Shown here: one piece after another, positions 1-64,000 of the stretch
Position numbering within the stretch: position 1 is the first letter of the stretch
Layout: each line of letters opens with the position of its first letter
Assembly: GCF_032878975.1 (NCBI RefSeq)
Contig: NZ_CP043875.1
Span: 1,542,370-1,606,369, forward strand
Length of the DNA stretch: 64,000 nucleotides
Reading direction: 5' to 3'
DNA from: Methanoplanus sp. FWC-SCC4
GTDB lineage: Archaea; Halobacteriota; Methanomicrobia; Methanomicrobiales; Methanomicrobiaceae
The notes under the pieces: model-generated
What the model saw: the letters and a program-made list of their open reading frames with translations, nothing else
The model's database searches: none
What the model was told of the DNA's origin: nothing
Made by a program: the position numbers and the translations under genes

Positions 1-735
1 AAACAAAAAGTTACGGTCTGCAAGAGAGTTAATCGAGAAGAGATTAAAGTTCAGATTTATGTTTTTTATGGTTTTGTCAAGCCTGTTTTGGTACAGTGTG
101 ACATTATACACATTCCTCATGTTCTGGACCCTTTTTCCATAACGGGAATTTGAGATCCTTATTACCGCATCAGAATATTCAATCTGGGGTTTTACATAAA
201 GTTCATAATCAACACTTCTTGCCTTTAGTTCAGCCATGACATCCTCTTTTTTATATCCCCTCTCCCCGACATCACGCCTTATCTTCCAGTCATATTTTAC
301 ATCTTTATCAGGATTTACAAAAACCGTAAAGTCCATTAAAGAACGAAGTTCTTCCGTTGCAAAGGGATGGAGACCCTCTAAAATAATTATCTTTTTCGGG
401 CTGAAAGGAACGGGAGGATCAAATCTTCCGTTTTTGTGGTTATAGACCGGCTTTTGTATGGGGAGCCCCCTTTTAAGCATCGAAACATGCTCTCTTAAAA
501 GCTCAAAATTGTTTGCCTCAGGAGAAAGCGGAGTTACATTCCTCTCCTTTCTCTCCTCCCTGTCAAGAGTGTGATAATCGTCAAGGGTGATGGTGGATAC
601 AAGATTTTCCCCGAATATCTCCCTGACCGCACTGGTAAATGTGGTCTTCCCGGAGCCCGAATCACCTGCAACGCCGATTACAAACACACACGGTGATTTT
701 GCAATAACATCCCTGAAGTTTTTTGTTTTTTTCAT
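1..735 (-). CDS. Phosphoribulokinase / uridine kinase-like P-loop kinase, C-terminus off the window
   Basis: The gene reads leftward from ATG at 735 and stays open to base 1, so the C-terminus is missing. About 245 residues are visible. They contain a Walker A loop (GVAGDSGSGKTT, residues ~21-32), a TLDDYHTLDREERKERNVT segment typical of phosphoribulokinases, and an IIILEGLHPF strand. Archaeal phosphoribulokinases of Methanospirillum-type methanogens make ribulose-1,5-bisphosphate for a RuBisCO-dependent reductive hexulose-phosphate pathway. That role is inferred from family and taxon; uridine kinase is the main alternative. No RuBisCO gene is in the window. Confidence 0.8.
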   Translation of the reverse strand, partial: MKKTKNFRDVIAKSPCVFVIGVAGDSGSGKTTFTSAVREIFGENLVSTITLDDYHTLDREERKERNVTPLSPEANNFELLREHVSMLKRGLPIQKPVYNHKNGRFDPPVPFSPKKIIILEGLHPFATEELRSLMDFTVFVNPDKDVKYDWKIRRDVGERGYKKEDVMAELKARSVDYELYVKPQIEYSDAVIRISNSRYGKRVQNMRNVYNVTLYQNRLDKTIKNINLNFNLFSINSLADRNFLF

Positions 736-943
736 TCTACCGGCCTGTCTCCTTTTTTATATTATATCAGCGGGCTTAAAAACATCTTCACCTGAAAAAA
801 GCCCTTTCTTCCGTTTATTAAAAAAAGGCATTGTGAGGCTATTTTTCAGTATGTAAAAATCAGCCCCTGAATATTTATGATTTACACAGAACCAGGACGT
901 TCAAACCTTAATATCGCCGTCTTTTTTAAATCTGCAAAAAAAA

Positions 944-1663
944 TCAGGGTAGTGTGGTTACAATCTTTTCCCTGTTTAAAAACCGGGTTAAGAATCCGAC
1001 AACTGACAGCATAAGAATTCCAAAAAGAAACATGGAAAAGACTACAGTAGCCGATATTGCAATTACTCCTTCTGTTACAAGACTGTTGAAAACGGAGATT
1101 ACTGCAATAAACCCGACAATCAGTGCAATGTTAATTATCTGGTTCTCCTTCATTCCCAAAAGAAGCTGGACAAAACCCAAAAGGCCAACTGCACATGCAA
1201 TGTAGACCGGGACCACTATCAGTATGTACAGGAACATGACAGGTGAGGGCAAAACCAGAAAATCAGCCTCCATGTTTGAAAGACCCACAAGTATCCCGGC
1301 GATCAAAAGAGTTACGCCATATGAGGGAATCATAACTCCCAAAACCTTCCCAAGCCAGATGTCCCTTAACGGCAGAGGTGAGCAGAGCAGTGTTTCGATT
1401 GTGCCCTCAAGCTTTTCACCGAGAAAGGCCTGCGAAGAGAAGAAATATCCGGTAAAGACACCTAAGACCAGAACAAGATACATAATAAGGGAATCAAGCG
1501 AGGATATGATGCTTTCAGGGTTTTTCTCAACAACAGACATTATAGCACCAAGAGAGGTCATCCCCCCAAAAATACCCATGAAAAGCACAGCGCCTAAAAT
1601 AAGTCCCCTGTTGTTTGCAATCTGCCTGATCTCTTTTTTTGCGACAACCATTATCGGATTCAT
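944..1663 (-). CDS. ABC-2 type transporter permease
   Basis: This 239-residue membrane protein has about six hydrophobic segments (for example residues 21-43, 60-78, 104-127, 140-168, 176-196 and 206-228). The EKLEGTIETLLCSPLPLRDIWLGK stretch is characteristic of ABC-2 permeases of the NatB/ABC-export type. Its ATG overlaps the stop of the upstream ATPase gene by four bases (ATGA), and a GAGGAGG ribosome binding site sits inside the ATPase gene, so the two are translationally coupled. It would form the membrane half of an exporter. The substrate is unknown; sodium, drug or lipid export are all possible. Confidence 0.85.
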   Translation of the reverse strand: MNPIMVVAKKEIRQIANNRGLILGAVLFMGIFGGMTSLGAIMSVVEKNPESIISSLDSLIMYLVLVLGVFTGYFFSSQAFLGEKLEGTIETLLCSPLPLRDIWLGKVLGVMIPSYGVTLLIAGILVGLSNMEADFLVLPSPVMFLYILIVVPVYIACAVGLLGFVQLLLGMKENQIINIALIVGFIAVISVFNSLVTEGVIAISATVVFSMFLFGILMLSVVGFLTRFLNREKIVTTLP

Positions 1664-2589
1664 AATTCCGCCTCCTCTTTCATAACTTCAATGTAAATAT
1701 CCTCAAGAGAGCGTTTGCCCTTTACAACCTCTTCAATATTAATTCCTGCACTGCAAAGACCGGATATTACACCTGATGCCGATTTCCCTGAAAGTGCTAT
1801 CGAAAATCCGTGCCCGGTCTTTTTAAAATCAGAAACATCCTGCATAGTGGAAACAACAAAACGAGCCTGCTCTGACTGAAGAGAATCGGACAGAGTAATA
1901 TTTAAATTTGTAACACCGCTGTTTTTCCTGAGATTTTCAACAGAGTCAAGAGCCTTTATCCTGCCTCCGTGAAGAATTGCCACACGGCTGCATATCTTCT
2001 GGACTTCGTCAAGGTTGTGAGAACTCAGAAATACCGTCATCGATTCATCTTCAGACAGATGAAGAATAAGGTCACGCACCATCTTCTGTGCCTCAGGGTC
2101 AAGTGTTGAGGTAGGTTCATCCAGAAACAGAACTTCGGGCCGGTGCAGGATTGCCCTTGCAATGCCGAGCTTTCGTTTCATTCCGGTTGAAAATGTTCCG
2201 ACAAGAGTATCCTTTCTCGATTTCAGATCGGTAAACTCCAAAAGTTCCACTATTCTTTCTTCAACGTCCGGAATACCATAAAGCTCTGCATAGTATTTCA
2301 GATTTTCATAGGCACTTAGCTTATCAAAAAGACCGTTGTTTTCAAATAAAACACCCACACGTGCACGGGTTTTATCACTTGTCTCAAGGGAGTTTTCAAA
2401 CACAAGGGCACTCCCGGAGTCTGCCTTTAAAAGTCCGAGTATTATCCTCATGCTTGTTGTTTTACCGGCACCATTGGGACCTAAAAACCCAAATATCTCT
2501 CCCCTGAACACATCAAATGTTATTCCGGAGATGACCGGTTTTTTATCAAAGGTTTTTTTCAGATCTGTTACAGAAACGACTTTTTCCAT
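1660..2589 (-). CDS. ABC transporter ATP-binding protein (ABC-2 exporter)
   Basis: The 309-residue protein has a Walker A motif (GPNGAGKTT, residues ~38-46), a signature-like segment FSTGMKRKLGIARA (~133-146) in place of the textbook LSGGQ, a Walker B with catalytic Glu (VLFLDEP, ~153-159) and a switch His (SSHNLDE). The C-terminal ~80 residues form the accessory domain common in CcmA/NatA-like exporters. It energises the permease encoded immediately downstream. No substrate gene is adjacent, so the exported compound cannot be named. Confidence 0.9.
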   Translation of the reverse strand: MEKVVSVTDLKKTFDKKPVISGITFDVFRGEIFGFLGPNGAGKTTSMRIILGLLKADSGSALVFENSLETSDKTRARVGVLFENNGLFDKLSAYENLKYYAELYGIPDVEERIVELLEFTDLKSRKDTLVGTFSTGMKRKLGIARAILHRPEVLFLDEPTSTLDPEAQKMVRDLILHLSEDESMTVFLSSHNLDEVQKICSRVAILHGGRIKALDSVENLRKNSGVTNLNITLSDSLQSEQARFVVSTMQDVSDFKKTGHGFSIALSGKSASGVISGLCSAGINIEEVVKGKRSLEDIYIEVMKEEAEL

Positions 2590-2895
2590 ATTTTTTATTC
2601 TCTCTCAAAAAAAAGATCTTCTAATATATATGGATGTCAGATAGACACGGTATCACACCATAACCCGATAAACTTCAGCGAAGGGTTTTAAGCCGCCCAA
2701 ATATAATTTCAATTTCTCATTGGACAATTATATGCCCGCCTGTCTGGTTTTAACACCGGGGTTTTTTATCAGAAAGCCTGATTGTTTGCTCCAGATATAT
2801 TAATATAAATTTAATATGTATATTGGAATGCATAATGCATTAACAAATTTAACTAAAGCATTAGATTAACAGATAAAAAAGGGAGGATAAAGGAC

Positions 2896-3522
2896 ATGTC
2901 ATTCAATGTGACTTATTACTTTGTCATCTCAGTCTCCGGGGGGAATAAATTGAATAATACATCTTCCACTGCAGAAGATGAGATCAAAACTTTTGCAGGG
3001 AAAAAACACGAGGATATTCTTATATCAATCCTGATGCTGATAAAAGATGATCCAAGAGGCCTTACCATCTCAGACATCGCGGAAGAGATGAAACTTAACA
3101 GAAACACAATCAGGAAATATACACTCATGCTGACTGCCGGCGGATATATTGAAGAAAGGACCTGCGGTCATACCAAGGTATTCAATATATCAAACAGAAT
3201 TCCACTCACAGGAATGATTGAATTTACTTTTGAGGGGGTTTTGGTGCTTGATCAAAAAGGAGTACCGGTTTATAAAAACAGGGCGGTTACAGAATCACTG
3301 ATGCTAAAAAATATTGATATTTCCATGATACTCTCAAACAAATTAATAAAAGATGCTTTGGAAAAAGCACCACAGGAAGGAATGACTGACCTGGAAATAG
3401 AATACCGCACAGAAAAAAACATTCACAATATTTTCTCGGTGAGGGTTTTACCGGTAAATTCCTTTAACGGCGATAAAATGACAGCCTTATGCATAGAGAA
3501 GAAAAAAGAAAAGAATTCCTAA
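2896..3522 (+). CDS. HTH transcriptional regulator with C-terminal PAS-like sensor domain
   Basis: The 208-residue protein carries a winged-helix DNA-binding region (residues ~36-95: LTISDIAEEMKLNRNTIRKYTLML followed by GGYIEERTCGHTKVFNIS). A C-terminal ~100 residues resemble a PAS-type sensory fold (EGVLVLDQKGVPVYKNRAV). This HTH-plus-PAS layout is frequent in Methanomicrobiales. ATG at 2896 has a good GGAGG eight bases upstream; the internal Met residues lack one. A TATA-like AT-rich stretch lies near 2800-2825. Target genes and ligand are unknown; self-regulation or control of the divergent ABC exporter is possible. Confidence 0.75.
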   Translation: MSFNVTYYFVISVSGGNKLNNTSSTAEDEIKTFAGKKHEDILISILMLIKDDPRGLTISDIAEEMKLNRNTIRKYTLMLTAGGYIEERTCGHTKVFNISNRIPLTGMIEFTFEGVLVLDQKGVPVYKNRAVTESLMLKNIDISMILSNKLIKDALEKAPQEGMTDLEIEYRTEKNIHNIFSVRVLPVNSFNGDKMTALCIEKKKEKNS

Positions 3523-3696
3523 AAATAATCTGAAAATCAGATCAGAGATGCCGGTTTAACAGACAATAACCAGGATTTAAGAGAGCATTTCGCGATAAAA
3601 CCATTCTTCCAAACAAATTTTTTCACATTAGTTTATATACACCTCAAAAAATCAGATCAGCACATTAGATTAAACTTGAGGTACAAAAACTCATAC

Positions 3697-4119
3697 ATGG
3701 AAGAGATGCCAGAATACCAGATCTGTATGAAGTGCGGAAAGAGAAGCACCCCGTATATGAAGAATTGCTGGAAATGCGGAACACCGTTTTTTCTTGGCGG
3801 TGAAGACTACTCTTTAATTAATCCAAATGATGCTGTAAAAGAAGCAGTGGAAACTGTGGAACCTGTTATAGAGGTTGAAGAAATAATGCCATGCAAACTC
3901 GACGAGATGGGTTTCTCCGACAAAATTTTTGCATACAGCCTGATGTTTCGTGGAGATATTATCGTAAAATTCTGCGGATGTGAGAAATGCAGGGATGCTT
4001 ACCGCGATCTTCTGGCATTCTTCAGGGAATGCAGTCCTGAAGATGAGGCTATTATAGAAGAGGTAAACAACACCGATTTCAAGGATGTTGCAATCGATCT
4101 CTCAGTCTACGGATTCTGA
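3697..4119 (+). CDS. Small zinc-ribbon protein of unknown function
   Basis: About 140 residues with an N-terminal double-CXXC zinc ribbon (CMKCGKR...CWKCGTPF). A second cysteine group (CGCEKC) lies near residue 107 in an acidic, helical C-terminal half. ATG at 3697 is preferred: the upstream in-frame TTG at 3676 has no ribosome binding site, while a GAGG lies 13-20 bases before the ATG. Such ribbons bind zinc and often serve in nucleic-acid or protein binding. No named family was recognised. Confidence 0.6.
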   Translation: MEEMPEYQICMKCGKRSTPYMKNCWKCGTPFFLGGEDYSLINPNDAVKEAVETVEPVIEVEEIMPCKLDEMGFSDKIFAYSLMFRGDIIVKFCGCEKCRDAYRDLLAFFRECSPEDEAIIEEVNNTDFKDVAIDLSVYGF

Positions 4120-4331
4120 ACTTCACGGGAATCACGTGGAATAAAAAACATAACTTTTTTGCAGCGTATTTTTTTAAAATAGTGTTTTTAACTTTTTTTA
4201 TATTCCTGCACAGATCATCAAATAATAATCAAGGATGCCGGATACATCCGTAAAACTCAATATTCAATTTTAACCCCGTTTTATACAAAATTATTGAAAA
4301 TTATACAAAAAAATTAAAAATATGGAATTTT

Positions 4332-5087
4332 TTATTCCGTATCTTCCGCTGTTATCCAGAGATACAGAAATGCCGCAAGAACAGCACCGATTATTGGGCC
4401 TGCAACATATATCCAGAAGGATGCAAGCACATCGGGTCCTCCAAGGAGAAGATCTGCCATCATCGGACCAAATGAACGTGCAGGATTAAGCGAAGAACCG
4501 GATATGTTTCCAATAGTCGTGATTACTCCCGCAACAGTCAGACCGATTACTGCCCCTGCAATCCCCGGTGTTACCTTTTCGTCAGATGCAACCGCCATGA
4601 TTACAGACATCAAAATGAATGTTCCGATGATCTCAGCCAAAAGTGCGGAATATATGCTTATTCCGGGAAAAGGTGCTGTTGCACCAAGTCCCCCGGTCAA
4701 TACAGCACCCTGGCCTGCACAAATAGCAAAAAGGACACTTCCAATAAATGCACCCGCCATCTGTGCCAGAACATATACAACCATATCCTTTGTTTCAAAT
4801 TTACCCGACACCCAGAGGGCAATTGTAACCGCAGGGTTGATATGGGCACCTGAAATCCTGCCAAAGGCATAGATTGACGCCATTATGGCAAATCCGAATG
4901 CAAGACCTATTGCAAGCCAGTCACCAAGACCTCCCAGAAAACCTATACCTATCGAAAAATCATTGGGAGGTGTCCCTCCGTTTGCAAGCATAAGTGTAAT
5001 GGCAGCTGCTCCCGCACCAAAGAACACCAGAAACATCGTGCCCAGAAGTTCAGCTGAAAACCGTTTTCCCAAAGAAGCCATTGCCAT
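4332..5087 (-). CDS. aqpM: Aquaporin / glycerol facilitator (MIP family, AqpM-like)
   Basis: The 251-residue channel has six membrane segments and the two signature half-helices: INPAVTIA at residues ~82-89 and LNPARSFGP at ~201-209. It resembles archaeal AqpM, which conducts water and, in vitro, small neutral solutes. It is the third gene of a minus-strand cluster after DUF2193 and DUF2180, starting only 6 bases after the DUF2180 stop, which suggests co-expression and perhaps a role in moving a small uncharged compound. A GAGGAG ribosome binding site lies ten bases before ATG 5087. Met at 5081 is an alternative start. Confidence 0.92.
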   Translation of the reverse strand: MAMASLGKRFSAELLGTMFLVFFGAGAAAITLMLANGGTPPNDFSIGIGFLGGLGDWLAIGLAFGFAIMASIYAFGRISGAHINPAVTIALWVSGKFETKDMVVYVLAQMAGAFIGSVLFAICAGQGAVLTGGLGATAPFPGISIYSALLAEIIGTFILMSVIMAVASDEKVTPGIAGAVIGLTVAGVITTIGNISGSSLNPARSFGPMMADLLLGGPDVLASFWIYVAGPIIGAVLAAFLYLWITAEDTE

Positions 5088-5093
5088 TTTAAA

Positions 5094-5303
5094 TCAGCTC
5101 CTCTTTACAGCCTCATAACAGTCGGGACAGAGAATGCGGGGTAGTGTTTTACTCACTTTCTTTGCAGGAAAAGGATATCCGCCTTCCCACATCTCCTGTT
5201 CTTCCCGTATGGCATGTTTCATACAGACACCCATCCCACAGACTATACAGATTGCAACCGCTTCTGAATCATAACCTTCCTGAGCACAGACATAACATTT
5301 CAT
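5094..5303 (-). CDS. DUF2180-like small zinc-binding cysteine protein
   Basis: The 69-residue protein has MKCYVCAQEG, CIVCGMGVCMKHA and ILCPDCYEA, that is three cysteine pairs plus His able to bind two zinc ions in a treble-clef or B-box-like arrangement. The start is set by GGAGG eight bases before ATG 5303; the longer open frame to 5465 merely runs into the DUF2193 gene. It lies between DUF2193 (43-base gap) and the aquaporin (6-base gap) and is probably cotranscribed with both. DUF2180 proteins are known mainly from methanogens and have no established function. Confidence 0.8.
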   Translation of the reverse strand: MKCYVCAQEGYDSEAVAICIVCGMGVCMKHAIREEQEMWEGGYPFPAKKVSKTLPRILCPDCYEAVKRS

Positions 5304-5346
5304 CTCTTTTAACCTCCAAAAAATTTTAGAAATCTTTTCTGATTTC

Positions 5347-6843
5347 TCAGACTGCCTCTCTGTACTGGCAGTATTCATGGCGGAAGTCAACGCATGATGC
5401 AGATGCACAGTTCTTGCATGCACGAACAGGCGCTGCCGCTGTATTCTTGTCAAGTGCAACCACATTTGTCATCAGTGTGGCTGTTACAGGCTCTGATGTC
5501 AAAAGACACGGATAATCAGCGAGACTCATCATTGCGGCGAATCTGACCGTTATCGCACATGCAGGATATACATAACGCTGCGGATTCTGTATAACATCAT
5601 GTGTCTGGACAGGAATCAAATCAATCGGGAGACCGCTTATGTTCGGCCTCATCGGACTGGATGTTCCGTTTTTAACCTTCCTTGCCCTGTCCATTATGTT
5701 CCAGCCGCGGTACACCATGTCCATGAAGTCACAGTTGTGAAGTTCTGCCGCAGCTCCTCTTGTCGGATAGAGCTGGACAAAATTGTGGAATCTGCGGGTT
5801 AGGAATTCAACAACTGAAGGTCCGTTGAATCCGTCAAGTTCAAGGATATACTCAGCCGCTGCAGCACTCGAACCGGTTGCAAGGGAAAGAACCTGATTTA
5901 CGCTGTTGAATTTGTCAACATTCTGCCGGAGCGAGTTTTCAATGACATCAGTGACAGCTTCGATTATTCCCATAACCATGTCATCCTTGCACATGTTGTA
6001 AGTTGACTGGGCAATGTGGTGGGCGATGTCGCCGACACAATATGCAGGAACAGTTACAATGTTTGCGTAATGGACACCGTCATCGATTGCCGCCTTTACA
6101 TACGGCTCCATCTCTTTACGATAGTCCCGCATGTATTTCCTGACATCAAAGGAATCCATGTTTACAGAGTCCATTAAATCAGCCTGTGCCGAAACAGGAC
6201 TTTCATAGATATACTTCAGCTCTTTTATTTCGTTTGAAACGGCATCTGAAAGGGTTTTTCCGTCTTCCACATCGTGTGCAAAGACATCTCCGACACCATA
6301 AGAAGTATTCATACCCCAGGATTTTGCAGCCAGAATTGCTTTCTTATGATCCTGCGGGATATCAGTTTTTGTGAGTATCTGATTGACCACATTGCTTGTA
6401 CTTCCCGGAATCAGTGCAAAATCAACTACGCATGTGGGACCATAAAATCCGGCATACCTTCTTGCCGATTCAAGACCGATTAGTGCCTCAGATTTCCCGA
6501 TCTGTTCGATGAATTTGTCAACACTTTTTTTGAACCCTTCATCCTCTTCACAGAGAATTTCAAGTACTACCGGTGTCTGATAATGCTCAACATAAGGGTC
6601 ATCCTCGGGTTTTACAAAGTTTGTAAGAGCCGTGAGTGTATCAAAATGTGCGTTTACCGAATACTTATGAAGGTCTATTACCGCCTTTGACTGTCCTTCA
6701 CCAGCTGTCATTTTATTGACAGCATCAACATAAGCCTGCCCGTCTTTTACTTTAAAGTCAGTACCTCTTTTGGCTTTTAGAACGGAAACATCAGCACGCT
6801 GTGCACCCATTGCTTCATCAATCATTTTCTGGTAAATTGACAT
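5347..6843 (-). CDS. DUF2193 family protein (methanogen-specific, unknown function)
   Basis: The 498-residue soluble protein matches the DUF2193 family, found essentially in methanogens. It is mainly helical, with recognisable stretches ESARRYAGFYGPTCVVDF and LYPTRGAAAELHNCDF. The tail carries a cysteine cluster (CKNCASASCVDFRHEYC) that could bind a metal or Fe-S centre. ATG 6843 has AGGAGG eight to nine bases upstream. It is the first gene of the DUF2193-DUF2180-aquaporin operon and is preceded by a long AT-rich region that probably holds the promoter. No biochemical role is established. Confidence 0.85.
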   Translation of the reverse strand: MSIYQKMIDEAMGAQRADVSVLKAKRGTDFKVKDGQAYVDAVNKMTAGEGQSKAVIDLHKYSVNAHFDTLTALTNFVKPEDDPYVEHYQTPVVLEILCEEDEGFKKSVDKFIEQIGKSEALIGLESARRYAGFYGPTCVVDFALIPGSTSNVVNQILTKTDIPQDHKKAILAAKSWGMNTSYGVGDVFAHDVEDGKTLSDAVSNEIKELKYIYESPVSAQADLMDSVNMDSFDVRKYMRDYRKEMEPYVKAAIDDGVHYANIVTVPAYCVGDIAHHIAQSTYNMCKDDMVMGIIEAVTDVIENSLRQNVDKFNSVNQVLSLATGSSAAAAEYILELDGFNGPSVVEFLTRRFHNFVQLYPTRGAAAELHNCDFMDMVYRGWNIMDRARKVKNGTSSPMRPNISGLPIDLIPVQTHDVIQNPQRYVYPACAITVRFAAMMSLADYPCLLTSEPVTATLMTNVVALDKNTAAAPVRACKNCASASCVDFRHEYCQYREAV

Positions 6844-7070
6844 TTTTTAATACCTCCTGTTAATGTGGGTGAATGTCTTCTGCCTCCATATAAATCTAAT
6901 TGAACGATAAAAGTTTTAACAAAGACCCGGGAGTAATATTTCAGGAAAAAATATCAGGTGACAGGATTTTTCAAGGCAAACTATTATCTTAACCAAAAGA
7001 GGATAAATGTTTTAAATTACTAAAGTTCATTTGTTGCCAAAAATACCCTGTGGAAATCATCTTACTACTT

Positions 7071-7291
7071 TTAATCATAAACGTGCGAAGACTTTGTATC
7101 CAACACTTCTTCACATAAAAGTGCGAGTAATATTTTCATCAGACAGTCTTTGAAATATTTGTTTCATAAAGGTTTTTTTGAATTATTTCTATCATGTATT
7201 GAAACTCCCCCGCTTCATGCACAAGAGTTTGGAGTTCCCCTGTATACCGTTCATCTAACAATTTAAAAAAATGAAAATTTAGCAAAATCAT
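7071..7291 (-). pseudogene. Possible decayed coding fragment in a long intergenic region
   Basis: On the minus strand, an open stretch from ATG 7291 to a stop at 7139 has coding-like composition, including ERYTGELQTLVHEAGEFQ and MIEIIQKNLYETNISKTV. A second frame continues from an ATG overlapping that stop, with CEEVLDTKSSHVYD, and stops at 7071. The two abut as if one gene had suffered a frameshift. No family was recognised and both pieces are short, so a chance occurrence in AT-rich DNA cannot be excluded. Confidence 0.3.
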
Positions 7292-7638
7292 CTATTTTAA
7301 CAATCAAAAACAACTCACAACTATTTTTATTATATAAATAATCCTACAGGCCAATAGATAATTATATTTAAGCATAACGTATTAGACAAATATTAAAAAA
7401 TAATCAACCAAAACATATTTTAAACAAAATTTTAGGGAATTTGCAGTAAAATCATCTTAAAAGATCAAATCAAAAACCTTATTGTAATGATTAACGAATA
7501 TGCCCACTGTAGCATTTATACAAAAATGATGTGCAAAACATCACACATCATTAGATGTCAATAATCAGGAGAGGAGGGAAGGCACCAGCCAGTCCCGCAA
7601 ACAGCTACGTATTGAAAAACTAACTGGAAGCGAACTGC
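7292..7638. other. AT-rich intergenic region with purine-rich leader upstream of the chemoreceptor gene
   Basis: No gene is seen. The last ~140 bases are less AT-rich. They contain a hairpin-forming GATGTGCAAAACATC near 7530 and a purine-rich run (AGGAGAGGAGGGAAGG, ~7567-7582) that lies too far (over 55 bases) from the next ATG to act as its ribosome binding site. An in-frame TAA directly precedes the chemoreceptor ATG, fixing that start. Whether the leader is regulatory is unknown. Confidence 0.35.
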
Positions 7639-9816
7639 ATGAACAAATCATTAAACATCGAAAAACTTGGAAATGTATTAAATGGTAACTACACCATCAG
7701 ATTCGACGAAAATACCGAAGAGGAAGATCGCATCCTCTTTAAAACACTCAACACATTACTCGACAGACTCGAAGAACAGGAAAGGGTTGCAAAAAGATCA
7801 CAGACAGTTATCTCAAAAAGCCCAATCCCTATGCTTATTTTTGACAGCAATTTCAATGTCACAGATGCCAATCCCGCATTTTTCAGCCAGACCGGATATA
7901 CAAGGGATTATCTTATCGGAACAAATGCAAGCAGTTTCAAACTCACAAATGTCGAAGGTGATTCATTCCGTCAGGTAAAAGAGACGAAAAAAACCGGAAG
8001 CGCCAGAATGAATTTTGAAATTCCTCTTGGTGTGAAGATATACGAAAGGCATCTTATACCCTACCTTGATGAAGAAGGAAAAACCAGAGGGTATTTCGGA
8101 ATTTATTTTGACATAACAGAGGTTGAATCACAAAAACAGAAAGCAGAAAAACTCCGGCTTTTATCGAATTATTATGAGAACAACCTAAACTCCGCCATCA
8201 CCACATTAAACTCAGTATCAGCCGGAGAAATAAATACCCAAATTAAGAAACCAAAAGCAGATGAAAATTTTCCAAATGCATCCGAGTACTTCACTGCCCT
8301 TTATGCGGGCATTGAAAATATCCGAAGAGATTATGAAGTAATCCCGGACATTGCTGATCTTATGGCAAGAGTTGCCACCAATGACTACACTAAAAAGCTG
8401 ACCGGAAACTACACAGGAGGCCTCAAAGATATTGCCGATTCCGCCAATATGATGGTAGATCATATGGTTCTCATCCAGGAGACAGTTGAAGATCTTGCTG
8501 TGGGAGATTTAAGCAAACTCGAAATTTTCAGAAAAATAAAGAAGGAATCTGAAAACGACAGAATCGTGCCGGGATTCACAAGACTAATGGAAAACCTGAT
8601 AGTAATTGTGGATGAAGCAGAATATCTTTCTAACGCAGCCAAAACAGGAAATCTAAGTGCACAAGCAGACATGAACAAATTTAGCGGAGAATACAGGAGA
8701 ATTGTTGAATCTTTCGTAGAACTGGCAAGAGCCCTCCTGATCCCCCTGAATGAAGCCAGAAGAATGGCTGACGGACTTTCCAAAGGCGATTATACAACAA
8801 GGTTTAATGAGAATATTCATGTTGAAAATGACCTGCTGGACTTTAAAAATGAGCTGAATGCTATTGCAACCGAAGGAACGGAGATGATCAAAAAGATAAA
8901 AACAATCTCCACAAATGTCAATTCAAGTTCAGTTGAAGTCGCAACAGGCGCCGGAGAGATTTCAAAGGCAGTAGAACAGGTTGCATTAAACAGCCAGCAG
9001 GGTGCAAACCTGACAAACAAACTTCTCTCGGAAATAGAAGGAGTATCAAGACAGATTGCAGACTTCTCTGCCGCCAACGAAGAGATTGCAGGCAGTTCAC
9101 AGCATGTTCTTGCAGGAGCTCTTGAAGTTGTTAAAAACGGTGAAGAGGCCCAGGAGCTTGGAAAGAATACAACCGGCAGTATGGCTTCAGTAAAGGACAT
9201 TACAGCAAAAAGTGTCGAGGAGATAGACGAACTCAATATTCAGATGCAGGAGATCAACAATATCGTTAAACTCATCACCGAAATTACAAACCAGATTAAT
9301 CTGCTGGCACTAAACGCTGCAATCGAAGCCGCAAGAGCAGGAGAACACGGAAGAGGATTTGCAGTTGTTGCAGGCGAAGTCAAAAACCTTGCAGTCGAAG
9401 CCAGAAGTGCAACAAACCATATAGACGAAGTTATTGAGAGAGTCAAACTAAGCAGTCAGAACACCGCAAAGGCAATCAGCAGTGCACACAACGAGGTGAA
9501 CAAAAGTGTTGAAGATGTTGAAAAAACAATAGATGCACTAAACAGGATAGTAGAAGGTACAAACGCGGCAACCGAGGCAATCGGCGAAATCACAAAGACT
9601 CTTGAAGATCAGGCAAATATTGCAACAAATGTTGTCCAGGCAGCAGATGCCGGAACAGAACTTACCATGCAGGTTCAGTCACAGGCAGAAGAGCTTGCGG
9701 CACTGGCAGAAGAGGCCAGTTCATCAACTGAAGAAATTACAAGTGCAATACACGAAGTCAGTATGATGACAAAGGAGCTTGAGGATTCAACCAATGCGTT
9801 TAAAATAGAGGGATAA
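7639..9816 (+). CDS. Soluble methyl-accepting chemotaxis protein (PAS, HAMP-like repeats, signalling domain)
   Basis: The 725-residue receptor has no membrane segment and so is cytoplasmic. The order is a PAS domain (~45-165, PIPMLIFDSNFNVTDANPAF), a stretch of HAMP-like modules (~220-430, with recurring GDLSKLE, GNLSAQAD and GDYTTRFNENI elements) and the coiled-coil signalling hairpin (~460-725) with the conserved tip [19 protein letters not shown]. It would sense an internal signal through PAS and control a CheA kinase through CheW. The cheW gene starts three bases after the stop. An in-frame stop just upstream makes ATG 7639 the first possible Met. Confidence 0.9.
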   Translation: MNKSLNIEKLGNVLNGNYTIRFDENTEEEDRILFKTLNTLLDRLEEQERVAKRSQTVISKSPIPMLIFDSNFNVTDANPAFFSQTGYTRDYLIGTNASSFKLTNVEGDSFRQVKETKKTGSARMNFEIPLGVKIYERHLIPYLDEEGKTRGYFGIYFDITEVESQKQKAEKLRLLSNYYENNLNSAITTLNSVSAGEINTQIKKPKADENFPNASEYFTALYAGIENIRRDYEVIPDIADLMARVATNDYTKKLTGNYTGGLKDIADSANMMVDHMVLIQETVEDLAVGDLSKLEIFRKIKKESENDRIVPGFTRLMENLIVIVDEAEYLSNAAKTGNLSAQADMNKFSGEYRRIVESFVELARALLIPLNEARRMADGLSKGDYTTRFNENIHVENDLLDFKNELNAIATEGTEMIKKIKTISTNVNSSSVEVATGAGEISKAVEQVALNSQQGANLTNKLLSEIEGVSRQIADFSAANEEIAGSSQHVLAGALEVVKNGEEAQELGKNTTGSMASVKDITAKSVEEIDELNIQMQEINNIVKLITEITNQINLLALNAAIEAARAGEHGRGFAVVAGEVKNLAVEARSATNHIDEVIERVKLSSQNTAKAISSAHNEVNKSVEDVEKTIDALNRIVEGTNAATEAIGEITKTLEDQANIATNVVQAADAGTELTMQVQSQAEELAALAEEASSSTEEITSAIHEVSMMTKELEDSTNAFKIEG

Positions 9817-9819
9817 ATC

Positions 9820-10317
9820 ATGTCTGCAATCGGCGTGGTAAAATTTGAAATAGGAGGGACGCTCTACGCAATTGACATAGATCTTGCAAGAGAGATTGTC
9901 GAGATGGTCCCAATAACACCGGTTCCAGGAGTACCACAGGAAATTGAAGGAATAATAAACCTGAGAGGAGAGGTCACAAACATCTTAAATCTCAACAAAT
10001 TTCTTGGACTCTCAGATGCCAAAAACCCTGAGGAGAGAAAGATAATTGTCCTTGTTCCTGCCAGAACAGGCAATTCCAATACAGGAATTATTGTAGACAA
10101 CGTACACAGTGTCATTCAGGCTTTTGAAACTGACATTGACCCGATTGACAATATGATCTCAGAAGAGGCATATGTAAAAGGAGTAATTAAACAAATCTCA
10201 GAAGATGGTAAAAGCCAGGAACTGATTATCTGGATCGATCTGGGAAAAATTCTGGATACAATTTTATTTAACAGATCAAGAGACAATTCTGAAGAAAAAA
10301 ACACAGCATCAACCTGA
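9820..10317 (+). CDS. cheW: CheW chemotaxis adaptor
   Basis: The 165-residue CheW-fold protein opens with VVKFEIGGTLYAIDIDLAREIVE and contains the conserved IEGIINLRGEVTNILNL core. CheW couples chemoreceptors to the kinase CheA. The gene follows its receptor with a three-base gap and has GAGGG inside the receptor's last codons, so the pair is translationally linked. It is the most divergent of the three CheW copies in this window, with an extra charged tail of about 15 residues, as expected if it pairs specifically with its own receptor. Confidence 0.92.
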   Translation: MSAIGVVKFEIGGTLYAIDIDLAREIVEMVPITPVPGVPQEIEGIINLRGEVTNILNLNKFLGLSDAKNPEERKIIVLVPARTGNSNTGIIVDNVHSVIQAFETDIDPIDNMISEEAYVKGVIKQISEDGKSQELIIWIDLGKILDTILFNRSRDNSEEKNTAST

Positions 10318-10500
10318 AAAAATATCATAAAAAACCAACTTAAATTTTTTTTATTCACATCTGATTTTTTAAATTCAGGGAACCGCCTATCACAGATATA
10401 ATACCTTCAAAAAATTATATCAAATAATATATTTTTACCAGTCATTAGAACACCAATAAATATTTTAACATACACTATACGAAAAAAGGAGGTTTGTTTT

Positions 10501-11037
10501 ATGACTGAAACAAAAAAAATTCTCATTGTTATAGCACCTGTAAATTTCAGGGATGAGGAGCTTTTTGAGCCATTAAAAGTTTTTTCTGACAATCATACCC
10601 CGTATGAAATTGCTTCCACAAAAACCGGAGAAATAAAAGGAATGCTTTCGGGAACAGCCAATGCAACACTTACACTTGAGGAAGTATCCCACAAAGGATG
10701 CTGTACGGCCTACAATTCACTGCTGATTGTCGGTGGTTCGGGTTCGCCCGAATATCTCTGGAACAACAAAGGCCTGCATATGATTGTAAGGGCATTCATC
10801 AGGGAGGAAAAAACGGTGGCTGCAATATGCCTGTCCCCAGTTGTTCTGGCAAAGGCAGGAATACTAAAGGATAAAAATGCAACTGTCTGGCCCGATGAAA
10901 AAGCAATTCATGAATTGATGGCAGCCGGCGCAAAATATTCAGACAACCCGGTTGTAAAAGACGGTCTTGTAATTACGGCAGACGGACCTAAATCAGCCAC
11001 AGAGTTTGCAAAACAGATAATCAAAGCAATAATGTAA
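10501..11037 (+). CDS. DJ-1/PfpI family protein with intact nucleophile cysteine
   Basis: The 178-residue flavodoxin-like protein of the DJ-1/PfpI (class I glutamine amidotransferase-like) superfamily begins KKILIVIAPVNFRDEELFEP. It has the nucleophile-elbow motif AAICLSPVVLA with Cys near residue 110 and the YLWNN segment after VGGSGSPE. Family members act as glyoxalases/deglycases, peptidases or redox chaperones; the exact activity cannot be told. GGAGG lies nine bases before ATG 10501 and a clear hairpin terminator follows the gene. A paralogue lacking the cysteine lies at 12315. Confidence 0.85.
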   Translation: MTETKKILIVIAPVNFRDEELFEPLKVFSDNHTPYEIASTKTGEIKGMLSGTANATLTLEEVSHKGCCTAYNSLLIVGGSGSPEYLWNNKGLHMIVRAFIREEKTVAAICLSPVVLAKAGILKDKNATVWPDEKAIHELMAAGAKYSDNPVVKDGLVITADGPKSATEFAKQIIKAIM

Positions 11038-11118
11038 CTGGTTTAGAAATTATATAAAAATAGCATCGACATTTTTACCCACAAAAAATAAGCATACAGA
11101 AAACACGGGACAAAGTCA

Positions 11119-11160
11119 AAAAAGCTTTGACAATCACAGGGATTGTCAACCGCTTTTTTT
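11119..11160 (+). terminator. Strong hairpin plus T-run terminator
   Basis: TTGACAATC (11127-11135) pairs perfectly with GATTGTCAA (11141-11149) around a five-base loop. An outer AAAAAGC/GCTTTTT pairing extends the stem and a long T tract follows. It sits after the DJ-1 gene and before the convergent metallophosphoesterase gene. The outer A/T runs let it work in both directions. Confidence 0.8.
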
Positions 11161-11221
11161 ATTTTTTGGCGTTCGGAATTACATCTATTGACGTAATACC
11201 AGATAAATTATTTTGAAACAC

Positions 11222-12151
11222 TCACCCGCCCTTTAAAACCACAATCTCAGGCTGACGCATAAATCTCAGTTCAAAACCATGGATTAAAGGGTAGTTATAA
11301 GAATTCGTCCCAACACCCCTGCTGATATATGCCTTTTTTCCCTCCCCCTGAATTTCCCCAGAATACATATAATATCCAAGCCATTCTCCGGGACCGCCGA
11401 TTAACGGGAAGGAAACCTGCCCCCCGTGAGTATGTCCGCACAACATAAGATCATAATCCCAGTCAGCCATACATTCCGGTTCGTGAAGAAGCATCACAAT
11501 ATATGTCCCGGCATCCTTTGGGTAGTCTGGCACTTTTGTCATACCGGCAAGACAATCCTCAAGACCCACAAGGAGGACCCTCCCGCCACTCAGGTCAACA
11601 TAACTGTATTCATTTCTCAATACAGAAATCCCAAGCTTTTTTAGCCGTTCTGAAACCACAGATGCATATTCATAATCATTTGAACCGTCACAAAGGGCCG
11701 ATACATCATAGCCTTCGACATCCAGATTTATCATACCGGAATTATAGTATTCTCTCATAAACTCATCTCTTCCGGTTAGAGAATGATAATCGTGATTTCC
11801 CAAAACAGCGTACATGGGAGCATTTATTTTTGAGAGAAAATCCAGATATATCACAGATTCGGGATAACTTCCGATGAAATCCCCACCCATTAATACAGCA
11901 TCAGGTTCAATTTCATTTATTTTTAAAACAACTTCTTCAAGAAAATCAAGATTGCTCTCCTTTACATGCAGATCAGATATAAATACAACCTTTCCGGGAA
12001 GTCCGGAGACATATACCTCACTAACAGATATCATCCGCGGTTCTGTGAGCATGCAGAGAAAAATAAAAGCAGAGAATAGCAAAATCAGACTTATTGCTAC
12101 GCCACATAACAAAAGGCCTGAAATATTTCTTTTCCCCCCCGAAAAAACCAT
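11222..12151 (-). CDS. Membrane-anchored metallophosphoesterase (YkuE-like)
   Basis: The 309-residue protein has one N-terminal membrane anchor (residues ~11-33) and a calcineurin-like phosphoesterase domain. Its metal-binding motifs are visible in order: ISDLHVKE (~53-60), GGDFIG, LGNHDYHS and the C-terminal LCGHTHGGQ. The layout matches YkuE-type phosphoesterases, which act on lipid- or nucleotide-linked phosphates at the membrane surface. The substrate is unknown. An insertion of ~40 residues lies between the GNHD block and the conserved LVGLED strand. The gene stands alone between two DJ-1 family genes on the other strand. Confidence 0.88.
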   Translation of the reverse strand: MVFSGGKRNISGLLLCGVAISLILLFSAFIFLCMLTEPRMISVSEVYVSGLPGKVVFISDLHVKESNLDFLEEVVLKINEIEPDAVLMGGDFIGSYPESVIYLDFLSKINAPMYAVLGNHDYHSLTGRDEFMREYYNSGMINLDVEGYDVSALCDGSNDYEYASVVSERLKKLGISVLRNEYSYVDLSGGRVLLVGLEDCLAGMTKVPDYPKDAGTYIVMLLHEPECMADWDYDLMLCGHTHGGQVSFPLIGGPGEWLGYYMYSGEIQGEGKKAYISRGVGTNSYNYPLIHGFELRFMRQPEIVVLKGG

Positions 12152-12314
12152 TCTGTTAAACTTCAGGCTCCACCCATATAATAATTATCACCGGCATCCC
12201 CATCCAGACCGGGGATTGCAACAACATCATTGTCTTTAAAAAAAACACAGGAAAAATATAATACATTTCAGCCACTCTATATCCATTTACAATTTGCCGG
12301 GGGGCCAATATTTT

Positions 12315-12869
12315 ATGAAAAAAGTTAAAAAAGTGCTTATTGTTATACCGCCTGAAAAATATGAAAATGAGGAACTTTTGAATTCTCTTGCAATTTTTGA
12401 TTCCGCAGGAATTCTTTATGAGATAGCATCTCTTGAAAAAGGAGCGATAAACGGGCATCCTGTTGGGGTCGCAGAGGCAACCGAAAAACTTAATGATCTG
12501 CATAAATCCGCTACAAAGGATTACAAAGGGATATTAGTCATCGGAGGCCCTCAGTCCAGGGATTATCTGTGGAATAATGGAGAACTTCATAAAATTATCA
12601 GAAATTTTGACAAAGAAGGACTTTTAATCGGTGCCGTCTCAAATTCCGTACCGGTTCTTGCAAATGCAGATATTTTAGTCAGAAGAGAAACAGCAGCACC
12701 GGATGATCAAGAAATTATTCATCTGCTAATAAAACGTGATGCCAGATATCAGAACATGCCGGTAGTTTCAGATGAGCATGTCATAACTGCAAAAAGTACA
12801 GAATATGCATCGGAGCTTGCAAAGAGAATGGCTGAAGCAATACTGATTACTCCTGAAATTACAATATAA
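12315..12869 (+). CDS. DJ-1/PfpI family paralogue lacking the nucleophile cysteine
   Basis: The 184-residue protein is clearly paralogous to the DJ-1 protein at 10501: KKVLIVIPPEKYENEELLN, the shared YLWNN segment and the C-terminal ASELAKRMAEAI helix. At the nucleophile elbow the motif reads GAVSNSVPVLA, so the catalytic Cys is replaced by Ser. The protein is either inactive in cysteine chemistry or has a binding or regulatory role. ATG 12315 is preferred over an upstream TTG at 12294; a GGGGGG run lies ~10 bases before the ATG. Confidence 0.8.
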   Translation: MKKVKKVLIVIPPEKYENEELLNSLAIFDSAGILYEIASLEKGAINGHPVGVAEATEKLNDLHKSATKDYKGILVIGGPQSRDYLWNNGELHKIIRNFDKEGLLIGAVSNSVPVLANADILVRRETAAPDDQEIIHLLIKRDARYQNMPVVSDEHVITAKSTEYASELAKRMAEAILITPEITI

Positions 12870-13331
12870 ATCGGGATATGATAATTAAAAAGGCTGCAAA
12901 TTTGTATCATATGATAAAAAGTACCAGAATATGCCATTTAGAGAACTTATTGCAAAATCTGCACACATTATTTTTCAGACCATTATCAAAACTAATATTA
13001 TCCCGCATATTCATCCATATAACTTATACAACAAAATCCGGGTTACAGAGGCAGGATTATCCTTTCCTAATTTAAAATGTCAGTGATAATCCTTTTGGAT
13101 AAACCAATCGCCAAAGCTCCTGCCAGGATTTGAAAAATATCAGACAATGTACAATTTCTTTCAAATTAAAACCCGTAAATCCTTTTTTAAAGAAATCGCC
13201 GCGATAAAAACCATTATATAATGATCAAATCTATTCACTGTTTATCCCATCCAAAAACAAGTAACAGGGCATAGACATGATAACAAAATAGTCAGTTCAT
13301 CCATATGCCAAAACAAGTGAGGTCGATTTAA
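12870..13331. other. AT-rich intergenic region, no gene seen
   Basis: Short open frames here overlap each other on both strands and look like chance. The last ~60 bases, ending in GAGGTCGATTTAAATG, supply the ribosome binding site of the next chemoreceptor gene. TATA-like stretches occur near 13205-13220. Confidence 0.4.
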
Positions 13332-15536
13332 ATGGAAATCAAAGAGATTGATGAGATAATAAAAGCATTTTTAAGCGGAAATCAGGGAAAAAGGGTAATT
13401 GCGGAAGATCTTGATCCGCCCCTCAGGGAACTTGGTAAAACAATAAACAGCCTTATGGAAAGCCATAACTTTTTACTGCAGGCGGTTATGAAAACACCTG
13501 TGGCGATGGTGCTGTTCGATCCAAATCTGTCGGTTGTCAACGTCAATGAGGAATTAATGAGCCTTAGCGGATATTCAAGAGAAGATCTGACAAAAATGAA
13601 TATTTCGGAGTTTACAAAAACATTCGATTTACAGCGTCTCGAAGGCTACGGAGCAAAGGATGCTTTGGAAAGCAAAAAAAAGATGAAAGGCAAATTCCGG
13701 ATGACATTCCAAAACGTCAACAAAATAATTGAAGTCAATAGCATTCCCATTCTTGACGATCAGGGAAATGTTCTGAGTATCAACAGTGCTTTTATCGATA
13801 TAACTGAAATCGAAGAGAAAAAAGCATGGTATGAATCTATCCTCGATTCAATCCCTTTCCCGGTCTCGGTAACAGACCTGGACATGAACTGGGCATATTT
13901 AAACCCGGCAACCGCAACAATGGCAGGTGTTGATAAAAAGGAGGCCCTTGGAACCCAGTGCAGCAGGTGGTCTGCAAATATCTGCCAGACACAAAACTGC
14001 GGTGTCGAATGCCTGAGGAGAGGGCAGGAAACAACCTATTTTGAACAGGACGGCGGAAATTTCATGGTAAATACTGCATGGGTAAAAGATGTTGAAGGAA
14101 ATAAAGCAGGCCATGTTGAGATCATCCAGGACATCACCGCAACTACAAGGGTTTCTGAATATCTGGAACAGGAGGTTGCAAAGATTGGAGAGGATCTTGC
14201 AAAGATTGCCGCAGGTGATCCCAATCTTTCACTCAAAGTAGGAGAGGCGGACAAATATACAAAAGAAGTTAGGGAGAAGTTCGTCGAAATCTCGGATTCA
14301 ATCGCCTCTGTTCAGAATACTCTCCACTCACTATTCGGGGAGATTGAAAAACTTGTTGAAGCAGGAATTGAGGGAAAACTGGATGTTCATGCGGACAGCA
14401 AAAAATATAACGGTACTTTTGTGGATCTTGTTGAAAACCTGAACAGGCTGATGGAATCAGTCGCCCTTCCAATAAACGGTGCCATGGATGTGAGCAGCTA
14501 TTACGCAAAGGGTGATTTTACTGCAAGATTCCCGGAAAATATTTCTGTCAAAGGAGATTTTGAAACTTTTAAAAACGCTCTGAATAATATAGGAATTGCT
14601 GTTTCAGAAAACCTTGCCATTACCGGAAATACAACGAAAAATGTAGTGATTAATGCCGAAGAAGTAACCAAAGGAGCAGACGAGGTTTCAAAAGCGGTTG
14701 AAGAGGTTGCAAACAGCAGTCAGAGAGCATCAGAGCTGACAAGGGAACTCCTTGCCGCCATGGAGGATATTAATCATCAGATTGCAGATCTCTCAGCATC
14801 AAATGAAGAGATTGCAAGCACATCACAGGAGGTCTACAACGCCGCCAACCACGTCGTTGAAATTGGAAAAGAGGCACAGGGGCTTGCAAACGATACCAAC
14901 CATAAAATGGGCAATGTGGAAAGGATTGCAAAAGAGAGTGTCACTGAGATAAAAGACCTGACAGAAAAGATCAAAGAGGTCAACAATGTTGTCAAGCTTA
15001 TCAACAACATCACAGGCCAGATCAATCTGCTTGCACTTAATGCCGCAATCGAAGCTGCAAGAGCCGGCGAACACGGCAGAGGCTTTGCAGTTGTGGCAGG
15101 AGAGGTTAAGAATCTTGCAGGCGAGGCAAGAGCAGCAACCGATTCGATTGAAAAGGTCGTCTCAACAGTTCAGATAAGCAGTGAAAAAACCGCATCTGCA
15201 ATTACCGCAGCAAATGAAGAAATTATCGAGGGTGTCGGGAGTGTGAATAAAACTCTTATGGCGCTAAATACAATTATCACAAATGCAGGTCAGGTCACCA
15301 ATGATGTCGGTGAGATTACAAAGGCAATTGAGGATCAGGCAAATGTTGCCAACAATGTGGTCAATTCAACTGACAAAGGTGCGGATATGACAAGTAAAGT
15401 CCAAAAGGAGACTGAAGAACTTGCCGCACTTGCAGAGGAGGCAAGTGCTTCTGTGGAAGAAATCGGAAGCGCCATGCATGAGGTCAATATTCTGATTAAG
15501 GACCTTGAAGAAGCTAATTCAAAATTCAGATACTAA
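13332..15536 (+). CDS. Soluble methyl-accepting chemotaxis protein with two PAS domains and a Cys-rich PAS loop
   Basis: The 734-residue cytoplasmic receptor has PAS 1 (~50-165), PAS 2 (~165-285), HAMP-like modules (~290-440) and a signalling hairpin (~470-734) with the standard [19 protein letters not shown] tip. PAS 2 carries a cysteine array C-X7-C-X4-C-X3-C ([18 protein letters not shown]) shared with the paralogue at 16597, which could bind metal, Fe-S or haem, or act as a redox switch. GAGGT lies eight bases before ATG 13332. The cheW gene follows after 16 bases. No membrane segment is present, so the signal is internal. Confidence 0.9.
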
Positions 15537-15552
15537 CAGGAGGTTTTTAACA

Positions 15553-16026
15553 ATGCCAACAACGGATTTGGTTCAGTTTGAGATATCGGGGATCCATTAT
15601 GCCCTCGATATCCACATTGCAAGAGAGATTGTAGAGATGATCCCAATAACCCCCGTCCCAAGAGCACCGCCCCATATTGCCGGAATTATCAATCTAAGGG
15701 GTGAGATTACAAACATTTTAAATCTGAATTACCTTATGGGACTGCCGGTTAAAGAGAATGTTTCAGGCCAGAAAATAATCGTTCTCGTACCGGAGGCAGC
15801 AGGAGGATCCAATGTAGGCCTTATTGTCGATGATGTTCAGAGTGTTTTGCAGATCTCAGAAGAGGATGTGGATCAGATGGATGAGACAATGTCTAAAGAG
15901 GCCTACGTTAAAGGAATTATCAAACTCGGAAAAGAAAAGGACGAGAAGAAAGAGCTTGTTATCTGGATAGATATTGCAAAGATTATATCTGACACCCTTG
16001 GAGAGACAGAAAAGGAAGCCAGATAA
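15553..16026 (+). CDS. cheW: CheW chemotaxis adaptor
   Basis: The 157-residue CheW protein has LVQFEISGIHYALDIHIARE and the HIAGIINLRGEITNILNL core. AGGAGG seven to eight bases before ATG 15553 sets the start; the longer open frame to 15505 merely overlaps the receptor gene. It is nearly identical along its length to the CheW at 19352, differing at scattered positions and the C-terminal tail. This points to a recent duplication of a receptor-CheW pair. Confidence 0.93.
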   Translation: MPTTDLVQFEISGIHYALDIHIAREIVEMIPITPVPRAPPHIAGIINLRGEITNILNLNYLMGLPVKENVSGQKIIVLVPEAAGGSNVGLIVDDVQSVLQISEEDVDQMDETMSKEAYVKGIIKLGKEKDEKKELVIWIDIAKIISDTLGETEKEAR

Positions 16027-16161
16027 TCTCTTTTTAAACCAATTTTTTGAAGTCTGCCCGGAAAAGATCTGCTCCGTTTATTTTGCTTAAAAAAACATGG
16101 GCAAAATGCAAATAAGAATTTTTAAGTAATCATATGGGCAAGATATTTAGGCACAATTTTT

Positions 16162-16236
16162 GCTGATATAGTGTAGCTCGGCCAATCATGCAGGACTCTC
16201 ACTCCTGTGACTGGGGTTCAAATCCCCATATCAGCA
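16162..16236 (+). tRNA. tRNA-Glu (CTC anticodon)
   Basis: A complete cloverleaf can be drawn. The acceptor stem GCTGATA pairs with TATCAGC (16229-16235) and the discriminator base is A at 16236. The D arm contains the GTGTAGCTCGGCCAATCAT pattern typical of archaeal tRNA-Glu. The anticodon stem CAGGA/TCCTG encloses the loop CTCTCAC, giving anticodon CTC. The T arm is TGGGG-TTCAAAT-CCCCA. CCA is not encoded. It lies alone between two chemoreceptor operons. Confidence 0.95.
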
Positions 16237-16596
16237 CTGTTTCTTTATTCATTCAAACAGCAATTTTAATAATTTTATCAGGAATTCAATAAAAAGGGCC
16301 ACAATAATAATTTTCAAAGACCATTATAATAAACCAAAAATTTTTACAGCACGGATTTATTTGACGCATCCATATTTTTTAAAATACAAAACATATTTGC
16401 AATATTTTTCACCCAAAATCATATATGTCGAATGAATTTATCTCGTTTTTAAAAAAATGAAATAATATTTCGTAAATTGTAGTAGCAGAATAATATCATA
16501 TAAATATGTAAAAAATCAAAAAAATGATGCAATTATTTATGATATGCATAATAGATATAACGGTGAGCATATCTCTTTTGCAGAAGGAATGAAAAA
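16237..16596. other. AT-rich intergenic region, no gene seen
   Basis: About 360 bases of very AT-rich DNA between the tRNA and the next chemoreceptor gene. It probably holds that gene's promoter (TATA-like AATATCATATAAATATG near 16491-16507). No coding signal is seen. Confidence 0.4.
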
Positions 16597-19335
16597 ATGG
16601 ATATTTCAAAACTCGAAGATGCAATAGATGCAGCAATTTTAGGAAAAACACAGCAAAAACTGGATATAAATGAGCTTGAGCCAGGTTTTAGAACACTTGG
16701 TAAAAAAATAAATTCTCTGATTATAGAAAAAGAAAAACTGTATCAGTCAATAAAAAAAATGCCGATACCGCTTGGAATTACAGATACCAATTTTAACATT
16801 TTAGATGTCAATGAGGAATTTATCGAACTTACAGGATATTCTGCCGACAAGCTGAAAGAAATGAATATTTCTGATTTTTATTCACACTTTGACCTTAAAC
16901 TCATTGAAGGAAAAGGCACAAAAGAAGCAAGAGATACAAAATCAAAAGTCTCCGGCAAATTCACAATGAAATTTAAAGGAGTGGACAAAGTAATCGTAAT
17001 TCACAGCATCCCCTTTCTTGATGAGTCAGGGAATGTTGCAGCCCTTAACACAGCGTTAATAGATGTAACAGATATTGAGGAGCAGAAAGTCTGGTATGAA
17101 TCAATTCTTGATTCACTCCCTTTCCCGGTTTCAGTCACTGATATGAACATGAAATGGCAATATCTAAATCCCCTTGCCGAGTCCGCTTCAGGAATCAGCA
17201 AAAACGAGGCAATAGGCACACAGTGCAGCAGATGGAATGCAAATATCTGTGGAACAGGAAACTGCGGAATAGAGTGTCTTAGAAGAGGAAAAGAACAGAC
17301 TTTCTTTGATCAGGATGGTAAAAACTTCATGGTCAATGTTGCCTGGATCAGAAACATGAAAGGCGAGAAGGCAGGCCATGTCGAGATTGTCCAGGACATT
17401 ACAGCCACAAAACGGGTTGCCGACTATATTGAAACAGAAGTAAAAAATATTGGATCAAATCTTGAAAAAATTGCTGCCGGAGATTTAAACCTTGATCTTA
17501 CAGTAGGGGATGGAGACGAATACACAAAGGAAATCAGAAAAGATCTGCTGTCAATGGCCGATGACATCAGAACAGTCAATACATCCATAAAAGGCGTAAT
17601 ATCAGCATCCACAAGACTCGGGAACGATATTGCAAAGGGCATAATGAAGCCTGTCGATTCTTATGAGTTTAATGGAGCATATAAAGAACTGATTGAGACA
17701 TTAAACACCATACCACTGAATTTAAAAGAGCCGCTTGATATCAATCTTGAATATATAGAAAAAATAGGAAAAGGAGAAATCCCTGAGAAAATTTCAAAGG
17801 ATTTCAACGGAGGATACAACAATCTTAAAATAAACCTTAATAACTGCATAGAAGGACTTTCAGGTCTTAAAGAAGCAGAGGAAATCATCAGGCTGATGGC
17901 CGTAAACGACTATACAAGAAAGATAGAAGGAAATTATCAGGGAATTTATGGAAATATTGCATCAGAGATCAATAATGTCCAGGCAAGACTTCTAAATGTA
18001 ATTGATGTCTGTGAAAAGACAAGCAAGGGCGATCTCTCAAAACTGGATGAATTTAAAAAATTAGGCAAAAGAAGTGATAATGACATCCTGATTCCCTCAC
18101 TTGTCAGAATGATGGAAGCCCTGAAAAATACAATTACAGAGATTTCAGTCCTTTCAGGAGATATTGTTGAAGGAAAACTGAGTACAAAAGCTGATCATTC
18201 CAGACACTCGGGAGCATTCGCAGATTTGATTATTGGTGTAAATGAACTTCTTGACGCCATCATTCTGCCAGTTAATGAAGCAATTAGAATGTCGGATAAT
18301 CTTGCAAAAGGAGATTTTACTGCAAGGTTCAATGAAAATATCTCTGCCAAAGGAGACATTCTTTCCTTTAAAGAAGCACTCAACAATGTTGGAGATTCTG
18401 TGTCACAGGCCATAGGAGAGGCAAATAAAATCGCAGAAAATGTCGCTATTGATTCAAATGAAGTTTCAAAAGGAGCAGACGAGGTCGCAAAAGCAGCTGA
18501 GGGGGTTGCAACTACCAGCCAGAAGACAGCTGATCTTACAAGAGAGCTTCTTGCAAGCATTGAAGAAGTAACATTAAAGATTTCCGATCTCTCTGCATCC
18601 AATGAGGAAATTGCAAGCACATCACAGGAAGTGTTTAAAGCAGCAAATCAGATTGTCGATATTGGAAAAGAGGCACAGGGACTTGCAAACGACACAAGTA
18701 ATAAAATGGGCAGTGTTGAAAAAATCGCAAAAGAGAGCGTGGAAGAAATCTATGATCTTACTGATAAAATTAAGGAAGTCAGCAATGTTGTTAAGATGAT
18801 CAATGACATCACAGGACAGATAAACCTCCTTGCACTCAATGCTGCCATTGAAGCCGCACGTGCAGGTGAACACGGAAGAGGATTTGCGGTTGTTGCAGGT
18901 GAGGTCAAAAACCTGGCAGCAGAAGCAAGAGCAGCAACCGATTCAATTGAAAATGTTGTATCAATGGTTCAGGTTAGCAGTGAGAAGACTGCAAACGCAA
19001 TCAATAATTCAAATAATGAGATCGTTGATGGTGTAGAAAGTGTCACAAAGACAATTGAGGTGCTTAATACCATCATCAGAAACGCAGGACAGGTTACAGG
19101 TGACATCGGCGAGATCACAAAAGCAATAGAAGATCAGGCAAATATTGCAAACAATGTTGTAAATTCAGCAGAAAAGGGCACTAAAATGACCAAGGAAGTT
19201 CAGAATGAAGCAGAAGGTCTTGCCGCACTTGCAGAAGAATCAAGTGCATCTGTTGAAGAGATTGGAAGCGCAATACACGAGGTCAATGAACTCTCAAACA
19301 ATCTAAAGACAGTCATGGGAAATTTTAGAATCTGA
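16597..19335 (+). CDS. Large soluble methyl-accepting chemotaxis protein with two PAS domains and poly-HAMP region
   Basis: The 912-residue cytoplasmic receptor is the longest of the four. Order: PAS 1 (~45-165), PAS 2 (~165-285) with the cysteine array [18 protein letters not shown], an extended chain of HAMP-like modules (~290-610, recurring [41 protein letters not shown] and [11 protein letters not shown]) and the signalling hairpin (~650-912). It matches the receptor at 13332 at both ends but has ~180 extra residues of HAMP-like repeats between. ATG 16597 is preceded by a weak AGAAGGAATG site. A cheW gene follows. Confidence 0.9.
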
Positions 19336-19351
19336 ATATTTGGAGAAAACA

Positions 19352-19816
19352 ATGTCAAAAGTCACCGACGTAGTACAATTTGAAATATCAGGCACCCATT
19401 ATGCCCTCGATATCCACATTGCACGCGAAATTGTAGAGATGATCCCAATAACCCCGGTTCCAAAGGCACCTCCACATATTGCAGGAATAATTAACCTGAG
19501 AGGCGAGATTACAAACATCCTAAACCTTAATTATCTGATGGGTCTTCCGGCAAAAGAGAATGTTTCAGGTCAGAAGATAATCGTACTCGTACCGGATGCA
19601 GCTGCCGGTTCCAATGTAGGACTCATAGTCGATGATGTCAAAAGTGTTTTGCAGGTCTCAGAAGAGGACGTCGATCAGATGGATGAGACCATGTCAAAGG
19701 AAGCATATGTAAAAGGAATCATCAAATTAGGGAAAGAAAAGGATGAGGAAAAAGAGCTTGTAATCTGGATAGATATCGGAAAGATAATATCAGACACACT
19801 TAAAGGCAGTGAATAA
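19352..19816 (+). CDS. cheW: CheW chemotaxis adaptor
   Basis: The 154-residue CheW protein is almost the same as the one at 15553 (HYALDIHIAREIVEMIPITP, HIAGIINLRGEITNILNLNYLMGLP, DQMDETMSKEAYVKGIIKLG). ATG 19352 has TGGAG five to nine bases upstream; the upstream TTG at 19340 has no site. It completes the third receptor-CheW couple. CheW links receptor arrays to CheA, which is not encoded in this window. Confidence 0.93.
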   Translation: MSKVTDVVQFEISGTHYALDIHIAREIVEMIPITPVPKAPPHIAGIINLRGEITNILNLNYLMGLPAKENVSGQKIIVLVPDAAAGSNVGLIVDDVKSVLQVSEEDVDQMDETMSKEAYVKGIIKLGKEKDEEKELVIWIDIGKIISDTLKGSE

Positions 19817-20346
19817 CCCGGAATTTTAAATATTCTACAGGCTGTTTAAAAAAGACATAATATTTTTTTGTTTTTTATATATATCATAATTAAACACAAA
19901 ACTTTGCTAAATTTAAAATCATTAAGCTTCATAATTGATCAAAAGCCGTCTTCATCCCACCAGAAAACCTGATATTTATTTATTATTTATTGAAAAATTT
20001 TTTGACATATAAATATTTTTACCAAATGCACCCGCATCTTTATTTTCAAATATATTTTGTATTACTGACAAATTTTTTTAAAAAAACTGAATAAAAGAAA
20101 ATTTAAAGATAAAATTTGAATTAATTTTTACTATAGGCTATTATTTCAAATAATATTAAAATTGATTTAAAAAGCAAAATTAACATTATTTCTGAAGGAA
20201 AATTCAAAGAGTAATACTAAAATATGGTGGCACACATAATTATCTAAAAGTTATCAAACACATTCCATTAAATTCAAACAATTGTAAATAAATAGATCAC
20301 ATATTGTCAGAAAATTTCCAGGATTCTGACGATAAGATTTACAACT
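19817..20346. other. Long AT-rich intergenic region, no gene seen
   Basis: About 530 bases of extremely AT-rich sequence with long T and A runs right after the cheW stop, which would serve as archaeal-type U-tract termination. TATA-like elements are too many to choose a promoter. No coding signal, tRNA or clear hairpin was found. Confidence 0.4.
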
Positions 20347-20364
20347 TTGACATGCAAAAAGTAT

Positions 20365-21900
20365 ATGAAATCTTTAAAAACAAACGATGGTACAAAAATG
20401 GATTATTCACACAATAATTATTTCATAAGAGAAGAAAAGAAAAATTCTGAAAATATTGAAGAAGAGAATTTAGAATTTTTAAATCTTGCATATGAAGGCT
20501 TAAAAAGCATCCCTACACCAGTTATGCTAATTGACAGGGATTTTAATGTCACTTACATGAATGGTGCGGGAGCAGAGCTTCTTAATATGGAACCCGACAG
20601 AATAACCGGAAAAAAATGCTATAATCTATTCAAAACAAAAGACTGCAATACCCCAAACTGTGCCTGCCAGAAAGCCATGAACAGCGGCAGCACAATGACT
20701 GAGGAGACAGTGACAGGGACAGGAATGCCCATCCGTTATACCGGAGCACCTCTGAGAGATAAAAAAGGAAACATAAAAGGTGCTGTCGAGTTTGTTCTTG
20801 ATATTACAGATGAAGTGATGGGCAGAAATGCCGTTGACGAGGCAGTGAGGATCTCACAGGAATTTGCAAATAACAATTATACCGCAAGATTCAGCAACAA
20901 TATAGAAGTTACCGGCAAATATGAAAAATTCAGGGATTCACTTAACGAAATCGGCGATACCTTTTCAAATGTTGTAAGAGGTGTTAAGAAAATCTCATTA
21001 GAGATTGATCAAAACGCTATCGAAGTCGGCAAGGGAACCGAAGAGATCGCAAAGGCTTCAGAAGAAGTCGCTGCAACAAGCGTTAAAAACTCAGACGGTG
21101 CCAGGGAATTATATAATCAGATTAAACTGATAAATGATCAGATTTCAGATCTGTCTGCTTCAAATGAGGAGATCGCCGGAACATCACAGGATGTTTTCAA
21201 AAAGACAGGCCAGGTTGTGGATTTGGGAACGGAAGCAAAGTCTTCCGGAGACATTGCCAGGAAAAAGATGGCAAGTGTCGAAAATATCGCAAAGCAGAGT
21301 GTTGATGAGATAAATTCACTCTCAAATAAAGTTAATGAAGTTGGAAATGTTGTCAGGCTCATTAACGAGATTACAGGACAGATCAACCTTCTGGCGCTGA
21401 ATGCAGCTATCGAAGCCGCCCGTGCAGGGGAACACGGCAGAGGCTTTGCAGTAGTTGCAGGGGAAGTCAAAAATCTTGCAGGAGAGGCAAGGGCTGCAAC
21501 CAAGGATATTGAAAAGGTTGTTTCAGTTGTTCAGAATAATAGTGAAAAAGCCGCAAAATCAATTAATCTTGCAAAGGATGAGATAATCGACAGCGTATCA
21601 AGCGTGAATGAGGCTTTGGAAGCTCTGGACCGGATAATATTAAGTGCCAATTCTGTTGTTGAAGATATCGGAGAGGTATCAAAAGCAACCGAAGATCAGG
21701 CACATATCGCAAATAATGTTGTCAGTGCCGTAATTAAAGGCAGAGATATGACAGAAAAGGCCGAGAGTGACTCAGAGGAGCTTGCATCACTTGCAGAAGA
21801 GTCCAGCTCTTCTGTTGAAGAGATTACAAATGCAATGTACGAAGTTACCAAGAGAACAAAGATGCTCGCTGACCATATTGATCAATACAAAATTGACTGA
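20365..21900 (+). CDS. Soluble methyl-accepting chemotaxis protein with single Cys-containing PAS domain
   Basis: A receptor of about 511 residues: one PAS domain (~45-155, [23 protein letters not shown]) containing a cysteine group ([17 protein letters not shown]), one HAMP-like module (~165-210) and the signalling hairpin (~235-511) with the [19 protein letters not shown] tip. It is the shortest receptor and the only one without a following cheW. The start is uncertain: TTG 20347, ATG 20365 and ATG 20398 are all in frame and none has a good ribosome binding site. A bidirectional terminator follows. Confidence 0.88.
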
Positions 21901-21918
21901 ATATTAGTTTGAAATAAA

Positions 21919-21948
21919 AAAGGGGATTATTAACCCCTCTGCTTTTTT
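21919..21948. terminator. Bidirectional hairpin terminator between convergent genes
   Basis: AAAAAGGGG and CCCCTCTGCTTTTTT form a GC stem of four to five pairs with A and T runs on either side. It lies between the chemoreceptor stop (21900) and the convergent gene ending at 22012. Confidence 0.65.
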
Positions 21949-22011
21949 AGAATACAACATTATTACGGATTTTTTAAGATCACGGGTTGCATTTTAAGCT
22001 TTTGTCCTGCT

Positions 22012-22515
22012 TCACGCAAGTGCCGGTACAGAATCGGCCCAGGCTTCCACTTTTGTGCGGATTGCATCATCAGTATAAGATGAAATCCTGATGTGATCCC
22101 TTGAGAGTGCGATGAAGTATGTCTCACCGTTTGGATCACGGCACTTTAAAGTGCGTGAATACTGGTCTTTTTCAAGGTTGTGGACACATGTTCCGCCGAT
22201 TGCATCCGCAAGACCTGTGTCTGCGAGGACTGCTGATACAGCCTGTCCAAAGGCAGATACTGCAGGTGCCTTTATGGAAAGGCTGCCAACTGTTTTTGCT
22301 TCATCATCTTCGAAGAGGAATTTTGCAGTATAGCCCTGCCCGGAGGTTGAAATCCCCCCTATGTTCATTCCCTTTTCAACATAGCCCTCACATCCGAGAG
22401 GGTTTTCAGATATCAGCGCCTGGACAATTGCATCGAATGTTGCAATGTCGGCAACCGGGTTTTCAAGTTTTCTGTTCGCTGTTTTGGTGTTGTTGGTTTC
22501 AATAAAATCTGCCAT
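22012..22515 (-). CDS. Hypothetical protein, 167 residues
   Basis: A soluble protein with no recognised family. The sequence alternates beta-strand-like and helical stretches (GYTAKFLFEDDEAKTVGSLSIK, FGQAVSAVLADTGLADAIGG) with a Cys pair (TCVHNL, LKCRDPNGETYFIALSRDHIRISS) in the second half. GGGAG lies ~9 bases before ATG 22515. It is convergent with the last chemoreceptor and stands alone. A small ligand-binding fold is possible but not shown. Confidence 0.65.
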   Translation of the reverse strand: MADFIETNNTKTANRKLENPVADIATFDAIVQALISENPLGCEGYVEKGMNIGGISTSGQGYTAKFLFEDDEAKTVGSLSIKAPAVSAFGQAVSAVLADTGLADAIGGTCVHNLEKDQYSRTLKCRDPNGETYFIALSRDHIRISSYTDDAIRTKVEAWADSVPALA

Positions 22516-22800
22516 TTTTTCTCAACTCCCTACTTAGTCGCCTGCGAAATCCGGATTTATAACAGACATAATATTGTTGTTTTAGAAAGAATATTAATCT
22601 GACTTTACTTTAGAATTTAATTTGTTTTTTGAGGATTATTTTTCCTTTTTGGTAAAGCAGCGCTTAATATAATCAAACTCCAGACTATTGTATAAAAGAA
22701 ATTCAGGATGATCATATCGCGGACTTATTCTGTAATTTTCGCGGATTATTTCTCGAAAAAAATGATATTTGAATGATTTTTGTGAAGGAGGATTGCAGGC

Positions 22801-23040
22801 ATGAGAGAGGACAGGAACATAATCGCATATGAGATGATTATTGAGACAAACCGTGACGTTAAGTGGATATGCAAAACCCTTGAGGATATGAAAGGTTCAA
22901 TTGAGGACCATGAGGCAAGGATTAGAAAACTTGAGAGTTTTTCTTCAGAGACAAAGGGCAGCGAAGGAAAGATTGCAGCAGGTCTTGGTGCAGGGGCAGG
23001 GGGAGTCGTTGCCGTTTTGTTAAAGTTTTTTGGGGGGTGA
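22801..23040 (+). CDS. Small coiled-coil protein with C-terminal hydrophobic segment
   Basis: The 79-residue protein has an N-terminal amphipathic/coiled-coil region (residues 1-48) and a C-terminal glycine-rich hydrophobic helix (AAGLGAGAGGVVAVLLKFFGG) that could insert in the membrane. GGAGG lies ten bases before ATG 22801, so translation is likely. The layout resembles phage XhlA/holin-accessory proteins, but no other phage genes are nearby, so this is only a resemblance. Confidence 0.6.
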   Translation: MREDRNIIAYEMIIETNRDVKWICKTLEDMKGSIEDHEARIRKLESFSSETKGSEGKIAAGLGAGAGGVVAVLLKFFGG

Positions 23041-23273
23041 ATGTGTAATTTATTCCATATTTGAATTTCAGGATTTTTTCATGAAAAGTATATTTATACT
23101 CCGGTTTTTTACCAGTTCATTTTTAAAGACCGAAAAATTAGATTTAGACTATATATCTTAATAATCCGGACAAGTATATCCCAAACATCTCATATTTTTT
23201 CGGCCTTTAGTTTTCCTGATATAATATCAGTGACTTACCAGCTGTAAAAATCCTGTTAGGACGGATATTGCTA

Positions 23274-23597
23274 TCAACATTTCTTCCCGTAAAGCCTCTC
23301 CAAAACCTTTCTCATGAGATTTTCCTCCCTTCTCTTAAGTGTATCCAGATCAGGCTTACCGTCATGATAGAAATAAAACAGGGAATACAAAAAATCCTCA
23401 GTTAAATCCATCACCTCAGGCTTAAACCTGACCTCCATTGACGTATCACCGGAAAAACCTTTGATGGAGAAAAAATCCCTCTTTTCAAATTTGTAAAAAA
23501 CACCGCCTGCATTCGTAAGTTTCTGCACATTCCCAAAATTTTCAAGATAAATATAAAAATCATCAGGCACGGGAACGCTGATTAAAAACTCCTTCAT
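23274..23597 (-). CDS. Hypothetical protein, ~107 residues
   Basis: A small soluble protein beginning MKEFLISVPVPDDFYIYLEN, with beta-rich middle (VFYKFEKRDFFSIKGFSG) and charged helical end. It was not recognised. ATG 23597 is preferred because the longer frame to 23657 overlaps the cysteine-desulfurase gene by nearly 40 bases. It lies 22 bases after that gene on the same strand and may be its operon partner. Confidence 0.55.
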   Translation of the reverse strand: MKEFLISVPVPDDFYIYLENFGNVQKLTNAGGVFYKFEKRDFFSIKGFSGDTSMEVRFKPEVMDLTEDFLYSLFYFYHDGKPDLDTLKRREENLMRKVLERLYGKKC

Positions 23598-23619
23598 CCG
23601 TGTGCCGTCTGCACACGAC

Positions 23620-24792
23620 TTATGCCTGACTGAACGAAATATTCGCATTTTTTGCAATCTCCCTTATAGCACCAACAACAATCCGGCATTCCTCATCTGT
23701 CGTAAACCAGGAAAGACTAAGTCTTATACAACCCTCCCCACCATCAATTTCATCATGAACAAGGGGGGCACAGTGAAGACCCGTCCGACAGATAATTCCA
23801 TAACCCCGGGCCAGAATGAATCCCACATCATCGTCATCCAGCCCTGTGATACTAAAAGATATAACAGGCAGAACCGGGTTTTTGTTGTATATTACAACAT
23901 TAGGATCGTCTTTTAGTTCATTGATAATATATCCAGTCTGCCTCATTCCCTTTTCATGAATCCGTTCAACTCCGACCGATGCCAAAAAACCAACACCTGC
24001 CAGAAGTGCCGCAATGCCGGGATAATTGGAAGTCCCCACCTCAAACCTCTCCGGCATATACAAAGGATGATGAAGTGAAAAAGAGTCAGTCCCCGTCCCT
24101 CCTGTTTGAACAGGGGAAACCCGCTCCGGATCACGGATGAAAAAGCCTCCCGTTCCGGCTATTCCAAACAGACCCTTATGACCTGTGAAAACATATGCAT
24201 CAACAGGCAGTATTCCCAGATCAACAGGAATGTGTCCGGCAGTCTGTGCACCGTCAACGATGAAATAAATCCCTTTTTTTATAAGGAAATCTCCTATTAC
24301 ACCGATGTCCTGAACAGAGCCCAGAACATTGCTCCCATGAGACATGACCATCAGTTTTGTATCCGGACAAACTGCCTTAGATACATCAGTAACAGAAACC
24401 TTCCCGTCCTCAAAAGGAATTACACTAAGTCTTATTTTACCCTCACTTTCCAGCTCATAGAGTGGTCTTAAAACCGAATTATGATCAAGGGCTGTTGTGA
24501 TTACGTGGCATGGCATATCAGCTCTTTTTATAAATCCGGCTATCAGAAGGTTGAGGGAGTCAGTCGCATTCTGCGTAAATATAAAATTCTCGGGAGGGCC
24601 TGCATTAAAAAAATCAGAAAGTGCCTCCCTTGCAAGCGTCGGATAATCATTACCCTGATTACCCGAGGTTCTCCCGGAACCAAACACCGGAAGGCTGAGA
24701 GACTCAACGACCGACTCTAAAACACACTCCGGTTTTGGCCAGCTTGTTGCAGCATTGTTCATGTATATAATGGAAGACTGTCTGTTTTTCAT
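23620..24792 (-). CDS. Cysteine desulfurase family PLP enzyme (class V aminotransferase)
   Basis: About 390 residues. It begins near IIYMNNAATSWPKPE and has GRTSGNQGNDYPTLARE, the PLP-lysine segment FTGHKGLFGIAGTGGFFI, and the loop CRTGLHCAPLVH carrying the candidate catalytic Cys. These match the NifS/SufS-related cysteine desulfurase family (the TIGR01977 type), which removes sulfur from cysteine for Fe-S or thio-cofactor assembly. No scaffold gene is adjacent. ATG 24792 has a weak AGGAATT site; TTG 24816 is an alternative start. Confidence 0.85.
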   Translation of the reverse strand: MKNRQSSIIYMNNAATSWPKPECVLESVVESLSLPVFGSGRTSGNQGNDYPTLAREALSDFFNAGPPENFIFTQNATDSLNLLIAGFIKRADMPCHVITTALDHNSVLRPLYELESEGKIRLSVIPFEDGKVSVTDVSKAVCPDTKLMVMSHGSNVLGSVQDIGVIGDFLIKKGIYFIVDGAQTAGHIPVDLGILPVDAYVFTGHKGLFGIAGTGGFFIRDPERVSPVQTGGTGTDSFSLHHPLYMPERFEVGTSNYPGIAALLAGVGFLASVGVERIHEKGMRQTGYIINELKDDPNVVIYNKNPVLPVISFSITGLDDDDVGFILARGYGIICRTGLHCAPLVHDEIDGGEGCIRLSLSWFTTDEECRIVVGAIREIAKNANISFSQA

Positions 24793-24896
24793 ACCCGATT
24801 TCAATTCCTGATTCAAAGATTAAAGGTATTTAAGCAAATAACCTCCCATAGGAACAGTACGGACACATTTTTATCTTTATAAAATAATTTCCAGAT

Positions 24897-25355
24897 ATGA
24901 CTCACTTTCTTGCAATATCAAACAGAGACAATTCGGATGTGGTGACTAAAAAGAACATATGGGGTGTTCCAAAACGCTTTATAAATCAGATATCAAAGAC
25001 AAAACCGGGCGACTCACTTATTGTATATGTGGGACAGCAGATAATCGATAAGGAGACAACACTCCCTCCGGCGTTGACCGGCTGTTTTGAGATAGTATCA
25101 GAAGTATTCGAGGACGATACAGAAATATTCACATCCCCTGCAAAACTCGGGAATGAGATATTTCCACTCAGAATTAAGCTATCACCAAAAGAAATCTTTG
25201 ACCCCGAATTAAACTTCAAACAGTTAATACCCCATCTTGAGTTCATCACAAACAAAAAGCAGTGGTCAGGGCATATCAGGGGACAGGCGATGAGAACAAT
25301 TCCTGATGAAGACTATGAATATATTATGAAAGCCGCGAACACTCCAAGAGACTAA
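24897..25355 (+). CDS. EVE domain protein (PUA-like)
   Basis: The 152-residue protein has the EVE/UPF0310 pattern: FLAISNRDNSDVVTKKNIWGVPKR, KPGDSLIVYVGQQ, TGCFEIVSEVFED and the C-terminal QWSGHIRGQAMRTIPDEDYEYIM. EVE folds are relatives of YTH and PUA domains that bind modified nucleic-acid bases, and they often sit near restriction or defence genes. Here the neighbours are metabolic, so the role is open. ATG 24897 has no strong ribosome binding site. Confidence 0.82.
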   Translation: MTHFLAISNRDNSDVVTKKNIWGVPKRFINQISKTKPGDSLIVYVGQQIIDKETTLPPALTGCFEIVSEVFEDDTEIFTSPAKLGNEIFPLRIKLSPKEIFDPELNFKQLIPHLEFITNKKQWSGHIRGQAMRTIPDEDYEYIMKAANTPRD

Positions 25356-25527
25356 AATGCAGTAATACTATAGGATCGGGACATATTTACTACGAATCTT
25401 ACAAAAAAGGATATTTTAAAAACCGATTCTCTCAACGTAATTTTTTGAACAGCTGGAATAATTCACCCACCCTCTGCCAAAGATATTATTCGCTCAGAAA
25501 GAAAAAAGACCTGCAAACGGGGAAGAC

Positions 25528-26100
25528 ATGAAAGAGTTTTTTGATGAGCCGGGGAAAAAAATTATTCTTGCATTATGGATTCTGATAGTCTTATCAGTCT
25601 TCACTGCCTGGCTGCTTTACCCGCATCTCTTTGATCTCTCCAATATCGGAAAACTTTCTGTAAAATATTATTACACCGCCCTTTTCATATACTTCATAAT
25701 AATAAGCCTGAGAGGGCTTATCCTGATGCCAACAACACCTGCATTAATTGCAGGAATACTGTTTTTCAACCCTTACCAGTTGTTTATCGTTAACATCGCA
25801 GGCTACCTGACATCAGCAACCATCGTATACAGATACTCAGGATACCTTGGAACCGGCGAATACTTTGAGAGGAAATATCCAGAAGAGATTAAAAGTATCA
25901 AAAAACTCTTTTTAAAACGTGAAATACCGATTGTTGCATTATGGAGCGTACTCCCCTTCACTCACACCGACATCATAGTATATGTAACATCATCACTGAA
26001 CATAAGGATTAAAAAATGTCTTGCAGGAGTCTTTATTGGAGAGTCAATTATAAACGCATTTTATATCATTTCAATAACCGGAATTTTGGGATTGCAGTGA
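25528..26100 (+). CDS. TVP38/TMEM64 (VTT/DedA-like) membrane protein
   Basis: The 190-residue membrane protein has about five hydrophobic segments (~12-33, 50-70, 72-98, 130-150, 164-188). It shows the VTT-family elements MPTTPALIAGILFFNP and SATIVYRYSGYLG, and WSVLPFTHTDIIVYV, where the family usually has an R/P-rich loop. The family acts as lipid scramblases or transporters in bacteria and eukaryotes. GGGGAAGACATG gives a plausible ribosome binding site at 25520. The neighbouring operon is convergent, so no context clue is available. Confidence 0.75.
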   Translation: MKEFFDEPGKKIILALWILIVLSVFTAWLLYPHLFDLSNIGKLSVKYYYTALFIYFIIISLRGLILMPTTPALIAGILFFNPYQLFIVNIAGYLTSATIVYRYSGYLGTGEYFERKYPEEIKSIKKLFLKREIPIVALWSVLPFTHTDIIVYVTSSLNIRIKKCLAGVFIGESIINAFYIISITGILGLQ

Positions 26101-26175
26101 TGACTGCAAATTAACAAGAGCTTCATCCCCCGTTTTAAAAATAATCAGTATATTTATGGTTAAAAACAGAATATT

Positions 26176-26532
26176 TTAAAGATTCTTCCGGCAGCAGTTC
26201 CTAATCTCCCCGACAAGAAGCTCAATCTCGGAGTAATTCGGATCTTCCATACCCCTTTTCAGAATCCCCGCATCAGTTGCAATAATATGAAGATAGTCAC
26301 GGCACCCGGAAGCTGATAATTTTTTTAATGCACAGCATTCACTGCATCCGTCAATTACAAGTAAATTTCCGGCATTTAAAAAAGCTTTGTCTTTTGTAAT
26401 ACCGGGCTTTGAAATCTGAAAATGCCCGTCAAAAATACCAGGATTCCTATGCATAAAAACATTTACAGCCTGGGTTGTCAGCTTACCGGTGCTTGAAACA
26501 CCCGAACATGTTACGATATAATTTCCTGTCAA
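26176..26532 (-). CDS. DGC-domain putative zinc/metal-binding protein (second copy in operon)
   Basis: The 118-residue protein has a TCSGVSSTGKLTTQAV N-terminal motif and the DGC signature in LLVIDGCSECCALKKL. This matches the DGC (PF08859-like) family of putative metal-binding proteins found in arsenic and thiol operons. It is the last gene of the eight-gene minus-strand operon, starting two bases after arsC. It is paralogous to the DGC protein at 27379 but lacks that protein's Cys-rich N-terminal extension. Confidence 0.78.
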   Translation of the reverse strand: MTGNYIVTCSGVSSTGKLTTQAVNVFMHRNPGIFDGHFQISKPGITKDKAFLNAGNLLVIDGCSECCALKKLSASGCRDYLHIIATDAGILKRGMEDPNYSEIELLVGEIRNCCRKNL

Positions 26533-26534
26533 AT

Positions 26535-26948
26535 CTAATCATCTCCAAACTCAAAATCAATAAAAGCGAAAATCTCATCCCTTACTTTTAAAAATGCATC
26601 CCTGACCTCATCCTCACTGCCGGAAAAGGCAAAAGGGTCAGTAAAACCTGCATGAATCTTTTTCTTTGCGAGGGAAAACACCGGGCAGGACTCATTTGCA
26701 CTATCACAGACAGTCACCACCACATCCATATAAACTCCCAAAAACTCTTCAAGATTTTTTGAATAATGGGATGAGATATCTATCCCTGCATCCCTCATAA
26801 CTTCAATTGCCACGGGATTTACAAATGCAGGGTTTGAGCCGGCAGAAAATGCTTCAAACCTGTCACCATATCTGGCGTTCAGGTACCCTTCCGCCATCTG
26901 AGAACGGGCGGAATTGTGGGTACATACAAAAAGCACTTTTTTCTTCAT
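26535..26948 (-). CDS. arsC: Arsenate reductase, low-molecular-weight phosphatase type (ArsC)
   Basis: The 137-residue protein has the phosphatase loop CTHNSARS (C-X5-R, residues ~8-15), the redox cysteine pair in TVCDSANESCPVF (~80-90) and a DP-containing GFTDPFAF loop, as in thioredoxin-coupled ArsC. It reduces arsenate to arsenite using a disulfide relay. The ATG overlaps the DUF2703 stop by four bases. The CXXC thioredoxin-fold protein encoded three genes earlier in the same operon is a likely electron donor. Confidence 0.9.
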   Translation of the reverse strand: MKKKVLFVCTHNSARSQMAEGYLNARYGDRFEAFSAGSNPAFVNPVAIEVMRDAGIDISSHYSKNLEEFLGVYMDVVVTVCDSANESCPVFSLAKKKIHAGFTDPFAFSGSEDEVRDAFLKVRDEIFAFIDFEFGDD

Positions 26949-27382
26949 TTATTCAGCTTTTCAATAATTATGAGTTCTGTTTCCGGATCGTCCTCAAATC
27001 CGACTGCACGAAGTGCCGCCCGGATTATAAGTTCCGGTGGAATTGCCTCATAGCGCTCGCCCTTATAGTCAACAGCCCTGCATTCAACAAAATCCTCTCC
27101 GGTAATGCATGAACATGACTTACATTCAGTGAAGGAAACCTCCATCCCGTCAATTAAATCCTCAAGATACATCCCGTTGAACAAAACTGCGTTTGACTCG
27201 GAAACTGCAGCTGCAGGAAGTTTTGTCTCAACAAACCTCACAGAAATTCCCTCATCCTGAAGAAAAAGGCTAATCTCTCTTATAACCGACATCACATTTG
27301 TTCCGGTCTCACTGCATCTCTCACATGTATTGCTTACATCTTTTCCAATGTGACGCCACTCAACCACAAGTTCCTGCTTCAT
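26945..27382 (-). CDS. DUF2703 family protein
   Basis: The 145-residue protein matches DUF2703: MKQELVVEWRHIGKDVSNTCERCSETG near the start, and CKSCSCITGEDFVECRAVDYKGERYEAIPPELI in the second half. At least six cysteines lie in CXXC-like pairs and could bind arsenite or a soft metal. The gene overlaps both neighbours by ATGA, showing tight coupling with a DGC protein and with arsC. The family recurs in arsenic operons of anaerobes but has no proven activity. Confidence 0.8.
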   Translation of the reverse strand: MKQELVVEWRHIGKDVSNTCERCSETGTNVMSVIREISLFLQDEGISVRFVETKLPAAAVSESNAVLFNGMYLEDLIDGMEVSFTECKSCSCITGEDFVECRAVDYKGERYEAIPPELIIRAALRAVGFEDDPETELIIIEKLNK

Positions 27383-27789
27383 TTTGTCATCCCTTTGCCT
27401 TCCCAGACAGCAGAGACAATCTCTTCAATATCATCATCAGTATACTCAGAAGAGCCTGCTTTCTTAATTCCAAGGTCTGTAACAATCACATGCTGGCAGG
27501 GAACAATACCCTTATCTGCCGCAATTTTTCCGGCACACTTAGAATTGCACCCGTCGAGAATCAAAACACCATCAGAATCTTTTACAGCTTTTAAAAGACC
27601 TTCAGGCCCGTTTGCAAGAAGGGCAACACATGCAGCCGAACCAAATCCTTCCTGCGTCAGCTGAACTGCTGCAAGGTTTGTAAGCTGCCCGGTATTTGCA
27701 ACCCCTGCACAGGCAAAAATGATTATATTTTTGCCTTTTTCAGACCCGCAGCCACAGCCTCCGCATGAACATGATGGTTTATCAGACAA
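27379..27789 (-). CDS. DGC-domain protein with Cys-rich N-terminal extension
   Basis: The 136-residue protein has an N-terminal cysteine-rich segment (CSCGGCGCG within the first 15 residues), then the DGC fold: IFACAGVANTGQLTNLAAVQL and LILDGCNSKCAGKIAADKG. It is the longer of two DGC proteins in this operon. The extra cysteines could chelate arsenite or copper-like metals. The gene starts two bases after the thioredoxin-like gene and overlaps DUF2703. Confidence 0.8.
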   Translation of the reverse strand: MSDKPSCSCGGCGCGSEKGKNIIIFACAGVANTGQLTNLAAVQLTQEGFGSAACVALLANGPEGLLKAVKDSDGVLILDGCNSKCAGKIAADKGIVPCQHVIVTDLGIKKAGSSEYTDDDIEEIVSAVWEGKGMTK

Positions 27790-27791
27790 TT

Positions 27792-28028
27792 TCAGGCCCC
27801 CAGAATTTCCTTTATCTCTTTTACATCCGCAACTCTGCCTGAAACCTTCAGTTCATCGTCCACCATTAACGCAGGAGTGAGCATAACTCCCTTGTCAAGA
27901 ATCGCATCAAGCTCTTCCACCTTGATAACTTCAGCTTCAATTCCAAGTTCACTGACCGCTTTCTCCACATTTTTCATAAGGCGTTTGCATTTCATGCATC
28001 CTGTTCCAAGCACTTCAATTTTTACCAT
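27792..28028 (-). CDS. Small thioredoxin-fold CXXC protein (redox-active disulfide protein 2 type)
   Basis: The 78-residue thioredoxin-like protein has an active-site TGCMKCKRL (CXXC at residues ~11-14) and the cis-Pro region GVMLTPALMVDDEL. This short form is common beside permeases in methanogens. It may pass electrons to ArsC or bind arsenite. GGAG lies ~11 bases before ATG 28028. The gene overlaps the end of the upstream gene by seven bases. Confidence 0.88.
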   Translation of the reverse strand: MVKIEVLGTGCMKCKRLMKNVEKAVSELGIEAEVIKVEELDAILDKGVMLTPALMVDDELKVSGRVADVKEIKEILGA

Positions 28029-28321
28029 TTTTTATTCATCTCCTTTAAAAATTCATTAAATATTGCATCGGCATACTTCTCTTCAGCAGCTTTTGGCACA
28101 TAGTTGTAAATCTTAACTTTTTTAAGAAGCTCTCTTTTAATCTCCTGTTCATTCCTAAGATCAGAGCTTGAAACTTCACCGAATATTGAATCAAGCATAT
28201 AAAGACCTGTCGGCACACTGCAGATATCAATCCTTCTGACCTGTCTCAATGCTTCGGCAGCACAGCAGGGTTTTTTTATCTTTCCTTTTACTCCCTCTTT
28301 GTTATCAGTATTGTCCTTCAT
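28022..28321 (-). CDS. Conserved-looking hypothetical protein in arsenic operon, 99 residues
   Basis: Not recognised. It has a lysine-rich N-terminus, a CC pair (KKPCCAAEALRQVRRI), a single further Cys and a charged helical C-terminal half (AAEEKYADAIFNEFLKEM). It lies between the permease (51-base gap) and the thioredoxin-fold gene (7-base overlap) on the same strand. A cytosolic partner of the permease or a metal chaperone is possible; neither is shown by sequence. Confidence 0.6.
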   Translation of the reverse strand: MKDNTDNKEGVKGKIKKPCCAAEALRQVRRIDICSVPTGLYMLDSIFGEVSSSDLRNEQEIKRELLKKVKIYNYVPKAAEEKYADAIFNEFLKEMNKKW

Positions 28322-28372
28322 AATTTCCTTCCAGTATACCAGGGATTCATTTTTTATTCACGTTTACCGCAT

Positions 28373-29443
28373 TTAACCAATAATCAGGCCATATGCAAAT
28401 CCTGCCAGTCCTGAAAAGACGATTACAAGAAGTGCGTAAACTCCGGTTTTCTTCCATCCCATTATCCTTGATATGACAAGCAGTGAGGGAAGGCTTACAC
28501 TCGGACCTGAGAGGAGAAGCGAAAGTGCAGGCCCTCCTGCCATTATACCGGATGTGTATCCAAAAGTTGTTCCGATTACAGGCACTTCAAGAAGTGTCGG
28601 CATATACAGAATTGTTCCGATGAATGATGCCAGCATTGTGGATTCAATTGAGTTTGTCCCAAAGAAAGGCTGGAAAGTCTCAGGCGGGAGGAAGAATGCG
28701 AGCATTCCAAGCACAAATGTCCCGACAATCAGTATCGGAAAAATCTTCTTTGTCAAATCCCATGTTTCAAGACCCCAGTCGGTGACCTCATCCCTGTCAA
28801 AGAAGTATATCAGCAGAACTGCTGCTCCAAGAGTAAACAGGTAAATTATCGGGAATTTTATCATCCAGTCAGCCTGTGCAGTTCCGGCAATTAATATTCC
28901 TACCAGAAATACAAAGAACAAAGGAATTATCCATTTCGGCCTTTCAACTTCAGGTGCAGGTGAAACAGGCATTTCTGCCATCTTCTTTTTTGTTTCACGG
29001 TCATGTGATCTAAAGAGAAAAGCCATTATGAGTCCGATTACGATTGCAAGTATGATTGCAAATACTGCCCTTGCAAGTCCGAGATCAAATCCGAGCACTT
29101 TTGCGGTGTAAACAATTGCAAGGATGTTTATCGCCGGCCCTGCATAGAGAAAAGTAGTTGCAGGCCCTATACCGCTTCCACGTTTAAACAGACCTGCAAA
29201 CATCGGAAGAATCGTACATGAACATACTGCAAGAACTGTTCCGGAAACCGAGGCAAGTCCGTATGCAACGCTTTTTTTTGCATCCGGGCTGAAATACTTC
29301 AATATTGCTTCCTTTTTGACGAGTGCGGCTATTGCGCCGGCTATGAAAAATGCAGGAATAAGACATGTCACAACATGCTCGGAAAGGTATCCAAGCAGCG
29401 TGTCCCACCCCATCAGAAGTGATCCTGTTATTAAGTCTATCAT
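28373..29443 (-). CDS. Permease of the ArsP/DUF318 family
   Basis: The 356-residue membrane protein has about eight to nine hydrophobic segments. The conserved SVSGTVLAVCSCTILPMFAGLFKRGSGIGPATTFLYAGPA region with its CSC motif identifies the PF03773 permease family. ArsP members export trivalent organoarsenicals, and other members are linked to arsenite or thiol export. It is the first large gene of the operon, preceded by a 52-residue Cys-rich protein. ATG 29443 is preceded by a weak AGGATG site. The substrate is inferred from the neighbours only. Confidence 0.85.
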   Translation of the reverse strand: MIDLITGSLLMGWDTLLGYLSEHVVTCLIPAFFIAGAIAALVKKEAILKYFSPDAKKSVAYGLASVSGTVLAVCSCTILPMFAGLFKRGSGIGPATTFLYAGPAINILAIVYTAKVLGFDLGLARAVFAIILAIVIGLIMAFLFRSHDRETKKKMAEMPVSPAPEVERPKWIIPLFFVFLVGILIAGTAQADWMIKFPIIYLFTLGAAVLLIYFFDRDEVTDWGLETWDLTKKIFPILIVGTFVLGMLAFFLPPETFQPFFGTNSIESTMLASFIGTILYMPTLLEVPVIGTTFGYTSGIMAGGPALSLLLSGPSVSLPSLLVISRIMGWKKTGVYALLVIVFSGLAGFAYGLIIG

Positions 29444-29593
29444 TTACTTCATCCTTTGAGAGTTATTATTCAATTATTGCTTAAATTGTTAAAAGATCAC
29501 AAATCCGCCAAAAATTTTCTTTTAAAATTTTTAACAGGATTTTATCTTTGCCTGTGATGTTTCTTCAGGTTGTTTTAAGGATAAATAAGTACT

Positions 29594-29752
29594 TCATCTG
29601 ATTTCTTCTTCTTTTTCTTCTGATTTATTTAATTCACCTGTACAGCACCCACACGAACATCCGCATCCGCCGGCGGTACCAATTATTTTTTTCATCAGCG
29701 ATGCGAAACCTGATTTTTTTACATTTTCTTCTTTTGCGTCTTTTAAAGTCAT
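29594..29752 (-). CDS. Small cysteine-rich protein (52 residues) leading the arsenic operon
   Basis: An open frame from ATG 29752 to TGA 29594 gives a 52-residue protein. It has a lysine-rich amphipathic N-terminal half, a CGCSCGCC cluster (residues ~30-37, five Cys) and a Glu/Lys-rich tail. GGGATG lies ~8 bases before the ATG. It sits directly under the palindrome-flanked promoter and ~150 bases before the permease gene. The Cys cluster recalls metal- or arsenite-binding peptides, and the N-terminus of the DGC protein downstream is similar in style. It was found by reading the sequence, not by family match. Confidence 0.6.
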   Translation of the reverse strand: MTLKDAKEENVKKSGFASLMKKIIGTAGGCGCSCGCCTGELNKSEEKEEEIR

Positions 29753-29766
29753 AATAATTCATCCCT

Positions 29767-29839
29767 ATTTCAATATTTCTTGAAATGAGTATACGCAAGT
29801 ACACAATATATATTTTATGGTTTCAACATTTTTTGAAAC
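29767..29839 (-). promoter_or_regulatory. Promoter with two matching palindromic operators flanking the TATA box
   Basis: Two inverted repeats share the half-site TTTCAA-N6-TTGAAA: ATTTCAA-N6-TTGAAAT at 29767-29786 and GTTTCAA-N6-TTGAAAC at 29820-29839. Their centres are 53 bases apart. Between them, on the minus strand, runs AAAATATATATTG, a good TATA box. One operator is thus upstream of TATA and the other near the start site. The design fits a dimeric repressor such as an ArsR-family protein. No regulator gene is adjacent. Confidence 0.65.
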
Positions 29840-29984
29840 AAGATGATTAAGATTTCAAACATCAATTAAACAAAGGAAAATCAAAAAAAATATAATACAA
29901 ATTATTCAGCAACAAAGGAGAATATCTCTTATAAAACCTTTATTTATTCCCGGATAGCACATGTCTTTTTAAAATCAGCAGGTT

Positions 29985-30341
29985 TCAAATAACATAATAA
30001 GATAAAACATTAACAATATCATTTGCACCGGCTTTCCGGGAAAGTCTTTTTTCGATTGGATGACTGCTGCCCGATATTCAGATCTTAAGTTCAGCATCCG
30101 GATCAAAATGTCCGGCAGTTTCAACAGAAAATTGTGTTATGCCCTTATATGATACTGATTTATATTCACGTTTTTTCCCCTGTGATGCCCTGGAAATCAA
30201 TAAAAATCACCCTTTATTTGTGAGAACATAAAAATCACGCACCAGTTTGTATGCCCTTACAACCTGTTCATCATGTCCAGGTATAAACTCCAAATCATTT
30301 TCGATCGCGCTAATTTCCACAGACGATGCATTCCCCGGCAT
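29985..30341 (-). pseudogene. Decayed bacterial PH-domain (bPH_1-like, PF08000) gene
   Basis: The minus strand translates in pieces into a recognisable PH-domain protein: a piece with EQVVRAYKLVRDFYVLTNK, then in a shifted frame VIFIDFQGITGK, then REYKSVSYKGITQFSVETAG with HFDPDAELKI, then ISGSSHPIEKRL. The family has TNKR-L-I-x-I-D-x-QG, a Y-x-S-I-T-x-FSVETAG core and ELK-hydrophobic-W-ISGS. Here a TGA stands where the Trp codon is expected, a further stop follows TNKG, and the frame must shift at least once between ~30165 and ~30215. The start region also looks frameshifted. No functional product is expected. Confidence 0.75.
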
Positions 30342-30930
30342 CCCATTTAATAATCCCAAGAATTATTGTTTGATTTTAAAATTATTACATATTTTTTTAT
30401 TGATCAGAAATGCTACCACAACTGACAATTATTATTTTGAAATATTTTTTCAGATCAAAATCGTGAATATTATCATACAAATTAGTCGTTAAATTAACAA
30501 TTCAAAGAATATTCGCGTCTGTTTATGAAGACTTATACGGGAATATTCCAACCACAAGGCATTTTTATTATAAATATCAATAATTTTTTAGAGATATTTA
30601 AGACACACCGCTAATTCAGAATTAACGGATCTGTTTTCAAACCAGAGATACCTGTTTTTTAGGTTTACAGGTGACAGATTCTGTCGGAAAAAATCAGAAA
30701 AATTCAAAATCCTTTTACCATCGGGGCAAAAAAGGTCTTTTTGAATAACAAGCATTCCGCAAAAAATGGGAATCAGGTTTCCTTTGCTTATGATAATCCT
30801 CGTTGATATTTTCAACGATTATCATTATTGCTTATCCTTAAATATTGTCCTTGCCCATATACATATGTCACCAGGGGATGTCCTCGAACAGGTTATGCTG
30901 CGAAGGGAACCCGTGGGGGGTTTTCAGAAA
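30342..30930. other. Intergenic and 5' leader region of the secreted beta-propeller gene
   Basis: Very AT-rich up to ~30600, then mixed. Short open frames on both strands look like chance. From ~30790 on it includes a long inverted repeat (listed separately) and a TATA-like AAATATTG. The ribosome binding site GGGGGGT at 30915-30921 precedes ATG 30931. Confidence 0.4.
30790..30825. promoter_or_regulatory. Long inverted repeat upstream of the secreted protein gene
   Basis: The left arm ATGATAATCCTCGTTGA (30790-30806) and right arm TCAACGATTATCAT (30812-30825) pair over 14 positions with a three-base bulge in the left arm and a five-base loop. No T-run follows, so an operator or mRNA stem is more likely than a terminator. 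It lies ~105 bases before the start codon. Confidence 0.5.
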
Positions 30931-33900
30931 ATGAATACACCAAACAGTATTTCTCGAAAGAAGACAGGATCGATAAAATTCCTGATCGGTCTGATTTTGA
31001 TAATGATTGCAGTGCCGGCCGTCGCGTCTGCGGGGCTGGACACAGTAGGCCACCTTGCAAACGGCCCTTCCTTTGACGTTGTCGAGGAGGGAGGATATCT
31101 TTACGTTGCACAGGGCGGCGAGGTAAGGGTTTATGATGTCACAAACCCTGCCACTGTAAAAGATCTTACATGGAAGGATTACATCTCAAAGATCTATGTA
31201 GGCGAGAATGTCAAAAGCATGTATATGGAGTATCCTTACCTTCACATAGGGTATACGACAGGGTACATCATCGTCGACATAAGAGATCCAAATAACCCGG
31301 TCAAAATCTCTTCGCTTAAAAGCCCGCATCCCCCCGGAACTGAGATAAGGGATGTTGAGGTTTACGGAAACACCGCTTATCTTTCAGTATACAATATCGG
31401 TATACAGATAGTGGACATATCCGATGTTTCCAATCCGAAATTTGGAAATGTTGTAAAGTTGAACGGCTACAACAGACCGTGGAGGATTTCCATAGCAGAC
31501 GGTTATCTTTACGTTGCAAGGGCAACCGACAAAACGCTGGACATATTTAACCTTTCAGATCCAAAAAGCCCGAGGATTGTTGGAAGCTACACCGCAAGTA
31601 CGTCAGCACTTGACAGTTTCTCAGGAGTTGCGGTTAAGGGCAGCTATGCATATGTTACAGAATACCACAACGGTGTGAGGGTCATTGACATATCCGACAA
31701 ATCACGTCCGTTTGAGGTCACTAATATAATGGGAATCGATGCAAATGACGTCAAAATTCTCGGCGATTATGCATATGTCTCTGTCCGTTACCAGGGATTC
31801 AGCGTAATTGACATTTCAAATCCCAACCAGGCATTCGTTGCAGGGAAGGGGACAGAAATTGCAGGATATATTGAAGGAATCTTCCCAACAGATTACTACA
31901 CATTCCTTGCAGGCGAATCAATGGGATTCGGGATCTATGATACTTCAGATCCAAAGCAGCCATCTCTGATTGTAAATGTCCCTGTGGTGGGCGGCGTTGA
32001 CTCTGTAGTGGCAAAGGACGATTATCTCTTCATCGGTGCACACAACGACGGAATGTGGGTGGTTGATACAAAGGATAAGGAAAATCCGTTTGAATCTGCA
32101 TTCATTGAGACTCCCGGAAGATTTAACGATGTCAGCATACAGGGCAATTACCTCTTTGGCGCAGGAGAGTGGGGCGGCCTGAATATGATCGACATTTCCA
32201 ATCCAAAACAGCCTGTGAAGGTATTTGTTGATTACAAGGACAATATTGCCTCAGTACTGCCTGACGGCAATTATGTATACACATCCGTAGGAATCGTTGA
32301 TATTTCAAGCCCGTATAATCCTGCATACATTGCAAGAGACCCGCACTTCAATGGAAACCTTGCAAAATACAAGGACAATTACCTGCTGGTTGCATCATAT
32401 CTCGGCAGCTATACAGGAGTTCATGTGATCGATGTCAGCAACAAGCAAAATCCTGTTGTTATAGCAACATATGGGGCCGGAAAACCTTTCTATGATGTTG
32501 AAGTGCTGGGCGACACAGCAGTGGCCCTTACAGGAAATGACGTTGTTACAATTGATTTAAGAAACATCCAGGCTCCAAAAACGATAGGAAAGGTGAGCTA
32601 TCCGGGTCAGTGGATAGGTAACGGATTAAATGTGCTTGACAATGTCGTGTACGCATCCGGAGGACCCATAGGTGCAATCAGGGCATTTGACATATCAAAT
32701 CCGGCGAGTATTAAGCTGATTAAAACCCTTGAACTCCCCGGAACAACATATATGGACGTCTTCGGATACAACGGCTACATATACACAGGGGAAAAATTTG
32801 GTGCATATGTAATCTCAGCAATTGGATCGGAATACATCCCGCCAACACCTGTACCAACACCAGTTCCAACCCCTGAACCTACAACCATACCTCCGACAAT
32901 TAAGCCAACACCAATACCAACTCCTGAACCGACCCCTAATCCGACTCCGGTTCCAACTCCAAAGCCAACACCCGGCCCTGAAGAGAAGGGAGAGGTACTG
33001 ATGGTTGTTGGAAATGTCAATTTAAATTCAGGCGACAGTGCGGTAAAAACCCGTCTTGAAGAGATGGGATACATCGTAAACACAGTTGACGATGCAGCCT
33101 CACAGACGACTGATGCAGAAGGAAAAGAGCTTGTAATAATATCCTCTACCTCAAGTCCGACTTTTGCGGGCAACAAATTCAGGAATGTTGCAGTTCCGGT
33201 TGTGACATGGGAGTCATACATATATGACGACATGAAAATGACAGGCACACAAAGGGGAGCAGACTATAGAATAATATTTGACCAGACTGAAATCATAATC
33301 GCTGACGAAAATCACCAGCTTTCCGGAGGACTTACCGGAACGGTAAAGGTTACCGGAGAAGGCATGGTTGAAAACGCAGGACTCCCCTCTGATGCAGGCA
33401 TAAAAATTGCAGGCAATGCAAAATTCCCGCTGACGTATACAGTATTCGGATACGAGAAGGGAGCTGAAATGGTAGGAATGAAAGCACCTGAACGCCGTGT
33501 CGGATTATTCCTCTCTGATAACTCTGCCTCACAACTTACAGCAGACGGATGGAAAATATTCGATGCAGCTGTAATTTGGGCAACCGGAGGAGAAAACACA
33601 GTTCCTCCGACAACGGAGCCAACACCGGTTCCACCAACACCAACTCCAATACCAACTCCTGAACCGACATCAGAGCCAACACCGGTTCCACCAACACCAA
33701 CTCCAATACCAACTCCTGAACCGACAACAGAGCCAACACCGGTTCCACCAACACCAACTCCAATACCAACTCCTGAACCGACAACAGAGCCAACACCAGT
33801 TCCGCCGGTACCTGATGAGAAGGGAGGAATTGTTATGGTTGTAGGAAATATCAATCTGAATTCAGGCGACAGTGCAGTAAAGATGCATCTTGAGGAGATG

Positions 33901-34431
33901 GGATACACAGTAACCACAATCGATGACTCGGTCTCAAAGGAAGAGGATGCAGAAGGTAAAGAGCTAGTAATAATCTCATCAACTTCAAGCCCTACCTTTG
34001 TAAGCAAAAAATTCATGACCATAAATGTCCCCGTTATCACCTGGGAGTCATATATCTACGATGATATGAAGATGACAGGCACAATGGGAGGTACGGATTA
34101 CAAAATTATTCGCGACCAGACTGAAGTCACAGTAAATGACGAAGGACATGAGCTTTCTGCCGGACTGAAAGGAACAGTAAAAGTTTCTGGGACCCTAATT
34201 ACTGAAAACACAGGAATCCCGTCAGATGACAGCATAAAGATTGCAAACAGCCCGGATTATCCGCAACTATATACAGTATTCGGGTACGAGAAAGGAGCAG
34301 AAATGGCAGGAATGAACGCACCAGAACGCCGTGTCGGATTATTCCTATCCGATGACTCTGCCTCACAACTCACAGCAGACGGATGGAAATTATTCGATGC
34401 GGCTGTATTATGGGCAACAGGAAATCTCTGA
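30931..34431 (+). CDS. Large secreted surface protein: LVIVD beta-propeller plus duplicated C-terminal domains
   Basis: 1166 residues from ATG 30931. A signal peptide spans residues ~12-35 (FLIGLILIMIAVPAVASA). Residues ~36-635 hold many LVIVD-type repeats (VxVxGxYAYVxxxxxGxxVIDISxPxxP), expected to form beta-propeller blades. A Pro/Thr linker (~640-685) follows, then a ~200-residue domain (VLMVVGNVNLNSGDSAVKTRLEE... ending AAVIWATGG), a second repetitive linker (~890-960) and a second copy of that domain to the end. It is probably exported and cell-surface attached or released. The two terminal domains resemble a flavodoxin/amidotransferase-like fold found in secreted proteins. An adhesion or binding role is inferred only. 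Confidence 0.82.
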   Translation: MNTPNSISRKKTGSIKFLIGLILIMIAVPAVASAGLDTVGHLANGPSFDVVEEGGYLYVAQGGEVRVYDVTNPATVKDLTWKDYISKIYVGENVKSMYMEYPYLHIGYTTGYIIVDIRDPNNPVKISSLKSPHPPGTEIRDVEVYGNTAYLSVYNIGIQIVDISDVSNPKFGNVVKLNGYNRPWRISIADGYLYVARATDKTLDIFNLSDPKSPRIVGSYTASTSALDSFSGVAVKGSYAYVTEYHNGVRVIDISDKSRPFEVTNIMGIDANDVKILGDYAYVSVRYQGFSVIDISNPNQAFVAGKGTEIAGYIEGIFPTDYYTFLAGESMGFGIYDTSDPKQPSLIVNVPVVGGVDSVVAKDDYLFIGAHNDGMWVVDTKDKENPFESAFIETPGRFNDVSIQGNYLFGAGEWGGLNMIDISNPKQPVKVFVDYKDNIASVLPDGNYVYTSVGIVDISSPYNPAYIARDPHFNGNLAKYKDNYLLVASYLGSYTGVHVIDVSNKQNPVVIATYGAGKPFYDVEVLGDTAVALTGNDVVTIDLRNIQAPKTIGKVSYPGQWIGNGLNVLDNVVYASGGPIGAIRAFDISNPASIKLIKTLELPGTTYMDVFGYNGYIYTGEKFGAYVISAIGSEYIPPTPVPTPVPTPEPTTIPPTIKPTPIPTPEPTPNPTPVPTPKPTPGPEEKGEVLMVVGNVNLNSGDSAVKTRLEEMGYIVNTVDDAASQTTDAEGKELVIISSTSSPTFAGNKFRNVAVPVVTWESYIYDDMKMTGTQRGADYRIIFDQTEIIIADENHQLSGGLTGTVKVTGEGMVENAGLPSDAGIKIAGNAKFPLTYTVFGYEKGAEMVGMKAPERRVGLFLSDNSASQLTADGWKIFDAAVIWATGGENTVPPTTEPTPVPPTPTPIPTPEPTSEPTPVPPTPTPIPTPEPTTEPTPVPPTPTPIPTPEPTTEPTPVPPVPDEKGGIVMVVGNINLNSGDSAVKMHLEEMGYTVTTIDDSVSKEEDAEGKELVIISSTSSPTFVSKKFMTINVPVITWESYIYDDMKMTGTMGGTDYKIIRDQTEVTVNDEGHELSAGLKGTVKVSGTLITENTGIPSDDSIKIANSPDYPQLYTVFGYEKGAEMAGMNAPERRVGLFLSDDSASQLTADGWKLFDAAVLWATGNL
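33607..33807 (+). repeat. 57-bp tandem repeat encoding a Pro/Thr linker
   Basis: Three almost perfect 57-base units (33607-33663, 33664-33720, 33721-33777) and a partial fourth encode a 19-residue linker unit, PTTEPTPVPPTPTPIPTPE. The near-identity of the units suggests recent expansion or ongoing slippage. The first linker (~32850-32985) has the same Pro-Thr style but is not a perfect repeat. Confidence 0.85.
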
Positions 34432-34736
34432 TTAGAGATACACCCCCTCTTTTTAAAATTTATTCCAAAAACTGGTATTTCGGTTTTGTCAAAAAATCTT
34501 TTTGAATAAAAGGGGGTTAAAAAATATAATTAACTACCTTATTCTTCCAAAACTGCAATTTATGAATATAATACCATATTACATGCAGTACATATTCAGG
34601 GATATTATTTCTTTAATTCACCACGGGAATTAATCAAAGGAAATTTTGAAACCTACTTATCGAAACGTGCAAAAAGTATCTAAATTTCTCAGATATTCCT
34701 TTCAGGAGATTAAAATCAAAATATGGAAAGAATTGA

Positions 34737-35642
34737 TTAATCTTTCTTTTTTTGTTTTTGGATTGTAACAGTATATGTTATAGCCGCTGTTGCAATAACA
34801 GCCACAAATAATAATATCCACACAAATATTGGTAAATCAGTTGTATTTTCCAATTTAGAGACACCATTTGACTCATCGGAAACTTTTTTTATTAATACAG
34901 GCAAAGCCGGCTCATCATCCGTTTCTCCGGATGTTATTGAGGACTGAGGTACTTCTTCTGGTTTTTCAGTTGGATTATCTGTAGGTACAGGTGTATCCTC
35001 TTCTGGTTTTTCAGTTGGGTTATCAGTAGGTATGGGTGTTTCCTCTTTTGGTTTTTCAGTTGGGTTATCTGTAGGTATGGGTGTTTCCTCTTTTGGTTTT
35101 TCAGTCGGGTCATTTGCAGGTGCATCATCTTCCGGAACTGTTTTTGCAGGAGCAGTTACTTTTAGAAATGCAAAAGGAATTCCGCTGTCCGAGCTTGCAC
35201 TGACACTACCCTTGTCAGTAGAAATCTGTGGATGAACAGATAAGGTTCCTGTTGATTCAATCACATAATCCATTGTATTCGTAAAACTCTGACCAGGATA
35301 CAGTACTGTACCTTCGCCATTATCTGCCAGTGCATCCGCCTGAATAATCGCGGGTGAATATGACACTACAAAATATGATCCCCAGTTCTCTGAAAGTGTA
35401 ATCGTATTCCCTTTAGCCTGGGGGAGAGTATTTTTAAATATTGACTTTACTGAAATAGTATCTCCGATATACAGATCACTTTTCTCTCCTGTTATAATAA
35501 ATCCGGTCAGGCTTAGTCCTTCCACTTCAGTACTCGGATATTCTGTATTAATCCTGTACAATGTTGTTGCTCCCACAGGAATTATAAATTCACAGAGAAG
35601 TGCAAATATCAATAAACCATAAAATATTTTTTTCATCATCAT
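34737..35642 (-). CDS. Secreted protein with C-terminal membrane anchor and repeated Pro/Glu linker
   Basis: 301 residues. An N-terminal signal (residues ~4-25) is followed by a beta-rich extracellular domain (~26-165: TEVEGLSLTGFIITGEKSDLYIGDTISVKSIF). A linker repeats the unit TDNPTEKPKEETPIP about four times, followed by a C-terminal membrane helix (~270-292, PIFVWILLFVAVIATAAITYTV) and a short Lys-rich tail. This is a classic surface-anchored layout. The ectodomain was not assigned to a family. It is convergent with the propeller protein. The starting MMM leaves three possible starts (35642, 35639, 35636). Confidence 0.72.
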   Translation of the reverse strand: MMMKKIFYGLLIFALLCEFIIPVGATTLYRINTEYPSTEVEGLSLTGFIITGEKSDLYIGDTISVKSIFKNTLPQAKGNTITLSENWGSYFVVSYSPAIIQADALADNGEGTVLYPGQSFTNTMDYVIESTGTLSVHPQISTDKGSVSASSDSGIPFAFLKVTAPAKTVPEDDAPANDPTEKPKEETPIPTDNPTEKPKEETPIPTDNPTEKPEEDTPVPTDNPTEKPEEVPQSSITSGETDDEPALPVLIKKVSDESNGVSKLENTTDLPIFVWILLFVAVIATAAITYTVTIQKQKKKD

Positions 35643-35867
35643 AAATCACACATATAGTTTTTGTGTTTTTGGGCATTTATAATATATTTGATTTTAAAAT
35701 AATGAAAAATATAATATGATTTGAGCTTGTTTTTTCAAATATTTAATAATCAAAACAGTAAGAAAATTTTTTTGAGGCACTTTTTATTTTTGAGTTAAAG
35801 GCATAACAGCAGAAAAAAGTATATACTATTATGTATACTATCCTGCAACGCCAGGGGGGGTAGCACC

Positions 35868-36212
35868 ATGGCGCAGGTCGAAGCATTACAAAAAATGAGT
35901 GAAACAAGAGCGAAATATCTAAAGCAGGCAAATGCCAGGATGAAGGATATCCGCGGGATGGAATCGGATATCAGGAGAAGAATGACGAATGCACCGGTTT
36001 CTGTCCAAAATGAACTGGACAACTGGTTTGTAAACCTTGAAAGCTATATGAGTCAGGCAGGCGTTGAGATTGAAATGGTTGAACATTCAACTGAAGATGA
36101 ATGGGCAAAAATGCGCCAGAGAGTAGACTCTGCACTGGGGGAGGCTGAAAGAGAACTTGAAATGGGATATGAAATTCTGGAAAGGCCCGGAAGTGCCAAA
36201 ACAAGACGGTGA
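35868..36212 (+). CDS. Small coiled-coil protein, 114 residues
   Basis: A soluble, almost fully helical, charged protein (MAQVEALQKMSETRAKYLKQANARM; EDEWAKMRQRVDSALGEAERELEMG) with no cysteine and no membrane segment. GGGGGG lies ~8 bases before ATG 35868 and a TATA-like ATACTATTATGTATACTAT precedes it. Not recognised. A structural or scaffold role is only a guess. Confidence 0.65.
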   Translation: MAQVEALQKMSETRAKYLKQANARMKDIRGMESDIRRRMTNAPVSVQNELDNWFVNLESYMSQAGVEIEMVEHSTEDEWAKMRQRVDSALGEAERELEMGYEILERPGSAKTRR

Positions 36213-36352
36213 AGTACCAACATTCCCCGCATAAACAAGAATCATATTTTCCTCTAATTTTCTTTTTTCAATGAGAAAATAATCAGCCATATCACATTTT
36301 TAATGACAGCAATTTGAAAAAAAAGAGGTTTTTCTTTCAAAGCCAGGGGCTT

Positions 36353-36769
36353 TCACTCACCCTTTACTTTTGAAATAACCGTAATTGCATAACTATGCAG
36401 ACCTGTCCTTTTGATGTTTATCTCGTTTATCCGATCTCTTTTAGCCTTCACCTCACCTGATACCGCAACCGGTATCAGATAAAGCGGATATTTTCCAATG
36501 ATCTCCTTTTTGAGTGTCCCACTGATATGAATTTCCCGGACTTCCTGATTTTTAAGATATTTTCCAGGTCTCTTCCTGCCCTTATCCTCTGATTTTTTAA
36601 AACCAGGTTTTATTTTGTTCGGAGTCGGAGTAATTTTGGCAGTTTCCATCATAGTCTGGCGATTTTGATTTGGGCTGCCTCTGTTTATTGTGTCAATCCC
36701 ACCTTTTTGTGCAACAGGAATCTGAATTAATGTGTCAGTGTCCAACACTGTGTCTGATAATTTTTTCAT
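36353..36769 (-). CDS. Hypothetical basic protein, 138 residues
   Basis: The N-terminal ~75 residues are polar and basic (GKRKRPGKYLKNQ-like, disordered). The C-terminal ~60 residues are beta-rich (VREIHISGTLKKEIIGKYPLYLIPVAVSGEVKAKRD). AGGTGA lies four to five bases before ATG 36769. No family or operon partner was recognised. High Lys content suggests nucleic-acid or polyanion contact, unproven. Confidence 0.5.
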   Translation of the reverse strand: MKKLSDTVLDTDTLIQIPVAQKGGIDTINRGSPNQNRQTMMETAKITPTPNKIKPGFKKSEDKGRKRPGKYLKNQEVREIHISGTLKKEIIGKYPLYLIPVAVSGEVKAKRDRINEINIKRTGLHSYAITVISKVKGE

Positions 36770-36997
36770 GGTCTCACCTGATAATTAATGGAAATAAATC
36801 AGCCTCAAATGCCACCGGCTGATTAAACGGCAATAGAATAGTCTGGTTTGTATCATTACTGTATCCGGAATGAAACGGGCAAATCAGATCTGGTTTTTCC
36901 GAATATTTTCGATAATCTAAATTTTAGAGAAAGGTTGTTCATCACTAAGCCAACTTCATCTACGCACATCTAAATATCCTTTGGATGGATACTTAAA

Positions 36998-37017
36998 ACC
37001 GCTCCGTGCGGTGTGAA
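36998..37017 (-). terminator. Possible hairpin terminator after the universal stress protein gene
   Basis: On the minus strand ACCGC-ACGGA-GCGGT is followed by a short T run (TTTT), ~40 bases past the stop of the stress-protein gene. The T tract is short, so the assignment is tentative. Confidence 0.4.
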
Positions 37018-37051
37018 TGTAATACGGACTTTAGAAAAAATTAGTTAGTTT

Positions 37052-37474
37052 TTATTTGACAATCATAACCGGGCATTTTGCATTGTGGGTTACTTTCCGG
37101 CTTACACTTCCCAAAAATACACCTTTAATTGTTCCAAGACCACGGCTGCCAATGACAATCATATCTGCTTTTTCCCTTTCGGCAATTTCAATTATCTCCG
37201 CTGCGGGATCACCTATTGCGACCTTTAGGGTATATGGCAGACCATTGTTTTCAAAAATATCAATGGTATCCTTTATCCGGGTTTTTGCATCCTCTTCAAG
37301 GAGAGAATGTACATCAAAATTTGCCTTTACCATTCTCGACTGTGAGGGAGGGTTGTTTATGATATATACCAAAATCACATGTGAGGACAAATCCTTCGCA
37401 AAACCTGCGGCTTTTTCGGCCGCACGCCTTGCATTCTCAGATCCGTCAGTTGCAAGCAGAATTTTTTTGTACAT
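37052..37474 (-). CDS. Universal stress protein (UspA family)
   Basis: The 140-residue protein has the UspA pattern: KKILLATDGSENARRAAEKA at the start and the ATP-binding GSRGLGTIKGVFLGSVS motif (G-X2-G-X9-G-S/T type, residues ~112-128), then CPVMIV. It probably binds ATP and acts in stress adaptation. GAGGAG lies ~10 bases before ATG 37474. It stands alone, divergent from the SulP transporter. Confidence 0.93.
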   Translation of the reverse strand: MYKKILLATDGSENARRAAEKAAGFAKDLSSHVILVYIINNPPSQSRMVKANFDVHSLLEEDAKTRIKDTIDIFENNGLPYTLKVAIGDPAAEIIEIAEREKADMIVIGSRGLGTIKGVFLGSVSRKVTHNAKCPVMIVK

Positions 37475-37893
37475 TGTATTATTACTCCTCTAAATCCCAT
37501 GAAATTCCTTTGTTGTAGCCGCCAACCGGAGTGATATTTGTGATTAACTTTAATTTAGCCTCTATAAAGAAATAATGTTCCGGCAAAATCAGGCATTTGA
37601 ACCTGCCATAAAAATAATATAAAACAGGTTTTCAAAAACTTCATGAAAGAAGCATTTTTTGTGCTGCCTTTTTTCTTCCTTTTTTGGGGAATTATTAACT
37701 CTGTAAATAACGATTATTATTGACATAATGTGAAAGCCACAAGGATTAAAATATTTTATAAATCCAATGGTTTTCCGAGAGATCTGATAGAAGATTTAAG
37801 TAATATAAAACTATCAGATTAATATTAAATCTCCACACAAACAGGAGTTTATGAAATATAATCAGAATTTTCAGTAAAACGGAGTTACTCTTC
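37475..37893. other. Divergent intergenic region between uspA-like and SulP genes
   Basis: About 420 AT-rich bases with no gene. TATA-like TTAATATTAAATC near 37820-37832 probably serves the SulP gene. Nothing else is clear. Confidence 0.4.
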
Positions 37894-39336
37894 TTGAACG
37901 CGCAAAAGATAAAAGATGAATGGTTTTCAAATATCAGAGGTGACGTACTTGCAGGAATTACCGTTGCACTTGCACTGATTCCCGAAGCAATTGCCTTCTC
38001 AATCATAGCCGGCGTTGATCCGATGGTCGGCCTTTATGCGTCATTCTGTATTGCAGTTGTAATATCAGTTGCAGGCGGAAGGCCGGGCATGATATCAGCT
38101 GCCACAGGATCAATGGCACTTGTGATGGTAATTCTTGTCAGGGATTTCGGGCTTGAATATCTTCTTGCGGCAACCATCCTTACAGGAATTCTCCAGTTTG
38201 CCCTTGGTCTTTTAAAAATCGGCCGTTTTATCTCATTCATCCCCTATTCAGCAGTGCTCGGGTTTGTAAACTCCCTTGCAATTCTTATATTTCTTGCCCA
38301 GGTTCCATTTTTAATAGGTGCACCACTGCCTGTTTACGCAATGACGGCGGCAACAATCGGGATTATCTGGTTTTTGCCCCGCTTTACAAGGGCAGTGCCG
38401 GCACCACTCATTGCTATTGTTCTGATGACCGCGGTTGCAATCGGAACAGGCCTGAGTGTCCTTACTGTCGGGGATTTGGGAACAATTACAAAGACACTTC
38501 CCCTGTTTCATCTTCCAATGGTACCCTTAACCATTGAAACACTGCTGATAATTCTTCCATATTCAGCAACGCTTGTCATCGTCGGACTTCTTGAATCCCT
38601 TCTGACCGCATCAATCATTGACGAGATGACGGATACAAAGAGTGACAAGAACAGGGAAGTTAAAGGACAGGGTATTGCAAACTGTGTTGCAGGTTTTTTC
38701 GGGGGAATGGCAGGCTGTGCAATGATCGGTCAGTCAGTTATCAATGTGACATCGGGAGGGAGGGGAAGACTTTCTTCAATGACTGCCGGACTATTCCTTA
38801 TATTTCTCATAATTGTTCTCGGTGATCTTGTTGCACAGATTCCAATGGCGGCACTTGTCGGTGTCATGATTATGGTTGCATACGGGACATTTGAGTGGCA
38901 GTCAGTTAAGGATATTTTCAAAATCCCAAAAAGCGATGCATTTGTCATGCTCACAACAATTGCAATTGTAGTCTACACACACGATCTTGCAAAGGGTGTT
39001 TTAACAGGTGTAGTAATTGCCGCACTTGCAATGGTCTGGAAGATGTCAGCCATTTCGGTTTCAGGCAATATACGCGAAGACGGGGTTAAAATCTACACAG
39101 TGAAAGGTCAGCTTTTCTTTGGGACAATGTCGGCCTTCATTGACCTTTTTGATTATACAGGCGATCCGGAAAAAATTGAGATAGACTTTCAAAATTCGCA
39201 TATCTGGGATCAGTCAGCAGTTGAGGCAATTGCGAGAGTAATAGACAAATATCAGCAGGAAAATAAATCGGTTTATGTCACCGGTCTTGATATCGAAAGC
39301 CAGGATACACTTGATAAGGGATATTCCAAAAAATAG
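37894..39336 (+). CDS. SulP family anion transporter with STAS domain
   Basis: 480 residues. Some ten to twelve membrane segments (~15-375) include the SulP start [34 protein letters not shown] and the [30 protein letters not shown] block. A C-terminal STAS domain covers ~400-470 ([21 protein letters not shown]). Members carry sulfate, bicarbonate or other anions, sometimes with sodium. Sulfate use is unlikely to be central in a methanogen, so bicarbonate or another anion is an alternative. The start is TTG 37894, with GGAG nine to ten bases upstream; there is no ATG nearby. Confidence 0.9.
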
Positions 39337-39455
39337 TCGGGCCACAGATTCCTGATTTATTCAAAAATTCAAAAAATTTTTTTATCAAAAAAGAGAGAAG
39401 GAGATTGATTTATCTGCGTCCTCCCTTTTTCAGAACATGAGGCTGAACTCAATCA

Positions 39456-40136
39456 CTATCCTCTTTTGCCTCCATTGTTACCGGAACCGTCACTGCCACC
39501 GCCTTTTTTACCACTGTTGCCTCCTTTATTTCCTCCGCCGCCTTTATTGCCTCCGGCCTGTGAGGTTTCGGTGACTTTAACAAGACCACTTCCCCGGTGG
39601 ACTATTTCATCACCATCTTCAACGACAAAGAACAATCTTTTAACACTTGAATCAAGGTAGTCAAGATCGCGAACGTAAAATACAAACTGATATTTGTAAT
39701 CGCCCTCGGTGTGGACTGTTTTATAAACAGGACCGGATTCAGCAGGTTCATCCGGATTATCCGCACTCGGAAGCCTCAGCTGAATGTTGTCTGTATCAAA
39801 ATAAATTTTAAGTTCAGAGACACTGAAGTTCTTTGCGCTTTCATCATAAACTTCAACCTCAGCGGGTAAACCATCCTCATCATATGTCAGGTATTTGTAG
39901 GGATTACTGTATACCGCAACCCTGATCGGATATCCGGGGATTGTCGGAATTATGGGTGCAGGTCTGTCGATGTACATCGGGTGTAATTCCATCGGGGATA
40001 TCGAAATCCAGATATCATCTCCATCAAACAGAAAATTTTTTTGTTCAGTTGGATCTTCATCGTCGTCATGTGCCATCGCAGGTGCAACAACAAAAAACAG
40101 CGATATAATCAGCAACAAAGCCAAAATTTTTTTCAT
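39456..40136 (-). CDS. Secreted protein with Gly/Lys-rich C-terminal tail
   Basis: About 226 residues from ATG 40136, chosen because GGAGGG lies ~8 bases upstream and a signal peptide (KILALLLIISLFFVVAPAMA) follows at once. The mature part is acidic, then beta-rich (~45-190). The last ~35 residues are nearly all Gly, Asn, Lys and Ser (GGNKGGGGNKGGNSGKKGGG). The ectodomain was not recognised. The flexible tail could contact the cell envelope or polymers. Confidence 0.65.
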   Translation of the reverse strand: MKKILALLLIISLFFVVAPAMAHDDDEDPTEQKNFLFDGDDIWISISPMELHPMYIDRPAPIIPTIPGYPIRVAVYSNPYKYLTYDEDGLPAEVEVYDESAKNFSVSELKIYFDTDNIQLRLPSADNPDEPAESGPVYKTVHTEGDYKYQFVFYVRDLDYLDSSVKRLFFVVEDGDEIVHRGSGLVKVTETSQAGGNKGGGGNKGGNSGKKGGGSDGSGNNGGKRG

Positions 40137-40295
40137 TTTTTTTGCCCTCCGTTTATTATTTTCTCCCATGAAATTTCGTTTTGTGGAGCGGATTCTTTTA
40201 AGAAGGCCTAATGAAACTCCGATTGTCCGGAATATAAAGAACTCCTCTTCCTTCATGCAATCTCAAAGACTTTTCCGGATAGGAATCTGCGTCCA

Positions 40296-41408
40296 TCAAC
40301 GATCATGAGAGTGTAAGACGGACTGATATCTTCCTGATTCAGGTAATTTACAGGCAGGGTTTTCTTCACAGGATCCTGACATAACCGGTTCGTCCCACAA
40401 AATTGTCGGAGAGCAGGGATTTCTTTTGTGCATCATGTAATTTTTCCGGACAGATTCAGGATAGCGGTTGGCATAGCAGTATGAGCAAAGATGCGGGCAT
40501 GTGTTGTACTGTCCTATATCGGTGCTCTCAATGCACCGGCAGGATTCCCGCTGCCCTTTATCTTTTTTTGCATATTTAGAGAGGTAACGGATTATATCAG
40601 GATCGCTTTTTGAGATTCTCCCGATAAGATCCGGGTCAACACATGCATTTTTAAAAATCCAAAAGGAAGAGAGATCAATATCCTCACCACACGATGCTGC
40701 GGATATTTTCCAGCTATGACAGAGAGATGAGAGTTTTTCTGCTAAATCCTCCATTTCATGTTTTTCAAATTCACGGATATTCAAAGTCCCTGCTGTTTTG
40801 GATCTCTGTATGTTCCAATTCACACTTTTGTAAAGATCAATAAAACTGAAGACAAGTTTTTCTGTGTAAGGTGATATTTCATCTCCAATTTTCCGGATTC
40901 TCTCAATAAGGGTTTCTACTGTGATTTCGTCTGAGAGCAGGAGGGGATCAAACCGCCAGATGGCCCTCTCTGGTCCCAGTTTTTCAGACAATTTTTTGAA
41001 TGTCAAAATCCTTTCAGCAAGGGGCGGAACATTTTTTTCGAGGCCTTCTTTGTCGTAGTCGTTTAGCGTGTACTGAAAATAGTATTTTATCCCCTTTTCA
41101 TCGAGAAAATCAAGGTGCTTCATTAAAGGTTCCGGATTTTTCGTCCAGAATACCACCACTTTTACGCCTGAGAGATCTATTAACAGGGGTCTTTTGTTGT
41201 AAGGATTAAATCTTAGACAAAAGCCTTCCTTTAGCCTTTGAATGAACCACTCAGAATAGAATGCGGGGATGTCAGTTGTCCTGCTTACCGAGAGAATCAC
41301 CGGGTGTTTTGTATTTGTGGCAACTTCTTCCCTCGTATTTCCGCTTTTTATCAGGGGCTCATTTTGGGTTTTTGCGAACATTTCTTCATCAGGGATCCGT
41401 GACTGCAT
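40296..41408 (-). CDS. DUF1848 family protein
   Basis: 370 residues. The DUF1848 start VILSVSRTTDIPAFYSEWF (~38-56) is clear, followed by VVFWTKNPEPL and FQYTLNDYDKEGLE. A C-terminal cysteine cluster, CRCIESTDIGQYNTCPHLCSYCYAN, could hold an Fe-S centre. The barrel-like pattern suggests a radical-SAM-like or TIM-barrel enzyme; activity is unknown. Start ATG 41408 has no clear ribosome binding site; Met 10 is an alternative. Confidence 0.82.
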   Translation of the reverse strand: MQSRIPDEEMFAKTQNEPLIKSGNTREEVATNTKHPVILSVSRTTDIPAFYSEWFIQRLKEGFCLRFNPYNKRPLLIDLSGVKVVVFWTKNPEPLMKHLDFLDEKGIKYYFQYTLNDYDKEGLEKNVPPLAERILTFKKLSEKLGPERAIWRFDPLLLSDEITVETLIERIRKIGDEISPYTEKLVFSFIDLYKSVNWNIQRSKTAGTLNIREFEKHEMEDLAEKLSSLCHSWKISAASCGEDIDLSSFWIFKNACVDPDLIGRISKSDPDIIRYLSKYAKKDKGQRESCRCIESTDIGQYNTCPHLCSYCYANRYPESVRKNYMMHKRNPCSPTILWDEPVMSGSCEENPACKLPESGRYQSVLHSHDR

Positions 41409-41475
41409 ATTTTTCTTTAAAGAGAGTTGTCAGGGATTTATTTAGGCAATGTTTTTTGACAGTTCAAAAAAAGGC

Positions 41476-41739
41476 TTATGGTTTTTCGGAATTTATTTCC
41501 TGTACTGCATGTACAAGTGTTATTTTGCCATGTATGGTCAGTATTGCACTGTATTTCCCAATGTCAAGGGAATAAATCGGGATCTCATTTTTATTGCAGG
41601 ATGAAAGAGAAGTGGAATTGTCTTTTACCGCTGTCTGATGAAAATCTTTAAACTTTTGAAAAAATTCATTTCGTATTTCTTCAGGCAGATTAGATAGATT
41701 TTTTTTTGCATATGTTGTTGCAAGCACCTTTTGATTCAT
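41476..41739 (-). CDS. Small ParE/RelE-like protein (possible orphan toxin)
   Basis: The 87-residue protein follows the ParE/RelE layout: N-terminal helices (YAKKNLSNLPEEIRNEFFQKFKDF), then beta strands (IPIYSLDIGKYSAILTIHGKITLVHAVQEI). Similarity is by pattern only. No antitoxin gene is visible on either side. AAAAGGGGG lies before ATG 41739. Confidence 0.5.
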   Translation of the reverse strand: MNQKVLATTYAKKNLSNLPEEIRNEFFQKFKDFHQTAVKDNSTSLSSCNKNEIPIYSLDIGKYSAILTIHGKITLVHAVQEINSEKP

Positions 41740-41936
41740 TTTTACCCCCTTTTCATTTTTTAATTTACCTTGCTGTTTTCAACTTTTTTATTATGAAAAT
41801 TTGTAAATTATTTTCCGGAAATGATAGTATGAGAACATCTCTTTGAATGATAATATAGGTGACGATCGGAGATGGCAATATTAAAATAAAATTTTAAACT
41901 CAAGAAAAAGTTAAAAATTAAAATATAAAAAAGGAA

Positions 41937-43619
41937 TCACTGACCACAGGCGCAGTCATCACCACATGTGCACTCGTCGCCGCACTCGCAGTCGTCATCA
42001 TGGCAGTGGCACTCGTCATCCTCACACTCACACTCACACTCCTCAATCTCCCACCTGACAGCAGTGAAAACAGGGCCTCTTACATCCACCTTTTTGTTAT
42101 TGTCAGTGATAAACCTCATTGCCCAGGGTTCAACCGAGAGATTAAGTTCGGAAGGCACCTTGACCATCTTCACATCAACGCTGCCGCTCTCGGCATAAAA
42201 GACAGCCTCCTCAATTCTTGATGCTGCAAGGTTTGCAATCGCCTCAATAAATGAGAGATGTGCATCAACGCCCTTGTCACGCTGTTTCTTGTAATTCTTC
42301 GTATCCGGAAGCCCCAGTATTTTTCCGTCCACTACAAAGATGTCATTTAGGGCGGCAGGGCCGAGAAGCTTTGAATTCTCCTCATCCTCATAGACAAAAA
42401 CCTTTATTTTGCAGCCGCAGTATGAATCCGACTTCCATGCAAGAAACTCACAGGGACTTATGGCATCTGCATTCTCCCTCGCAACAGCGGAGATTGCCTC
42501 TGCAATTTCAACACCAACACAGCTCTCAGGCTCTTCCTTTAAAAATACGCTACGGGCAATCTGCAGATCTGAGAAAGACTGCGGGAAAAACTGCGGATGG
42601 GTAAGAGCCCTGACATCCTCGGCCTCATACTCAATCATTGCAAGACGCTCAACACCAAGACCCAGATTCATAACCGGAACCTCAACACCATAAGCTGCAA
42701 GGGAATGAGGTGAATAGATTCCAAATGTTGCAACCTCAACCCATCCGTGAACAGGGTGCTTTGCATACACTTCAGTCTGCGTATCAGGCACATAATACTT
42801 AGATCTCTTCTCATCCGGCCTGAACTCAAAGTCAGTAAACCCAAAAGCTGAGAGAAGAGAAGCAGCAACCGCCTTGCCGTCCTCAACCGACACACCTTCC
42901 CCTGCAATTATGCATGATGCGGAATGATATGTCATAAGCCTCGTCGGCCCTTCCTCTTGTTCGCGGCGGAAACAGCGGTCAATCGAAAACTGCCTGATTG
43001 GAAGCGGAACTTTGTCCCATATCTCACCAAGGGTCATAAACCATCCCGAAGTCATATGTGAACGAAGGGTTGTCCTCGAAGACTCAGGGCAAAGCTCGCG
43101 AAACTCCGGGAAGACCTCATCCATAATTCTGACAACAAGACCATCATCAGTGCCCAGAACAACAGAAAGCTCATAGGTCAGCTCATCCCCGTCAATCTCT
43201 GACTTCTTGTAGGAATGAAGCTTCTTTCTAAGATTCTCCTCAACCTCGGCATCAAGAGGCTTTCCTAAAATCTCTGCGATCTGATCAAGCTGTTTTTTGC
43301 CAATACCGACATTCGGACGCGGAAGACCGCCAAGATAAAAAACCCTGTCCAGAACAGCAGAAGCCTCAGGCCCAAACTGCTTATATACATCAGATTCATC
43401 AATAAAAACCGGAACCCGTGCCTCATCAAATCCCATCATCAGATAGGCCTGGCGGAGACGCTCGATAGTCTCTGCAATCGGGTGCGGCTTTGCACGGTGA
43501 AACTCCATCCTCGGATATCTCTGTGAAACAGGCGGGGTATCCAGAACCTCTTTTCCCGCATGCCATGCCTCATCAAAATCTTTCTTAGCCAATTCCCTGA
43601 ATTCTTCCGCATCAAACAT
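41937..43619 (-). CDS. sepS: O-phosphoseryl-tRNA(Cys) synthetase (SepRS) with Cys-rich C-terminal tail
   Basis: The 560-residue class II aminoacyl-tRNA synthetase joins O-phosphoserine to tRNA-Cys; SepCysS then converts it to Cys-tRNA, the methanogen route to cysteine. Signature blocks are visible: FREQ-type [40 protein letters not shown], and motif 3 [12 protein letters not shown]. The usual family sequence ends near [15 protein letters not shown]. Here ~34 more residues follow (527-560), with 11 Cys and 2 His among Asp/Glu. The tail is unlike the SepRS sequences I know. The gene starts three bases after the taw1 stop and ends the translation operon. The stop (41937) leads into an AT-rich gap. 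Confidence 0.95.
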
Positions 43620-43621
43620 AA

Positions 43622-44521
43622 TTATTGCCGCTCCATTAAAACAACCCGGGATACCGGGTTCTCATCTATTATTTTATAGTCGCAGTATTTTGAGATTTCC
43701 AAAGCGAAATCACGTACATACGAATGCTCAGGCATATTCTCCTGCAGGAGTCTCTGTCTGCTGTGCCCGACAAACATATAACCCTTAACCTCGATAAAAT
43801 CAGCGCCTGAATCCTGATAAATCGCAGCATAGCCGGCAGGATCAATATCATTTATTCCCTTAACAACAGTCGTCCTTATTGCAGAACGCCTCTCCTTTAA
43901 AAGTCTGGTACTACTCAGGATTTCATCCCAGAAATCCTCATCCGGCCTGCATATTTTCAGATAAGTTTCCCTGTCAGGTGCATCAACAGAGATGTAAGTC
44001 TGATAGGGATGACACAAAGAAAGCATCTCAGGCTTAGTCCCGTTTGAAACCAGAAAAGTGGTCTTTCCGGCAGAATTGAGTCTGTCAATTAATTCCGGCA
44101 GACGCGAATACAAAGTGGGCTCACCTGAGAGCGAAATCGCAATCATATCGGGATTGAGAGCCTCTGACCAGAGTTCCTTTGTAGCAGTGCTCGATTCGAG
44201 AATATAATTATAGCCTGCAAGTGACTTCTTCTGAAGGGGAAGCATCCGCTCAATAATTGTATCAACAGAGCACTCTTCCTCTTCTTCTATCTCATACTCC
44301 ATCGACCGCCAGCAGAAAAGGCATCTTTGGTTGCACTTTAAAGTTGGCGTCATCTGAACACAACGGTGACTGGAAATACCGTAAAACTGATGCTTATAGC
44401 ACATCTCGCCGCCCTGAAGAGCACGCTTGTTCCACATGCACGGCTTTAGGGCAGCCGACGACTTATTTGAAAAAAACTGATAGCCCTGTTTAATAAGGGC
44501 CTTACATGCTTTCGATTGCAT
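43622..44521 (-). CDS. taw1: tRNA 4-demethylwyosine synthase (Taw1), radical SAM
   Basis: About 299 residues. The radical-SAM/Fe-S segment [19 protein letters not shown] has the CX3CX2C cluster, and a second Cys group ([22 protein letters not shown]) could bind the second cluster seen in Taw1/TYW1. It makes 4-demethylwyosine at position 37 of tRNA-Phe. SLSGEPTLY and [16 protein letters not shown] are recognisable. ATG 44521 overlaps the end of argS by 20 bases, so the genes are coupled. The longer frame from 44530 starts at a TTG. Confidence 0.9.
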
Positions 44522-46166
44522 CGATACCAAGTGTTAAAAGTGCTTCCTTAAGTGTATTCTGTGAAGCCTTAACGAGTGTAAGCCTTGCATCCCTAACATC
44601 ACCTTCGGCTTTCAACACAGGATTGAAGCGGTAGAAAGTATTGAAGATATCTGCAAGCTCCCTTGCATAGATTGCAAGGACATGCGGCCTTAAATCCCTT
44701 GATATCTCATCGATAACTTTCGGGAAGAGTGCAATATGCTTTGCAAGCGCAATCTCCTGATCTTCTGTCAGTGTGTAATTTTCTGTAAATTCATCTGCCT
44801 TTTTGAGAATTGAACATGCACGGGCATGAGCATACTGAATGTATGGTGCACTCTGCTTTTCAAAGTCAAGAGCCTCCTTCCAGTTGAAAACAGTTGACTT
44901 CTCCTGTGAAACACGGATGATATCATAGCGTATTGCACCGACTGCAACCGACTTCGCAATGCTCATCTTCTCATCATCGGGAAGCTCGGGTCTTCTGAGT
45001 GTAACCTCTTCAAGAGCCCTCTTTGTAACCTCTTCAATCAAATCATCGGCGGAGATGAACTTGCCTGCACGTGTACTCATTGAACCTTCAGGAAGGGAAA
45101 CAAACTCAAAGAAGACGATTTCAGGCGCCTTATCGCCAAGAAGCGTCATTGTTGCCTGAAGCTGTGCACCGATTAGTTTATGGTCGGCTCCGAGGATGTT
45201 GACAATTTTGTCAAAATTATCGCTCTTCCACTCGTGATACGCAAGATCGCGGGCAGCATAGACTGATGTTCCGTCCGATCTCCTCAAAACATAGTCCTTC
45301 TCAAACCCGAACTCAGTCAGATCAAGTGCAAGCGTATCCTCATGCTTTGCCTGAGGAAGAGACTCAAGGCGGTGAAGAACATTTAGCATAAGCTTGTTTT
45401 TGACAAAATCGCTCTCGTAGATGAATCTGTTGTGAGGTGCATTGAGAGTAATAAGAGTCTCTTTCATTCCCTCAAGACAGAGTGAGACTGCATCCCTGAA
45501 CTTTCTGACCATCTCGGGATCGCCCTGCTCAATTAACGCCATCCTCCTGTCAATCTCAGCCTTAAGAGATTCGTCTTCAGCAAGGACACGGTTTGCCGCA
45601 ACGTAGACATCCGCAACATAGCGGTCGCCTTTCTCGCCTTCCTTTCTTGGAATATCGAGGTTGTCAAATCCCCATGAAACGATTGCAATCTGGCGTCCCA
45701 TGTCATTTACGTAATACTCGACATCAAGGTTGTACCCGGCTTTTCTGAAGACTCTTGAAAGTGTATCGCCAATGACGGAATTTCTGATATGCCCTACATG
45801 CAAAGGCCCATTTGGGTTTGCGCTTGTATGCTCAAGACATGCACGCTCAGGTTTGTCCGGAAGCTGTCCGTAGCCTTCCAAAAGTGCCGCCTTTAATACT
45901 CCCTCAATGTAGAATTTCCCAAATATAAAATTGATATAAGGACCTTTTGTCTCGATTTTTATATCTTCGCCCTTTAATTTATCTTCAAGGAGTGTGGAAA
46001 TCTCACCTGCAATCTGTGCAGGGTTCTGCTTTTTTATCTTTGCAAGCGAAAAGGCAACGGTGGTTGCAAGATCGGCATGCTCGCCCCCGTCACCGAGCAT
46101 TACATCATCCTGACCTGTTACTTCCCGCAAAGTGTCTTCTATTTTTTTGTATGTCTGAAAATACAT
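44502..46166 (-). CDS. argS: Arginyl-tRNA synthetase
   Basis: 554 residues of class I ArgRS. The HIGH-like motif SANPNGPLHVGHIRNSVIGD lies at ~114-133. SLPEGSMSTRAGKFISADDL is the KMSKS-like region, and the N-terminal additional domain is present. The C-terminal anticodon-binding domain closes the protein. It lies 27 bases after the release-factor gene and overlaps taw1, so it is part of one translation operon. Confidence 0.97.
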   Translation of the reverse strand: MYFQTYKKIEDTLREVTGQDDVMLGDGGEHADLATTVAFSLAKIKKQNPAQIAGEISTLLEDKLKGEDIKIETKGPYINFIFGKFYIEGVLKAALLEGYGQLPDKPERACLEHTSANPNGPLHVGHIRNSVIGDTLSRVFRKAGYNLDVEYYVNDMGRQIAIVSWGFDNLDIPRKEGEKGDRYVADVYVAANRVLAEDESLKAEIDRRMALIEQGDPEMVRKFRDAVSLCLEGMKETLITLNAPHNRFIYESDFVKNKLMLNVLHRLESLPQAKHEDTLALDLTEFGFEKDYVLRRSDGTSVYAARDLAYHEWKSDNFDKIVNILGADHKLIGAQLQATMTLLGDKAPEIVFFEFVSLPEGSMSTRAGKFISADDLIEEVTKRALEEVTLRRPELPDDEKMSIAKSVAVGAIRYDIIRVSQEKSTVFNWKEALDFEKQSAPYIQYAHARACSILKKADEFTENYTLTEDQEIALAKHIALFPKVIDEISRDLRPHVLAIYARELADIFNTFYRFNPVLKAEGDVRDARLTLVKASQNTLKEALLTLGIDAIESM

Positions 46167-46193
46167 AGGAAATTTACTCCCATATAGTAGTGT

Positions 46194-47465
46194 TTAGTAT
46201 CCTGTCCTGTATCTGAGAATTGCGGCAATGCCTCCAAATGCATTGTAAAGCATCGCACCTTCCTCGAAATCTTCCGAAATAATCATCACTTTGCTGTTGC
46301 TGGAGTCAGCAAGCTCTGCAAGTTCGTCAATGATATCAGATTCCTCATCAATGAACACAGGAGCGGAGCATTTGGGGCAGATTCCAAGCTCAATATCTGT
46401 GACCTTCTTTCCAGGTTCGACCTGAACTGTCTCCTCACGGAAATAATCACAGTTCTGGCATTTGATTTTAAGGCGCTCTTTTCTTAGAACTGCTGATAAA
46501 AGAAGGGTATCGACAGCACCTATTTCTAGATTCTTTCTGACACTGTCCTCACCGTATGCTGCAAGGCTCTCGTCTTTTACAAGCTCTTTGAAGAAACGAT
46601 CCATTAAGACCTTTTCCTTCATGACCTCGACACCCTTGAGGGCATCTGAGGCATTGTCCACAAGCTCGGCAAGACCGCTTTCGTTTGTATAGGCAACGTC
46701 AAAAAGACCGATCACACGTTTCTGAAGCTCATGATGCAGGTATCCCCCATCGTTGAACTCCTCTTTTGTAGGCGTCGGCCCGCCGATTAGAACACCCTTA
46801 AACCTCTCGTAGAACTCAGGCTCTGCCATGAATATATCAGTTGCACGGTCTGCAACTTTCTTATAGTATTCATTGATGGCAATAAGACGCAGTCTCTGGA
46901 AACGCATTGCGGACTGACCACCTTTTCTCTGTTTTCCGGGGACTGTTGAGGTAACTCCTGAAATGGCTTCTATACGGTTTCCTCTCAAAAACCCGAGGAA
47001 TGACTCCCTTCGGTCAATGACCAGAAGCCCGTAAACCTCCTTTTCAACAAGCATCTGCTTTAGGGGCTCTAACTCAAAATTTGAAGAGCACCTGTACATA
47101 TACAGATTGACAGGCTCAGGGGGTTCAATTATTGTACAGTCCATATCGGTTCTGTCACCGCCAAGTTTTACTGCACCGCAGAATACTGCCAGTCCGCTCT
47201 CGGGAGGTCTGTTATAATACTTCAGCCTTGAGAGTACTGAAGATATTGCACTCTGAACATTCGTTCTTGTCTGCTTGCTCTTGATGTTTGCACACTGTCC
47301 AAACTCATCCCTGAGCTGTGCGGTAACATCGTAGATCTGCTTGTCCGGCGGAATGTATATTGAAATTAATTCTGTGCCGCTTCCTTCCTTTTCGGCGAGT
47401 CTCTCAAGAGTCTTTTTGAACTCATATCGTTTTCTCGCACTGTCCAGCTCTAATTCTTCTGCCAT
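46194..47465 (-). CDS. prf1: Peptide chain release factor aRF1
   Basis: The 423-residue archaeal class-1 release factor has the stop-codon-reading NIKS motif (ANIKSKQTRTN, ~61-71) and the peptidyl-hydrolysis GGQ motif (GKQRKGGQSAMRFQR, ~180-195). The C-terminal domain contains a CXXC zinc ribbon (KCQNCDYF...GICPKCSAP). It ends translation at all three stop codons. First gene of the prf1-argS-taw1-sepS operon. Confidence 0.97.
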   Translation of the reverse strand: MAEELELDSARKRYEFKKTLERLAEKEGSGTELISIYIPPDKQIYDVTAQLRDEFGQCANIKSKQTRTNVQSAISSVLSRLKYYNRPPESGLAVFCGAVKLGGDRTDMDCTIIEPPEPVNLYMYRCSSNFELEPLKQMLVEKEVYGLLVIDRRESFLGFLRGNRIEAISGVTSTVPGKQRKGGQSAMRFQRLRLIAINEYYKKVADRATDIFMAEPEFYERFKGVLIGGPTPTKEEFNDGGYLHHELQKRVIGLFDVAYTNESGLAELVDNASDALKGVEVMKEKVLMDRFFKELVKDESLAAYGEDSVRKNLEIGAVDTLLLSAVLRKERLKIKCQNCDYFREETVQVEPGKKVTDIELGICPKCSAPVFIDEESDIIDELAELADSSNSKVMIISEDFEEGAMLYNAFGGIAAILRYRTGY

Positions 47466-47520
47466 AATTGTCCGCTCACCAAAAATATTGAAACTTTACT
47501 ATAATTCGCCCTGCGTGGCA

Positions 47521-48408
47521 TTAAGGTTTTAGCAAATAACCTTTCACATAATCATCTACTTCGGCATTTACCCCGTGCGTTCCATTGAATGCAATGAAGT
47601 CTTTGGGCTCATTTGCCATGTTAAACAAAGCCATTCCTTCATCAAAAGGAATTATTTTGTCTTCAGGTGCATGGAATATGAAAACAGGATCGGGAGATAT
47701 ACTCTTAATATATGTATCAGGATTGATGCTCTTTAGGAATCTGTCAGCTTCCGGCCCGTATGTTCCCTCTTCATAAATAAATCCGGATGTGGATACTCCG
47801 AAATATCCGGAAAAGACAGAATCGTCCATTCCTGCCGCAACAGCCGCAAACCGTCCGCCGTTAGAAGAACCCATGACATATACGGGGATGTCAGGATAAA
47901 CAGATTTCAGATACCCGCCTGCCGCAAGGAGATCCCTGACTACAAGATAATATTGTGCCCATTCTCCTTCCAGGAATTTGTTAAAATCCTTTTCAAGACT
48001 GAAAGGATACCCGTTTGTCTTCCCCCCATTACCACGTACATCGACAACAAGATACAATATACCCTGATCAGCGTACGAAATAGCCCTGTCCTTATGGGCA
48101 TCAGCCGAAACACCTGCACCCGGTGCAAACACAACTGCTGCAACAGGAGCACTGACAGGCTTTGCCATAATTGAATAGACATCCGTTTTGCCGTCCTTCA
48201 TTGTTAGATGGGTGAGTGTGCTGTTGCTCTCTTTTATCGTATTATGTTCATCAAAAGTATAGCTTATATCAGAAAATGAAAGGATGCAGTCTTCTGAAAC
48301 CTGATATGCATTCTCTTTTCCATCCTGTACCTGTGTGCATCCGGAAACAAGTATGAATGAGGCAATAAAAATGCATGCAATTGCCGCAATTATCTGATTT
48401 TTTCTCAT
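47521..48408 (-). CDS. Lipoprotein alpha/beta hydrolase
   Basis: About 295 residues from ATG 48408, whose ATGA overlaps the NUDIX stop. A lipobox-like signal (FILVSGCTQ) marks a membrane-anchored lipoprotein. An alpha/beta hydrolase domain follows: VVFAPGAGVSADAHK, DVRGNGGKTNGYPF, nucleophile elbow MGSSNGGRFAA (Ser ~165) and GTHGVN near the end, with the His. Substrate unknown; esterase or peptidase are possible. Confidence 0.82.
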   Translation of the reverse strand: MRKNQIIAAIACIFIASFILVSGCTQVQDGKENAYQVSEDCILSFSDISYTFDEHNTIKESNSTLTHLTMKDGKTDVYSIMAKPVSAPVAAVVFAPGAGVSADAHKDRAISYADQGILYLVVDVRGNGGKTNGYPFSLEKDFNKFLEGEWAQYYLVVRDLLAAGGYLKSVYPDIPVYVMGSSNGGRFAAVAAGMDDSVFSGYFGVSTSGFIYEEGTYGPEADRFLKSINPDTYIKSISPDPVFIFHAPEDKIIPFDEGMALFNMANEPKDFIAFNGTHGVNAEVDDYVKGYLLKP

Positions 48409-48923
48409 TTGAGAGAATCCCCAAGACACTTGTATGCAAGACAGATAGTCTTCGCATCTACAATTCTTCCGTCGTCTATCATCTCGTGGATCTCGGATTT
48501 TTTCACCTTTACAACCTCAATCAGCTCATGCTCATCCATCTGAAACTCGTTTGAGGGTGAAAGCGAAGAGGCTTCAAAGAGATATATCCTCTCATCAGTG
48601 AATCCGGGGGTTGAATAGATGTAGCCTTTGGGAATTACCTTCCCTGCCTTCATACCGATCTCTTCAATCAGCTCACGGTGTGCGGTCTCTTCAGGAGATT
48701 CACCGTCCTCCATTGTCCCTGCCGGAGCCTCATAGATATATTCCTCAATCGGAAACCTGTACTGTTTTATCAGATAGCAGTAGTCGCCTTCTACCGGAAG
48801 CATTGCAACGGCACCGCCCGGCTTTACGACAATTCTTTCCAGCTTTACGCCTCCGGGCAGGTCAACCTCAACTCTTTCGACCTTCATTCTTCTGCCGGTG
48901 TAGATATCATCAATCTTCTTCAT
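48405..48923 (-). CDS. NUDIX hydrolase (ADP-ribose pyrophosphatase-like)
   Basis: About 172 residues. The Nudix box GTMEDGESPEETAHRELIEEIGM fits GX5EX7REUXEEXGU exactly. Flanking LIKQYRFPIEEYIYEAPAG and TPGFTDERIYLFEA match ADP-ribose or sugar-nucleotide pyrophosphatases. It cuts a nucleoside diphosphate linked to another group. ATG 48923 has GGAG ten bases before it; an upstream GTG is too close to the site. It overlaps the hydrolase gene downstream. Confidence 0.9.
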   Translation of the reverse strand: MKKIDDIYTGRRMKVERVEVDLPGGVKLERIVVKPGGAVAMLPVEGDYCYLIKQYRFPIEEYIYEAPAGTMEDGESPEETAHRELIEEIGMKAGKVIPKGYIYSTPGFTDERIYLFEASSLSPSNEFQMDEHELIEVVKVKKSEIHEMIDDGRIVDAKTICLAYKCLGDSLK

Positions 48924-48945
48924 CCAAATCACACTCCTAAAATTA

Positions 48946-49617
48946 TTATTTATATTCTATTGGATCTTTTATCCCGAGTTCTTCAAATGCTTTCAGTCTG
49001 TAATGGCATGAATCACAGACACCGCATGCAGGGTGATTACTCTCGTAGCATGACCATGTGTGTTCATATGGAACCCCGAGGTCAAAGCCGATCTTTAATA
49101 TCTCTGTTTTATTGAAGTTTACAAAAGGAGTCATAAGTTTTATCTCAGTGTCATCCGATGTCCCGAGTTCAATCACCTTTGAGAATGCATCCACAAATTC
49201 CGGACGGCAGTCGGGATACCCTGCATAATCGGATGCCTGAACCCCGATAAATATTGCATCAGCATCTCTTGTTTCGGCATAGCTTGTTGCAATTGATAAA
49301 AGGTTTGCATTCCGAAACGGCACATATGTGTTTGGAATCCCTTCTGTCTCTGTTTCATCAGGGTTGTGAACAGGCACGTCAATCTTTTTATCCGTCAGTG
49401 AACTTCCGCCGAATTTTATCAGATGATCAAGGGATATTTCCATGAATTCCAGTGCACCAAGTGATTCTGCAATTTTTTTTGCACATGCAAGCTCTTTTTC
49501 CTCAGTTCTCTGTCCGTAACGTGTGTGAAGAGCAAGGATATCGTATCCTTTGTCCTTTGCATAATATGCAAGAGTAGATGAATCCATTCCGCCGGAGATT
49601 AGGCATACTGCTTTCAT
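48946..49617 (-). CDS. queC: 7-cyano-7-deazaguanine synthase
   Basis: 223 residues with the ATP pyrophosphatase loop [13 protein letters not shown] (~8-20) and a C-terminal CX7CX2CX2C zinc site ([15 protein letters not shown]). It turns 7-carboxy-7-deazaguanine into preQ0, the base that is inserted into archaeal tRNA to form archaeosine. It follows queE with a one-base gap on the same strand. Confidence 0.96.
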
Positions 49618-49618
49618 T

Positions 49619-50227
49619 TTATTTCACTCCAATAATCTTGTGAAGCTGTACCTGAAACCTTACAGGCATCATATTGTCTATTATATAATCTGCAATCTCT
49701 CCCATATCAGCCCCCCATACGGGAGATATGAATATTTCCGCACTGCATCCGGAGGATTCGATGACTTTTTTTGCGTACTTTAAATCCCCGGATCCTCCCG
49801 TTACAAATTTTACGGAGTCAGTAGGACGGAGAAGGGGAATTAATGAACTGTCGCTCTCCTCTTCAGATGACGGGCACTTCATATCCATGCAGATTTCCGC
49901 ATATTCCATACACGGTGTGGGATCGATCGTCCCGTTTGTCTCAATCTCTATATGATATCCCTTTTTAGATAATTCTCTTAAGAGAGAAACGAGTTCTTCC
50001 ATCCACAACAGCGGCTCACCACCTGTTACGCAGATATCTTTTGATCCCAGGTTCTCAACCGCCCGCACTATTTCGGGAATGTCCATATCAATGCCGCCTT
50101 CGTGGGATTCAGGCGTATCACACCATTTGCAGTTAAGGTTGCACCCTGAAAGGCGGATGAAGGTTGTAACACTCCCCTGATGCCTCCCTTCCCCCTGTAA
50201 ACTTCTGAATATTTCAATAACTTTCAT
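49619..50227 (-). CDS. queE: 7-carboxy-7-deazaguanine synthase (radical SAM)
   Basis: 202 residues. The Fe-S motif [14 protein letters not shown] (CX3CX2C, ~29-42) and [20 protein letters not shown] start are diagnostic, with [10 protein letters not shown]. It contracts 6-carboxytetrahydropterin to carboxydeazaguanine. It lies 27 bases after queD and one base before queC, which makes a complete preQ0 operon with them. Confidence 0.95.
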
Positions 50228-50254
50228 GAAATTATCCGGTCAGATTCTAAAATA

Positions 50255-50659
50255 TCAGGGTGTCCATTCGGCAAAGCAGGTAGTGGATTCCCAGATTCTG
50301 CATTTTGCAACCCTTGCAGCTATGCCGTATTTACTGCATTCTTCTTCCACTTCCCTTGCAATCCTCTCAGAGAGAAGTTCACTTGTCGGGTCGCCTTTTG
50401 TTGTCACGACCTCCTGGAAATTTGAGATACAGGGCACCATCGGGTCCTCCTCATTGAGTATTACCTCATGATCATAGCGGTCAATCACTTTTTTGATCAT
50501 GTTGTAGTCAACTAAAATCTGTGAATCGGCGTCTATGTCGCCTTCCACCCATAACTCCGCCCTCCACTGATGTCCGTGAAGGCGGAAACATTTCCCTTCA
50601 TAATGCAGGAGGCGGTGGCTCGCCTCAAAATATACTTCTTTGTAGATGCGGATGCTCAT
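50255..50659 (-). CDS. queD: 6-carboxytetrahydropterin synthase
   Basis: About 134 residues from ATG 50659, where GGTGAT lies five bases upstream; the longer frame is noncoding leader. Family residues: FEASHRLLHYEGKCFRLHGHQW (zinc-binding His group) and the catalytic HEV region (YDHEVILNEED). It makes the pterin for preQ0 and archaeosine. First gene of the queD-queE-queC run. Confidence 0.94.
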   Translation of the reverse strand: MSIRIYKEVYFEASHRLLHYEGKCFRLHGHQWRAELWVEGDIDADSQILVDYNMIKKVIDRYDHEVILNEEDPMVPCISNFQEVVTTKGDPTSELLSERIAREVEEECSKYGIAARVAKCRIWESTTCFAEWTP

Positions 50660-50866
50660 ATTATCACCAGGTTTTTTGATCGTTATTATTTGTATTATAT
50701 GGAAGTAAATGTTTAGATGCAGGACATTCATTTTTATTTTTTCAAAAATCCTGCACATACAACCACCAGATAATTAAAAGAGTATAAATATTGTTTCAAC
50801 TTGAAAATATGCAGATTTTTCTAAAATTTTAAAAACAGATCTTTAGCCGATGGGATTACCGGGGAT

Positions 50867-51205
50867 TTAGTCAGCCACATCCTTTAGAATTTTTTCCACC
50901 CCGTCAACTCTTTTTGATATTTCTTCAAGACCTTTCCTGATCTTTTTTATCTCCTCACACAACTCGGAATTTTGGTTGACTCCTTTTTCCCTTAAATCGA
51001 GATATCTGTCCAAAAGCTCCTTTAATCTTACCAAAACATAAATAACCACACATAATGCCACAACCTGAATGATGACATATGACAAAACGTATATCACCTC
51101 ACCTGCGGTTCCTGACATAAACCCTGCAGCCAGCACAATTACTGAAAATACAAAGGTTGCAGTCAACAATGCCCCAATCAATAATCTCCAAATACTTTTT
51201 TCCAT
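50867..51205 (-). CDS. Membrane protein with C-terminal coiled coil
   Basis: About 112 residues: two N-terminal membrane helices (~6-28 and 40-62) and a cytosolic coiled coil (EEIKKIRKGLEEISKRVDGVEKIL). It overlaps or abuts the ArsR-like regulator gene. Met at 51205 suits the GGAGG spacing better than 51211. The pairing suggests the regulator and membrane protein work together, as sensor or effector, but no family was recognised. Confidence 0.7.
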   Translation of the reverse strand: MEKSIWRLLIGALLTATFVFSVIVLAAGFMSGTAGEVIYVLSYVIIQVVALCVVIYVLVRLKELLDRYLDLREKGVNQNSELCEEIKKIRKGLEEISKRVDGVEKILKDVAD

Positions 51206-51207
51206 TT

Positions 51208-51513
51208 TCATACCTCCGTGAATTTTTTTATTTCATCAAGGTTTACTGATAGTTCAAAAGGCAAAGCCCGGTAATATCTCCTAAGATAAGGCGGTTCATC
51301 AGATGTCCTGTTTATGCCTTCAACAAACCCTGCCTTTTCAAGCTGTTTTAAGTATATGTTTACAAGCGGTCTTGATATTCCCAGTTCTTCAGAGATTTCC
51401 CTTGCAAATTTTTCCTCTGAAGATATAGAGCGGATTATATTGATCCTCTGTTCATTTCCAAGAAATGATAATGTATCCGAGAGTTCCTTTAGTGTTTTTG
51501 GTGACAGCCTCAA
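51208..51513 (-). CDS. ArsR-like winged-helix transcription regulator
   Basis: 101 residues. The HTH region LGNEQRINIIRSISSEEKFAREISEELGISRPLVNIYLKQLEKAGFVEG is typical of ArsR-type regulators, with a beta wing following. No metal-binding cysteines are seen. The best start is TTG 51513; there is no ATG upstream and no clear ribosome binding site, so initiation may be leaderless. It overlaps the membrane-protein gene. Confidence 0.78.
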   Translation of the reverse strand: MRLSPKTLKELSDTLSFLGNEQRINIIRSISSEEKFAREISEELGISRPLVNIYLKQLEKAGFVEGINRTSDEPPYLRRYYRALPFELSVNLDEIKKFTEV

Positions 51514-52015
51514 GGTATGTGTTTAGTATTATTTACACATGCATAAATCTTTTGCAGGCATTGATGCGACAGGACTTTACGGCAGAGGATCATGATAAAT
51601 GAAAATTTGGTGATTTTCGACACCGGCGACTTTACCGGATATAAATATCGGGGCAATATTTAATCCCAAGGAAAATAATCACATCAAAGCTCTTTGGCAA
51701 GACATTTGTTGAAATAAAGAATAATTAAAGATTATTTAATCGCGCAGGAATTTTGTCGTCCGGCGGTGTCATGCTAATAGCTTTAATACATCTCAGGTCG
51801 TAATTTTAGGGAGAAATCTGGTATCAGGTGGCAGCGGCGGAGAGGACATCGGGTCGGTATCTACCCGTTTTCTTTCGAAAATTGATGAATTCGCCTCGCT
51901 TCATCAGTGTTCGTGTGGAATTACTCGATAGCCATATCATATCAATTTCGCGCGTTTTACGTGCACAAATCAGAGGCAAACATAATGTATATGATCAATC
52001 AATTGAGGTGTTCAA
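51514..52015 (+). promoter_or_regulatory. Promoter and structured 5' leader of the S12-S7-EF-2 operon
   Basis: About 500 bases without a convincing gene. The part from ~51780 is much richer in G+C than other gaps. It can fold: GGGT-N8-ACCC near 51851-51866, and TGATGAA paired with TTCATCA (~51884-51907). A GAGGTG six bases before the TTG of rps12 is the ribosome binding site. A long structured leader would fit r-protein autoregulation, which is inferred. An open frame at 51828-52085 has no protein-like character. Confidence 0.45.
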
Positions 52016-52444
52016 TTGGGAAACGGTAAATTCGCAGCAAGAAAATGTAAGCGTGACTCCAAAAACAACAGATGGCGTGACGTAAACTATTCAAGAAAAG
52101 CACTCGGTCTTGACATCAAGTCAGATCCTCTCGAGGGAGCCCCACAGGGACGTGGAATTGTTCTTGAAAAGGTAGGTGTAGAAGCAAAACAGCCGAACTC
52201 AGCTATTCGTAAGTGTGTTCGTGTGCAGTTAATCAAAAACGGCCGTCAGGTTACAGCATTTGCTGTCGGTGACGGTGCTATCAACTTCATTGATGAGCAC
52301 GACGAAGTGACAATCGAAGGTATCGGCGGTCGTCTCGGTCGTTCCAAGGGAGATATTCCTGGTGTCCGTTACCAGGTCACAGCAGTCAACAATGTGTGCC
52401 TTCGCGAAATGGTTCTCGGCAGAAAGGAGAAGCCACGCAGGTGA
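52016..52444 (+). CDS. rps12: 30S ribosomal protein S12
   Basis: 142-residue archaeal/eukaryotic-type S12: [19 protein letters not shown] at the start, and [17 protein letters not shown] and [17 protein letters not shown]. It lies at the decoding centre. Start is TTG 52016 with GAGGTG six bases upstream. First gene of an S12-S7-EF-2 operon. Confidence 0.97.
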
Positions 52445-52449
52445 TTTAA

Positions 52450-53076
52450 ATGAGTGCAGAAGAAATCGCAGCAGAAAATGTTGAGGCCCAGGTTTCAGAA
52501 GAGGAAACAAAAAATACAAACCTTCTCTTCAACAAGTGGGATCTCTCCGAAGTCAAGATCAACGACCCAGGTCTGGTTCGCTACGTAAGTGTTGACTCAT
52601 TAATTGTTCCACATTCATGTGGAAGAAAACAGAAACAGCAGTTTGCAAAGTCCGAGATGCTCATCGTAGAGCGCTTAATCAACAGACTCATGCAGAATGA
52701 GGCAAACACCGGCAAAAAAGAGCTTACAACCCGTATCGTAAAGGACGCATTCGATATTGTCAACCAGAAGACAAAGAGAAACCCGGTAGAGGTTTTAATC
52801 GATGCAATAGGAAACGCAGGACCTCGTGAAGAGACAGTTCGTCTCAAGTACGGTGGTATCAATGTGCCAAAGTCAGTAGATACAGCACCACAGCGCCGTA
52901 TCGACTCAGCACTTTACTTCATTGCCCGCGGTGTATACCAGGCAAGCCACAAGAAGAAGAGATCCGCAGCTGCATGCCTTGCAGATGAGCTTATCGCCGC
53001 TGCCGCAGGGGATTCACGCAGTTTCGCTGTTGCAAAGAAGGAAGAACGCGAGCGTGTTGCAAAATCTGCACGCTAA
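52450..53076 (+). CDS. rps7: 30S ribosomal protein S7
   Basis: 208-residue archaeal S7: [36 protein letters not shown], and [19 protein letters not shown] near the end. It nucleates the 30S head. ATG 52450 comes six bases after the S12 stop. Confidence 0.97.
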
Positions 53077-53102
53077 TCAAATACTTTTTTTGGTGACTTA
53101 AT

Positions 53103-55298
53103 ATGACCAGACGAAAAAAGATGGTAGAAAGAGTGACGGAACTGATGGGCACCCCTGAGAGGATCAGAAACATCGGTATCGTCGCTCACATTGATCACGG
53201 TAAAACAACACTCTCCGACAACCTTCTTGCCGGTGCAGGTATGATCAGCGAAGAGATAGCCGGTAAGGCCTGCTGGATGGATTCCGATGAGGAAGAACAG
53301 GCACGTGGTATCACAATTGATTCTTCTAATGTTTCAATGGTTCACTCATACGACAACCAGGAGTATCTCATCAACATGATTGATACACCAGGTCACGTAG
53401 ACTTTGGTGGTGACGTAACACGTGCAATGCGTGCCGTTGACGGTGCTGTTGTTCTTGTAGATGCTGTTGAAGGTACAATGCCACAGACAGAGACTGTTCT
53501 TCGTCAGGCATTAAAAGAGGGTGTAAAGCCTGTTCTTTTCGTAAACAAAGTCGACCGTTTAATCAACGAACTTAAAGTCGATGAAGTCGAGATGCAGATC
53601 CGCCTTGGAAAGGTAATCGACAAGGTTAACAAGCTCATTAAGGGAATGAACGAGGAAGCCTACAAAAACGGCTGGAAACTTGATGCAGCAAAAGGAACGG
53701 TTGCATTCGGTTCAGCTCTTTACAACTGGGCTATCTCCGTCCCTTACATGAAGTCAAGCGGTATTACATTCAAGGATATTTACGAAAAGTGCACAACAAA
53801 CGACATGAAGTGGCTTGGAAAGAACAGTCCTCTGTGTGAAGTTGTTCTTGATATGGTCGTAAGAAACCTTCCAAATCCTCTGGATGCACAGAAGCGTCGT
53901 GTTCCTATCATCTGGCAACACGGAACCCCTGATACAACAGAAGGAAAATCAATGCTTGCATGCGATCCAAACGGACCTGCATGTCTGATGGTTACCGACA
54001 TTTCATTTGATCCGCACGCAGGAGAGGTTTCAACAGGACGTCTCTTCTCAGGTACCTTAAAACGCGGAACAGAATGCTATGTTATGGGTACTGCACTGAA
54101 AGTAAACCGCCTTACACAGGTAGGTATTTTCATGGGTGCTGAAAGAATTGAAGTGGAATCACTCCCGGCAGGAAATATTGCCGCTGTCACCGGTTTAAAG
54201 GACGCTATCGTCGGATCAACCGTTTCAACCCTGAGGGAAATGACTCCGTTTGAATCACTCAAGCACTATTCAGAGCCTGTAATGACAGTAGCTGTCGAAG
54301 CAAAGAACATGAAGGATCTTCCAAAACTCGTTACAGTTCTCCGTCAGGTCGCAAAGGAAGACCCGACAGTTAAGGTAACAATTGATGAGGAGACAGGAGA
54401 GCACCTTATTTCAGGTATGGGTGAACTTCACTTAGAGATCATCACCGGACGTATTGCACGTGACAAGGGTGTAGAGATCGTTACATCACCGCCGATTGTT
54501 GTTTACCGTGAGACAATCTCCGGAACAGCAGGTCCGGTTGAAGGTAAGTCACCAAACCGCCACAACAGATTCTACATTGAGCTTGAGCCAATTGCACCTG
54601 AGATTGTTCAGAAGATTAAGGACAATGAAATCTCAATGGATCTTCCACAGCTTGAACGCCGTGATGTTTTAATTGAGGCAGGCTTTGATAAGGATGAGGC
54701 AAAGAACCTTGTTGCAATCGAAGGAACAAACATGTTCTTCGACATGACAAAGGGTATTCAGTACCTCAACGAAACAATGGAGCTTGTTCTTGAAGGATGG
54801 CGTGAGGCCCTTGCAGGCGGCCCTCTTGCAGATGAACAGGTCCAGAATGTTAAGATTAAACTTGTCGATGTTAAGCTTCACGAGGATGCAATCCACCGTG
54901 GACCTGCACAGGTAATTCCGGCTGTAAGATCTGCTGTAAAGGCAGGTGTCCTGCTTGCAGGAGATACACTCCTTGAACCTATGCAGATCCTCCAGATCAC
55001 AGTGCCTCAGGAACACATGGGTAGTGCAACAGGCATGGTCCAGGGACGCCGTGGTCAGGTATATGATATGAAATCAGAGGGAGACACAATGACCGTTGTT
55101 GGTAAGGCTCCGGTTGCAGAACTCTTTGGTTTTGCAGGCGATGTCCGCTCTGCAACAGAAGGTCGTGCAATGTGGTCAACCGAGTTTGCAGGATTCGACA
55201 TGGTTCCTGCAGGAATGCTCAAAGAAGTTGTTACAGAAATCAGAAAGCGCAAGGGTCTTAAAGAACAGATTCCTGAGCCTGCTGATTATCTGGCATAA
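53103..55298 (+). CDS. fusA: Translation elongation factor 2 (aEF-2)
   Basis: 731 residues. GTPase motifs: [37 protein letters not shown]. The C-terminal domain includes [17 protein letters not shown]. The diphthamide-His region ([19 protein letters not shown]) is present. It moves tRNA and mRNA after peptide-bond formation. In many archaea EF-1alpha (tuf) follows, but here the next gene is unrelated. Confidence 0.98.
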
Positions 55299-55880
55299 TA
55301 CTTTTTTTTATTACTAATTCTGTTTAATTCAGGAAATCTCCCTGTCCGAAAGCATGATCTTGATTAATCAGATGTTTTCTATACCGGCAGTAAAATTTTC
55401 AAAAAAGCAGTTCGATCTTCTAAGTTTTTGTTACGGGGAAATAGATGTCGCGACATTATTGTTTCTGCCAATAAGAGGCCTTTGCTGTTTGCAATTGCAG
55501 GAAAAATGTGCGCAACAAGAATGCCACAATATATAAAATAAATACAATAAAAAAAATCAGGCCCTGTTTTAATTTAATTTATATCATATAATTATCAATC
55601 TATATCATATTGACATATAAACAAATTTGGCAATATAAAGTAAAAAATAGTTCATTTTAGCCTTTTTTGACAAAATTTAATTTTCATATTTTTTAAATAA
55701 TAATATTAAAAGACTATTAATTTAAAGAGCTCAAAAGATAGATTAAATTTTCAAATAAGATTATATCTTGATCTCATAATTCTATGATAATCATTGTTTT
55801 TTACATATATATTATTTGATTGATTTTTGTTTGATAATTGAATAACTTTTTATCTTTTTGATGAACTATTCTTTTGATAA
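55299..55880. other. Intergenic region, no gene seen
   Basis: Positions 55299-55540 have moderate G+C and an open frame of 60 codons (55354-55536) without protein-like character. From 55540 on the DNA is extremely AT-rich. No tRNA or EF-1alpha start is seen. Confidence 0.4.
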
Positions 55881-56036
55881 TTTTTTATAAATATCAAAAA
55901 CCCTCACGGAAACAACGTGCTGAAATATCCAAAATAGATTAATAAAAAAATGGACATTGAAGGTCTTACCCGCATCCCGATACCAGGGTGCCCACGGGAA
56001 GTTGCTATGAAACCGGACCAAAAATCCGGTTTTTTA
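55881..56036 (+). ncRNA. Candidate structured leader RNA with terminator (riboswitch/attenuator or sRNA)
   Basis: A TATA box (TTTTTATAAATATC, 55881-55894) implies transcription from about 55915. The RNA contains a hairpin CACG...CGTG. A GC-rich segment then follows (55964-56010), where CCCG...CGGG encloses CATCCC/GGGTG. It ends in a strong terminator: AACCGGA (56011-56017) pairs with TCCGGTT (56025-56031), then a T run. ATG of the decarboxylase lies 50 bases further with its own GGAGG. This is the layout of a transcription-attenuating leader or a short independent RNA. No known riboswitch consensus was recognised. Confidence 0.55.
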
Positions 56037-56085
56037 TTAACCAGCTTTAGCAATATGCGGCAGAAGGCAGGAGGAAAGAAAAGAT

Positions 56086-57273
56086 ATGAAAACCGAAGGT
56101 AACAGCATCGTAGTACACCACATCGATGCTAAAAGAAAAGAATTGCTTCAGAATCTCGCAAAAGAACACGGGACACCGATTTTTGTTGTCGATCACGAGC
56201 AGATTAGAAAAAATTACAGGCAATTTAAGAAACACCTGCCAAATGTCCAGGTATATTATGCAGTTAAGGCTAATTCAAACCCTGATATTATAAAGACACT
56301 TTATGATATAGGATGCAGTTTTGATGTGGCATCAATGCCGGAGTTTATGCTTGTTTATGAAAACATCAAACATCTGCCGGAGAGCGAACAGCTTGACTGG
56401 ATTTACAATAAAATAATCTATGCAAACACAATCAAACCCAAAGAGACCCTTCAGGCCCTTGATCACTATCAGCCTCTTGTAACATTTGACAACATTGAAG
56501 AGCTTAAAAAAATTAAGAAATTCGGACCAAATGCAGGGCTTGTTTTGAGAATAAGGGTGCCAAATACCGGCTCAATGGTTGAGTTGTCCTCAAAGTTTGG
56601 AGCAGAGTCAGGCGATGCGGTTGATCTGATTGAGGAAGCAGTTAACATGGGACTTACAGTTGAAGGTCTAAGTTTTCATGTCGGCAGCCAGTGTACCAAT
56701 TTTGAAAATTACATTCAGGCACTTGAACTATCAGCAAATATTCTTAAAGAAGCCTGGACCCGTACAGGAGAGAAAATCAAACTCCTTGATATCGGCGGAG
56801 GTTTTCCTGTCAAATATCATCCGGGGGTTAAATCAATCAGGACACTTGCTAAAAAGATAAACAAAGAAATTGAGCGTTTATTGCCGCCTGACATTCAGAT
56901 TATGGCAGAACCGGGAAGATTCCTTGTGGCTAACTCCTGCACCCTTGTTTCAAAGGTTATAGGGAAGGCATTTCGTGACGGTAAACCGGGCTATTACATA
57001 AATGATGGTGTATATCACACATATTCCGGTCAGGTTTTCGACCACTGCACGTACCCTGTTCTTTCCTTTAAGGAAGGGGAAACACAGATATCTGCTGTAT
57101 TCGGCCCCACATGTGATGCATTTGACACAATCACACTCTCTGCCGAGCTTCCCGAGCTTGAGATTGACGATCTTGTGTATTCAGAGAATATCGGAGCATA
57201 TTCACATGCTTCATCGACATACTTTAACGGATTCCCCCCGGCTAAGGTTGTTCATATAAATAAACAGGTATAG
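56086..57273 (+). CDS. PLP-dependent ornithine/lysine-type decarboxylase (fold III)
   Basis: 395 residues. Alanine-racemase-fold (type III) decarboxylase: VYYAVKANSNPDIIKTL (PLP Lys ~64), GLSFHVGSQC, LLDIGGGFP, EPGRFLV, and VFGPTCDAFDTI, the last typical of ornithine or lysine decarboxylases. It makes a diamine such as putrescine or cadaverine for polyamines; diaminopimelate decarboxylase is the main alternative, made less likely by FGPTCDAFD. GGAGG lies ~10 bases before ATG 56086. The leader RNA candidate upstream may regulate it. Confidence 0.85.
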   Translation: MKTEGNSIVVHHIDAKRKELLQNLAKEHGTPIFVVDHEQIRKNYRQFKKHLPNVQVYYAVKANSNPDIIKTLYDIGCSFDVASMPEFMLVYENIKHLPESEQLDWIYNKIIYANTIKPKETLQALDHYQPLVTFDNIEELKKIKKFGPNAGLVLRIRVPNTGSMVELSSKFGAESGDAVDLIEEAVNMGLTVEGLSFHVGSQCTNFENYIQALELSANILKEAWTRTGEKIKLLDIGGGFPVKYHPGVKSIRTLAKKINKEIERLLPPDIQIMAEPGRFLVANSCTLVSKVIGKAFRDGKPGYYINDGVYHTYSGQVFDHCTYPVLSFKEGETQISAVFGPTCDAFDTITLSAELPELEIDDLVYSENIGAYSHASSTYFNGFPPAKVVHINKQV

Positions 57274-57514
57274 AGAAAAACAGGTTCGTGAAAGGGAATT
57301 AAATTTCTGAAAGTTTTCAGAACTGCTCCTTTTTTTGAAACCTGCAAATATCCCTCTTTTTTTGTTTTACGGATAAATATCAGGAATAAGAATGTCCGCA
57401 AATACTGAAACAATTTACTGACAAATAAAGATATTCCGGATATAGAAAACATTAAAACAGCCATTTTTGCGTCCTTGGAATCAAAAAAGAGTGTCATTTA
57501 AAATCTCCTATGTA

Positions 57515-57545
57515 TTTTCAATTTATGCACTAGCAGAGGTGTGAC
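57515..57545 (-). repeat. Degenerate terminal CRISPR repeat
   Basis: TTTCAAT at 57516-57522 and GGTGTGAC at 57538-57545 match the two ends of the array repeat, with a diverged middle and one base missing. It is separated from the first perfect repeat (57580) by exactly 34 bases, the normal spacer length. It therefore looks like the oldest, decayed repeat at the trailer end, adding a 40th spacer (57546-57579). Confidence 0.75.
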
Positions 57546-57579
57546 TCAGTTTTTTGTTGGAGAGTCAGTCACCTCCAAA

Positions 57580-60200
57580 ATTTCAATCCACACACCCGTG
57601 AAGGGTGTGACGTCAGGACGCTATTAAATATCTTAAATGGGCAGCATTTCAATCCACACACCCGTGAAGGGTGTGACTATGAGATATTCAACGCTGACCG
57701 GGTGATCGGAATTTCAATCCACACACCCGTGAAGGGTGTGACCGCCGCGTGTTGTGTCTCCTCAGTATTGTGATTATCTTATTTCAATCCACACACCCGT
57801 GAAGGGTGTGACGAGGATATGTCCTGCGTGATGACATCTCTATTGAATTTCAATCCACACACCCGTGAAGGGTGTGACCGGAGTGATGAGGAGATAGATG
57901 ACATTTTGACTATTTCAATCCACACACCCGTGAAGGGTGTGACCTAGACGAAACCATTGCAGCGCTTGGCGTAATGATTTCAATCCACACACCCGTGAAG
58001 GGTGTGACCCTTCCATTCATACGGCTGTTTAGTGTTAGGGTATTTCAATCCACACACCCGTGAAGGGTGTGACAAATATATTGAGAACACAAATACAGAT
58101 ACTTCTGATTTCAATCCACACACCCGTGAAGGGTGTGACATGCCCGCACTTCTCAGGCTCACTTGACGGTATAGATTTCAATCCACACACCCGTGAAGGG
58201 TGTGACTCAGATGAAGAAATGGAAAATGCGAAAGAAATCAATATTTCAATCCACACACCCGTGAAGGGTGTGACATTTATAGTGCTCTCTATATTGCATG
58301 AGTGCACCAATTTCAATCCACACACCCGTGAAGGGTGTGACACATGAGAAAAAAGACAAAACTATAATGAGAAAAATTTCAATCCACACACCCGTGAAGG
58401 GTGTGACTCTCCTTTTCCATTGACAAAAACGCTGCCGTCCGATTTCAATCCACACACCCGTGAAGGGTGTGACATATGATAGTTGGCGTGTTACCATACA
58501 GGACGGTAATTTCAATCCACACACCCGTGAAGGGTGTGACCTGATAAAAAACAAAGAACGTGTAAAATATGCGGATTTCAATCCACACACCCGTGAAGGG
58601 TGTGACAAGATAAAGCCGCGGAACAGGAAAAAACTCCATCGATTTCAATCCACACACCCGTGAAGGGTGTGACTTTGATTTTACGCGGGATATGGTCGCG
58701 GGTAAAATTTCAATCCACACACCCGTGAAGGGTGTGACTTCATCGATAATTATGTTTGTAGCCATAAATTTTATTTCAATCCACACACCCGTGAAGGGTG
58801 TGACACGGCTATATATATGCAACAAAAGAATTAATTATTATTTCAATCCACACACCCGTGAAGGGTGTGACCAGCACTTGTTATTGCCCCCCTTCCGCCG
58901 AGATTATTTCAATCCACACACCCGTGAAGGGTGTGACCTACAGGCTTTTTATACGATAAAACATTTACATCATTTCAATCCACACACCCGTGAAGGGTGT
59001 GACAAGCATCGAAAGCAACAGGAAGCAGGAACGCAATAAATTTCAATCCACACACCCGTGAAGGGTGTGACCATCTAATGATACCATACATCCGGTGTGC
59101 TGGATATTTCAATCCACACACCCGTGAAGGGTGTGACGAGCGCTTTAGCTCCTTACGCTTAATTTCCATTTTAATTTCAATCCACACACCCGTGAAGGGT
59201 GTGACATTTTAGAAAATATTTTTAACGGGATTCTAATTATTTCAATCCACACACCCGTGAAGGGTGTGACTTAATTTTCCCTGCCATTCGCTGTAAAATA
59301 CGCCGTATTTCAATCCACACACCCGTGAAGGGTGTGACGCCGGCATGTCGGCATCTGATGCCAAGGTGCATAAATTTCAATCCACACACCCGTGAAGGGT
59401 GTGACGAAGTTCTGGCCGCCATAAATGACGAACAGTTTAAATTTCAATCCACACACCCGTGAAGGGTGTGACATCTTTTAATTTTTGCGAATCATCAACA
59501 AATTTTGATTTCAATCCACACACCCGTGAAGGGTGTGACCTGCCTGTGCCTGGCCGTTTCTCCTGAGCGTCTGATTTCAATCCACACACCCGTGAAGGGT
59601 GTGACTATGTTATCTGGACAAAACAATAAAATTACCAAAAATTTCAATCCACACACCCGTGAAGGGTGTGACTATATGAAAATGTTTTTTATTACAACAT
59701 TTCTTGATTTCAATCCACACACCCGTGAAGGGTGTGACCAAAGGCGCGGGACTTAAGATCCCGTTTCGTAGATTTCAATCCACACACCCGTGAAGGGTGT
59801 GACGATTATGAAAACAACTTACCTATAGACAACAAAATTTCAATCCACACACCCGTGAAGGGTGTGACTAGGCGCTCCAAACGTATTTGTCCAAATAACC
59901 GATATTTCAATCCACACACCCGTGAAGGGTGTGACAAAACAAATATGTACCCTACGAAGGCGACCGAAGATTTCAATCCACACACCCGTGAAGGGTGTGA
60001 CTGCATTCTTCTATCCAACTGATGCATTTATCCGTATTTCAATCCACACACCCGTGAAGGGTGTGACAGGTAGATCTACTAATGCCTTAAATGATTTTTC
60101 GTATTTCAATCCACACACCCGTGAAGGGTGTGACGGGTTCTATTTCAAAATCTTCAATTATATAGTTTATTTCAATCCACACACCCGTGAAGGGTGTGAC
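57580..60200 (-). CRISPR. Type I-C CRISPR array: 40 identical 32-nt repeats, 39 spacers (plus one before the degenerate repeat)
   Basis: Repeats of 32 nt begin ATTTCAATCC and end GGGTGTGAC; their ACACACCC...GGGTGTG arms make the stem. Repeats start at 57580, 57646, 57711, 57781 and so on to 60169. I counted 40, all identical as read, with spacers of 33-38 nt, mostly 33-36. The reverse complement ends GTGGATTGAAAT, the type I-C hallmark, so the pre-crRNA is read on the minus strand, from a leader at 60201 and up. The cas genes have the same direction. Newest spacers should be near 60200. Long open frames inside the array are artefacts of the repeat. Confidence 0.98.
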
Positions 60201-60519
60201 TCTAAACTAATCAGTTCAATAACATAATCTCCTGAAACAGGAGAACATGGATGAAAATGATTACATCATCTAATATAAACAGCCATTATAATATTTCTTT
60301 CTAAAACAAAACGGCATAAAAATACATCTGCCGCACTATATAATAAATATAGAATTAATAAAAATGGTTATTTAAAAAATATTTTTACTTTTTTTTACTT
60401 TTAATATCACAGAAATCACCTGCAAAACACCTGGAAAAATGGAAAGATTATTATACTGATCTTTAATTTTCTCCGCGAACCTCCCCGGAAAAACATGTGA
60501 GCTTAGGGTTCGCAAAAAA
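60201..60519 (-). promoter_or_regulatory. CRISPR leader
   Basis: AT-rich region between cas2 and the array. On the minus strand a TATA box GTTTATATTA lies at 60271-60280, so transcription would begin near 60245. A perfect hairpin TCTCCTG-AAA-CAGGAGA sits at 60228-60244, 27 bases before the first repeat. Such elements near the leader-repeat junction often guide spacer insertion; that role is inferred here. Confidence 0.7.
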
Positions 60520-60810
60520 TCATGTAATCAAAATACCCTCAGGATCATAACCCTCCTTTGCACCAAAATGCTCGACCCTGTTCTTCCAGTTCTTGCCAAG
60601 ATAATAAAACCTCAGACTGTCCTTCTCCTCATCAATTATACCGCAAAGGGAGTGTTTAAGCTTTGCAAACTGGGCAGGATCCAAAAGGCATTCAAAAACG
60701 GAATTCTGAACCCTCTGACCATAGTTCACACACTCCTTTGCAACCTTACGAAGTCTCCTCTTACCGCCCTCAGACTCAGTACTTACATCATATGTAACCA
60801 GAACCATCAT
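60520..60810 (-). CDS. cas2: CRISPR-associated Cas2
   Basis: 96 residues: VLVTYDVSTESEGGKRRLRKVAKECVNYGQRVQNSVFEC, the Cas2 ferredoxin-like start with its conserved Asp. Together with Cas1 it forms the spacer integration complex. GAGGT lies 8 bases before ATG 60810. It is the last cas gene, next to the leader. Confidence 0.97.
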   Translation of the reverse strand: MMVLVTYDVSTESEGGKRRLRKVAKECVNYGQRVQNSVFECLLDPAQFAKLKHSLCGIIDEEKDSLRFYYLGKNWKNRVEHFGAKEGYDPEGILIT

Positions 60811-60820
60811 AATAAAAACC

Positions 60821-61852
60821 TCAGTTCATGAAAAATGGCGGATAACCGTCAATATCCCCACGCAAAAAACGGGCCATCAGCATCGCCTGAACATAAGGAA
60901 CAAGACCGACAGAGATCTTCTCCTTTAAATACGGATGGACAATTTTATCCTGCTTCCTCTTCTGCCATGCACCAAGAACCTCCTTTTTCCCGTCATCTGT
61001 CATAATAACGCCGCCGTTCTCCTTCTTTAGAAAATCATTACCGCTAATCTGCCTCAGATTTACCATACTTAAAGCAAGCCTGTCAGCCAGAAACGGCCTT
61101 AACTCCTCCATCATATCAAGTGCAAGACTCGCCCTTCCAGGCCTGTCGGTATGGAAAAACCCGACATAAGGATCAAGGCCCACACTCTCAAGAGCAGACT
61201 CAACATCATGTGCAAGAAGAGTATACAAAAAAGAAAGCAGAGCATTCATATTATCCAGAGGAGGTCTCCTGTTGCGTTCACTGATAAAAAAATCATCCTT
61301 CTGCTTTAAAATAAGCTCATCAAGAGCTGAAAAATAAAATTTTGCACAGTTTCCCTCAATCCCCCGGAGGGCATCAGGATTGATGCAGTCATCAACCTTC
61401 AAAAGATTCCCGATAATAAGACTGTCGGCATACCTGACTTTGTCACAGTCAATAACATCACCGTGATCGCGAACGCCACGCCCAAGAACAGTCCTGCAAT
61501 TGACAACCTTGCCCTTCATAAAACACTTTGCAATATTCAGGGAATCACCAATATCATCAGCTATCCGGTACTGGGTCCGCCTCAAATGTACATTCCCCTT
61601 AACCTTCCCACTGACTCTTGCCTGAAACCTGCCGGACGGAGACAAAAAAGACAGCCCGACATTATTATCAGTACAAAGCCGCATCAGCTGCGGACTTGCA
61701 CCCATATACCCAAAACAGACAATCCCCTCAAGATTATGAACAGGAATCCTGAACCTGTCCTCACCATCAACCCTTACAACCACGTTTTCCCCGTCCTTTA
61801 AAAGATAAGACTCAGGTGTGGTCACATAAAGCGTATTCAGTAGTTTCCTCAT
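60821..61852 (-). CDS. cas1: CRISPR-associated Cas1 integrase (type I-C)
   Basis: 343 residues. Metal-site residues are in place: Glu in RGIEGNCAKFYF (~166-177), His in VGFFHTDRPGRASLALD and Glu in the following MMEELRPFLADR. N-terminal beta domain, C-terminal helical catalytic domain. Integrates new spacers at the leader end. AGGGGT before ATG 61852 gives the start. Ten bases separate it from cas4 and from cas2. Confidence 0.97.
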   Translation of the reverse strand: MRKLLNTLYVTTPESYLLKDGENVVVRVDGEDRFRIPVHNLEGIVCFGYMGASPQLMRLCTDNNVGLSFLSPSGRFQARVSGKVKGNVHLRRTQYRIADDIGDSLNIAKCFMKGKVVNCRTVLGRGVRDHGDVIDCDKVRYADSLIIGNLLKVDDCINPDALRGIEGNCAKFYFSALDELILKQKDDFFISERNRRPPLDNMNALLSFLYTLLAHDVESALESVGLDPYVGFFHTDRPGRASLALDMMEELRPFLADRLALSMVNLRQISGNDFLKKENGGVIMTDDGKKEVLGAWQKRKQDKIVHPYLKEKISVGLVPYVQAMLMARFLRGDIDGYPPFFMN

Positions 61853-61861
61853 AAAAAACCC

Positions 61862-62545
61862 CTAATCACCCTTGCAGGCATCATCCACATGCCTTTTGAC
61901 ATAACCTGCAACAGATGTTTTCTTAATTGTAATTTTCGGCATGCACACATTTTCAAGAGAGCAGGCGCTGCATTTTTTTGACTTCTCCGCAGGCGGCGTA
62001 ACCCCCTTATCAAAAATCTCATGCATCTCATCTGCAAGGGATGAAACAAGACTCCAAAGGGAATCATCCAGATTCAGATGAACCCTTCTTCTGATCTCAT
62101 GATAATAGAAGTCAGCCGATTCTATCCTGACTCCGAACATCTCCTCAAGGCACATTGCCTGTGCACAAAGCTGAACCTCGTCACGCTCGTCGGTTTTTGG
62201 TTTCCCCCGCTTGTATTCAACAGGCCTCATCGTCCAGAGCCCTTCATACCCGGGGACTGAAATACCGTCCTTTGTTCGGATATACTCAACAACATCCGCA
62301 ATCCCGAAAAGGCCAAGACTATGTGATACCAGAGGAAAAGCCCTTGATATGAAAACATCACCCCTGCTCTCAAAAAAGAAGGGATCATCGACACGCTCAT
62401 GCAGGAAATGACCCTCTGTTGTCCTCAGATTATCCTCCCACTGGCGCTCAACATGAATTAAGGCCCACTGCCGTTTGCAAAAATAAAAATGCTGTATGCC
62501 TGACAACGACAAAAGCTCGTCATCGGCATAGCTTTTTCCGGTCAT
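61862..62545 (-). CDS. cas4: CRISPR-associated Cas4 exonuclease
   Basis: 227 residues. The Fe-S cluster cysteines are the early one in QHFYFCKRQWALIHVE and the C-terminal CSACSLENVC. The RecB-like nuclease motif PVEYKRGKPK is present. It trims prespacers and helps choose the PAM. ATG overlaps the cas7 stop by four bases. Confidence 0.95.
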   Translation of the reverse strand: MTGKSYADDELLSLSGIQHFYFCKRQWALIHVERQWEDNLRTTEGHFLHERVDDPFFFESRGDVFISRAFPLVSHSLGLFGIADVVEYIRTKDGISVPGYEGLWTMRPVEYKRGKPKTDERDEVQLCAQAMCLEEMFGVRIESADFYYHEIRRRVHLNLDDSLWSLVSSLADEMHEIFDKGVTPPAEKSKKCSACSLENVCMPKITIKKTSVAGYVKRHVDDACKGD

Positions 62546-63396
62546 AATTTTTCAATCAGAGTAACCCCGGAAGGAATCTCATCCTTTAAAACAGTGACAT
62601 CATAGTCACCAAACGAGCGTGGCGGAAGATCGCCTGAAACACGCTCAACTTTTACCTTGTCAAAGAGAACATGCGACTGACAGCATCCAAGTTCACTCTC
62701 ATGCTTAAAGACTATCAGTTTCCTTGCAGACATCTTTCCCCTTGCAGCCGAGTGGTCATGCTCAAACATATTTACAAGACTGTCCCACAAAAGCTCAAGA
62801 TCATCCTCTGTAAATCCGGTTGTCTTTCTGGCAAGATTTGCAGAAATATAACCCTCGGCACGGTAAAGACCGTATGGTATAATCTGCTTCTTTCCCATCG
62901 TCTGACCTTTCTCGGCATCCTTGTCCTTTGTAACAGCACAACGGGTAACCGTTATCTCCTGCTGAAAAACGGGATCAAGGCTTCTTGAAAAATTGATCTG
63001 AACAGGCCCTCTTACCTGACCGCAGTTGACCTCTGTTGTCATAACAGCCCCGAATGCACGGATATCAAAGAAATTCTGGCACATAAACTTCGTAAGATCA
63101 CTATCTTTTGGCTTCTTTGAATCCTTTTTAATGCCGAGATTATCATACGCTTTCTGGTGCTGCTGATTTAGAACAGCACCTGACTTCACATAAATTTCAT
63201 AGCCGGGAACATCCTCTCTTACAAGATCAACATAATCCCTAATCTTTCTTTTAAGGCAGACATCGGTAACAATACCACAGCCTGTCTGCGGATCAATTCT
63301 TGGCATATTGCCCATATCGGGATCACCGTTGGGGTTTCCGTTCTCAACATCAAACAACAATACAAACTCATAACGATTCTTAATAATTTCACTCAT
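62542..63396 (-). CDS. cas7: CRISPR-associated Cas7 (Csd2), Cascade backbone of type I-C
   Basis: 284 residues. The Csd2 start RYEFVLLFDVENGNPNGDPDMGNMPRIDPQTGCGIVTDVCLKRKIRDY and the glycine-rich GPVQINFSRSLDPV segment identify it. It binds along the crRNA in the Cascade complex. GGAGGAG lies ~9 bases before ATG 63396; cas8c ends three bases earlier. Confidence 0.96.
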   Translation of the reverse strand: MSEIIKNRYEFVLLFDVENGNPNGDPDMGNMPRIDPQTGCGIVTDVCLKRKIRDYVDLVREDVPGYEIYVKSGAVLNQQHQKAYDNLGIKKDSKKPKDSDLTKFMCQNFFDIRAFGAVMTTEVNCGQVRGPVQINFSRSLDPVFQQEITVTRCAVTKDKDAEKGQTMGKKQIIPYGLYRAEGYISANLARKTTGFTEDDLELLWDSLVNMFEHDHSAARGKMSARKLIVFKHESELGCCQSHVLFDKVKVERVSGDLPPRSFGDYDVTVLKDEIPSGVTLIEKL

Positions 63397-63399
63397 AAT

Positions 63400-64000
63400 T
63401 TACTCCTCCTTTATTGAACTGCTCTCTTTCTTCTTGTAAAAATTCTTACGCTGATGATAATATCCAAGCATAAACATACCCTGTCCTTCAAGATTCAGAT
63501 ACTCAGGGAACTCATTTACTTCAGACAAAATTTCCTCTATGGACTTATTTGACACAAAGCCCCATTCTGACTTTGCAATATGATGCTGTGCAAGTTTTAG
63601 CAAAACAGGGAAAACTACCGCTGGTGTGGACGATGCGCTGCTGAAATATTTGCTGTTTATAGTACTACCCATATCCTTGTTTGTCTCACCCTGCACCTTT
63701 TCAAGCACAGCAAAAAGTCTTCCAAGACGATACGGCACATTTTGACTCTCTTCATTTAAACTCATGGTAATCAGACTCTCATCTAAACTGCTCAGACCGG
63801 ATCTCGAAAGCCTAAAAAGATAAGCCTTGATAAAACCGGCACGAACATAATTAATCGACCTCTCAACCTTTACACGACTTAAAATTGCGTTGTACATCTG
63901 AGCCGGATAGGCAGTCCCGTTAAGAATGGAATTCATCATAAGACCGCCGAGAAGGGGGGAAACTTCTCCCTTGTCAGAACTCTCAGGCACTGTTTCCCTC
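63400..64000 (-). CDS. cas8c: CRISPR-associated Cas8c (Csd1), C-terminal part, cut by window end
   Basis: About 200 C-terminal residues are visible, and the frame stays open through base 64000. VPYRLGRLFAVLEKVQ, TINSKYFSSASSTPAVVFPVLLKLAQHH and LEGQGMFMLGYYHQRKNFY are typical of the Csd1 C-terminus. Cas8c is the large Cascade subunit that reads the PAM. In type I-C, cas5 and cas3 are expected further upstream, outside the window. Confidence 0.95.
   Translation of the reverse strand, partial: RETVPESSDKGEVSPLLGGLMMNSILNGTAYPAQMYNAILSRVKVERSINYVRAGFIKAYLFRLSRSGLSSLDESLITMSLNEESQNVPYRLGRLFAVLEKVQGETNKDMGSTINSKYFSSASSTPAVVFPVLLKLAQHHIAKSEWGFVSNKSIEEILSEVNEFPEYLNLEGQGMFMLGYYHQRKNFYKKKESSSIKEE

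Follow-up and report, generated by a model that had tools for sequence, protein, structure and literature searches.

A clade-restricted, cysteine-rich acidic tail on the SepRS of the Methanomicrobium group and its putative role as a metal-thiolate appendage

The SepRS encoded in the window (the whole 64,000-nucleotide stretch of the Methanoplanus sp. FWC-SCC4 genome analysed here) continues for 34 residues past the universal end of its family, and this tail consists largely of cysteine and acidic residues (11 Cys, 2 His, 15 Asp/Glu and no Lys or Arg). Sequence comparisons and a structure model point to a tail of single origin that is maintained by selection and predicted to be disordered. We propose that it represents a lineage-specific, metallothionein-like metal-thiolate appendage that would bind soft metals, a reading to which we give an even chance.

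SepRS has a common end residue throughout the sampled archaea, and an apparently selected, Cys-loaded appendage in one clade amounts to a natural experiment. Setting tailed against tailless close relatives directly asks if cysteine synthesis is under feedback from metal, sulfide or thiol state, and the same comparison bears on the sulfur supply to Cys-tRNA in methanogens. The open-access literature searched contains no description of SepRS tails, Cys-rich synthetase tails or the Methanomicrobium SepRS tail, and two surveys of SepRS/SepCysS diversity (PMC5424206 and PMC8762117) make no mention of a C-terminal SepRS extension or tail.

The SepRS gene and its C-terminal extension

The SepRS locus comprises the following features.

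41937..43619, minus strand: SepRS (O-phosphoserine--tRNA ligase, sepS), 560 aa, identified with TIGR00470 and Foldseek
42042..43619, minus strand: canonical SepRS core, residues 1-526; the end of 2du3 corresponds to residue 526, and the stop codons of sister genera fall here
41937..42041, minus strand: Cys-rich acidic tail (residues 527-560 and the stop codon), from the translation; pLDDT below 50 for 530-560
42021..42041, minus strand: hexamer repeat (GAGTGT)3.5, as read on the coding strand, which opens the tail and encodes ECECECE (Tandem Repeats Finder: 3.5 copies of a period of 6, 100% match)
43622..44530, minus strand: TYW1 (4-demethylwyosine synthase), directly upstream of SepRS (TIGR03972, 371 bits)
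40296..41408, minus strand: DUF1848 protein (PF08902), downstream of SepRS and in the same direction

By its core features, the window protein is an otherwise ordinary SepRS. It scores 673.6 bits against TIGR00470 (cut-off 380.65), with residues 2-526 spanning positions 3-533 of the 533-position profile, and it carries PF01409 and PF18006, the class II PheRS-like core and the SepRS_C anticodon domain. Its best Foldseek match is 2du3_A (E=6.6e-53); this crystal construct of the A. fulgidus enzyme, 534 aa long, aligns over its full length with residues 2-526. The genome is a single contig of 2.31 Mb, about 99% complete, and shares the gene order aRF1-ArgS-TYW1-SepRS with Methanomicrobium mobile. 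SepCysS occurs twice above cut-off in a profile search, and CysRS was found above its family cut-off in none of 28 family genomes (the window genome and 27 others), so the cysteines of the tail would be supplied by the SepRS/SepCysS pathway's own product.

An earlier note on this DNA had reported some 34 extra residues beyond the family end, with 11 Cys, 2 His and many Asp/Glu, and a clean reading into them with no frameshift. Both observations hold: positions 41937-42041 are exactly 34 codons plus a TGA stop, TIGR00470 and 2du3 both end at residue 526, and the frame stays open without a stop. Since homologous tails occur in six further genomes, the tail is not a sequencing error private to this one; these tails, the single-contig genome and the unbroken frame led us to reject sequencing or assembly error as the source. 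Base-shuffled, stop-free versions of the tail contained 1.2 Cys on average and reached 11 in 0 of 20,000 trials; Cys content lies far above that of shuffled versions in each of the seven tails. We exclude both chance and assembly error as the origin of the tail.

The tail is also not part of a genome-wide habit of Cys-rich tails, a candidate explanation that we rejected. Among the C-terminal 35-mers of 449 ORFs, about 20% of the genome, that of SepRS alone holds more than 4 Cys, and the next richest holds 4. Pattern scans (CxCxxCxC, CxCxxxCxC and CxCxCxC) covered the whole window genome, and ORFs were read at part of the matching loci; none of the loci read gave a further enzyme carrying a tail of this kind. 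Apart from the SepRS tail itself and two small proteins of the window, these loci gave short ORFs that, where checked, lay off-frame or antisense to longer genes.

In the AlphaFold model of the window SepRS (mean pLDDT 79.6 including the tail), the core is fairly confident and matches 2du3. Residues 517-527 form the final strand of the C-terminal domain, and pLDDT falls below 50 for residues 530-560; the tail is thus predicted to be a disordered appendage at the anticodon-binding end of SepRS.

Elsewhere in the window, a minus-strand cluster (27379-29752) resembles a module for the handling of metals, arsenic or sulfur; its members were named by eye.

29594-29752, minus strand: 52-aa Cys-rich protein (...GGCGCSCGCC...)
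28373-29443, minus strand: permease-like membrane protein
27792-28028, minus strand: small thioredoxin-like protein
27379-27789, minus strand: protein with N-terminal CSCGGCGCG

Distribution, origin and maintenance of the tail

The earlier note had suggested mapping the tail across SepRS homologues of Methanomicrobiales. With one genome per species, we read C-termini from 60 loci of a scan across GTDB, a few of them truncated, from the 28 family genomes and from 47 further SepRS of many families in the same phylum. Across these three sets the Cys-rich tail is confined to the window genome and six relatives, all of the Methanomicrobium group and including M. mobile, rather than being present in all SepRS. 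It is found in 0 of the 47 further C-termini and, among SepRS with readable ends, in no member of Methanomicrobiales outside the tailed clade. The nearest sister genera, by inference Methanolacinia- and Methanoplanus-like, have a stop codon right after RW[EK][IF]E. Searches with tail peptides were insensitive, missing the known tails of genomes G017-G022, and hence carry little power for absence elsewhere. In one incomplete genome, SepRS is split by a frame change near residue 198-200 (G007:C13:29982-31570), likely an assembly error.

In a tree of SepRS cores, the seven tailed proteins form a single clade (support 100/99) with about 20% core divergence, so a single gain is enough. The comparison indicates that the tail arose once and later varied in length: the seven tails measure 10, 16, 16, 27, 29, 29 and 34 residues, with 3, 5, 5, 7, 8, 8 and 11 Cys, respectively. 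Those of the six relatives are homologous to the window's but shorter (10-29 aa, 3-8 Cys), and all seven share a composition of 3-11 Cys, 4-15 Asp/Glu and 0-1 Lys/Arg. Six begin with RWEIE-[PQ]-[TS]-E-C-x-C and the window protein with RWEIE-E-C-E-C. By the route that we envisage, the ancestor of this group would have lost the stop codon that followed RWEIE; the comparison shows that the Cys/Asp/Glu-coding extension then grew and shrank through short in-frame repeats while its cysteines were retained. Length differences among relatives are whole codons, and the GAGTGT repeat, a likely slippage site, points to replication slippage as part of the lengthening route.

Several features indirectly support translation of the tail, namely these whole-codon length changes, the selection described below and base composition. 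Tail GC is 56-67%, as expected for coding DNA, relative to 20-35% in the 150 bases past the stop. In the M. mobile trio (three close relatives), 10 of 22 tail substitutions are synonymous against 18% expected without selection (P=0.003, or P=0.04 with a transition-weighted expectation), and tail dN/dS is roughly 0.06-0.24. This suggests purifying selection, modestly given a short tail and three close relatives. The trio retains every one of its 7 shared Cys columns, and Cys codons change only between TGC and TGT, although avoidance of amino-acid changes at Cys sites, judged from 7 such columns in 27, does not convince alone. Tail dN is roughly tenfold that of the core (0.07-0.15 vs 0.007-0.012). 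Overall, composition and cysteines appear to be maintained while the remaining positions drift.

The same data bear on whether the extension is simply tolerated, with slippage of GA(G/A)TGY-type repeats after stop loss yielding Cys and Glu codons in a flexible, harmless and near-neutral tail. The perfect hexamer repeat with which the window tail opens, the 10-34 aa length spread and the elevated tail dN speak for such an origin. However, the tail has been kept in seven species of a clade so diverged in its core, the trio combines an excess of synonymous changes with retention of every shared Cys, each tail exceeds its shuffled versions in Cys, and the tailless sisters indicate that ending at RWEIE is the normal state. 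We regard a near-neutral tail as possible, if rather doubtful.

Putative roles of the tail

Metal binding is, by inference, the most plausible role. Soft metals (Zn, Fe, Ni, Co, Cu or Cd) would be bound by the CxC clusters together with nearby His and carboxylates, in the manner of metallothioneins and metal-binding tails. This reading is suggested by the composition, the repeated CxC, the His and acidic neighbours, the disorder and the sole PDB sequence match of the tail, Cd-metallothionein 6qk5. That match is weak (E=0.0096) and driven by composition, with E-values of 1.5 and 3.9 for the separate stretches; in Pfam, three tails returned no match up to E=10. Because Cys number and spacing vary across the clade and one tail carries the minimum of 3 Cys, a fixed metal site is not implied.

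Closely spaced cysteines within a disordered acidic segment could instead serve as a thiol or redox sensor or as a solubility tail, in which reversible disulfides, without metal, alter SepRS assembly or protect the enzyme. The CxC pairs and His favour metal, and the methanogens considered here are strict anaerobes with a reducing cytoplasm, which argues against disulfide chemistry; we consider this role quite improbable.

If the tail does bind metal as a thiolate appendage, its metal load or thiol redox state may act on SepRS, or metal or sulfide may be held close to the machinery that forms Cys-tRNA; both consequences, and any regulatory effect on aminoacylation, are speculative. A further step would have the tail, its thiolates loaded with metal or sulfide, tune or feed the formation of Cys-tRNA, through a metal- or sulfide-gated SepRS or a relay to SepCysS; this seems to us doubtful. 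Such a gating or relay device on an aminoacyl-tRNA synthetase of the indirect pathway is not described in the open-access literature searched.

The relay has its own points in favour. The tail thiols would pass persulfide, sulfide or an Fe-S unit to SepCysS for the conversion of Sep-tRNA to Cys-tRNA. SepCysS acts on the SepRS product and is described as persulfide- and Fe-S-dependent, and the exact mechanism of sulfur supply to Cys-tRNA in methanogens is not yet fully elucidated (PMC5424206). In class I methanogens, SepCysE joins SepRS and SepCysS through the SepRS anticodon domains, its N-helix touching loops at the interface of two such domains (PMC5688128). The modelled tail of the window SepRS exits from its C-terminal domain. 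Against a relay, tailless sisters use the same SepCysS, and both SepCysS copies of the window genome retain their own cysteines (SVCDNC...ELMGC and SACDQC...EMLGC). The tail therefore replaces nothing lost, and we rejected it as a substitute for missing SepCysS persulfide cysteines. A sulfur or Fe-S relay is, in our estimate, unlikely.

The second SepCysS of the window genome (G000:C1:2304522-2305658), present in addition to the canonical copy, has at its N-terminus a domain that by eye looks SepCysSn-like (SepCysSN type). This type also occurs in the genome G017 and in the tailless Methanoplanus-like genome G024, and a tie between tail and fusion was rejected on the latter. The canonical SepCysS (G000:C1:1302000-1312000, locus positions 3853-6212) is convergent with a ThiI-like gene (by eye), with an overlap of a few bases; a similar neighbour is seen in several relatives.

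Finally, the earlier note had raised, as a speculation, the idea that the tail acts as a readout, its translation needing 11 Cys-tRNAs that SepRS helps to make. Across the clade, completing SepRS would require 3-11 Cys-tRNAs from its own pathway, and supply would feed back on expression of SepRS or of a downstream gene. The lack of CysRS above cut-off in the 28 family genomes does make the tail dependent on SepRS/SepCysS. However, stalling in the tail would cut SepRS when Cys-tRNA is scarce, a positive feedback of the wrong sign for homeostasis. Cys number is variable, and the codons of the window tail are mixed (6 TGC and 5 TGT). In attenuators and leader peptides, regulatory codons lie upstream of a conserved regulated gene, whereas this tail ends the coding region. 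Moreover, no downstream gene at the SepRS loci compared shares the tail's distribution. The DUF1848 gene, a conserved SepRS neighbour, lies downstream and in the same direction in the window genome, as it does in three of its tailed relatives and in tailless Methanolacinia- and Methanoplanus-like genomes, and it is absent from three tailed ones; we rejected a link to the tail as the distributions differ both ways. The readout thus finds no support here, and we consider it highly improbable.

Relation to known systems

Relative to described SepRS (TIGR00470; PDB 2du3, 2odr and 5x6c), core residues 2-526 of the window protein are about 50% identical to A. fulgidus SepRS in the structural alignment. 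Fold and core end are alike, and the Cys-rich tail sets the window protein and its six tailed relatives apart.

Metallothioneins such as 6qk5 resemble the tail in their repeated CxC, in cysteines making up about one third of residues, in the lack of aromatics and in being disordered when ligand-free. They are small and stand alone, whereas the tail, only 34 residues at the end of a 560-residue protein, is an appendage of a roughly 60 kDa enzyme, strongly acidic and non-homologous to them. With no Pfam match and a weak PDB match, the tail falls outside the described metallothionein families; at most, it would work like a metallothionein. Escherichia coli SlyD likewise carries a disordered, metal-binding C-terminal tail of Cys, His and acidic residues on a folded enzyme. 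The SepRS tail differs in its host protein and in having fewer His, and its metal binding is putative.

Within the SepRS-SepCysS system itself, the nearest counterparts are the transsulfursome adapters SepCysE and SepCysSn (PMC5688128, PMC5424206). These are helical or tRNA-binding domains to which the tail bears no similarity, but they too are lineage-specific additions to the same system.

Follow-up and report, generated by a model that had tools for sequence, protein, structure and literature searches.

The window, a stretch of 64,000 nucleotides, belongs to a genome of 2.31 Mb in a single contig (G000), from the order Methanomicrobiales, and harbors a gene for a PLP-dependent ornithine/lysine-type decarboxylase of the alanine-racemase fold (395 aa; 56086..57273, + strand). 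Both PF02784 and PF00278 score above their cut-offs in this protein, whose closest solved relative is the lysine/ornithine decarboxylase 2plj (E 2.4e-70) and which scores far below the cut-off of the lysA equivalog. A distant homolog (29% identity) encoded elsewhere in the same genome is presumably the genuine lysA. The genome also encodes a pyruvoyl arginine decarboxylase, and a search for spermidine synthase gave nothing above cut-off in it. Right 3' of the decarboxylase gene lies a CRISPR array (about 57545-60230), beyond which ORFs on the minus strand (60520-62545) read like Cas2, Cas1, and Cas4.

Orthologs of the decarboxylase were surveyed in 28 genomes of the family and in other families of the order. 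Besides the genome studied here, only 7 of the 28 family genomes encode a close ortholog. Four of these orthologs, 84-85% identical, are preceded by a similar leader of about 200 nt and belong to two genera, one including G007 and G021 and the other G005 and G011. The three others are remoter (L016, L017, and L018; 68-70%); L016 and L018 have seemingly unrelated leaders, and L017 begins too close to the contig end to tell. The leader of the remoter G030 ortholog (L016:1250-1500) contains irregular repeats like TCCGTGA/TATCCGTTA, which are not seen in the related L018. Outside the family but within the order, most orthologs whose flanks were inspected follow immediately after a saccharopine-dehydrogenase-type gene and lack a comparable leader. 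This upstream gene, seen in L037, L033-L072, and other relatives of the order, may possibly act in forming homospermidine or carboxyspermidine; searched for by homology in the five long-leader genomes, with no positive control, it was not found. The decarboxylase gene was also encountered at 66-77% identity in records labeled Altiarchaeales, Bathyarchaeota, Thermoplasmatota, delta proteobacterium, and Phycisphaerae (L050, L053, L056, L075, L076, and L080), some of which are probably misbinned Methanomicrobiales contigs.

Upstream of the gene in the window, a probable TATA box, TTTTTATC (55847..55854, +), is followed by a conserved promoter-proximal block, ATGAACTATTCTTTTGATAAT (55861..55881, +), which is probably the core promoter, the start-site region, or the site of a regulator. 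Both are conserved in the four relatives and place the presumed start of transcription near 55876-55880. A TTTTT(A/T)A element occurs at an equal distance in L004-L007, and TTTTTTATC is present in L018. In each of the five genomes, the block has a single strong match (0-2 mismatches), invariably ahead of the decarboxylase gene, besides scattered matches with 3 mismatches in G007 and G021, and a genome search for it found no regulon having this block in common. The first-pass annotation had picked a TATA box at about 55881; from the sequences shared with the relatives, the promoter probably lies some 35 bases further upstream and that element is probably not the promoter. Among relatives of the order, TTCAAAAACTTCTTATTCGTGCA was considered as a shared promoter and dropped, as it encodes the end of the upstream protein. 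Alternatively, TTTTTTATTAA (about 56028-56038) could be the TATA box of a proximal promoter leaving a leader of only about 25 nt, and such a T/A run does stand about 25 nt before the element named Z below and about 50 nt before the ATG. However, no TATA-like element is kept there in G005 and G011, whose leader is conserved over its entire length, and the distal block is itself a conserved promoter-like sequence, making a proximal promoter very improbable.

With the distal promoter, the decarboxylase mRNA would begin with a 5' leader of about 205-210 nt (55876..56085, +), its start being deduced from the TATA box and its length being similar in the five genomes. The leader ends with a Shine-Dalgarno (SD) sequence, GGAGG (56070..56074, +), and the ATG at 56086, an arrangement downstream of the hairpin that had been correctly recognized at first reading. 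A GC-rich foldable segment in AT-rich DNA had also been reported, and the contrast in composition is real, with 50.7% G+C in the island at 55964-56036 against 24% in 55299-55880 and 26% in 55881-55957, but folding beyond chance is not confirmed: the fold of 55958-56040 (z -1.74) is equaled by 11 of 200 shuffles and that of 55905-56040 reaches z -1.34. The local fold of the window leader is unexceptional. Whole-leader fold energies are similarly ordinary in the five leaders (z -0.6 to -1.4), except in G007 (-3.0). A 50-codon ORF (ATG GAC ATT GAA..., 55950-56102, +) spans Y, the hairpin, and Z and, in a different frame, extends over the start of the decarboxylase; compared by eye, it has no visible counterpart in the relatives, and a leader peptide was set aside.

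The hairpin in question (56009..56033, +), apical and terminator-like, reads GAAACCGGA-CCAAAAA-TCCGGTTTT and comprises 9 pairs including one G-U, the loop CCAAAAA, and a run of six U directly after it. The 7-bp terminator stem with a U run of the first-pass annotation is thereby present, if longer than described, but it is not conserved. When a terminator-like structure was defined as a hairpin with 5 or more pairs, 4 or more of them G-C, then at least 5 T in 8, all four relatives (L004-L007) were negative, and the window was mildly unusual: shuffling created this pattern 8 times in 300 trials on the intergenic region and 9 times in 1000 trials on the leader. A local hairpin is found in all five leaders, its 3' side ending 41-53 nt before the start codon, and only in G007 does its strength exceed that of shuffles at the 1% level; in a pairwise alignment, the CCGGA hairpin of the window is roughly aligned with that of G005/G011. 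Termination in archaea relies on U tracts of about 4-7 U, with no hairpin required (PMC8716108). The U6 of the window falls within this range and could terminate transcription, although the feature is not conserved: the relatives have no U run at the same place, and a U tract between promoter and gene, the mark of a transcription-attenuating leader if conserved, is found in the window only.

The leaders of the window, G007, and G021 are 51-63% identical, yet all three contain GTGCTG (element X), CCGCATC (Y), and ATGCGGCA (Z), in the order X, Y, Z. In the window, X (55917..55922, +) holds a TGCTG that can pair with CGGCA of Z, the CCGCAT of Y (55970..55975, +), conserved in the three genomes, would be the 5' arm of a long-range pairing, and Z (56055..56062, +), 31 nt before the ATG, its 3' arm adjoining the ribosome-binding site. 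Across the three leaders, X stands 39-41 nt past the start of GATAAT, Z stands 28-35 nt before the ATG, and the Y-Z spacing varies from 71 to 85 nt. ATGCGGCA is the sole 8-mer common to these leaders, six bases of Y are the exact reverse complement of six in Z, and an independent three-way alignment matches them up unguided. A shared G+C-rich 6-mer inverted repeat appeared in 0 of 2000 shuffle sets, although shuffling does not model common descent. In the order-wide set, the X-Y-Z pattern occurs in 3 of 232 genomes, namely those from which it was derived, and at the decarboxylase gene in each. In G007 and G021, X reads GTG CTG TAA, a start-stop mini-ORF (L005:1319-1494, L004:2686-2880); the window has GTG CTG AAA.

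X and Y would occupy the same bases of Z, so that X-Z and Y-Z are mutually exclusive and two conformations would be possible. The minimum-energy folds of G007 and G021 pair X with Z over 11-13 bases with a probability of 0.98-1.0, and once the part before Y is left out, Y-Z pairs with a probability of 0.73-0.99. In the window, X-Z amounts to only five pairs (against 11-13 in G021/G007) and has a probability below 0.01, and Y-Z reaches 0.2, the Y-Z fold lying 0.8 kcal/mol above the minimum. The latter fold can be extended through GTCTT (55963..55967, +), present in the window only, which could lengthen the helix via AAGGC (56064-56068), and through an inner helix in which TTGCTA (56002..56007, +) would, by complementarity, pair with TAGCAA (56048..56053, +) as its 3' arm. 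The SD is predicted to be accessible in G007 and G021, and its accessibility in the window leader is not unusual. The structure of the window's own leader is something that we infer rather than demonstrate.

In a search of the relatives for covariation, as proposed with the first-pass annotation, the sequences of Y and Z proved conserved in G007 and G021, but the Y-Z pairs never vary and carry no covariation. The only change in X-Z, from U-A to U-G in G021, keeps the pairing. Because the Y-Z pairs are invariant in the three genomes, covariation does not distinguish an RNA pairing from a DNA inverted repeat, and X, Y, and Z might be half-sites of a transcription regulator and not RNA arms, a reading that the invariant repeat fits equally well and to which the conserved block right at the promoter also lends some weight. 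We regard it as unlikely, however, given that Y and Z would stand some 95 and 180 nt past the presumed start with a variable spacing, and that the signal obtained in G005/G011 (see below) is specific to the fold of the sense strand.

The strongest evidence for RNA structure comes from G005 and G011, whose leaders align without gaps at 89.9% identity, compared to 72.2% immediately before the promoter and 66.2% at the third positions of codons. Avoidance of base pairs was measured by counting the substitutions between the two genomes that fall into pairs predicted by folding one of the two sequences alone to minimum energy. For the G005 fold, predicted pairs contain 3 of 20 substitutions where 10.7 are expected (P 2.4e-4), and in the 93-nt domain ending at the SD, 2 of 13 where 8.7 are expected (P 6.5e-5). 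The G011 fold gives 6/20 (P 0.005) and, within the domain, 4/13 (P 0.003), and no circular shift did as well in any of these four tests. The same test yielded no signal in four upstream windows, six coding windows, or the antisense strand of this pair, nor between genera or within G007/G021, where identity is 43-63%. In both genomes, a predicted 11-pair helix covers AGGAGG directly, and the probability of an unpaired GGAGG is 0.001-0.002, a value reached by only 1 of 200 shuffles in each of them. Both hallmarks of a structured translational leader, base-pair selection and a helix covering the SD, are found here, and we conclude with good confidence, from this one pair of genomes, that selection maintains the RNA structure of the G005 and G011 leader, which masks the ribosome-binding site. 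A model of their domain, run against the window, G007/G021, and the 28 family genomes, recognizes only itself. Since it does not recognize the window, the five leaders share a layout and not a demonstrable common structure.

A long folded mRNA leader that tunes translation probably makes up the stretch before the decarboxylase gene. More precisely, we consider it on balance somewhat probable that it is a structured, lineage-specific 5' leader of about 205 nt with a long-range helix on or beside the ribosome-binding site, acting mainly on translation initiation. It might instead be an ordinary untranslated leader, in which the hairpin, the U run, and the complementary pieces of the window have no regulatory role. 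Fold z-scores close to chance, a terminator-like hairpin that the relatives did not retain, and the lack of an Rfam match would all agree with this; against it, CCGCATC and ATGCGGCA are common to otherwise diverged leaders, and the base-pair selection in G005/G011 argues for a function at the same position. We thus see an ordinary leader as a rather unlikely, if still appreciable, alternative. Under the structured-leader reading, the folding of the leader would set the access to the ribosome-binding site and most likely set or switch the rate of translation initiation. The 11-pair helix of G005 and G011 would mask the SD outright, whereas the leaders of the window, G007, and G021 would have the Z element just upstream of the SD captured by either Y or X. 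Only in the window, a hairpin leading into six U might add a partial termination of transcription. In this scheme, the sequences show conservation between the window and G007/G021 and base-pair selection in G005/G011, and we infer the start site, the folding in the cell, and the switch with its direction.

The first-pass annotation had suggested a transcription-attenuating riboswitch of no known class. The regulatory leader in this proposal gains credit from the pair avoidance in G005/G011 and the location of Y and Z beside the ribosome-binding site, but the transcriptional attenuation loses it, as the terminator is not in the relatives. That no known class applies is borne out by Rfam 15, which, with membership defined as a score at or above the gathering threshold of the family, detected only a tRNA at 16162 in the window and nothing in the four relatives; a permissive search of the local stretch returned matches at chance level only, leaving no credible match in the leader of the window or of the relatives. 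A new class would be expected to exhibit a conserved aptamer core with a covarying structure in several loci or species; these leaders do not, with Y-Z invariant, and the G005/G011 domain model found neither a shared aptamer core nor a second locus in the 28 family genomes. A true metabolite-sensing riboswitch controlling transcription termination, with a polyamine, ornithine, or lysine as ligand, would accord with a gene of polyamine metabolism, with alternative folds that are nearly isoenergetic, and with a hairpin whose U6 is inside the 4-7 U of archaeal terminators. On the other hand, such terminators need no hairpin (PMC8716108), the relatives are without the U run, and the aptamer core, second locus, and Rfam class are all missing, so that we hold this possibility to be quite improbable. 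In general terms, a metabolite riboswitch is possible but unsupported, and a structured translational leader is better supported. More speculatively, and with a small probability in our eyes, the leaders could represent an undescribed RNA switch of Methanomicrobiales, in which exclusive pairings at the ribosome-binding site sense a polyamine or its precursor and control polyamine synthesis through lineage-specific platforms. If true, these platforms would be SD masking in one genus and an X-Z/Y-Z alternation or U-tract termination in others.

In archaea, hardly any natural cis-acting RNA switches have been described; a 2021 paper counts a single natural riboswitch as experimentally determined, the fluoride riboswitch of Thermococcus kodakarensis (PMC8241225). 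A leader selected for its base pairs ahead of a polyamine-type enzyme offers a specific case for RNA-level translational control in methanogens, for the testing of which G005 and G011 are a better place than the window. Bacterial SD-sequestering leaders and riboswitch expression platforms are alike in their long-range helix beside or over the SD and in their mutually exclusive pairings, the SD being fully paired in G005/G011. Unlike them, the present leaders have no recognizable aptamer or trigger, are found at one gene only per genome in five archaeal genomes, and are predicted to mask the SD in one genus only. Another comparison is offered by the bacterial speF gene of Salmonella, whose decarboxylase has a different fold. 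Its leader is described as also taking alternative conformations ahead of an ornithine decarboxylase gene, in a system subject to several layers of control (PMC6386406), whereas no conserved leader peptide was seen in the archaeal leaders. Finally, the leader of the window matches neither the fluoride nor any other Rfam family and has another gene context, but the fluoride riboswitch of T. kodakarensis is likewise an archaeal leader thought to act on translation (PMC8241225).
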